From the NCBI GenBank assembly GCA_021813405.1, contig JAKAKS010000001.1, positions 1-34,912 of the forward strand: a DNA stretch of 34,912 nt. Direction: 5' to 3'. The notes beneath the pieces are model-generated. The model searched no databases. It was not told the origin of the DNA and saw nothing but the letters and a program-made list of their open reading frames with translations. The translations under genes were made by a program, and so were the position numbers. This document shows, piece by piece, positions 1-34,912 of this stretch. The DNA is from Nitrospirota bacterium. Its GTDB lineage: Bacteria; Nitrospirota; Thermodesulfovibrionia; Thermodesulfovibrionales; JdFR-88. Each line of letters opens with the position of its first letter. Within the stretch, counting starts at the first letter, position 1.

Positions 1-1
1 A

Positions 2-916
2 GGCCTTGAGGGTTCCGGATATCTCACGAATGAAAGCGTGCTGAATTTAAACACCCTTCCAAAAAACATCATCATGATAGGCGGCGGCTACATTTCAATG
101 GAATACGCCCACTTCTTTTCCGCAATGGGCGCGGACGTAACCATAATCGAGGCCGGGCCAAGGCTGCTTGCCAATGAGGACATGGACATATCCGCCGCCA
201 TAGAAGCCGCATTTAAAAAGCGCATGCAAATCTACACGGGGGCAAAGGTAACGGAAGTTGCCGTGGAAAACGGGATGAAAACTGTGCAGGTGGAAGGGCC
301 GGGCGGACAGATAAAACTGAAAGCCGAAGAGATAATGCTGGCCGTGGGCAGGGTTTCCAATGCGGACCTGCTGAAACCGGAGCTGGCCGGGATAGAGACG
401 GACAAGCGGGGTTATATCAAAACCGACGATTATCTGCGCACCAGCGCGGAGCGCGTCTGGGCGCTGGGTGACGCGGCGGGCAGGCAGATGTTTACGCACG
501 CCGCAGACAAGGGGGCGGAAGTAGCCTGGCATAACGCGTCCAATCCGCAGGACCAAAAAAAGATGGATTGGGGCGCGGTGCCGCACGCGGTATTTACCGA
601 ACCGGAGATAGCGGGCGTGGGGCTTACCGGGGAACAGGTGCGCAGCCAGGCTGACGTGCTTGTGGGCAGGGCCGAATACCAGGACGTAACCATGGGGCAG
701 TTATCAAGGGCGGAGGGTTTTGCAAAAGCCATTGTTGAAAAGGGCTCCGGAAAAATCCTTGGCTTCCACATAATAGGCCCGGAGGCCTCCGTGCTGATAC
801 AGGAGGCGGCAAACGCGTTGGCCGAAGGGCGCGGCGCGGCAGGCATTACAGAAAAGATGCACATATTCCCTTCCCTTTCGGAACTGATACCGGAGGCCAT
901 CGCCAGGGCGAAATAG
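2..916 (+). CDS. Dihydrolipoamide dehydrogenase-like FAD/NAD(P) oxidoreductase, 3' part
   Basis: The reading frame is already open at the window edge, so the gene starts upstream; about 304 residues are visible, against roughly 460 for the family. Visible parts are the NAD(P)-binding GGGYISMEYA segment (near base 75), the second FAD motif WALGDAAG (near 457) and the C-terminal dimerisation domain from VPHAVFTEPEIAGVG (near 580) to the stop. This is the class I pyridine nucleotide-disulfide oxidoreductase fold. The active-site CxxxxC would lie outside the window. The C-terminal active-site segment reads HIFPSLSE where true lipoamide dehydrogenases have HAHPTLSE, so the catalytic His is replaced by Phe. 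A substrate other than lipoamide is therefore likely. The family is certain; the specific reaction is not. Confidence 0.9.
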   Translation, partial: GLEGSGYLTNESVLNLNTLPKNIIMIGGGYISMEYAHFFSAMGADVTIIEAGPRLLANEDMDISAAIEAAFKKRMQIYTGAKVTEVAVENGMKTVQVEGPGGQIKLKAEEIMLAVGRVSNADLLKPELAGIETDKRGYIKTDDYLRTSAERVWALGDAAGRQMFTHAADKGAEVAWHNASNPQDQKKMDWGAVPHAVFTEPEIAGVGLTGEQVRSQADVLVGRAEYQDVTMGQLSRAEGFAKAIVEKGSGKILGFHIIGPEASVLIQEAANALAEGRGAAGITEKMHIFPSLSELIPEAIARAK

Positions 917-960
917 TTCAATTTATGGAACTACCTCCTCACGGTGCTGTATAATTCTGC

Positions 961-2400
961 ATGGCATATAAAGGCCTTGGAGAGTTCATCTCCGTGCTGG
1001 AGAAAAAATCTCTTTTAAAAAGAATTGCCGCCCAGGCGGACCCGGAACTGGAGATGGCGGAGATAAACGACCGCGTTGTAAAGTCCGCGGGGCCGGCCCT
1101 GCTTTTTGAAAACCCGAAGGGGTCCAAAATTCCATGCGCCGTGAACCTGTTTGGCTCCTGGGAAAGGATGAAGCTGGCCCTGGAGGTGGACAGCCTGGAC
1201 GACATTGGCGAAAGGATGATGGAATTTCTGGAGCCGGAGATGCCAACCGGGCTTCTTGGGAAGTTAAAGGCGCTGCCTAAACTGAAAAAACTGTCGGACT
1301 GGTTTCCTAAAACCGTTAAATCCGGCCCGTGCAAGGAACAGATATTCAGGGAGCCGGACTTGAACGCCATCCCCATCTTAAAGACGTGGCCGCTGGACGG
1401 CGGAAGGTTCATAACCCTGCCGATGGTCTTTACCAGGGACCCGGAAACCGGCTTGCGCAACTGCGGTATGTACAGGATGCAGGTGTTCGATTCGCGCACT
1501 ACCGGGATGCACTGGCATATGCACAAGGACGGCGCGCGCCATTTCAGAAAAGCCGAAGCAGCGGGCAAGCGGCTTGAGGTGGCCGTGGCAATCGGTGCGG
1601 ACCCGGCAACAATGTATTCGGCCTCCGCGCCGCTTCCGGAAGGGATAGACGAGATGCTGCTGGCCGGTTTCCTGCGCGGTGAGCCGGTTGAGATGGTTAA
1701 ATGCGAGACGGTGGGCCTGGAAGTTCCGGCCAACGCGGAGATTGTGCTTGAAGGATATTGCGAGCCTGGGGAGCGGCGGCTGGAAGGCCCTTTTGGCGAC
1801 CACACCGGCTATTACAGCCTGGCTGGCATGTTCCCGGTTTTCCATCTTACCTGCATCACCATGCGGAAAAACCCCGTTTACCCGGCAACCATAGTAGGCA
1901 AGCCGCCGATGGAAGACTGCTACATGGCCAAGGCAACGGAGCGGATATTTTTACCGCTGATAAAAAAACAGCTCCCGGAGATAGCCGACATGAACCTGCC
2001 TATGGAAGGCGTGTTCCATAACCTGGCGGTGGTCTCAATAGACAAGCGATATCCCGGCCACGCCCGCAAGATAATGTACGCGCTGTGGGGGCTTGGGCAG
2101 ATGAGCTTTACAAAAACGATTATAGTGGTGGACAAATGGGTGGACGTGCAGGATATATCCGAAGTCCTCTGGCGCGTAGGCAATAACGTGGACCCCAAAA
2201 GAGACGTGGTGATAGTTGAGGGGCCGCTGGACGTGCTGGAGCACGCATCGGACATCCCCGCCTACGGCGGCAAGATGGGCATAGACGCAACAAAAAAAAC
2301 CCCTGCGGACGGCTTCAAGCGGGAGTGGCCGCCGGATATAGAGATGTCGCCTGAGGTCAAAGCGCTGGTGGACAGCAGGTGGAAGGAGTACGGGTTTTAA
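961..2400 (+). CDS. ubiD: UbiD-family decarboxylase
   Basis: A 479-residue protein, normal length for UbiD enzymes, which use prenylated FMN to decarboxylate aromatic or unsaturated acids. The core motif EGPFGDHTGYYS (near base 1785), carrying conserved acidic residues, and the IVGKPPMED segment (near 1890) are diagnostic. Members act in ubiquinone synthesis (UbiD) or in the late futalosine menaquinone route (MqnL type). The mqnA gene at about 31 kb makes a menaquinone role the better guess, but this is inference. The ATG at 961 has no Shine-Dalgarno sequence. A TATAAT-like box sits at 950-955, so the mRNA may be leaderless. It is followed after 3 bases by a small membrane protein gene and is probably co-transcribed with it. 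Confidence 0.88.
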   Translation: MAYKGLGEFISVLEKKSLLKRIAAQADPELEMAEINDRVVKSAGPALLFENPKGSKIPCAVNLFGSWERMKLALEVDSLDDIGERMMEFLEPEMPTGLLGKLKALPKLKKLSDWFPKTVKSGPCKEQIFREPDLNAIPILKTWPLDGGRFITLPMVFTRDPETGLRNCGMYRMQVFDSRTTGMHWHMHKDGARHFRKAEAAGKRLEVAVAIGADPATMYSASAPLPEGIDEMLLAGFLRGEPVEMVKCETVGLEVPANAEIVLEGYCEPGERRLEGPFGDHTGYYSLAGMFPVFHLTCITMRKNPVYPATIVGKPPMEDCYMAKATERIFLPLIKKQLPEIADMNLPMEGVFHNLAVVSIDKRYPGHARKIMYALWGLGQMSFTKTIIVVDKWVDVQDISEVLWRVGNNVDPKRDVVIVEGPLDVLEHASDIPAYGGKMGIDATKKTPADGFKREWPPDIEMSPEVKALVDSRWKEYGF

Positions 2401-2403
2401 ACG

Positions 2404-2781
2404 ATGAAAAGTAAAGGGCCCGCGGCGCGCCTTTATCTGGCCGCTGCCGTTGTCCTTGCACTTGGCATTGCAAGCTCGGTTTTTATCTACATACGGGCCG
2501 CTGGCGGGCAGGCAAGCTCCCCATATGATGCGCTGGGCAACGGCGTTTACGTTATGGACCCGCAAAACTCCAAAACATATGTTCACGATATGGAGCTGTA
2601 CGGCGGGAAAGCAAATATGCTTACGGACGATTTTGCGCGCTGGTTTAACGGGCTTTGGCACGGCAAGTCCCTGGCCTTAACCGTGCTTTTTATCTGCGTA
2701 CTTGTATCGGCAGGGCTGTCATTTGCCGCCATAACTACCCCTGCGGCGCATGGTCAGGGGCGCTCAAGCAGGCCCGAATAA
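2404..2781 (+). CDS. Small two-helix membrane protein of unknown function
   Basis: A 125-residue protein with a hydrophobic segment at about residues 9-31, a polar loop of about 60 residues containing YGGKANMLTDDFARWFNGLWHGKS, written here only to locate it between residues 61 and 89, and a second hydrophobic segment at about 90-110. I recall similar small proteins beside quinone-synthesis genes in delta-proteobacteria-like genomes but know no function. It starts 3 bases after the UbiD stop, so translation is probably coupled. Its last 28 bases overlap the convergent glycosyltransferase gene. Confidence 0.7.
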   Translation: MKSKGPAARLYLAAAVVLALGIASSVFIYIRAAGGQASSPYDALGNGVYVMDPQNSKTYVHDMELYGGKANMLTDDFARWFNGLWHGKSLALTVLFICVLVSAGLSFAAITTPAAHGQGRSSRPE

Positions 2782-3965
2782 ATATTTTCAAGGTGGCCCC
2801 CTATTTTTTCCCAGGAGTACCTGGCCTCCACCAGCCTCCGCGCCGCAGCCCCGATCATCACCTGCCGATTTCTGTCTGAAAATATTTTTATGACATTTGA
2901 CGCAAACTCCCCTGGGGAGTCCGCAATCAGAATGTTTTCCCCGTCCGTAACGTCAATCCCCTCGCAGCCTACCGAGGTGGTGACAACCGGCATCCCCATG
3001 GCCATCGCTTCAAGTATTTTAAGCCTGGTGCCGCCGCCGCTTCTCAGCGGCACCACCGCCGCAAAGCAGCGCTCATAATACGGGCGCAAGTCCGCGGCAT
3101 GGCAAACTACCTTTATCCCCGGGTTTCCCGCCAGCTGGCGTATCTGCTGCGTGGGGTTGCGGCCGATCACATAGAAATCCATGCCCGGGTTTTGCGCCGC
3201 GATGCGCGGGAATATCTCCTTTGAGAAGTAGAGCACCGCGTCGGCATTGGGAGCGTAATCCAGAATGCCTACGAACAGTATCGAGTTGCGTCCCGGCTTT
3301 GCCGGCACCATTTTATAGAAACCCAGGTCCACCCCGTTTGGGACCACATCTATATCCAGCCCGGGGTTGGCCGAATGCAGGATGCGCTTGTCTATTTCCG
3401 ACATCGTCACGCACTTATCGAAATTCATGGAGTATGCAGGCTCCCACCGCCTGGACGTGAGCCAGCTGTGCAGGAACCTGGCCTTCATCCGCAGCTTTTT
3501 TTCGAACTGGAATATCCGGCGGTACTGGACAAAGCCGATATTGTGAAGCGTTAAAACTTTTTTTAGTTTGCCCCCTGCCGGGATATTCCTGACGTAGGGG
3601 GCCATGTGGGAATGCTCGATCTGGATTATGTCGAATTGGTTTCCCTTTATTGCCTGTGTTATCGCGTCCGCCATCGCCTTCTGGAACACCCAGAAGCAAT
3701 TGTGCTGCGGCTGGCCGCTGAGCACGGTGCGCGCAAACCTCAGGATGCGCTGAAACCTGTTGCATTTTTCAAGCGGCACTGTTTTTACGCTGGCGCAGAA
3801 TTTTTTCATCTCGGCAACGTGCTCCTCCTGCTGGCAGTGGCCCTCAAACGATATCAGATGTATCCGGTGCCGCCTGGAGAGGACTTTTATCAGGTTGTAA
3901 TTCCTTATCCTGTCCCCCGAAACCGGGGGGTAAGGGAAATCCTGTGAGATAAGCAGAATATTCAT
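2754..3965 (-). CDS. Glycosyltransferase family 4 (exosortase-associated sugar transferase type)
   Basis: A 403-residue GT-B glycosyltransferase. The N-terminus (LISQDFPYPPVSGDRIRNYN) resembles sugar transferases tied to PEP-CTERM/exosortase exopolysaccharide loci (TIGR03087-like). The C-terminal Rossmann half carries ILFVGILDYAPNADA and the sugar-nucleotide binding segment GGGTRLKILEAMAMGMPVV with its conserved Glu. It probably adds a sugar to a lipid-linked or capsular glycan at the cytoplasmic face of the membrane. The ATG has a GAAGG ribosome site about 9 bases upstream. No other polysaccharide gene lies in the window, so it stands alone here. The donor and acceptor cannot be told from sequence. 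Confidence 0.85.
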   Translation of the reverse strand: MNILLISQDFPYPPVSGDRIRNYNLIKVLSRRHRIHLISFEGHCQQEEHVAEMKKFCASVKTVPLEKCNRFQRILRFARTVLSGQPQHNCFWVFQKAMADAITQAIKGNQFDIIQIEHSHMAPYVRNIPAGGKLKKVLTLHNIGFVQYRRIFQFEKKLRMKARFLHSWLTSRRWEPAYSMNFDKCVTMSEIDKRILHSANPGLDIDVVPNGVDLGFYKMVPAKPGRNSILFVGILDYAPNADAVLYFSKEIFPRIAAQNPGMDFYVIGRNPTQQIRQLAGNPGIKVVCHAADLRPYYERCFAAVVPLRSGGGTRLKILEAMAMGMPVVTTSVGCEGIDVTDGENILIADSPGEFASNVIKIFSDRNRQVMIGAAARRLVEARYSWEKIGGHLENIYSGLLERP

Positions 3966-4009
3966 ATGGTTTACCTTCGGGTGTATATTTTGTCTGGAAT
4001 ATTGATCGC

Positions 4010-4080
4010 GGCCTCAGGGGACCGGCTGTTTATCGGGAAGCATCGTGCTGGCGATCCGCATTAGGCATCCTCCTGAGGCC
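4010..4080. repeat. 9-bp perfect inverted repeat upstream of the glycosyltransferase
   Basis: GGCCTCAGG (4010-4018) and CCTGAGGCC (4072-4080) are perfect reverse complements separated by 53 bases. On the minus strand this would fold in the 5' leader of the glycosyltransferase gene. It matches no riboswitch class I can recognise and has no T tract. Confidence 0.45.
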
Positions 4081-4215
4081 CCTTAAGGCGGGAAGCGGTA
4101 ATTTCATTTTAACAATTGCCCTCTCACTGTCAACTTTTGCCTTTTTATCATGGGCCGTGACAGCAGTCACGGAACACACTGCGCAATTCCCTCACAATAT
4201 AGGCGAAGGGCGCAG

Positions 4216-4290
4216 ATGTACATTTTCAATCTCGCAGACATGTTCATACTTTTCTTCATCATCTCGTATCTGCTTGTAAGGTGGAATTAG
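4216..4290 (+). pseudogene. Possible 3' fragment of a signal peptidase II (lspA)-like gene, or a 24-residue membrane peptide
   Basis: A 24-codon frame, MYIFNLADMFILFFIISYLLV plus three residues, contains FNLAD followed by a hydrophobic stretch. This looks like the C-terminal catalytic-Asp motif and last membrane helix of LspA. The frame is open back to 4102, but the residues upstream do not look like LspA. No ribosome site is evident. It may be a decayed remnant, a stand-alone micropeptide or chance. The rest of 3966-4389 holds two inverted repeats and the promoter of the next gene. Confidence 0.25.
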
Positions 4291-4330
4291 CAAGGAGTTC
4301 CGGGCCAACAAGCCCTTTAACCCCGGAGGC

Positions 4331-4358
4331 TTGCCCGCCGCACTGATTGGACTATAAT
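4331..4358 (+). promoter_or_regulatory. Sigma70-type promoter for the site-2 protease gene
   Basis: TTGCCC (4331-4336), a 16-base spacer and a perfect TATAAT (4353-4358), about 30 bases before the start codon. Confidence 0.5.
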
Positions 4359-4389
4359 TTAATCAAAGCGGAGTCGAGGAAGGTGAGTA

Positions 4390-5538
4390 ATGGCCCCTGC
4401 GCGGCAGCCGGGAAAGCACAGCTCCGGAATAAATATTTTCAGGATAGCCGGAATCAGGATTTCACTTGATTTCTCCTGGTTCGTTATCTTTTCCCTGCTA
4501 TTGTGGAGCCTTTCAGCCGGCTATTTCCCACATATCTTCCCTGGGCAGCCACAAAGGATATACTGGCTTGCAGGCCTTCTGGCCACATTTCTTTTCTTCG
4601 CCTCGGTGCTTATCCATGAGTTGTCACATTCTCTGGTGGCCATCAGGCTTGGAATCAAGATACCGTCCATAACGCTTTTTATTTTTGGCGGGGTGTCCCA
4701 GATGTCCGGCGAGGCCCCGAACCCCAAAACCGAGCTGAAGATAGCTTTGGCCGGGCCAGCTTCCAGCTTTGTTCTGGCGATTATCTTTTTGGCGTTAAGA
4801 AACGCGGCAGCCGGGTTCCCAATCTATTCTGCCGTTTTCAATTACCTGATGTATATAAATTTTGCACTTGGAATCTTCAATCTGTTCCCCGGCTTTCCGC
4901 TGGATGGCGGCAGGGTTTTAAGGGCAATCTGGTGGTGGTGGAAGGGATCTCTAAGCCGGGCCACCAAGCTTGCAGCGGATGTGGGAAAGGGGTTTGCGGT
5001 ATTTCTGATAATCCTGGGCGGGCTTCAGATATTGCTTGTTAGGGGAGCATTTATCAGCGGGTTATGGTTTATATTCATAGGCATATTCCTCAGGAGTGTG
5101 GCGGCAGGCAGTTATCAGGAACTGGAACGCCGCCACGCACTTGAAGGGGCAAAGGTTAAGGACATAATGATTGAAAACGTTGTACAGGTAAATCCCGATA
5201 CCCATGTAGACAGGCTTATAAAGGACTATTTCCTTCATTACGGGTTTAAAGGATTCCCGGTATCCAATGGCGCGCCGGTTGGAATGGTATCGCTGGCAGG
5301 CGTCAGGCAGGTGCCGGAGGCAGAGCAGGCGATGCGCACTGCAGGCGAGGTAATGGAACCCATAAGCGGCGAAATGATCGTGCCACCTGACATGCCTCTA
5401 GCCGATGCCATGAGAAAACTGAGGGCTGTGCCTTCGGAAAGGCTTTTGGTAATAGACCAGGGCAGGCTTGTTGGCCTTGTCACCAAGACCGGGCTTTTAA
5501 GGTTTTTAGAGATAAAGAAAGTCTTGAATCACGAGTGA
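4390..5538 (+). CDS. Site-2 protease family (M50) membrane metalloprotease with CBS pair
   Basis: A 382-residue intramembrane zinc protease. The HELSH motif (H76, E77, H80) gives two zinc ligands and the catalytic Glu. NLFPGFPLDGGR near residues 164-175 provides the third ligand, D172. There are about six hydrophobic segments in residues 27-235, followed by two CBS domains from about residue 248 that probably sense adenine nucleotides. This architecture matches the bacterial stand-alone M50/CBS (Rip3-like) group, which cleaves membrane proteins such as anti-sigma factors. GAGGAAGG lies just upstream of the ATG. It is not adjacent to the anti-sigma gene at 19.4 kb, so any link to it is only speculation. 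Confidence 0.92.
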   Translation: MAPARQPGKHSSGINIFRIAGIRISLDFSWFVIFSLLLWSLSAGYFPHIFPGQPQRIYWLAGLLATFLFFASVLIHELSHSLVAIRLGIKIPSITLFIFGGVSQMSGEAPNPKTELKIALAGPASSFVLAIIFLALRNAAAGFPIYSAVFNYLMYINFALGIFNLFPGFPLDGGRVLRAIWWWWKGSLSRATKLAADVGKGFAVFLIILGGLQILLVRGAFISGLWFIFIGIFLRSVAAGSYQELERRHALEGAKVKDIMIENVVQVNPDTHVDRLIKDYFLHYGFKGFPVSNGAPVGMVSLAGVRQVPEAEQAMRTAGEVMEPISGEMIVPPDMPLADAMRKLRAVPSERLLVIDQGRLVGLVTKTGLLRFLEIKKVLNHE

Positions 5539-5588
5539 AATATTTCCGGCAGACAGTACGGCAGGCAATTCAATTGAATAACGGCTAA

Positions 5589-5639
5589 CCGGGAAAAACG
5601 GCCTTTTGAATAGTGTCCCGAAAGCCTCGCTTTTCCCGG
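5589..5639 (+). repeat. Long inverted repeat in the leader of the UPF0391 gene
   Basis: CCGGGAAAA (5589-5597) pairs perfectly with TTTTCCCGG (5631-5639). Inside it GGCCTT and AAGCC can extend the stem. The structure ends about 8 bases before the AAGGAGG ribosome site of the next gene, so it may influence its translation or transcription. Confidence 0.45.
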
Positions 5640-5658
5640 GCGTAAGGAGGTAAAGATC

Positions 5659-5823
5659 ATGTTATCATGGGCTTTAGTGTTTCTGATAGTCGCCGTTATA
5701 GCCGCGATCTTCGGGTTTGCGGGAATCGCGGGCACGGCCGCGTGGATAGCCAAGGTGCTCTTCATAATTTTCCTGGTCCTGTTCCTGGTCTCGCTTCTTG
5801 TGGGCAGACGGCCTACGGTCTGA
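5659..5823 (+). CDS. UPF0391 (DUF1328/YtjA) small membrane protein
   Basis: A 54-residue protein with two hydrophobic helices separated by the glycine-rich [15 protein letters not shown] segment and ending in [11 protein letters not shown]. It closely follows the pattern of E. coli YtjA (GFGGLAGTAAGAAK, FLVSLFMGRR). A strong AAGGAGG ribosome site lies 8 bases before the ATG. The family is widespread in proteobacteria-like genomes, is often stress-induced and has no established function. A stem-loop follows the stop. Confidence 0.88.
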
Positions 5824-5833
5824 GCTGGAAGGA

Positions 5834-5862
5834 AACTGGAGGCTTGAACCTGGCCTCCAGTT
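5834..5862 (+). terminator. Stem-loop after the UPF0391 gene
   Basis: AACTGGAGGC (5834-5843) and GCCTCCAGTT (5853-5862) form a perfect 10-bp stem with a 9-base loop, 11 bases after the stop. No T tract follows, so it may be an RNA-stabilising or weak termination element rather than a classical terminator. Confidence 0.4.
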
Positions 5863-5874
5863 CCCGATATCCAG

Positions 5875-7041
5875 ATGCCTGGAGAACTGAATGCATACAG
5901 AAAGAAACGGGATTCCCGGAAAACGCCTGAACCCGCCGGGGTTCTAGCTGGCATGCCTTCAGCCTGCTGGAAAGGTACGGAAAGATTCGTGGTGCGGAAA
6001 GATAATCCGGAAGCTCATAGTTTATTTCAGAACGCACAAAGCAAACTAAAGCAAGTCTCTCAGCCGCAATTTATAAAACCGATGCTCGCAACTCTGGCGG
6101 AAAAGCCCCACGAGAAAATATTATCTGACGAAAGCTGGATTTTCGAACCGAAGCTCGATGGCCAGAGGTGCCTTGCGTTCAGGGCAGGTGAAAAATTGAA
6201 CCTGATCTCCAGGAACAATATAGCGCTAAACAGAAATTACCCGGAAATTGTCAATGCTATGCTCTCCCAGCCGGCAACACAGTTTATTGTGGATGGTGAA
6301 GTAGTGGCGTTTGAAAAAGGCGTGCCAAGTTTCGAGAAACTTCAGCCCCGGATGCAGATAAGGGACTACCTGGGGGCCGAAAGGACGCAAGTGCAAGTGT
6401 TTTATTATCTTTTCGATCTGCTTTATCTTGATGGATTCGACATTACCGGGCTTGCCCTCTCATTAAGAAAAGACGTCCTGCGGCAGGCATTTTCTTTTAA
6501 CGGCAATATCCGTATTGCAGACCATGTTACCGGTAGCGGCAATGATATCTTCCTGGATTCCTGTAAAAAAGGCTTGGAGGGTATAATCGCAAAAAAAGCC
6601 GAAAGCCTGTATAAATCCGGCAGATCAAGAGAATGGCTTAAATTCAAATGCGGGCTTGGGCAGGAGTTTGTGATAGGCGGGTTTACGGAGCGGGGCGGCG
6701 CCCGGCCTGTGCCGGATTCAGGATTCGGTGCTTTGCTGGTCGGATATTTTGAGGGCGGCAAATTGGTTTACGCCGGGAAGGTGGGCACCGGATATAGCGA
6801 GTTCATGCTGAACACAATTGGCCAAAAGCTCAGGGCCATAGAGAAAAAAAAGCCGGCCTTCGCGCCGCACCCAAAGCTCAGGGAAGAAAAAAATGTGCAT
6901 TGGGTAGAGCCCGTTATTGTATGTGATGTGAAATTTTCCGAATGGACAAAGGCCGGACTTATGAGGCAACCCCGGTTCAAAGGTTTAAGGATGGACAAGC
7001 CACCCCGCGAAGTGGTCCGCGAGCAGGCTGTAAGCCGGTAA
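5875..7041 (+). CDS. ligD: ATP-dependent DNA ligase, LigD ligase module with a stub of the PE domain
   Basis: A 388-residue ligase. The adenylation motif is EPKLDG with nucleophile K93, and ISRN, DGEVVAFE, EGIIAKK and EWLKFKC complete the nucleotidyltransferase motifs up to residue 265. An OB-fold domain runs from about residue 275 to 380. The N-terminus carries LNAYRKKRDSRKTPEP and then RFVVRKDNPEAH, which look like the opening of the LigD 3'-phosphoesterase domain (YxxKRDFxxTPEP, RFVVQxHxA). The catalytic body of that domain is absent and the ligase follows directly. It seals breaks in non-homologous end joining, normally with Ku, which is not in this window. The polymerase module follows 8 bases downstream. 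Confidence 0.9.
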   Translation: MPGELNAYRKKRDSRKTPEPAGVLAGMPSACWKGTERFVVRKDNPEAHSLFQNAQSKLKQVSQPQFIKPMLATLAEKPHEKILSDESWIFEPKLDGQRCLAFRAGEKLNLISRNNIALNRNYPEIVNAMLSQPATQFIVDGEVVAFEKGVPSFEKLQPRMQIRDYLGAERTQVQVFYYLFDLLYLDGFDITGLALSLRKDVLRQAFSFNGNIRIADHVTGSGNDIFLDSCKKGLEGIIAKKAESLYKSGRSREWLKFKCGLGQEFVIGGFTERGGARPVPDSGFGALLVGYFEGGKLVYAGKVGTGYSEFMLNTIGQKLRAIEKKKPAFAPHPKLREEKNVHWVEPVIVCDVKFSEWTKAGLMRQPRFKGLRMDKPPREVVREQAVSR

Positions 7042-7049
7042 AAACGGAA

Positions 7050-7967
7050 ATGCCTACTGTAAATTTCGGCGGCCCGGACGTTGAGCTTACCAATCTGGAC
7101 AAAGTGCTGTTCCCGGAAGAAGGAATAACGAAGGGCGAATTCATCGGCTATTACGAAAAGATCGCCCCGGTAATGCTGCCGCATATCAAGGGCAGGCTCA
7201 TAAGCATGCAGAGATTCCCGGAGGGGGCTGCCGATCAGAAATTTTTCCAGAAACAGGCCCCGCAATATTTTCCGGAATGGGTAAACCGTGTGCCTGTAAA
7301 CTTGCGCCATGAGGGACAAAAGACATATATAACCTGCGATAACAAGGAAACGCTTGTATATCTGGCAAACCTTGCGTGTATTCCGCATGTGTGGCTTAGC
7401 CGCGTGAGCAGTAACAATTACCCGGACAGGCTGATTTTCGACTTGGACCCTCCGGAAGATAACGCCGGGGCAGAACCGGTCAGGTATGCCGCCCTTATCC
7501 TGAAAGAGGTGCTGGGCGGCATAGGAGTGGAACCGTTTTTACTGGCCACCGGCGGACGCGGGTTTCACGTTGTTGTTCCGCTGGACGGCAGCGCGGATTT
7601 CAAGCAGGCCTTTGCATTTGCCCGCCAGGTGGGCGGCGCGCTTGTGGAGCTGGCCCCGGAACAACTAACCATGGAATTTGCCAAGGGCAAAAGGGCTGCG
7701 CGCGTCTTCATAGACATCTTCAGAAACGCCTTTGCGCAGACAGCCATAGCGCCTTATGCAGTAAAGGCCAGTCCTGCTGCGAATGTTGCCACCCCGGTCT
7801 TGTGGCGGGAGTTGTCGGGGAAAACCCCTGTAACGCCATCCAGTTTCAACATCCGCAATATCTTTAAAAGGCTTTCCCGGAAAGGAGACATCTGGAAGGA
7901 CATCGATTCAAAACCGTATTCGATACCCGCAATGGCCAGGGCGCTTGAAAGAAATAAAATCAGATAA
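7050..7967 (+). CDS. ligD: LigD polymerase (primase-like) module
   Basis: A 305-residue archaeo-eukaryotic-primase-type polymerase. It starts ELTNLDKVLFPEEGITKGE, the standard LigD_Pol opening. The catalytic pair is D131 and D133 in IFDLDPP, and GGRGFHVVVPL is the nucleotide-binding His motif. It adds nucleotides to DNA ends during end joining. In most bacteria this module is fused to the ligase; here a stop and 8 bases separate them. I chose the ATG at 7050 because the conserved domain starts there. An upstream in-frame ATG at 6942 would overlap the ligase by 100 bases and add residues unlike LigD. No strong ribosome site is seen, so coupling to the ligase gene is likely. Confidence 0.9.
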   Translation: MPTVNFGGPDVELTNLDKVLFPEEGITKGEFIGYYEKIAPVMLPHIKGRLISMQRFPEGAADQKFFQKQAPQYFPEWVNRVPVNLRHEGQKTYITCDNKETLVYLANLACIPHVWLSRVSSNNYPDRLIFDLDPPEDNAGAEPVRYAALILKEVLGGIGVEPFLLATGGRGFHVVVPLDGSADFKQAFAFARQVGGALVELAPEQLTMEFAKGKRAARVFIDIFRNAFAQTAIAPYAVKASPAANVATPVLWRELSGKTPVTPSSFNIRNIFKRLSRKGDIWKDIDSKPYSIPAMARALERNKIR

Positions 7968-8041
7968 GGATTGCCGCGCCGTGCTGAATAAAAGCGGGCC
8001 GCCGGTACTTTGCCGTTACCTCGCCGTAACTTGACGTTACC

Positions 8042-8824
8042 TTATGAATATGTAAGCTGGAGGCGCATGGCGGAAGATGCAAAACCCGTCTTTTCGTCTG
8101 CCTCTATCATCAACCCGCATAAAAGCGCAGGAGGGCCGGGCAGTTCAAACCGTACAGGCATCTGGTGAAGAAACTTATCGATTATCTGCTCCTTCTTCAC
8201 ACCGATAACTGATTCTGCCGGTCCTGTCATCCCGGCATCCGTAATGTACGCCGTGCCGCCCGGAAGAACTTTTTCGTCTGCGGTCTGAACGTGCGTATGC
8301 GTACCTATAACCGCGGTTGCTTTGCCGTCAAGGAACCAGCCCATCGCAACCTTCTCTGATGTGGCCTCCGCATGAAAGTCCACCACTATCAGAGGCGTTT
8401 GTTCCTTCAGCCGTTTGATTTCTTCTTCTGCGGCGCGGAAAGGGCAGTCTATGGGGGTCATGAAGACTCGCCCCTGAAGGTTCATTACGGCAACGCTTAT
8501 ACCACCAGGCAGCGGAACCACAACACTGCCGCGCCCCGGAACCCCCGGCGGGAAATTAAAGGGACGCAGAAGCCTGTCCTGTTTTGTTATCAGCGGGATA
8601 ATATCTTTTTTGTCCCATATGTGATTGCCGCCCGTGATAACGTTTATGCCAAGGGAAAACAGCTCGCGGGCCGTCTCTTCGTTGATGCCGAAGCCACCGG
8701 CTGCATTCTCTCCGTTTGCGATAACGAAGTCCGGCTTGTTCTTCTCCCTGATTTTTGGCAGGAGGGCCTTGACCGCATTCCGGCCCGTCCTGCCAACGAT
8801 ATCGCCAATGAAAAGTATCTTCAA
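8042..8824 (-). CDS. ymdB: TIGR00282/YmdB-family metallophosphoesterase
   Basis: A 260-residue phosphodiesterase. With the TTG at 8824 as start it reads MKILFIGDIVGRTGR. This places the metal ligands at D8, E39, N40 and N67, the numbering known from Bacillus YmdB, followed by the VDFHAEATSEK and GTHTHVQTADE histidine motifs. The family hydrolyses 2',3'-cyclic nucleotides and influences RNA decay and stress physiology. A longer version from a TTG at 8851 would overlap rny by 20 bases and is less likely. It lies directly downstream of rny in the conserved rny-ymdB order, so the two are probably one transcript. Confidence 0.9.
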   Translation of the reverse strand: MKILFIGDIVGRTGRNAVKALLPKIREKNKPDFVIANGENAAGGFGINEETARELFSLGINVITGGNHIWDKKDIIPLITKQDRLLRPFNFPPGVPGRGSVVVPLPGGISVAVMNLQGRVFMTPIDCPFRAAEEEIKRLKEQTPLIVVDFHAEATSEKVAMGWFLDGKATAVIGTHTHVQTADEKVLPGGTAYITDAGMTGPAESVIGVKKEQIIDKFLHQMPVRFELPGPPALLCGLMIEADEKTGFASSAMRLQLTYS

Positions 8825-8831
8825 ACTGCAA

Positions 8832-10394
8832 TCACTTTGCGTATTCCACAAACCGGTTTTCGCGGATAACAGTTACCTTTATCTGCCCGGGGTAGGACAT
8901 CTCGGATTCTATCTTTTTGGCCAAATCCTTTGAGAGCACCCAGGAAGCTTCGTCCGTGACCTCCTCCGGCTTTACGATGATTCGCACCTCTCTGCCTGCC
9001 TGGATGGCGTAGCACTTTTCCACGCCTTTGTAGGACATAGCAAGCTCCTCCAGTTTGCCAAGTCTCTTTATATAGTTCTCTATGCTCTCGCTCCGGACGC
9101 CTGGGCGCGCGGCTGATACGGCATCCGCCGCGGCCACAAGGGCCGCCTCCACGCTGCGGGCCTCGGCATCGTGATGGGTAACAATTGCATCTATAACTTT
9201 TTCGCTTTCGCCGTATTTTTTGGCCAGGTCCGCGCCGATCTCCTGGTGCGGGCCTTCAATTTCGTGGTCCACGGCCTTGCCGATATCGTGCAGCAGGCCT
9301 GCCCTCTTGGCCAGGTTTACATCAACGCCCAGTTCGGCTGCCATCATGGAGGCGAAGTAAGCCACTTCCCTTGAGTGCTGAAGCACGTTCTGCCCGTAGG
9401 AAGTCCTGTACCTGAGCCTGCCTATGAGTTTTACCAGTTCCGGGTGTATTCCGGATAGCCCCAGGTCAAATACGGCCTTGTCGCCTTCCTCGCGTATCTT
9501 GGTCTCCACTTCCCGGCGGGCCTTGTCCACCACCTCTTCTATCCTGGCAGGGTGTATCCTGCCATCGGCAATCAGCCTTTCTATTGCAATGCGGGCCACT
9601 TCCCGGCGCACGGGGTTGAATGTGGAAAGCGTAATCATCTCCGGGGTATCGTCCACGATAAGGTCCACCCCGGTTGCCGCCTCTAGCGCCCTGATGTTTC
9701 TGCCTTCGCGGCCGATTATCCTGCCCTTCATATCGTCGCTGGGAAGGCTTACCGCAGACACCGTGGCATCAGCCACGTAATCGCCGGCGTACCTCTGGAT
9801 TGTAAGGGCTATAATCTCCCTGGACTTCTTCTCGGCAGATTCCTTCGCCTCTTCCTCAAGCCTCTTGGCCAGCTTGGCGGCCTCAAACCTGCTTTCCTCT
9901 TCCACACGCCTCAGGAGCTCCGCCTTGGCCTCCTCGGCGCCAAGCCCTGCCAGTTTCTCCAGCACTGTGACCTGCCGGGCTATGGCATCCTGAAGTTCCT
10001 TTTTCCGGGCATCCATCGTTTTTTCGGCGGCGGCCAGGTCTTTTTCCCTGCGGCTGAAATCCTGGTCCCTGCGCTCTATCTGATCGAGCTTTCTTTCGAG
10101 CGTTTCCTCCCTGTTTCTGATCCTTTTTTCAAGCTGCGCCAGTTCGCCCTTGCGCTCCTTGAACTCCTTTTCGGCCTCCGAGCGGGCCTGGAATATTATC
10201 CCTTTAGCCTCATAGCCGGCATCCTTTTTAATGCGTTCAGCGTTCTTTTTGGCCTCGTCAAGCGCCCTCTCGGTCTCTTGCTTAAGCTCTTGCCATTTTG
10301 TTTTCAAGGACAGTTTGAAAAGAAATGCAGCCACACCGCCCAGGGCCAAGCCCAGCGGGATGGCCACGAGCAGTACGTAGAGAATCTGGTTCAT
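8832..10394 (-). CDS. rny: Ribonuclease Y
   Basis: A 520-residue endoribonuclease that initiates mRNA decay. It has an N-terminal membrane anchor (residues 5-27), then a long charged coiled coil (about 30-200), a KH RNA-binding domain with [15 protein letters not shown] (about 224-290) and an HD domain with catalytic H369-D370 in LLHDIGK. The C-terminus ends [12 protein letters not shown]...[14 protein letters not shown]. Length and residue numbering match Bacillus RNase Y almost exactly. A strong GAGGAGGAGGGA ribosome site precedes the ATG. The upstream 0.5 kb contains a probable 6S RNA and a 13-bp hairpin. Confidence 0.97.
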
Positions 10395-10484
10395 GATTCC
10401 CTCCTCCTCTATTTAATAAAGGAGAGGACTGATATGCTCAGGCAGGCTTTTTCAACTGGGACAATGCGCCAAGCGCTTTGCCCG

Positions 10485-10517
10485 CCAAACCGCGCGTAAA
10501 TTCAACGCACGGTTTGG
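10485..10517 (-). repeat. 13-bp RNA hairpin in the rny leader
   Basis: On the minus strand CCAAACCGTGCGT (10517-10505) and ACGCGCGGTTTGG (10497-10485) pair over 13 positions with a 7-base loop. The only non-Watson-Crick pair is G-U on the minus strand but C-A on the plus strand. This suggests that the minus-strand RNA is the selected structure. It sits about 90 bases upstream of the rny start. Confidence 0.5.
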
Positions 10518-10589
10518 GGACTCCATCCGAAGCGTGAGGTATACGTTATATGCCAATAACATAAATAAACTTTTCCCTCTATGCCCACG

Positions 10590-10807
10590 GCTTGTCCCCT
10601 GGCCAAGCTAAAACCCACCCTGCCGTGTAGTCGAAGGCGTTAGATCTCCATGTGACAAGTGGGCGCCCCAAAAAGGACTTCAGGCTTTCTCCACGACGGG
10701 AGACTTGCACAACGTCCCATTTATTCCGGCCCCCGAAAGATCCAACTCGGTAGATTAACATCTTTCTCCTATCACGAGCAGGGCAGGCTGTTACAGTCCA
10801 ACCCTGA
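10590..10807 (-). ncRNA. ssrS: Probable 6S RNA
   Basis: The region has its own strong promoter and no coding potential. The deduced RNA folds as a long interrupted hairpin. GCAGGGCAGG-side bases 10778-10787 pair with 10614-10623 over 10 bp, and CGTG/CACG follows. A large asymmetric bubble comes next (about 26 bases on one side, 11 on the other), then an 11-bp stem between 10736-10746 and 10639-10649, then a branched terminal arm. A closing stem, a central bubble and a terminal stem of about 200 bases is the 6S RNA plan. 6S RNA genes are often found just upstream of rny in delta-proteobacteria-like genomes. 6S RNA binds the housekeeping RNA polymerase holoenzyme in stationary phase. The exact ends are estimates. 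Confidence 0.5.
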
Positions 10808-10813
10808 TATACT

Positions 10814-10843
10814 TTTATAGCAGAACAAGCCCCGTTTTTTCAA
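10814..10843 (-). promoter_or_regulatory. Sigma70-type promoter for the probable 6S RNA
   Basis: On the minus strand TTGAAA (10843-10838), an 18-base spacer and TATAAA (10819-10814), placing the start near 10807. The flanking sequence is very AT-rich, as is usual for strong stable-RNA promoters. Confidence 0.6.
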
Positions 10844-10898
10844 TTTATTTTTTTAAATACGCATTGTTTTTAAAGCTAATTTTATGTTAATTTGTCCG

Positions 10899-11456
10899 AT
10901 GGTCAAAAATGACCGCTGGATAAAGGAAATGGCCCTGAAGGGCATGATAAGCCCGTTTGCGGAGCGCCCCGAAAAGAAGGGCGGCATATCCTTCGGCCTG
11001 AGTTCCTATGGTTACGATATGCGCCTTTCGGACGAATTCCGGATATTTAACCCGCCGGATGGGGAAATTTCCATGGTCCTGGATCCGAAAAACGTGCCTG
11101 AAGACCATTTTTCATATCATAAGGGCGAAAATTGCCTGATTCCGGCTAATTCCTTCGTTTTGGCCAAAAGCCTGGAGTATTTCAAACTGCCAAGGGACAT
11201 AATGACAATCTGCACTGGAAAATCCACATACGCCAGAAGCGGCGTAGCGGTTAATGTCACCCCTCTGGAGCCGGAGTGGGAAGGACATGTGACAATCTCC
11301 ATTTCAAACACGTCTTGCCGCCCGGTGCGGATATACGCATTCGAAGGCATCGCCCAGCTCATCTTCATGGGCGTTTGTGAACCCTGCGAGGTTTCCTACG
11401 CAGACAAATCGGGCAAGTACCAGGCACAGAAAGACATAACCCACTCAAAGACATGA
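10899..11456 (+). CDS. dcd: dCTP deaminase
   Basis: A 185-residue homotrimeric nucleotide deaminase that turns dCTP into dUTP, feeding dTMP synthesis. Diagnostic segments are SSYGYDMRL, the phosphate-binding CTGKSTYARSGV and the catalytic-Glu region TPLEPEWEGHVTISISN, ending with FEGIAQLIF. I prefer the ATG at 10899 (MVKNDRWI, the usual Dcd opening) over the ATG at 10884. Neither has a clear ribosome site. It is the first gene of a six-gene plus-strand run, and its stop overlaps the pyrF start (ATGA). Whether it is monofunctional or also cleaves dUTP cannot be decided here. Confidence 0.95.
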   Translation: MVKNDRWIKEMALKGMISPFAERPEKKGGISFGLSSYGYDMRLSDEFRIFNPPDGEISMVLDPKNVPEDHFSYHKGENCLIPANSFVLAKSLEYFKLPRDIMTICTGKSTYARSGVAVNVTPLEPEWEGHVTISISNTSCRPVRIYAFEGIAQLIFMGVCEPCEVSYADKSGKYQAQKDITHSKT

Positions 11457-12172
11457 AGCAGGCAAAAGAGCGGCTGATCCTGGCATTAGATACCCACGAA
11501 AAAGATTACGCCATTGAAATAGTGGACAGGTTTGACGGGTTTATAGACATCTTCAAGGTAGGGCTGGAGCTTTTCACATCCGCCGGGCCTTCCGTTATAG
11601 AAGAGATACACAAACGTGGCAAACGGGTATTTCTGGATCTCAAGTTTCACGACATACCAAATACCATGGCCAGGGCCGGGCAGGCAGCGGCCAGGATGGG
11701 CGTTTTCATGTTCAATGTGCATTCGTCTTCCGGCTTCGAGGCGATGAGGCGCGTTGCCGCGGACGTAGTGGAGCTTTGCCTTAAAGAAAACCTCAACAGA
11801 CCTAGAATGCTCGGCGTTACTGTGCTTACCAGCATGTCCCAGGATGAATTAAAAGAACTGGGCATCCAGCATAGCCTGAAGACCCAGGTAAAGCATCTGG
11901 CCATACTTGCGCAAAAGGCCGGGCTGGACGGGGTAGTGGCGTCTGCGCAGGAGATCGAGGCCATACGGGGGCATTGCGGGGAAAGATTCATTATCACTAC
12001 ACCTGGCATAAGGCCATCCTGGTCGCCTCCGGATGACCAGAAGAGGACTGTTACTCCGCGCAAGGCCATACACCTGGGCGCGGATTTCATAGTGCTGGGC
12101 AGGGCTGTGCTGGCCCAGCCGGACCCGGTAAAGGCACTTGAACTCATCTCGCTGGAAATAATGACCGCCTGA
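11453..12172 (+). CDS. pyrF: Orotidine 5'-phosphate decarboxylase
   Basis: A 239-residue TIM-barrel enzyme for the last step of UMP synthesis. The start is LILALDTHE, the catalytic DxKxxD motif is D62-K64-D67 in LDLKFHDIPNT, and the phosphate-binding end is TPGIRP...GADFIVLGRAV. The length is typical. The start overlaps dcd by 4 bases and pabB follows after 2 bases. It lies apart from the pyrR-carB cluster at 22.8-30.6 kb and has no PyrR leader of its own. Confidence 0.97.
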   Translation: MKQAKERLILALDTHEKDYAIEIVDRFDGFIDIFKVGLELFTSAGPSVIEEIHKRGKRVFLDLKFHDIPNTMARAGQAAARMGVFMFNVHSSSGFEAMRRVAADVVELCLKENLNRPRMLGVTVLTSMSQDELKELGIQHSLKTQVKHLAILAQKAGLDGVVASAQEIEAIRGHCGERFIITTPGIRPSWSPPDDQKRTVTPRKAIHLGADFIVLGRAVLAQPDPVKALELISLEIMTA

Positions 12173-12174
12173 CC

Positions 12175-13773
12175 ATGCCTTTAGTCTTTTCTATTCCCCG
12201 CCCCCTGCCCATAAGACCGGGCAAGGACGAATTCTTAAAGATGGTTTCATCGGGAACGGCAGGGGCGGCAGGCCCGGTTTACGCTGAAATCCCTTTCATA
12301 AGCCCTCATCTGTTATATCCGTTGTTTTCAGGCACCGGCAGTATTCTGCTGGAAAGTGCAGGAGGAGGGATTCCGCGGACGGCCAGCTCCCGGACAAAGC
12401 CCCGGAACCAGATAAACAGATACTCTTTTCTGTGTTTTGAGCCTTACGCCTCTTTCAAGTTGCAGAGTGGGCTGGTGGAAGTGGCCTCGCACGGCAGGAA
12501 GTCCGTTGCCACCAAGAAGGACCCTCTTTCCAGGTTGAAGGAGTTTTTGGACGCATACCCCCAGAAACCATCACCGGAACTGCCTCCGTTTCAAGGCGGG
12601 GCGGCGGGACTGCTGTCCTACGGGTTTGTAAACTATCTGGAAAAACTCTCCGCGGCAAGGCCGCCTGAACCACCGGAGATTCCGGACGCCATCTTTTATT
12701 TATACGACCAGCTGATTGCATTTGATCATGAACTTCAAAAGGCCTGGATCATATGCTGCCCGGCGGCCAGGGAAACAAGGCTTGGTTATAACCCGCTGAA
12801 CGGAAATTTCCAGTGGGAAAAAAGCTACCACGAGGCATGCGGGGCCATAAATTCGATTGCGGACAAACTCTGCGCCGCCAATCCGGGCAATTCCGCAAAA
12901 ACAGGAGTCCGTGCTCCGGCAGGGGAACTGAAAATGGAACACGCAACCAGCAGGAAAGATTATGTTGCGATGGTAACCAGGGCCAAGCAGTATATAGCCG
13001 CCGGGGACATCTTTCAGGCAAACCTGTCACTCAGGCTTCAGGCAGGCATGGGCGGCGCCGGGGCATGGGAAATCTATTCAGTGCTGCGGGCCGTGAACCC
13101 GGCCCCGTTTGCATGCTTCATGGATTTCGGCGGGTTCCAGATAGCCAGTTCCTCGCCCGAGAGGCTGGTACTGTTAAGAGACGGATTTGTGTGCACGCGG
13201 CCAATAGCCGGAACACGGCCGCGCGGCACAGACATGCCCCAGGATGATCTGATGAAATCCGAACTGCTGCTGTCTGAAAAAGAGCGCGCGGAGCACATAA
13301 TGCTGATAGACCTGGAAAGAAACGACATTGGCAGGGTCTCCATCTACGGTTCTGTTGAAGTGGACGAGCTCATGACGGTGGAATACTATTCCCACGTGAT
13401 GCATATAGTTTCAAACATAGTTGGAAAACTTGCCCCCGGCAAAACGGCCTTCGACTGCATAAAAGCGGCATTCCCGGGCGGAACGATAACCGGCGTGCCG
13501 AAGGTGCGCTGTATGGAGATAATTAACGAACTGGAGCCTGTGGCCAGAGGCGTATATACAGGGTCTGCCGGGTATATAGGCTTTAACGGCCGGATGGACC
13601 TGAACATCCTTATAAGGACCTTCCTCTTAAAAGATGGCATTGCGTATGTCCAGGCCGGGGCGGGCATAGTGGCCGACTCCGCCCCCGAAAAGGAGTACGA
13701 GGAGAGCCTGAAAAAGGCGGAGGCCCTGCTGGTGACTTTGGATATGGTCTGGAACAAGCCGGATTTTATATAA
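12175..13773 (+). CDS. pabB: Aminodeoxychorismate synthase component I
   Basis: A 532-residue chorismate-utilising enzyme. The catalytic domain shows GDIFQANLSLRL, PFACFMDFGGFQIASSSPERL, RPIAGTRPRG, HIMLIDLERNDIGRV and FPGGTITGVPKVRCMEIINELEP. The FPGG.ITG.PK and MDLNILIRT forms are PabB-like, whereas TrpE usually has FPAGT.SGAPK. It makes 4-amino-4-deoxychorismate for folate with a glutaminase partner that is not visible here. The LLES segment near residue 60 resembles the tryptophan-binding motif of TrpE, so anthranilate synthase is the alternative. No trp or other folate gene is adjacent. The binding-protein gene follows 6 bases later. Confidence 0.85.
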   Translation: MPLVFSIPRPLPIRPGKDEFLKMVSSGTAGAAGPVYAEIPFISPHLLYPLFSGTGSILLESAGGGIPRTASSRTKPRNQINRYSFLCFEPYASFKLQSGLVEVASHGRKSVATKKDPLSRLKEFLDAYPQKPSPELPPFQGGAAGLLSYGFVNYLEKLSAARPPEPPEIPDAIFYLYDQLIAFDHELQKAWIICCPAARETRLGYNPLNGNFQWEKSYHEACGAINSIADKLCAANPGNSAKTGVRAPAGELKMEHATSRKDYVAMVTRAKQYIAAGDIFQANLSLRLQAGMGGAGAWEIYSVLRAVNPAPFACFMDFGGFQIASSSPERLVLLRDGFVCTRPIAGTRPRGTDMPQDDLMKSELLLSEKERAEHIMLIDLERNDIGRVSIYGSVEVDELMTVEYYSHVMHIVSNIVGKLAPGKTAFDCIKAAFPGGTITGVPKVRCMEIINELEPVARGVYTGSAGYIGFNGRMDLNILIRTFLLKDGIAYVQAGAGIVADSAPEKEYEESLKKAEALLVTLDMVWNKPDFI

Positions 13774-13779
13774 TAGCGA

Positions 13780-14694
13780 ATGTTCAAACCTGGCCGTTTG
13801 CTGGTTTTAACGATCGTGTTCATGGCCGTTTCCGCAGGCTATGCCAGTGCCGCAACAGTTGGCGTGATACTGACCAATGGCATGCGGTATTACGAGGACA
13901 TAAACAGGCATTTGATAAAAGACGTCCAGTCCAGGCGCCCCGGCGTAAGTTTTGTGATTGAAAAGTCCTATCCCGATAAGAAATCCTGGAGCAATGCCGC
14001 CGGAAGCCTTATCTCTTCAGGCGTAAGCGCCATAATAACTTACGGCGCCTCGGCTACGCAGGCGGCCATAAACCAGCATCCGGGCGTTCCGGTTATATAC
14101 GCCGGGGTATATGCCCCAACCGCGTATTTACTGAAGTCCAAAAATGTGGCCGGCGTAAAAAACAGCCTGCCGGTTGCAAGCCTGATGCGGTATTTAAAGG
14201 AAATAGTGCACTCCGGCAAAATGGGGATAATATACAACAGCCGTGAGGCGGACTCCCTGGCCCAGTTCAACGAGATCGCCCCCATAGCGCAGGAATACGG
14301 GATAAAGCCCGCCGGGCTGAACCTGCAAAACGCGCCTGATGCCACAGCGCTGCTGGCCGGAACACAATTCAATTCACTCTTTATAACCGGCTGCTCCACG
14401 GCAGGCCCGGTTTACCTGAAAATTCTCATGATGATGAAGGAAAGAAACATCCCTGTTGTATCGCTTGTTTATGACAGGCGCGGGCAGCCGCTGATCAACC
14501 TGTACGGAAACCCTGAGGACCAGGCCCGGCTTGCATCAGGCCTTCTGATTGCAGCCTTGAAGCGGGGCTATCATAAGGGCAAGTCTGAGGATTCCAAAAA
14601 ATATTTCCTCATTTACGATTTCAGGGAATCGGCCTCGATGGGGCTGAGAACATCTATGGAACTTGTAACGGATGCAACAAAGGTAATATATTGA
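13780..14694 (+). CDS. Periplasmic substrate-binding protein, ABC_sub_bind type
   Basis: A 304-residue protein with a signal peptide (cleavage likely after YASA, residue 24) and a bilobed type I binding fold. It has VGVILTNGMRYYEDI, then IITYGASATQAAINQHPGVPVIYAGVY and IPVVSLVYDRRGQPLINLYGNPEDQ. This is the PF04392-like family of orphan periplasmic binding proteins, some of which bind aromatic amino acids. No permease or ATPase gene is nearby. Instead it overlaps by 4 bases a PhnD-like binding protein, which overlaps a sensor kinase. A role in ligand sensing for the kinase is a reasonable inference. The ligand is unknown. Confidence 0.85.
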   Translation: MFKPGRLLVLTIVFMAVSAGYASAATVGVILTNGMRYYEDINRHLIKDVQSRRPGVSFVIEKSYPDKKSWSNAAGSLISSGVSAIITYGASATQAAINQHPGVPVIYAGVYAPTAYLLKSKNVAGVKNSLPVASLMRYLKEIVHSGKMGIIYNSREADSLAQFNEIAPIAQEYGIKPAGLNLQNAPDATALLAGTQFNSLFITGCSTAGPVYLKILMMMKERNIPVVSLVYDRRGQPLINLYGNPEDQARLASGLLIAALKRGYHKGKSEDSKKYFLIYDFRESASMGLRTSMELVTDATKVIY

Positions 14695-15563
14695 AACGCC
14701 TTTCCGCCGTTTTTTTCATTACGCTGTTTCTTTTTGCCGGGCGCGCATCGGCGCAGGGGCCTGTACTGCTGATAGGGCTGATTCCCGAGCAAAATCTATT
14801 CCATCAGGTTGAAAATAATAAACTGCTTGCCGAATATATAAAGGAGAGGACCGGCATCAAGGTGCAGTTCACCATTCTCAGCCGTTATGGGGACATAGTA
14901 GACCGGTTCGCATCCAGACACATGGACGGCGCTTTTTTTGGCGCTTTTACAGGATATCTGGCCACGGCCAAACTGGGCATAAAGCCTTTTATGCGGCCGC
15001 TTGCCGGCCGGAAGCCTCTTGTTTCAAAAAGCCTCATCATAATAAGGAAAGACAGTGGCATTAACAACCTCAGCCAGTTAAGGGGCAGGAAGGCCGTGTT
15101 CGTGGACAAGGCAAGCATGGGGTTTATTTATATGCTCTACAAGCTCCATTTGCGGGAGAACGGTATGGGCAGTTTCTTTAAAAATTACTATTTCAGCGGC
15201 AATCACAAATTCTCCATTTACGATGTAGTGGACGGCAGGGCCGGGGTGGCGGTTGTCAAAGACCGGTTTTTAGACAAATTACTGGCCATGGACCCCGTTG
15301 TGTCCGGGAATATAAAGATAATGTCCAGCTCCGGCGAACTTCCGGACGAGATCCTGTGTCTAAGAAGCGATATCCCGCCCGCAATAAAGGCAGAGCTTGA
15401 ATTCGCGCTTGAAGAGATCGGGCAATACCCAAGCGGCCGGAAAGCGCTGGCCGCCCTGGGTTATTCCGGCTTCACCCAGGCAGGGCCCTCAGTTTTCGCC
15501 CCTGTAGGCAAGCTCCTCCATGAGGCCGGGATAAACATCCGCACTTACAAATATTCCAGATGA
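14691..15563 (+). CDS. PhnD-like phosphate/phosphonate-type periplasmic binding protein
   Basis: A 290-residue protein with a signal peptide (about 21 residues, ending ASAQ). It has the PhnD family pattern: LLIGLIPEQNLFHQVENNKLLAEYIKE, given only to residue 51, then DGAFFGAFTGYLA and VFVDKASMGFIYMLYKL. PhnD domains bind phosphonates and related anions in transport, but also act as the sensing part of kinases such as TtrS. It starts with TTG inside the preceding TTGA stop and its own stop overlaps the kinase start (ATGA). The lack of transporter genes and this coupling argue for a sensory role. Confidence 0.85.
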   Translation: MKRLSAVFFITLFLFAGRASAQGPVLLIGLIPEQNLFHQVENNKLLAEYIKERTGIKVQFTILSRYGDIVDRFASRHMDGAFFGAFTGYLATAKLGIKPFMRPLAGRKPLVSKSLIIIRKDSGINNLSQLRGRKAVFVDKASMGFIYMLYKLHLRENGMGSFFKNYYFSGNHKFSIYDVVDGRAGVAVVKDRFLDKLLAMDPVVSGNIKIMSSSGELPDEILCLRSDIPPAIKAELEFALEEIGQYPSGRKALAALGYSGFTQAGPSVFAPVGKLLHEAGINIRTYKYSR

Positions 15564-17593
15564 AAAAACGCCTCATATACTCTCTGTCGCTGCTTTTCCT
15601 GCTGTTTACGCTGGGGTCCATGGCCACCATCTATTATATTTACCGCACCACATCAAACTTAAAGACGGTCATAAAACTCCACAGGGTTGAGATAATCAGG
15701 CAGAACCTGGTAATCAGCGCCAAAACCGTGCAGACGGACCTCTACACTACCCATACCGCCTTTGGGAAGAATGTGGACGAGATAGTAAGCAATATGGAAG
15801 ACCTGGACAAATCCGTCCATACGTGCCTGGGATGCCACCATACCCCGGAGATGACCAGAAGGCTCCAGGATATGAACCGTCTGCTTGAGGACTACAAGGA
15901 GGCCCTCAGCTACCTGATAACCACCTCGGCTGACCCGGCAAGGATACAAAGACTGCGGACCGCGGCCATCCAGATTGGCAGCGAGTTCATGAACAAGGCC
16001 CAGGACATGGCCACGGTTGCCGACAAGCGCCTCAACGAAAAGACCGTAAACGCCATCAACCAGATAAGCCGGTCCAGGATGATACTGTTTGCCACACTTG
16101 GCGTGTCTTTTCTTATAGCGCTGTCCATAGCCGTCACGCTTACAAGGGAGATGACCGAGCCCATAGGCGAGCTTGTTTCCGCCGCGCGAAAGATAAAATC
16201 GGGGGAACTGGGCTATTCCACGCGCTACCGGTGGAAGGACGAATTCGGAGAGCTGGCCGGGGCCTTTAACGAGATGAGCGCTTCCTTAAAGGCATCCAAT
16301 GAAAAAGTCATGCAGCATCTTCGGAGCCTTTCAAACCTTTACAGCATTACGCTTTCTTTCCATTCAAATACGTCTGCCGAGGACATTTGCAGGGACGTAT
16401 GCTCCGGCGCGGCCGATCTTATCCGGTCCGGGCAAAGCTGCATAATCCTTCTGGATGCTGAAAAGGGCCTTTTCCGCCTGCTGGTGCCAGCGCAAGGCAT
16501 ACCCGCCATGTACGCGGACATGGTTTCGATAGAGTCCAAGACAATGGAAAAGCTCTATCTTCAGTCGCGCAGGAAAACGCTTATCATGAACGGCAACCTG
16601 GAAGGCTCGCCCACCCGCGAAATTGATGAGAAGCTTGGCGCCAAAAACCTTATGTTCTCCTGGATAAGGCGCAAGGGAACGCTTATAGGCGCACTGCGGC
16701 TGGCAAACAAAAAGGAAGGCGATTTTACCGATGACGACGGCAAGCTTCTTGCAATACTGGCAAATAATTTCTCCGTGGCGCTTGAAAACGCGGAGCTTTA
16801 TGCGGACCTGAAAAAAAGAATGGCCGAACTGCACAGCACAAGGGAGCAGCTTATCCAGGCCGTGAAACTGGCGGCAATAGGCGAGCTGGCCTCCAATATC
16901 GCCCACGAGATCAATAATCCGCTTACAAGTATTCTTGGATACTCCGAGCTGATAAAGGAGGAAACCGATCTGGACTCCATAATGCACGACATCCTGATTA
17001 TAGAAAAGGAATCCCTGAGGGCGCGCGATATCGTCTCACGCCTCCTTGAATTCTCCCGCAAGAAGCCGCTGAAAATAAAAACTGTGGACATCAATGCACT
17101 GCTGGACAGCACGATAGACCTGGCGTCCCTCAGCATTAACGACACCTCGATAGAGGTGGTGAGAAATTACACCGCCCTGCCCCCCATACAGGCCGATGAG
17201 GACCAGCTGAAACAGGTATTTTTAAATCTGATAAACAACGCGGTGTTTGCGATGGGCAATGAGGGCACATTGACGGTGTTTACTTACGAAGACTGCGATT
17301 ATGCGGTTATCGAAGTGAAGGATTCCGGCCACGGCATACCCGAAGACGTTCTGCCCAGGATATTCGAGCCGTTCTTCACTACAAAAGACGAAAAAGGCAC
17401 CGGACTTGGCCTGCCGATAAGCCTGAAAATAGTGCAGAGCCACGGAGGGGCGCTTGAGGCCTTCAGTGAGGAAGGCAATGGAAGCACCTTCCGTATCCGG
17501 TTGCCCAAAAGCCCGAAGGTCGTCTCCGTCAGGGCGCTGGGCTTGCATGAACAAGCTATCGAGTCCGGCCCCGGCCAGGGGCAAAACGGGTAA
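15560..17593 (+). CDS. Sensor histidine kinase with periplasmic c-type heme motif, HAMP and GAF
   Basis: A 677-residue membrane kinase. Domains in order: TM1 (about 6-28), a helical periplasmic domain (29-173) with CLGCH at residues 89-93, TM2 (174-195), HAMP (196-250), GAF (about 260-415), HisKA with phospho-acceptor H449 in NIAHEINNPL, and HATPase with N560 (LINNAV), DSGHGIP (588-594) and GTGLGLPIS (613-621). The CxxCH is the standard covalent heme c attachment motif and suggests redox, oxygen or NO sensing. It is the last gene of a chain in which three genes overlap by 4 bases each. No response regulator is adjacent, so its partner must be elsewhere. Confidence 0.93.
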   Translation: MKKRLIYSLSLLFLLFTLGSMATIYYIYRTTSNLKTVIKLHRVEIIRQNLVISAKTVQTDLYTTHTAFGKNVDEIVSNMEDLDKSVHTCLGCHHTPEMTRRLQDMNRLLEDYKEALSYLITTSADPARIQRLRTAAIQIGSEFMNKAQDMATVADKRLNEKTVNAINQISRSRMILFATLGVSFLIALSIAVTLTREMTEPIGELVSAARKIKSGELGYSTRYRWKDEFGELAGAFNEMSASLKASNEKVMQHLRSLSNLYSITLSFHSNTSAEDICRDVCSGAADLIRSGQSCIILLDAEKGLFRLLVPAQGIPAMYADMVSIESKTMEKLYLQSRRKTLIMNGNLEGSPTREIDEKLGAKNLMFSWIRRKGTLIGALRLANKKEGDFTDDDGKLLAILANNFSVALENAELYADLKKRMAELHSTREQLIQAVKLAAIGELASNIAHEINNPLTSILGYSELIKEETDLDSIMHDILIIEKESLRARDIVSRLLEFSRKKPLKIKTVDINALLDSTIDLASLSINDTSIEVVRNYTALPPIQADEDQLKQVFLNLINNAVFAMGNEGTLTVFTYEDCDYAVIEVKDSGHGIPEDVLPRIFEPFFTTKDEKGTGLGLPISLKIVQSHGGALEAFSEEGNGSTFRIRLPKSPKVVSVRALGLHEQAIESGPGQGQNG

Positions 17594-17675
17594 AATGGCT
17601 GCGATCAAACCGAGTCCATGGCAATTGCGTTTTCAGCGCGTCCATTTAAAAAAGGGCTCTGCCTGGCTTTAAGAC

Positions 17676-17709
17676 GGCGGGAATGGCAGCTTCCGCCGCT
17701 ATTCCCGCC
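17676..17709. terminator. Hairpin between convergent genes, possible bidirectional terminator
   Basis: GGCGGGAAT (17676-17684) and ATTCCCGCC (17701-17709) form a perfect stem that continues inward with GGCAGC/GCCGCT over one mismatch, closed by TTCC. It lies between the kinase stop (17593) and the convergent stop at 17727. A clear T tract is missing on both sides. Confidence 0.45.
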
Positions 17710-17726
17710 TGCATTTAAAGTTATCT

Positions 17727-18503
17727 TCAATAGCCCGGGGGGAAAGGCGCATAGCTTCCCTCGTCCCATAGCCTGTTACTCTCTTGCGGGCCTTCGCATA
17801 TGAGGATGCCTTTTCTGCAAAGGGTCTCCCGCCACTCATATTTTATGAGCGTCTTATTGAAGGCAACGCGCCCGGGATCGAACGCAACCGTAACAACCGG
17901 CGAATAGCGCCCTTTACCAAAACCTGTGCCGGCCGCTTCATCCCTAGCCATCATCTTGTTGCTCGCGGCAGCGCCTGGCGCCATCCGCGAAGACCTTTTT
18001 TCAAGCCAGCTGTCCCTCTCTTTTTCCCTGAAAGCGGCAACCGCTATAACACCCATGGCCGAAGAGTCGGAAAAGGTCCTGACAGAATAGGAATCACCCG
18101 GGTCTGTAAAGTAAAACTGGTGCACCGTGCTGTTGTCTGTCCGCCAGCCGTCGATCCTGACGCTGCCGTATGGACCAATGATATACATGCGCTCGTTCCA
18201 TCCCAGATCAGACATTTTCCCGTCGATAACATTCCGGCCGTCCACGGCCACCACGATGCCTATCCTTTCAGAGGAATTATTCCGCACTACTATCCCGTAG
18301 TTCCGCCCCTTGCCCGCCACCAGGTATTTCTTTACGACATACGTGCCGCCAGACTCAAACGCCTTGTGCGGTATCCCGTATTGGACTTCTCCGTTGTCCG
18401 AGACAACCGCAACCTCCACGCTGTTGCCCGGCTGGGCCTGCGCCTTTACTGCCATTACCATCATAAGCCCCAATACCAGCGCCATGAACGCCCTTTGCTT
18501 CAT
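17727..18503 (-). CDS. Secreted protein of unknown function, probable ECF-sigma target
   Basis: A 258-residue protein with a clear signal peptide (cleavage near AQAQ, residue 24) and a beta-rich middle, YGIVVRNNSSERIGIVVAVDG, RMYIIGPYGSVRIDGWRT and MGVIAVAAF. The pattern 'RNN...VDG.NVIDG...Y...PYG..RIDG.RT' recurs in uncharacterised periplasmic proteins of myxobacteria-like and other Gram-negative genomes. No enzymatic motif is seen. The C-terminal third holds two Cys in ETLCRKGILIC. A GGAAGGAGG ribosome site and an ECF-type promoter matching that of the divergent sigma gene precede it, so it is probably part of that regulon and acts in the envelope. Confidence 0.8.
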   Translation of the reverse strand: MKQRAFMALVLGLMMVMAVKAQAQPGNSVEVAVVSDNGEVQYGIPHKAFESGGTYVVKKYLVAGKGRNYGIVVRNNSSERIGIVVAVDGRNVIDGKMSDLGWNERMYIIGPYGSVRIDGWRTDNSTVHQFYFTDPGDSYSVRTFSDSSAMGVIAVAAFREKERDSWLEKRSSRMAPGAAASNKMMARDEAAGTGFGKGRYSPVVTVAFDPGRVAFNKTLIKYEWRETLCRKGILICEGPQESNRLWDEGSYAPFPPGY

Positions 18504-18544
18504 CTTTTTTCCTCCTTCCGTTTGTTTGTTCCTGCTTCAGTTAA

Positions 18545-18573
18545 TAAGACAGGACCGGGATGAAAAAAGTTCC
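18545..18573 (-). promoter_or_regulatory. ECF (RpoE-type) promoter of the secreted-protein gene
   Basis: On the minus strand GGAACTT (18573-18567), a 16-base spacer and GTCTTA (18550-18545). This is nearly the RpoE consensus GGAACTT/GTCTAA, with the same spacing as the box before the sigma gene. The start point would lie near 18538, giving a 35-base leader with a good ribosome site. Confidence 0.65.
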
Positions 18574-18648
18574 CGGGGCTTATCCGGCGTCCCCGTAAAC
18601 CTAAATTAAGCTCTGCGCCCTGCCAACCACCCTGAAGCGCCTTGCCCA

Positions 18649-18678
18649 TTGAAAGAACACCGAATGCTGGGCTACAAT
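18649..18678 (+). promoter_or_regulatory. Possible sigma70 promoter upstream of the ECF sigma gene
   Basis: TTGAAA (18649-18654), an 18-base spacer and TACAAT (18673-18678). It could supply basal expression with a leader of about 70 bases. Confidence 0.4.
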
Positions 18679-18720
18679 CACACCATGCCTTGGGGTTCAA
18701 GCGGTATCGATCGGGAAGCG

Positions 18721-18749
18721 GGAACTTTTCCGGCCAGACATTTGTCTAA
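18721..18749 (+). promoter_or_regulatory. ECF (RpoE-type) autoregulatory promoter
   Basis: GGAACTT (18721-18727), a 16-base spacer and GTCTAA (18744-18749), a full match to both RpoE-type hexamers. The predicted start point falls at or within two bases of the ATG at 18754, so the transcript would be leaderless. No ribosome site is present, which fits. Confidence 0.65.
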
Positions 18750-18753
18750 ATAA

Positions 18754-19359
18754 ATGACACAAAGCGGAAACAGACAAGAAAGCGATGAGGAGCTTGTAGC
18801 GCAAACCAAGAAGGGCGGCCTTACGGCCTTCGAGAACCTGGTGGGGCGGCATCAGAAGAAGATGCTGAATATTGCTTTTCGAATGTGCGGCAATTACGAG
18901 GACGCATGCGAAATCGTCCAGGATGCGTTTCTTGCCGCATACAAGGGCATCGGCAGGTTTGAAGAGCGGTCTGGTTTTTCGACCTGGCTCTATACCATTA
19001 CCCTTAACCAGACCAGAAACCACATGAAGAAGGCTTCTACCTTATCAGCCAGACGGGAACATTCTCTGAATGAGCCGCTCCTGTCGGAAGACGGCTTTAT
19101 ACAGGCCGATATGGTTTCCAATAAACCGTCGGCGCTTGAGGTCCTTGAGAAACGTGACCTTCGTGAGATTATTCAGCAATGCGTCAGCGGACTGGACGAT
19201 GAGTTCCGGGAAGTGCTTGTGCTCAGAGACATTCAGGGCTTTGCCTACGCAGAGATAGCGGCAATGCTCCGGATAGCGGAAGGGACGGTCAAATCGCGTC
19301 TTTTCAGGGCGCGGGACTCGGTTAAAAACTGCCTGAAGAAGCTTCTTGATAGAATCTGA
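18754..19359 (+). CDS. ECF sigma factor, RpoE-like
   Basis: A 201-residue extracytoplasmic-function sigma factor. The sigma2 region spans about residues 27-95, with FEERSGFSTWLYTITLNQTRN for DNA melting and core binding. The sigma4 helix-turn-helix spans about 140-192, with LDDEFREVLVLRDIQGFAYAEIA and EGTVKSRLFRAR. Both are of the RpoE (ECF02-like) group. It directs RNA polymerase to envelope-stress-type promoters, and such a promoter stands directly before this gene and before the divergent secreted-protein gene. The anti-sigma factor gene follows 1 base later. Confidence 0.95.
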   Translation: MTQSGNRQESDEELVAQTKKGGLTAFENLVGRHQKKMLNIAFRMCGNYEDACEIVQDAFLAAYKGIGRFEERSGFSTWLYTITLNQTRNHMKKASTLSARREHSLNEPLLSEDGFIQADMVSNKPSALEVLEKRDLREIIQQCVSGLDDEFREVLVLRDIQGFAYAEIAAMLRIAEGTVKSRLFRARDSVKNCLKKLLDRI

Positions 19360-19360
19360 C

Positions 19361-20482
19361 ATGGAATGCGATAAGGCAAAAAAAGGCTTTTCCGGATTTC
19401 TTGAAAATACCCTTCCTCAGGAGGCAAGGGAGAAGATCATTACGCATCTTTCCTCGTGCAACGGCTGCCGTTATGAACTGAAAGAACTCGAAAAGACATT
19501 GAGTCTTCTAAATACTCTGGATGAGGTTGAACCTCCGGCCTGGCTGACCCGGAAGGTGATGGCAAAAATCCGGAAGGAGACGGCCCCTGAAAAAGGACTG
19601 TGGGAACGCTTCTTTGGCAGGGCCTCCTTTTCCCCCCCGGCTGCCGCCCTTGCCACGGTTGCAGTAGCTGTTATCGCATTTGTAGCCTTTAAGGGCATTT
19701 GGCCTGGAGCCGGCCGCATAATGATGCCACCTTCGTCCGCCACACCTGCCCATGCGCCCTCGCAGGAGCCAAAGCATGATGAATCAAAGACATTGCGGAA
19801 CAACAAAGATGCGCATTCACCCAAAAATGCAAGTGTTCCGTTGGCCGCAAACAAGGCGCGGGAAGATGTGCACCTTCGCTCAGAAGAAGCCGGAACTATA
19901 CAACCCCCACTGCCGGCAAAAAGTACATCTTCGGAGAAGATCATTGCGCCAACTGAAAATATGGCTGCGTCCACGGCCAACCAGCTATCCGGAGGGGCCT
20001 TGCCCAAAGCCAAAGCAATGATCCAAGCGCAGGATCAGGCGACCGTCCCCCCCTCCGTATTGGCGCCGCAAGAGATGGCAGCCCAGGCCGGCCCAGGACT
20101 TTCTTCTAAGCCTGGAGCGCTGCAAGACAAATCCTTCAAACGCAAGCCGGCAAGGAACGTTCCTGCCGCAACTAATGAAGAAGCGATGAAAGAAATGGGA
20201 GATCTGAGGCGGCAGGTAACCGGGCGGTATGAAAACGGAAGGCCAAAGGCGGTGGTTACCTATTCAATCATCTCGGGACAGGAGAAGAAACTGATGGTTG
20301 AAAGGTTTGATGAGTACGGGTTAAGGCACGGGCTGCAAGAGGCCTATGATCATAACGGGAAGGTTGCATTGGCGGTAGAGTACCGTCACGGCAAGGTCAT
20401 ATCCGTCAGAGAACTGACGGCTGAAGGAACTTACCGGAACGGTCCGGTATCTGAAAACTGGCCCTGGCTTAAATTACATTGA
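19361..20482 (+). CDS. Zinc-finger anti-sigma factor with periplasmic MORN-like C-terminus
   Basis: A 373-residue single-pass membrane protein. The N-terminal ZAS domain has C3, H29, C33 and C36 (HLSSCNGC). A membrane helix spans about 93-112. A long low-complexity linker rich in Pro, Ala, Lys and Ser follows (about 120-275). The C-terminal domain is YwqK/MORN_2-like, with GRYENGRPKAVVTY, DEYGLRHGLQEAYDHNGK and EGTYRNGPVSENW. It should hold the adjacent sigma factor inactive until a periplasmic signal releases it. I chose the ATG at 19361; the TTG at 19346 would overlap the sigma gene. MORN-like repeats on an anti-sigma factor are unusual. Confidence 0.88.
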   Translation: MECDKAKKGFSGFLENTLPQEAREKIITHLSSCNGCRYELKELEKTLSLLNTLDEVEPPAWLTRKVMAKIRKETAPEKGLWERFFGRASFSPPAAALATVAVAVIAFVAFKGIWPGAGRIMMPPSSATPAHAPSQEPKHDESKTLRNNKDAHSPKNASVPLAANKAREDVHLRSEEAGTIQPPLPAKSTSSEKIIAPTENMAASTANQLSGGALPKAKAMIQAQDQATVPPSVLAPQEMAAQAGPGLSSKPGALQDKSFKRKPARNVPAATNEEAMKEMGDLRRQVTGRYENGRPKAVVTYSIISGQEKKLMVERFDEYGLRHGLQEAYDHNGKVALAVEYRHGKVISVRELTAEGTYRNGPVSENWPWLKLH

Positions 20483-20540
20483 AGAAATAGAGGGAAAGGA
20501 GTTTTGCGAACGGCCACAACTTCCTAATTTGAAGGAACAA

Positions 20541-20612
20541 TGGGCGATGTAGGTTTCGAACCTACGACCTCTGCCGTGTGAAGGCAGCGCTCTCCCGCTG
20601 AGCTAATCGCCC
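20541..20612 (-). tRNA. tRNA-Val (anticodon CAC)
   Basis: A full cloverleaf on the minus strand: acceptor GGGCGAT/ATCGCCC, D arm GCTC/GAGC, anticodon arm CTGCC-TTCACAC-GGCAG with anticodon CAC, and T arm GTAGG-TTCGAAA-CCTAC. It is 72 bases with the discriminator A, and CCA is not encoded. It reads GTG codons. Confidence 0.96.
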
Positions 20613-20620
20613 GTACTGGC

Positions 20621-20650
20621 ATTCTAATATCCGGAGTTGTCCGCTGTCAA
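20621..20650 (-). promoter_or_regulatory. Promoter of tRNA-Val
   Basis: On the minus strand TTGACA (20650-20645), an 18-base spacer and TAGAAT (20626-20621), 8 bases before the mature 5' end. The -35 box overlaps the end of the DUF255 gene. Confidence 0.6.
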
Positions 20651-22632
20651 GAATTTCTGAAATTTCTGATTAATTCCGTAAGCTTGTCAGGATCGCTCAA
20701 TGGTTCCATGCACCTGTTTTTTATACAGGCAACCGCTTGTCCCCGCCCTGCTCCATATCCGGTAACCAGATACGGCCTGTACGTGTTCAGAGCTGCGCGG
20801 GCAAGCCTTCCACCGGGCGCATCATCTATATGCACTGAAAGGTAATTATAAAACCCGTCCAGCGCGGCAAAATAGCTTCCGGCGTGCATGCCAAGTTTTC
20901 TGGCCCCCTCCGTAAACGCCTCGATGCACTTTTGCCCACATTCCAGCCAGCCGGTCTTCTTCGCAGAGCCGCTGCCTTCCGCTATCAGATGCATCCTTAT
21001 CAGGTGCCATGCCGCCATCGGGTTGGCAGAGGGGCCTGGCACGTCCTCGAAGCGCTTTAATCTCAGCCCCGCAATCTCTTGCCGGGTATCAAAGAACCCG
21101 TATGACGAGCTGTCCCAGAAATTATCCACAAGCTCCCTGGCAAAGGATTCCGCCCCCTCCAGATATTCTTTTTTCCCCGTGCACTCGAAGGCGTCCAGCA
21201 TCGCCCCCATCATATGCACGTAATCGTCCAGTTGCCCTTCCACACCCTCCGTCCTCATAAGCCGCCTGCCGTCTTTCAAGTGGAGGCCAAGCACCCTGTC
21301 CAGCGACTTGAGCGCGAAGTCCTTTAACTGCTGGCCGCCCAGGACCCTCCAGGCAAACAGGTATGCCGATATGAATGCGCCGTTTACCGAGCTATAGATG
21401 GTGGTATCCACAAAAGGGGCCTGCCTCTTTTCGCGCTCTGATAAAAGCTTCTTTTGAATCTGCAAAATAGTTTTTTTAAGCTCAGGTTTTTCAATGCCAG
21501 TCTCTCCGGCCAGTGCATCAAGACTCTTTGCCTGAAAAAGCACGTATCTTCCGGGCTGGCCGGGAACTTCCCCGTTTGGGTGTATAAATATCTTTACGGC
21601 AAGTTCAAGCTCCTGCCCGGCAAGGGCCTCCTTCATTTCACCTGCGCTCCAGGAATAATAAAGCCCCTCCTCGCCCGGTGCGGAGTCCGCGTCCTGGCTG
21701 CTATAGAACCCGCCCGCCGGGTCCGCAAGGCTGCGGCTTGCATATGCGCAAATCCCGCGTGCGGCCTCCGCAAATGTTTCCTCACCAAAGATTGCAAAGC
21801 CTTCGCAATAGCTCCTTAAAAACCAGGCGTTCATCTCCGCAAGCTTCTCAAAGTGTGGGATTATCCAGTACCGGTCCGTCGAGTAACGATGGAAGCCGCC
21901 GCCAAGCTGGTCATGAATACCGCCCGATGCCATGGCGGAAAGCGTTTTTTTAAGCGCGGTGCCCGCCATCTCATAGCCGGCAAAGGCCCTGCCCGCCAGA
22001 AACAACATTGCGCCAGGCGCGGGGAATTTGGGATGGTCTCCAAACCCGCCCTCCTCGGCATCATAACCGGCAAGCACAGCCCCCAGCGCATGGCCCAGAA
22101 ATTCCGGCCCCGGCAGGGGGGCGTTCAGCGGCTCCGGCCTGATGAACTCCATAACCTTTGCCCCGTGTTCTTTTGCCTTGTCCTTGTTTTGCTTGTAGAA
22201 CTCCGCAACCTGTTTCAGTACTTTCATGAAGCCAGGAATTCCACCTGAGTCTTTGGGCGGGAAATACGTGCCTCCGTAAAAGGGCTTGCCTTCCGGTGTC
22301 AAAAACATGCTTAATGGCCAGCCCCCGGCAAGGCCCATAGCGTGCAGGGCCTCCTGGTAGCGCCTGTCCACATCCGGGCGCTCGTCCATATCCACTTTTA
22401 TGCAAACGAAGTTTTCATTCATGAAACCGGCCACTTCCGGGTCTTTAAACGACTCGCTTGCCTGAACATGGCACCAGTGGCACCATGCCGCCCCGGAACT
22501 GAGGAAGACCGGTTTGTTTTCCCGCGCCGCAATTTCGAAGGCTCCTTCGCCGTAAGGCAGCCAGTTTACCGGCTGGCGGGCCGCTTTGCGCAAGTACGGG
22601 CTAGCAGATGCGGAAAGGCCGTTTGCTTTCAT
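20647..22632 (-). CDS. DUF255 (YyaL/SPATA20-like) thioredoxin-fold protein
   Basis: A 661-residue protein, normal for the family. The N-terminal thioredoxin-like domain (about 1-165) has the hallmark SPYLRKAARQPVNW and C51-H-W-C54 in AAWCHWCHV, and GGWPLSMFLTPEGKPFYGGTYFPP follows. The rest is an (alpha/alpha)6-barrel-like glycosidase/epimerase fold with QDADSAPGEEGLYYSW. Homologues (YyaL, human SPATA20) are widespread and their reaction is unclear; a cytoplasmic redox or sugar-related role is assumed. The gene has its own promoter and no operon partner. Confidence 0.93.
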   Translation of the reverse strand: MKANGLSASASPYLRKAARQPVNWLPYGEGAFEIAARENKPVFLSSGAAWCHWCHVQASESFKDPEVAGFMNENFVCIKVDMDERPDVDRRYQEALHAMGLAGGWPLSMFLTPEGKPFYGGTYFPPKDSGGIPGFMKVLKQVAEFYKQNKDKAKEHGAKVMEFIRPEPLNAPLPGPEFLGHALGAVLAGYDAEEGGFGDHPKFPAPGAMLFLAGRAFAGYEMAGTALKKTLSAMASGGIHDQLGGGFHRYSTDRYWIIPHFEKLAEMNAWFLRSYCEGFAIFGEETFAEAARGICAYASRSLADPAGGFYSSQDADSAPGEEGLYYSWSAGEMKEALAGQELELAVKIFIHPNGEVPGQPGRYVLFQAKSLDALAGETGIEKPELKKTILQIQKKLLSEREKRQAPFVDTTIYSSVNGAFISAYLFAWRVLGGQQLKDFALKSLDRVLGLHLKDGRRLMRTEGVEGQLDDYVHMMGAMLDAFECTGKKEYLEGAESFARELVDNFWDSSSYGFFDTRQEIAGLRLKRFEDVPGPSANPMAAWHLIRMHLIAEGSGSAKKTGWLECGQKCIEAFTEGARKLGMHAGSYFAALDGFYNYLSVHIDDAPGGRLARAALNTYRPYLVTGYGAGRGQAVACIKNRCMEPLSDPDKLTELIRNFRNS

Positions 22633-22644
22633 CTCTCTTGCTAC

Positions 22645-22673
22645 ACTATAAGGCCTGCCGGAGAGTTTGTCGA
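22645..22673 (-). promoter_or_regulatory. Promoter of the DUF255 gene
   Basis: On the minus strand TCGACA (22673-22668), a 17-base spacer and TATAGT (22650-22645), about 12 bases before the start codon, so the leader is very short. Confidence 0.45.
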
Positions 22674-22700
22674 CTTGTGCTCCATCAGGCGTGCCGCAGT

Positions 22701-22730
22701 TTGACCGGCCTGTCCTCTTTATGCTTAAAT
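22701..22730 (+). promoter_or_regulatory. Promoter of the pyr operon
   Basis: TTGACC (22701-22706), an 18-base spacer and TTAAAT (22725-22730). The start point would be near 22737, just before the PyrR-binding element. Confidence 0.5.
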
Positions 22731-22748
22731 ACTAAGACCTTTAAATTT

Positions 22749-22776
22749 AACCCTGAGAGGTTAACAAGGTGAGAGG
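22749..22776 (+). promoter_or_regulatory. PyrR-binding RNA element of the pyr leader
   Basis: The leader contains CCCTGAGAGGTTAACAAGGT at 22751-22770, which follows the Bacillus PyrR recognition loop (UCCNGAGAGGYUNNCAARG). PyrR loaded with UMP would bind it and favour the terminator just downstream. TGAGAGG occurs twice (22754-22760 and 22770-22776). The second copy can pair imperfectly with the 5' arm of the terminator as an antiterminator. Confidence 0.65.
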
Positions 22777-22791
22777 ACAAAAATACCATAA

Positions 22792-24342
<1,551 letters not shown>

Positions 24343-24346
<4 letters not shown>

Positions 24347-25623
24347 AGCTGCTTATAACAAACGCGCAAGTAATAGACCCTTTTGGCGGATATGAGGGCG
24401 CGGCCACCATCCTAATCGAGGATGGGACAATAAAATCGGTTGCAAAAAACGGGAAGATAAAAAACCACGCCGGGGCGCGGGTGATAGACGCCGCCGGGAT
24501 GTATGTGGCGCCCGCCTTCACGGATATGCACACGCACCTGAGGGAGCCCGGCTTCGAACACAAGGAGACTATACGCACGGGAACGCTTGCCGCACTTAAA
24601 GGCGGGTTTGCAACGGTATGCTGCATGCCCAACACCAACCCGGTAAACGATAACCCGGGGACAACGGAATACATACTTAAAAAGGCCGCCGGGGAAGGCA
24701 GCGCGCGCGTGCTCCCCATAGGCGCTATCACCAAGGGTCAGAGGGGCGAGGAACTGGCCGAGATGGAGATGATGCTCAAGGCCGGGTGCATAGCGTTTTC
24801 CGACGACGGCAGGCCGGTTGAAAGCCCGATAATAATGCGGAGGGCGCTTGAATACGCAAAGGGACTTGGCACCACTATAATCTCCCACGCAGAGGACCTT
24901 CAGCTTTCTTCCGGCGGTGTGATGAATGAGGGGCTGCTTTCAATGACACTGGGGCTGAAAGGCTCTCCTTCCATTGCAGAAGAGGTGATGGTATTCAGGG
25001 ACATCGCCCTTTGCGGGCTGACAGGCGGAAAGCTGCACATAGCGCACGTCTCAACCAAAGGCTCCGTGGACATTATAAGAAGGGCAAAAGAGCAGGGCAT
25101 ACATGTTACGGCGGAGACCTGCCCGCATTATTTCAGCATCACGGAAGAGGCGGTAACCGGGTACAACACAAACGCCAAGGTGAACCCTCCGCTGAGGCGG
25201 CCGGAAGACGTGGAGGCAATAAAAGACGGGCTCCGGGACGGAGTTATAGATGTGATAGCAACGGACCACGCGCCGCACGGCAAAGAAGAGAAGACGCGCG
25301 AATTCGATGCCGCCCCATCCGGCATATCGGGGCTGGAAACCGTCCTTCCTCTTGGGCTGGCGCTGGTGCAAGGCAAGACGCTTTCGATGATGGAACTTAT
25401 CAGAAAGCTTACCGTAAACCCTGCCGGGATTCTGGGCATTGAAGCTGGCGGCATATCAGAAGGCCGGGAAGCGCATATATGTATATTCCATCCGGAAAAA
25501 GAATACGAATTCAGGGCCGGTGAAATGTTTTCAAAGGGCAAGAACAGCCCGTTTGACGGTTGGAAACTGAAAGGCAAAACGGCCTGGACGATACTTGGAG
25601 AGAAGGTGCACGAATGGGCTTAA
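24343..25623 (+). CDS. pyrC: Dihydroorotase, type I
   Basis: A 426-residue amidohydrolase that closes carbamoyl aspartate to dihydroorotate. The metal site is H63-x-H65 in [12 protein letters not shown], with D308 in IATDHAPHG and the AETCPHYF and SHAEDL segments. It is of the long type I (class that can pair with PyrB) rather than the short E. coli type. The ATG at 24343 overlaps the pyrB stop by 4 bases; the frame is open further upstream, but that part lies inside pyrB. carA begins 10 bases before the pyrC stop. Confidence 0.97.
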
Positions 25624-26771
25624 ACAAGTACAAGGCCATATTGGTCCTCCGGGATGGCTTGGTGTTCGAGGGGCAATCCTTCGGCGCGCCTGGCGAGGCC
25701 ATGGGTGAGGTGGTGTTCAACACCTCTATGACCGGCTACCAGGAGATACTTACGGACCCGTCTTACAAGGGGCAGATAGTCACCATGACGTCCAGTCAGA
25801 TAGGCAATTACGGGGTAAACGATGAGGACCCCGAATCCCGCGCCCCTTACGCCGAAGGGTTCATCGTGCGGGAGCACCTGGAATTCGCAAGCAACTGGCG
25901 CAGCCGGAAATCCCTTGGGCAATATCTTAAAGAGCACGGCATAACGGCCATCGAGGGCATAGACACAAGGGCCCTCACCCGGCATTTAAGGCAGCATGGA
26001 GCGCAAACGGGGATAATCTCCACATCTGGCGCAAAACCTGAAGAACTACTGGAAAAAGTCCGGCAATACCCGGACATAAGCCGGTTCGATTTTGTGAAAA
26101 TGGTGAGCGCCAAAGAACCTTTTGCCTGGAAGCAGCAAATCTGGCGCTGGCCGGAAGGGGTCACAGAAGGCTGCAGCACCGGGGCAGCCAAAAAAGTGGT
26201 GGCCTATGATTTCGGGATAAAGTTCAACATATTGAGGAATCTTGCAAGCGCCGGGTTCCAGGTGACCGTGGTCCCCGCCGCCACGCCCGCGGAGCAGGTT
26301 TTGGAAATGAAGCCCGACGGTGTTGTGCTCAGCAACGGCCCCGGAGACCCCGAGCGGACAACTTACGGCGTGGAGGCGGCAAAAAAACTTATGGGCAAAG
26401 TGCCAATATTCGGCATCTGCCTTGGCCATCAGATACTTGGGCTTGCCATGGGCGGCAGAACGTACAAGCTTAAATTCGGGCACCACGGGGGCAATCATCC
26501 GGTAATGGAGCTTGCAACCGGACGGGTGGAGATAACCTCACAGAACCATAATTACTGCGTGGACATCACCAGCCTGCACGGGAAGGCCTTTCTTACGCAT
26601 AAAAACCTCTACGATGGCACCGAGGAAGGCATGAGGCACATGGAGTTGCCCATAATGTCCGTGCAGCACCACCCCGAAGCCGCGCCGGGGCCGAATGATT
26701 CAAACCATTTGTTTAAGGATTTCATGGCAATGATTAACGGGCGGCAGATAAATGCAACCGGAAAAAAATGA
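25614..26771 (+). CDS. carA: Carbamoyl phosphate synthase small (glutaminase) subunit
   Basis: A 385-residue subunit that hydrolyses glutamine and passes ammonia to CarB. The catalytic triad is C269 (GICLGHQ), H353 and E355 (QHHPEA), the same numbering as E. coli CarA. The N-terminal domain opens YKAILVLRDGLVFEGQSFGA. The start at 25614, with GGAGAGAAGG upstream, lies within the last codons of pyrC. The end overlaps the next membrane-protein gene by 20 bases. Confidence 0.97.
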   Translation: MGLNKYKAILVLRDGLVFEGQSFGAPGEAMGEVVFNTSMTGYQEILTDPSYKGQIVTMTSSQIGNYGVNDEDPESRAPYAEGFIVREHLEFASNWRSRKSLGQYLKEHGITAIEGIDTRALTRHLRQHGAQTGIISTSGAKPEELLEKVRQYPDISRFDFVKMVSAKEPFAWKQQIWRWPEGVTEGCSTGAAKKVVAYDFGIKFNILRNLASAGFQVTVVPAATPAEQVLEMKPDGVVLSNGPGDPERTTYGVEAAKKLMGKVPIFGICLGHQILGLAMGGRTYKLKFGHHGGNHPVMELATGRVEITSQNHNYCVDITSLHGKAFLTHKNLYDGTEEGMRHMELPIMSVQHHPEAAPGPNDSNHLFKDFMAMINGRQINATGKK

Positions 26772-27369
26772 CAGGGGCTACAAACTGATGATAACGGGCG
26801 ATGCGCTCCGGCTGGAGACCGTGCAGTACAAGGCCCAGCGCGAGAGCGTGCTTGCAAAGCCGCTCTTCGGCCCGGAAACGGCATCTCTGGCTTTTGCTGC
26901 GCTTGCCGCCGTGGCGGCGATGGCAATTCCCTTCCATGCGATATGGGAAAGGCTGTTGGCTGCCGCGGTTGCCTTCTCAGCCCTGTTCCCCGTTTTGAGG
27001 GCCTTTGTTTTCAAGCCCGGGGAACTGGTTTTTGAGATAAAGGGCAAAACTGGCGTGGCCACCCTTAAAATGCCTTTTGCCAAAAAGACCGTCTTTGGCG
27101 CCGGCGGAATAAAAGAAATCAGGGAATCCGAAGAGGAACTGGCGCCGCAAAACCCAAACGGATATGAGCTTGTAAACAAGATAGCCCTGCACCACGGCAC
27201 TGTTATACCGGATTTCACAAAGAAACTGGATATTCACAAAGTAGAGATATTTCTGGAAGACGGACGCAGGTTCCTTCTGTATGCCGGGCAGGACGCGGCC
27301 ATGGCGGCCCGGCTTTCTGAATCGCTCCGCCAGTTTATAACAAAAGGGAAAGAAGAGGCTTATGCCTAA
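26752..27369 (+). CDS. Membrane protein of unknown function between carA and carB
   Basis: A 205-residue protein with two adjacent hydrophobic helices (about residues 44-60 and 66-86) and a cytoplasmic-looking beta-rich C-terminal domain of about 115 residues ([20 protein letters not shown], then [16 protein letters not shown]). It could be a PH-like fold, but I cannot assign a family. It overlaps carA by 20 bases and carB by 8, so it is translated with them. An ATG at 26788 is a possible alternative start. The tight insertion between two subunits of one enzyme suggests either a role in the pathway or a neutral passenger. Confidence 0.8.
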
Positions 27370-30300
27370 AAGGACAGACATAAAAAAGATACTGATAATA
27401 GGCTCCGGCCCGATTGTGATAGGCCAAGCCTGCGAGTTCGATTACTCCGGCACCCAGGCCTGCAAGGCGCTGAGGGAAGAAGGATATGAGGTGGTCCTTG
27501 TAAACTCCAATCCGGCCACCATAATGACGGACCCGGAGATTGCCGAGGCAACTTACATAGAGCCCCTCACCGCCGAGGTGCTGGAGATGATTCTGGATAA
27601 GGAAAGGCCCCAGGCTGTGCTGCCCACGATGGGCGGGCAGACGGCGCTTAATCTTGCTGTGGAATTATCTGAAAAGGGCGTCCTGGACCGGCTTGGGATA
27701 GAGCTTATCGGAGCAAAACTTGCCTCCATAAAAAAGGCCGAGGACCGGGAGCTTTTCAAAACTGCAATGGGCAATATAGGGCTGGATGTGCCCGCAAGCG
27801 CCATAGTGCATACCCTGGAAGACGGCGTTAAAGAGATAGAGCGCCTCGGCTTTCCGGCCATACTGCGGCCCGCGTTCACTCTTGGCGGCACCGGCGGCGG
27901 AATCGCCTACAACATGGAAGAGTATAAAGAGCTTCTGGAAAAGGGACTAAAACTTTCCATGAACCATCAGGTGCTGGTAGAGCAGTCCGCGCTTGGGTGG
28001 AAAGAGTTCGAGCTTGAGGTGATGCGGGACACGAAAGACAACGTGGTCATCATCTGCTCGATAGAGAACTTCGACCCGATGGGCGTCCACACTGGCGACT
28101 CCATCACCATAGCCCCCGCCCAGACGCTTACAGACAAGGAATACCAGAGGATGCGCGACGCCTCCGTAGCCATTATCAGGGAGATAGGCGTGGACACTGG
28201 CGGCAGCAACATACAATTTGCGGTGCATCCGGAAACCGGGCGGATGATAGTGATAGAGATGAACCCCAGGGTTTCAAGAAGTTCCGCGCTTGCAAGCAAG
28301 GCAACCGGTTTCCCGATAGCAAAGATAGCGGCCAAACTGGCCGTGGGGCTGTCACTGGACGAGATACCAAACAGCATCACCAGGGAGACCCCGGCATCTT
28401 TCGAGCCGGCGATAGACTACGTGGTCACTAAAATACCGAGGTTCGCTTTCGAGAAATTCCCGGAGGCGGACCCGCTTTTAACAACCCAGATGAAATCCGT
28501 GGGCGAGGTTATGGCCATAGGAAGGACCTTCAAGGAATCCCTTCAGAAGGCCATAAGAAGCCTGGAAAACAGCACATACGGATTTGAGGACCAGGGACTT
28601 CAGCAAGACGAACTTGTCTCCCGCCTGAAAAAGCCCTGCCCGGAGCGGTTATGGGCAGTAGGGCAGGCGCTAAGAAACGGGCTTACCGTAAAGGAAATAC
28701 ACGAGCTCACGATGATAGACCCGTGGTTCCTTGAAAGCATAAAAGAGATAATAGATGCGGAAGAGAAGACAAAAGACCTCTCCAGAAAGGAACTGGAGGA
28801 AAACCTGAACGGCCTTAAGGGGCTTGGCTTCTCCGATAAAAGGCTTGCCCAGCTTACCCGGAAAACTGAAACGGAAATACGTGAGCTTAGAAAACAAAAA
28901 GGCCTGAGGGCCGTTTATAAAATGGTGGATACCTGCGCGGCGGAGTTCCAGGCGTTTACGCCGTACCTGTACTCCACTTTTGAAAAGCCGTTTTATAAAT
29001 TGGGCGGACATGCTCAAACTGAATGCGAAGCCAATCCAGGCAATAAAAGAAAGATCATTATTCTCGGCTCCGGCCCAAACCGGATAGGCCAGGGTATAGA
29101 GTTCGACTACTGCTGCGTCCACGCCGTCTTTGCGCTAAAAGAGCTTGGGTTTGAAACCATAATGATAAACTGCAACCCCGAAACCGTCAGCACGGATTAC
29201 GACACGGCAGACAGGCTGTACTTCGAGCCCCTCACCATCGAGGACGTACTGAATATCATAGATGTGGAAAAACCCGAAGGCGTAATAGTGCAGTTCGGCG
29301 GGCAGACGCCGCTTAAGCTTGCCATCCCGCTTGAGAAAGAGGGCGTTAAAATCCTTGGCACCAGTCCGGACTGCATAGACCGCGCGGAGGACAGGAAACG
29401 CTTCAAGGAACTCCTGGACAAGCTCGGGTTAAGGCAGCCCGTAAGCGGCACGGCAGTTTCCGCGGAAGAGGCGTTGTCCGCAGCCAAAAGAATCGGCTAC
29501 CCGGTTATGGTGCGGCCCTCTTATGTGCTTGGCGGCAGGGCGATGGAGATAGTGTATGACGACGAGGCGCTTACCGGTTACATGAAAAGGGCGGTGAAGG
29601 CCTCCCCCAGCCACCCGGTGCTGATAGACAAGTACCTGGAAGACGCCGTGGAGGTGGACGTGGACGCGCTTTGCGATGGCAAAGAGGTGTACATAGGCGG
29701 GGTTATGGAGCACATAGAAGAAGCCGGGATTCATTCCGGTGATTCGGCCTGCTCAATTCCGCCCTACTCGCTTTCCCCTTCGATTGTGGAAGAGATAAAG
29801 AAACAGTCCCACGCGCTTGCGCTGGAGCTTAATGTGATAGGGCTTATGAACGTGCAGTTTGCCGTAAAGGGGAATGACATCTACATACTGGAAGTAAACC
29901 CCAGGGCCTCGCGCACCGTGCCGTTTGTCAGCAAGGCAACCGGCGTGCCCCTTGCAAAGGTGGCGGCAAAACTGATGGCCGGCAAAACCCTGGCAGAGCT
30001 GGGAATTGATGGCGAAATGGCGCTTGAGCACGTAGCGGTTAAGGAGGCGGTCTTCCCGTTCGACAGGTTCACCGGGGTGGACCCCATCCTCGGGCCGGAG
30101 ATGAAATCCACAGGCGAGGTTATGGGCATAGACGCAAACTTCGGCCTGGCTTACGCCAAGGCGCAGGCGTCTTCCAGGAACAAGCTGCCCGTGGAAGGGA
30201 AAATATTCTTCAGCCTTAGGGACAAGGACAAGCCGGGCTCCGTGGCTATTGCAAGAAAGCTGGTTTCGATGGGGCTGGGCCTGGTGGCAACAAAGGGAAC

Positions 30301-30604
30301 GGCGGAGCACCTTCAGGCCTGCGGGCTTGAAGTGGAACGGATTAATAAACTAAGCGAGGGCAGGCCAAACGTTGTGGACCTGATAAAAAACCGCGACTTA
30401 AGCTTTATCGTAAACACGATAAGCGACGCCCGCTCCCACAAGGACTCATACTACATACGTCAAAACGCAATGCATTACGGCGTGCCGTACACAACAACGC
30501 TATCGGGCGCAAGGGCCGTGGTTGAGGCGATCGAGAGCATCAGGAAATCCGGATACGCGATAAGGCCGGTGCAGGAATATCACAAGAAGCTAAAGCGCCC
30601 CTAG
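27362..30604 (+). CDS. carB: Carbamoyl phosphate synthase large subunit
   Basis: A 1080-residue subunit, full length. Two homologous ATP-grasp halves are present: the first opens [21 protein letters not shown] and the second (from about residue 560) opens [20 protein letters not shown]. Each has the EMNPR/EVNPR metal-site segment. The C-terminal MGS-like domain (about 940-1070) is where UMP or ornithine acts in relatives. It makes carbamoyl phosphate for both pyrimidines and arginine. The start overlaps the preceding gene by 8 bases, and the 3' end overlaps convergent mqnA by 15. Confidence 0.98.
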
Positions 30605-31402
30605 TTCCAGGGCATATTTCCTGAAGAGTTCCACCCCTTTTTTTTCGTCCTCGCCCAGGCCGTAGATAATATTCCGCCAGTAATGGATTATCCCTTCGGG
30701 GCCAACTGCCTTATACAGTTGCTGGTGCTCCCCGGCAAGTACGGAAACGGCCTCATCAAGCCGCGACAATCCGAAATCACGCGCCTTGCCCAGGGCGGCA
30801 CAAAACGCGGCAAACCCTCCCTTGTCCCGGCTGGCCCAGTCCTTCCTGGCTATCCACAGCGCAAACACGAACGGCAGGCCGGTCTTTTGATACCACAGCT
30901 CACCCATATCGTAAACATAACGGCCCGCCGCGGCCCGGCTGCCGGCAATAGCAAGCGCCTCATCTCCTATAGAGAGATACGCGTCATATTCATTTAAAGC
31001 CTGTTCAGGCGCAATCCCGTTCTCCTGCCTGGGCGTAAATTCCAGGCCAAAAAACTTTTTCAGCACTATTTCCATTAATACCGCGGACGTTTCAGTCTGC
31101 CATGTTATGCCAATCTCCGCCCCGTTCAGGCCGGTTACCGGCCTCTTGCTTATAAGGAAAATGCTTTTTATTGGCCCGCGGGAGCTTATCGAATGGCCGC
31201 CCACAAGCTCGTAATCGCCCTGCCTTCTCAAGTATTCGATTGAGGACGAGGGGCTTACGTCCACAAGCCCGCGCCGGAGCATCCCGTTTACCTCAGAGGG
31301 ACATCCGTTAAGATATTCGCACTCAAATCCCGCCCTCTCCAGCCCGAAGAAAATCGGGTAAAGGTTCAGGTAACGTATCCTGCCGATTTTTGGTTTATGC
31401 AT
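30590..31402 (-). CDS. mqnA: Chorismate dehydratase
   Basis: A 270-residue protein of the MqnA/MqnD family, with a periplasmic-binding-protein-like fold in the cytoplasm. It opens [18 protein letters not shown] and has [30 protein letters not shown] and LSIGDEAL. MqnA converts chorismate to 3-enolpyruvylbenzoate, the first step of the futalosine pathway to menaquinone. MqnD is the nearest alternative, but the SPSSSIEY segment favours MqnA. No other mqn gene is adjacent; the UbiD gene at 1 kb may serve a late step. Confidence 0.9.
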
Positions 31403-31491
31403 TCGATATGCCCTGGCAGTTTCATTTTAACAGATTACCCCGGTTGACTAATATTTTGGCGGTGATAGCTTTACGTCAGGAGGTGATTAAT

Positions 31492-31683
31492 ATGCCTGCC
31501 ACAAAGGAGAAAAAGCAGCAGTTAAAGCAGATAGACTGCGGCCCGGAATGCGGGTTTCTGATCAGAAGCCATGACGAAAAGGAGATAATCGAACTGACCA
31601 AGAAACATGTAAAGCAGTACCACGGCATGGACATGACCGACCAGGAGATAAAAAAGGACATCGAGACTGTTAAGGAACATTAA
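31492..31683 (+). CDS. DUF1059 small protein
   Basis: A 63-residue soluble protein. The pattern DCGPECGFLIRSHDEKEIIELTKKHVKQYHGM, quoted only for location at about residues 14-45, matches DUF1059, with a conserved Cys pair and a helical EHA..HG.. segment. The family is uncharacterised and might bind a metal. An AGGAGG ribosome site lies about 7 bases before the ATG. TTGACT at 31444-31449 could be a -35 box, although the matching -10 is weak. Confidence 0.85.
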   Translation: MPATKEKKQQLKQIDCGPECGFLIRSHDEKEIIELTKKHVKQYHGMDMTDQEIKKDIETVKEH

Positions 31684-31693
31684 AGGCCACCCT

Positions 31694-31738
31694 CCCGCTC
31701 AATCAAAAGGTATGGGGGCACAGCCCCCATACCGCGGG
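31694..31738. terminator. Strong hairpin after the DUF1059 gene
   Basis: GGTATGGGGGC (31709-31719) pairs perfectly with GCCCCCATACC (31723-31733) around ACA, and CCCGC/GCGGG (31694-31698, 31734-31738) can close it further. On the minus strand the inner stem is followed by TTTTGATTG, so it would terminate minus-strand transcripts from the cysteine desulfurase side. On the plus strand no T tract follows. Confidence 0.5.
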
Positions 31739-31789
31739 AAATAAAAAAGGCTCTTTAGTCTTTCTTGCGGACAAGAGATTTCTTTTAGC

Positions 31790-32050
31790 GGCCTTTAGGT
31801 TGATTTTGACGCAACGGGCAACGCGGGAGCGGTTAGTGAGTGAAGCGGGCCGCGCGTGCGTACGTCTGCAAGCGCCTTGCTGGAAACAGCTCCGGCGCGG
31901 GCAATGTCGCAGGGCATGTATAACGTGAGACGCGGCCCTAGCGGGGCGAACACCGCCCCGCTAAAAAGTGAAACCCGGCTATTAGGATTCAGGCATATCG
32001 GCGAATGCCGCAAATAAATTTTCGCCCCGCGGGAAACCCGGTAGAGGCAA
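31790..32050. other. GC-rich intergenic stretch with hairpin, no supported gene
   Basis: This stretch holds a perfect 10-bp stem, TAGCGGGGCG (31939-31948) and CGCCCCGCTA (31954-31963) around AACAC, and a GGTTAGTGAGTGAAGCG segment (31831-31847) that is partly repeated on the other strand at 34561-34577. The 72-codon minus-strand frame across it has no ribosome site and no familiar sequence. A dispersed intergenic repeat is possible. Confidence 0.35.
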
Positions 32051-33232
32051 CTACTTCTTATACAGCGGGCTCATCGCAAGCAGCCGCTCTACAATGGGCG
32101 CAAGCGCCTCAATGCAGTAATCAACGTCTTCTTCCGTGTTGTCATGCCCAAGGCTGAACCTTAACGCACCCCTGGAGCGCACCGGCCCTAGCCCCATGGC
32201 GGTAAGCACGTGCGACGGCTCGGAATCCCCGGAAGAACATGCCGACCCGGTGGATACGGCTATGCCCTTCATGTCCAGCATTGTCAAAATGGCATCAGCC
32301 TCTATGTATTTGAAGCTGATATTGCTGGTGTTGTAAATCCTCTTTTCCCTGTGGCCGTTCAAAACGGTTTCGGGGATGTTTTTAAGGATGGAATCTTCAA
32401 GCCTGTCTCTTAGCTTTTTTATGCGCTCCGCTTTGGCGGCCATCTCTCTTTGGGCTATCTCGCACGCCTTCCCAAGCGCTATAATACCGGGCACATTTTC
32501 GGTGCCGCCCCGAAGCCCCTTCTCCTGCCCGCCGCCAGCTATTAAAGGCCAAATCTCCGGCTGCACTTTTCTGCGCACATACTGGAACCCGATGCCCTTG
32601 GGCGCGCCGAACTTGTGGCCGGAGGCGGTAAGGATGTCCGCCCCGATCTCTTTCACGTTTATCGGCGCCTTGCCAACGGCCTGCACGGCGTCCGTATGGA
32701 AGATTACGCCTTTTTCATGCGCCGCACGGGCCATTTCAGAAACGGGAAGAATGTTGCCCGTCTCATTATTTGCATACATAACTGAAACCAGCACGGTGTC
32801 CGGCCCTATGGCGCTTTTTACGTCATCCGGGCTTGCCATGCCCTGGCCGTCCACGGGGGCGTAAGCTGCCCCAAAACCCAGTTCCTCCATCTGCCTGCAA
32901 ACGTGGAGCACGGCGGGATGCTCTATGGCGGTTGTAACAACATGGCCCCGCCTGCCCGTCTTTTTCATGCTGGAAAAGAGAACGCTTTTCACGGCCGTGT
33001 TGTCGCCCTCGGTGCCGCCGCTTGTAAAGAAAATCTCATCCGGCCCGGCCCCGATCAGGGCGGCAACGCTTTGCCTGGCCCGCTCCACGGCTTCCCTGGC
33101 CTCACGTCCCGCCCAGTGCAGGGACGATGGGTTTCCAAACCGGCCGGCCGCCGCCAAAAACGGGAGCATGGCGTCTATCGCCTCCCGTTGCACAGGGGTG
33201 GTTGCGTTGTGGTCCAAGTAAACTTTTTTCAT
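32051..33232 (-). CDS. Cysteine desulfurase (NifS/IscS class)
   Basis: A 393-residue PLP enzyme that takes sulfur from cysteine for Fe-S clusters or tRNA thiolation. It opens KKVYLDHNATTP, has the PLP-binding K207 in SGHKFGAPKG and the active-site C332 in TGSACSSGDSEPSHVL, with RGGTENVPGI between. Its length is that of group I enzymes. I chose the ATG at 33232, 1 base after the MFS stop; the frame continues upstream only inside the MFS gene. No iscU/nifU or mnmA gene is adjacent, so the sulfur acceptor is unknown. Confidence 0.95.
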   Translation of the reverse strand: MKKVYLDHNATTPVQREAIDAMLPFLAAAGRFGNPSSLHWAGREAREAVERARQSVAALIGAGPDEIFFTSGGTEGDNTAVKSVLFSSMKKTGRRGHVVTTAIEHPAVLHVCRQMEELGFGAAYAPVDGQGMASPDDVKSAIGPDTVLVSVMYANNETGNILPVSEMARAAHEKGVIFHTDAVQAVGKAPINVKEIGADILTASGHKFGAPKGIGFQYVRRKVQPEIWPLIAGGGQEKGLRGGTENVPGIIALGKACEIAQREMAAKAERIKKLRDRLEDSILKNIPETVLNGHREKRIYNTSNISFKYIEADAILTMLDMKGIAVSTGSACSSGDSEPSHVLTAMGLGPVRSRGALRFSLGHDNTEEDVDYCIEALAPIVERLLAMSPLYKK

Positions 33233-33233
33233 T

Positions 33234-34475
33234 TCAGATAATTTCCTTTTGCACGTATATTGGCGCAAGTTCCCTCTGGATTAACGGGAGCCTGCTTGAA
33301 AAGGCCAGCGAGCCTAGCACGCAGCCAATCCCGCAAAGAAGCAGCGTGGCCGGAGCGCCTATCCTGCCCGCCAGCGCACCGGCCAGAAGGCTGCCGAATG
33401 GGGCCGTACCCATGAACGCCATGGCAAAAAAGCTCATCACCCTTCCCCTTTTCCCATCGTCCACAATGTATTGAAGCACCATGTTGCTTGAGGCCATCTG
33501 CACTATTATCCCGAAGCCCGTAACCGCCATCAGAAGCAGCGACAGCCATAAAAAGCGGGAGTAGGCAAAGACCATAAGCCCGGCCCCGAATACCATGCCG
33601 GAAACGGGTGTTGTCATCCCAAGCCGCATGGCGCCTTTCCTTGATGCAAGGAATATTGTACCACCAAGCGCGCCCAGCCCCGAAGCGGTCATAAGAAAGC
33701 CAAGCGTGTGCGCGCCGCCGTGCAAAATGCTGCCCGCAAATATGGGCATAAGCACCGCGTACGGAACACCCACAAAACTGACAAGTGCCAGCAGAAGCAG
33801 AATGGACTTCATGGCAACGGAATTGTACACGTATGAAAAACCCTGCGTTATTTCGTTTCTGAAGCTTTCACTGGCCGCCCGCCTGGGCGCCCTTTCCAGC
33901 TTCATCATCAGCAATGCTATGATGACGGCGATATAACTGATGCCGTTTACAAGAAAACACATGCCTTCGCCTACAATCGCTATCAGGATGCCCGCGATTG
34001 CAGGGCCGATGAGCCTTGCCGCGTTGAACAACGAGGAGTTCAGGGCGATCGCGTTTCCAAGGTCCTCCTTCTTCTCCAGCATTTCCGGCACAAACGCCTG
34101 CCTGGTTGTTATATCGAATGCGTTTACGCAGCCAAGCAGTATGCCAAGCGCAATTATATGCCAGACCAGGATCGCCTTCATCAGCACCAGCGCCGCAAGC
34201 GCAAAGGCCTGCAGCATTGAGAGCGTTTGCGTAATCACCAGCACGCGGCGCTTGTTCCACCTGTCGGCCATCACGCCCGCAAAAGGCGATAGCAGAAACG
34301 TGGGTATCTGCCCGGCAAACCCCACCACCCCCAGAAGCAGGGCGGATTTGGACAACTGGTACACAAGCCAGCTCATGGCTATCTGCTGCATCCAGGTGCC
34401 TATAAGCGATATGCCCTGGCCCACAAAAAACAGCCGGTAGTTTCTGTGCCGCAGGGAACGGAACGCGGAAGTCAT
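33234..34475 (-). CDS. MFS transporter (MFS_3/EntS-like exporter)
   Basis: A 413-residue major facilitator with about 12 hydrophobic segments. The opening FRSLRHRNYRLFFVGQGISLIGTWMQQIA, quoted to residue 34 only for location, and the loop ADRWNKRRVL place it in the MFS_3 group that includes enterobactin exporter EntS and many putative drug exporters. The substrate is unknown. AGGGG lies 8 bases before the ATG. Its stop is 1 base from the cysteine desulfurase ATG, so both are on one transcript, an odd pairing by function. Confidence 0.9.
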   Translation of the reverse strand: MTSAFRSLRHRNYRLFFVGQGISLIGTWMQQIAMSWLVYQLSKSALLLGVVGFAGQIPTFLLSPFAGVMADRWNKRRVLVITQTLSMLQAFALAALVLMKAILVWHIIALGILLGCVNAFDITTRQAFVPEMLEKKEDLGNAIALNSSLFNAARLIGPAIAGILIAIVGEGMCFLVNGISYIAVIIALLMMKLERAPRRAASESFRNEITQGFSYVYNSVAMKSILLLLALVSFVGVPYAVLMPIFAGSILHGGAHTLGFLMTASGLGALGGTIFLASRKGAMRLGMTTPVSGMVFGAGLMVFAYSRFLWLSLLLMAVTGFGIIVQMASSNMVLQYIVDDGKRGRVMSFFAMAFMGTAPFGSLLAGALAGRIGAPATLLLCGIGCVLGSLAFSSRLPLIQRELAPIYVQKEII

Positions 34476-34912
34476 GATTTAAACCCCTGTAAAATTACGG
34501 CTGAATAATCGCCATGCCGGAAAGATGTAAGTGAACACATACACTTTCTTTATAATAACACGCCTCAGACACTAACCGGCCCGCCCGGCCGCTTCGGGCG
34601 CGGATTACATCCGCGGACTAATGGAGATGGGATTTTATTATTCTCCCCACTTACATGCCGCCTCGCTTTGCCAGATAACGGCAAAAACCAAATCGAAAGA
34701 AATGCGGCAAGTTTCCCCCTGTTTCTATGGCAACATTTCCAGCAGACAGTGTGACTCAGGCGTACCAAGAAGGTGCTTTCAGTTACGTCCAGAAAGTGAC
34801 ATGAACGTAGGATGGCTTGCGGGTGCGTGATTTACCCTCTAACTCGCGCTACTGGCCATTCCGGTATTATGAAGGTTTCCTAAAGAATCTGGGATGTGTC
34901 CCGAATATTTTC
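34476..34912. other. Terminal 437 bases without a supported gene
   Basis: The stretch holds the MFS leader and two adjacent hairpins: CGCCCG/CGGGCG (34582-34600) and CGCGGAT/ATCCGCG (34599-34615, loop TAC). It ends with GGGATGTGTCCC (34891-34902), a short palindrome. The frames of 67-69 codons on both strands show no ribosome site or recognisable motif. Confidence 0.4.

Follow-up and report, generated by a model that had tools for sequence, protein, structure and literature searches.

The window, by which we mean the whole stretch of 34,912 nucleotides of Nitrospirota DNA analysed here, holds a divergent locus. On the plus strand, a domain search identified a gene for an ECF sigma factor of 201 aa with regions sigma2 and sigma4 (18754..19359). 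It is followed by a gene for an anti-sigma factor of 373 aa (19361..20482), recognised by domain search and alignment, which starts 1 nt past the sigma stop codon. A tRNA-Val (CAC) gene lies beyond on the minus strand (20541-20612), convergent with the anti-sigma gene. Running the other way on the minus strand is the gene for a secreted protein of 258 aa (17727..18503), which is apparently monocistronic. The intergenic region carries two predicted promoters of the same type, one facing each way.

The sigma protein has the make-up of an ECF factor, with sigma2 and sigma4, no sigma3 and a length of about 200 aa. Its domains score 5e-17 (Sigma70_r2) and 9.7e-15 (Sigma70_r4_2), and it lies above the cut-off for the sigma70-ECF superfamily. 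By the equivalog cut-off of NCBIfam TIGR02939 it is not an RpoE orthologue (120.7 vs 236.15 bits). Its ATG at 18754 is the only plausible start, as an in-frame TAA stands directly upstream and no other plausible start precedes region 2 in the window. The anti-sigma protein is built of an N-terminal zinc anti-sigma domain/DUF2275 with the pattern C...HX3CX2C, one apparent membrane span and a variable outer part. The N-terminal pattern is that of the zinc anti-sigma (ZAS) proteins, and C3, H29, C33 and C36 (HX3CX2C) are invariant in 12 aligned sequences. Against the Pfam gathering scores the window protein lies above for DUF2275 (27.7 vs 24.6) and below for zf-HC2 (20.1 vs 22.2), the latter score being passed by the anti-sigma proteins of relatives. 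The outer domain, in the C-terminal third around MVERFDEYGLRHGLQEAYD, is shared with the anti-sigma proteins of four loci only (L011, L015, L076 and L077), and the anti-sigma genes of all four, like that of the window, adjoin a divergent secreted-protein gene; other anti-sigma proteins have unrelated C-termini. Sensing or binding of the secreted protein is a possible role for this outer domain.

The plus-strand promoter, before the sigma/anti-sigma operon, spans 18721..18749 and reads GGAACTTTTCCGGCCAGACATTTGTCTAA, with a -35 element GGAACTT at 18721-18727, a 16-nt spacer and a -10 element GTCTAA at 18744-18749. The minus-strand promoter, before the secreted-protein gene, spans 18545..18573 and reads GGAACTTTTTTCATCCCGGTCCTGTCTTA from 18573 to 18545, with GGAACTT at 18573-18567, again a 16-nt spacer, and GTCTTA at 18550-18545. 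By sequence match both boxes are thus of the sigma-E type (GGAACTT, a spacer of 15-17 nt and a GTCTAA-like -10), and the identical -35 heptamers and spacers are present where the sequence-only reading had placed them. That reading took the pair to define a small regulon in which the sigma factor activates its own gene and the secreted protein is a direct target, and it proposed a genome-wide scan for GGAACTT-N15-17-GTCTWA as a check. In the 2,906,763 bases of the genome (56 contigs) this pattern matches twice, and both matches are the boxes within 18545-18749, each before a gene. The boxes lie 147 bp apart in the window and from ~36 bp (L015) to ~290 bp (L011) apart in relatives, and we therefore regard them as independent promoters, not as one shared operator.

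Short motifs do arise by chance, the reversed control pattern matches 1+1 times in the whole genome, and the 128 matches found when two mismatches are allowed are fewer than those of the reversed control. A coincidental pair is nevertheless so improbable that it can be set aside: the chance expectation in the window is a mean of 0.01 in shuffled windows, none of 100 shuffled windows held two matches, the whole genome has just these two, and the position and orientation of the boxes are conserved in other genera. The relaxed counts also speak against more targets in this genome, with one- and two-mismatch sites both fewer than in the reversed control. Relaxed matching gave a third site, C24:21040, which lies 180 bp upstream of an aldehyde-dehydrogenase-like gene; it was rejected because it lacks the T before GTCT.

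The secreted-protein gene has the layout of an ordinary leadered gene. Between the end of the minus-strand box (18545) and its ATG (18503) there is a 41-nt gap, the predicted mRNA leader (18504..18544, minus strand), with a Shine-Dalgarno GGAGG at 18515-18511, 7 nt before the ATG. The protein has an apparent N-terminal signal peptide. No Pfam or NCBIfam family scored above threshold for it, and Pfam searches with its relatives gave sub-threshold DUF7918 alone. Its predicted structure consists mostly of strands and is of low confidence (mean pLDDT 63.7), and a PDB search with the model returned no convincing match (best E 0.026), so we assign it no function. The genes downstream of it differ among relatives and gave no functional clue. 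In a genome of the same genus (G001:C205:91-246; L016/L085) the last ~50 codons of the secreted-protein gene are kept at a contig edge, and the sigma region is absent from that assembly.

Conservation bears directly on the two regulatory claims. A perfect box lies 32-35 bp before the start codon of secreted-protein homologues at eight loci in other genera, GTCCAA stands 54-66 bp from the start codon at another two Nitrospirota loci, and a box with a spacer one base shorter is found at L080 (Nitrospirota) and at L081, which is filed as Deltaproteobacteria. Among Nitrospirota loci with intact 5' ends, every secreted-protein homologue is preceded by the box, the exceptions to its exact form being the two GTCCAA loci and the one with the shorter spacer. 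At loci where the divergent gene next to it encodes the sigma factor (e.g. L011, L015, L075, L076 and L077) both genes have a box, that of the sigma gene reading GAAAC instead of GGAAC at L076 and L077. Loss of the boxes in relatives, which the sequence-only reading had named as the outcome that would count against it, was not seen. Its prediction of a secreted direct target is strongly supported by the homologues in other genera, and its prediction of autoregulation is likewise strongly supported by the box before orthologous sigma genes and by its presence in all sigma-bearing genomes.

That last point comes from 176 genomes of one Nitrospirota order, 32 of which encode a close sigma homologue (E <= 1e-45). 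Using a strict form of the box, GGAACWWW-N14-TGTCTNA, we found it in every one of the 32 genomes that encode the sigma factor and in 20 of the remaining 144, and the Fisher p of about 1e-21 overstates the case, as related genomes are not independent, though the sites span many genera. Sigma-bearing genomes hold 75 strict sites vs 6 for the reversed control, and genomes without the sigma gene hold 24 vs 37; the latter sites are background, apart from those in a small number of genomes whose sigma factor is truncated or more divergent (examples are G142, G151 and G171). This tracking of the sigma gene by the strict box is our main evidence that the adjacent sigma factor reads it, and a box before the factor's own gene, conserved together with the factor, is the mark of an autoregulated ECF module and is present here.

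The boxes might instead be read by a different, cross-regulating ECF sigma factor of the cell, since many ECF groups share GGAAC/GTC promoters and sigma factor and box are paired here by sequence comparison. We consider this very unlikely given how the strict box follows the sigma gene over the 176 genomes, and given that genes for DUF4139 proteins carry the box only where the sigma gene is present (6/7 genomes with it vs 0/7 without; p = 0.0023). Reading by the adjacent sigma factor also agrees with its region 4. E. coli sigma-E, which reads GGAACTT, contacts the -35 element via R171, S172 and R176 (PMC3397946); with these residues placed on the GTVRSRIFR stretch of the alignment by our own assignment, S172 and R176 are identical in the window protein and R171 is replaced by Lys. 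K, S and R at these positions are consistent with recognition of GGAAC.

The regulon appears small. The genes that follow strict sites in sigma-bearing genomes are almost only those for the sigma factor, the secreted protein, DUF4139 proteins and VIT-vWA proteins. Homologues of the last two were sought in the window genome and are absent from it, which fits its count of two sites, so that the small autoregulated regulon of the sequence-only reading is well supported and in this genome comes to two transcripts. One genome (G067; loci L196-L200 and L170) has seven strict boxes, some before other secreted-looking proteins (e.g. L198, L199 and L200), and on this promoter pattern has an enlarged regulon. 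That the sigma module and its regulon exist as described is, to judge from the conserved promoters, highly probable.

The sequence-only reading overlooked that the plus-strand promoter lies too close to the sigma start codon for any leader to fit between them. Only the four nucleotides ATAA (18750..18753) separate the -10 hexamer from the ATG; the sigma gene has no Shine-Dalgarno sequence and none can fit in the gap. With its -10 element adjoining the start codon, the gene thus has the sequence features of a leaderless gene. The arrangement is conserved: in 30 boxed orthologous sigma loci the start codon lies 4 nt past the hexamer in 23 (21 ATG, 2 GTG) and 3 nt past it in a further four. Across these loci GGAAC and TGTCTxA are near-invariant and the information content at the four positions of the gap is 0.04-0.5 bit, so the length of the gap is conserved and its sequence is variable. 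The exceptions to the fixed gap are L145, L149 and L150. At L145 (G156:C26) ATA stands in place of ATG at the conserved 4-nt position, and L145 and L150 have an in-frame ATG overlapping the -10 box. Boxed target genes, in contrast, mostly have leaders of 30-41 nt with AGGAG, and this difference within one regulon argues for selection for a leaderless sigma mRNA. A phylum-wide search for the box-gap-ATG pattern was swamped by background and is left out of the evidence. On balance, we think it slightly more likely than not that the autoregulated sigma mRNA is leaderless.

Where exactly transcription starts matters for this proposal. In E. coli the annotated 5' ends of MicA and MicL lie 6 and 5 nt past the hexamer, and in a Thermoanaerobacter ECF promoter the -10 region lies at -11 to -6 (PMC3397946); this spacing places +1 within the sigma ATG, not certainly on its A. 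For ordinary promoters the position of the second -10 base is given as -14 to -8 relative to +1 (PMC3160421); if transcription began at the A of the sigma ATG, the second hexamer base here would be at -9, within that range. By analogy the sigma +1 could therefore fall on the ATG, perhaps on its T or G rather than its A. Upstream, a weak sigma-70-like site, TTGAAA-N18-TACAAT (10/12), lies at 18649-18678 on the plus strand, and transcripts from it would begin with an ATG (18685). This ATG opens a frame of 22 codons (18685-18753, plus strand), in frame with the sigma gene, whose TAA directly precedes the sigma ATG. The site is a possible basal promoter and could supply a leadered sigma mRNA as well.

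These observations allow a reading in which the regulon is as described, yet the self-activated transcript starts 1-2 nt inside the sigma ATG and is not leaderless in use. Most functional sigma factor would then be made from a leadered mRNA of a vegetative promoter further upstream, and the autoregulated promoter would chiefly serve expression of the anti-sigma factor or of a truncated product. Besides the E. coli 5' ends and the 10/12 site, a distant group of sigma paralogues (L175-L178, family f3; 30-33% identical) points this way: it has the same box with a GTG or ATG that abuts the hexamer (gap 0), a start codon that transcripts of this promoter would lack. We nonetheless think a start inside the codon rather unlikely. 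A start codon held 3-4 nt from the hexamer in 27/30 orthologues despite drift of the gap sequence needs a reason, a longer transcript would have no Shine-Dalgarno sequence, and no alternative in-frame start precedes region 2 in the window. Also, the three sigma-70-like sites found, vs a shuffle mean of 1.7, are within chance expectation. The leaderless, self-activated sigma mRNA remains our preferred reading.

In the ECF family, the anti-sigma factor holds its sigma factor at the membrane until an envelope signal releases it, and autoregulated modules are ordinary. By this family pattern, an envelope signal would free the sigma factor from the membrane-bound anti-sigma protein, and the freed factor would direct RNA polymerase to GGAAC-N18-GTCTNA promoters, one driving the sigma/anti-sigma operon and the other the divergent secreted-protein gene; in relatives the DUF4139 protein and/or the VIT-vWA protein would be added. 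The target mRNAs would be ordinary leadered mRNAs and the sigma transcript (hexamer-N4-ATG) leaderless. The close spacing of the sigma and anti-sigma genes suggests that their translation is coupled, and leaderless initiation on the sigma gene would therefore set the output of both proteins. We have good confidence in this explanation as a whole, that is, in a positively autoregulated ECF sigma/zinc anti-sigma module that controls very few genes and has a leaderless sigma mRNA. For the broader proposal that throughout the Nitrospirota order the self-activated sigma mRNA is leaderless, with its spacing under selection, and the targets leadered, we judge the chances to be about even. If true, translation would be initiated in two ways within one regulon, and a change in ribosome state would affect the positive loop differently from its outputs; leaderless translation would then count as a conserved part of how a stress-response feedback loop is designed, not as a set of scattered cases. 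The regulon, made up of sigma/anti-sigma, one secreted protein and the DUF4139 and VIT-vWA proteins, is also clearly delimited and open to testing, and it takes in proteins without a known function from bacteria that are mostly uncultured. The literature searched, with partial coverage, gave no earlier description of this regulon composition in Nitrospirota, nor of a spacing-locked, apparently leaderless auto-promoter.

Among known systems, E. coli sigma-E (RpoE)/RseA is alike in its -35 GGAACTT and a -10 of the GTCTAA type, and in having an autoregulated sigma factor, a co-transcribed membrane anti-sigma gene and secreted or envelope targets. It differs in that the window sigma factor is not an RpoE orthologue (120.7 vs 236 bits), the anti-sigma factor is of the zinc (HX3CX2C) type, the window genome has just two strict sites, and the sigma start codon adjoins the -10 box. 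ECF sigma/ZAS operons, including those with DUF2275, share the gene order, the short intergenic gap, the C...HX3CX2C N-terminal domain and the apparent single membrane span, whereas the outer domain varies by lineage. The sigma mRNA of the window probably has its first base at the start codon, which is an unusual arrangement. Leaderless genes whose -10 element adjoins the start codon are described in Deinococcus-Thermus (PMC12340547) and as TANNNT-led genes (PMC3160421), and likewise have the -10 at a short fixed distance before the ATG and no Shine-Dalgarno sequence; those are sigma-70 promoters, whereas here an ECF -35/-10 pair precedes the gene of its presumed reader. Actinobacteria provide ECF sigma genes with leaderless mRNAs, as proposed here, in sigE p1 of M. 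tuberculosis (PMC4921905) and sigJ of Streptomyces (PMC3160421). The sigE p1 promoter is WhiB7-associated (PMC4921905) and sigJ is read by another sigma factor (PMC3160421), so that, unlike the promoter proposed for the window, these leaderless promoters are not autoregulated.
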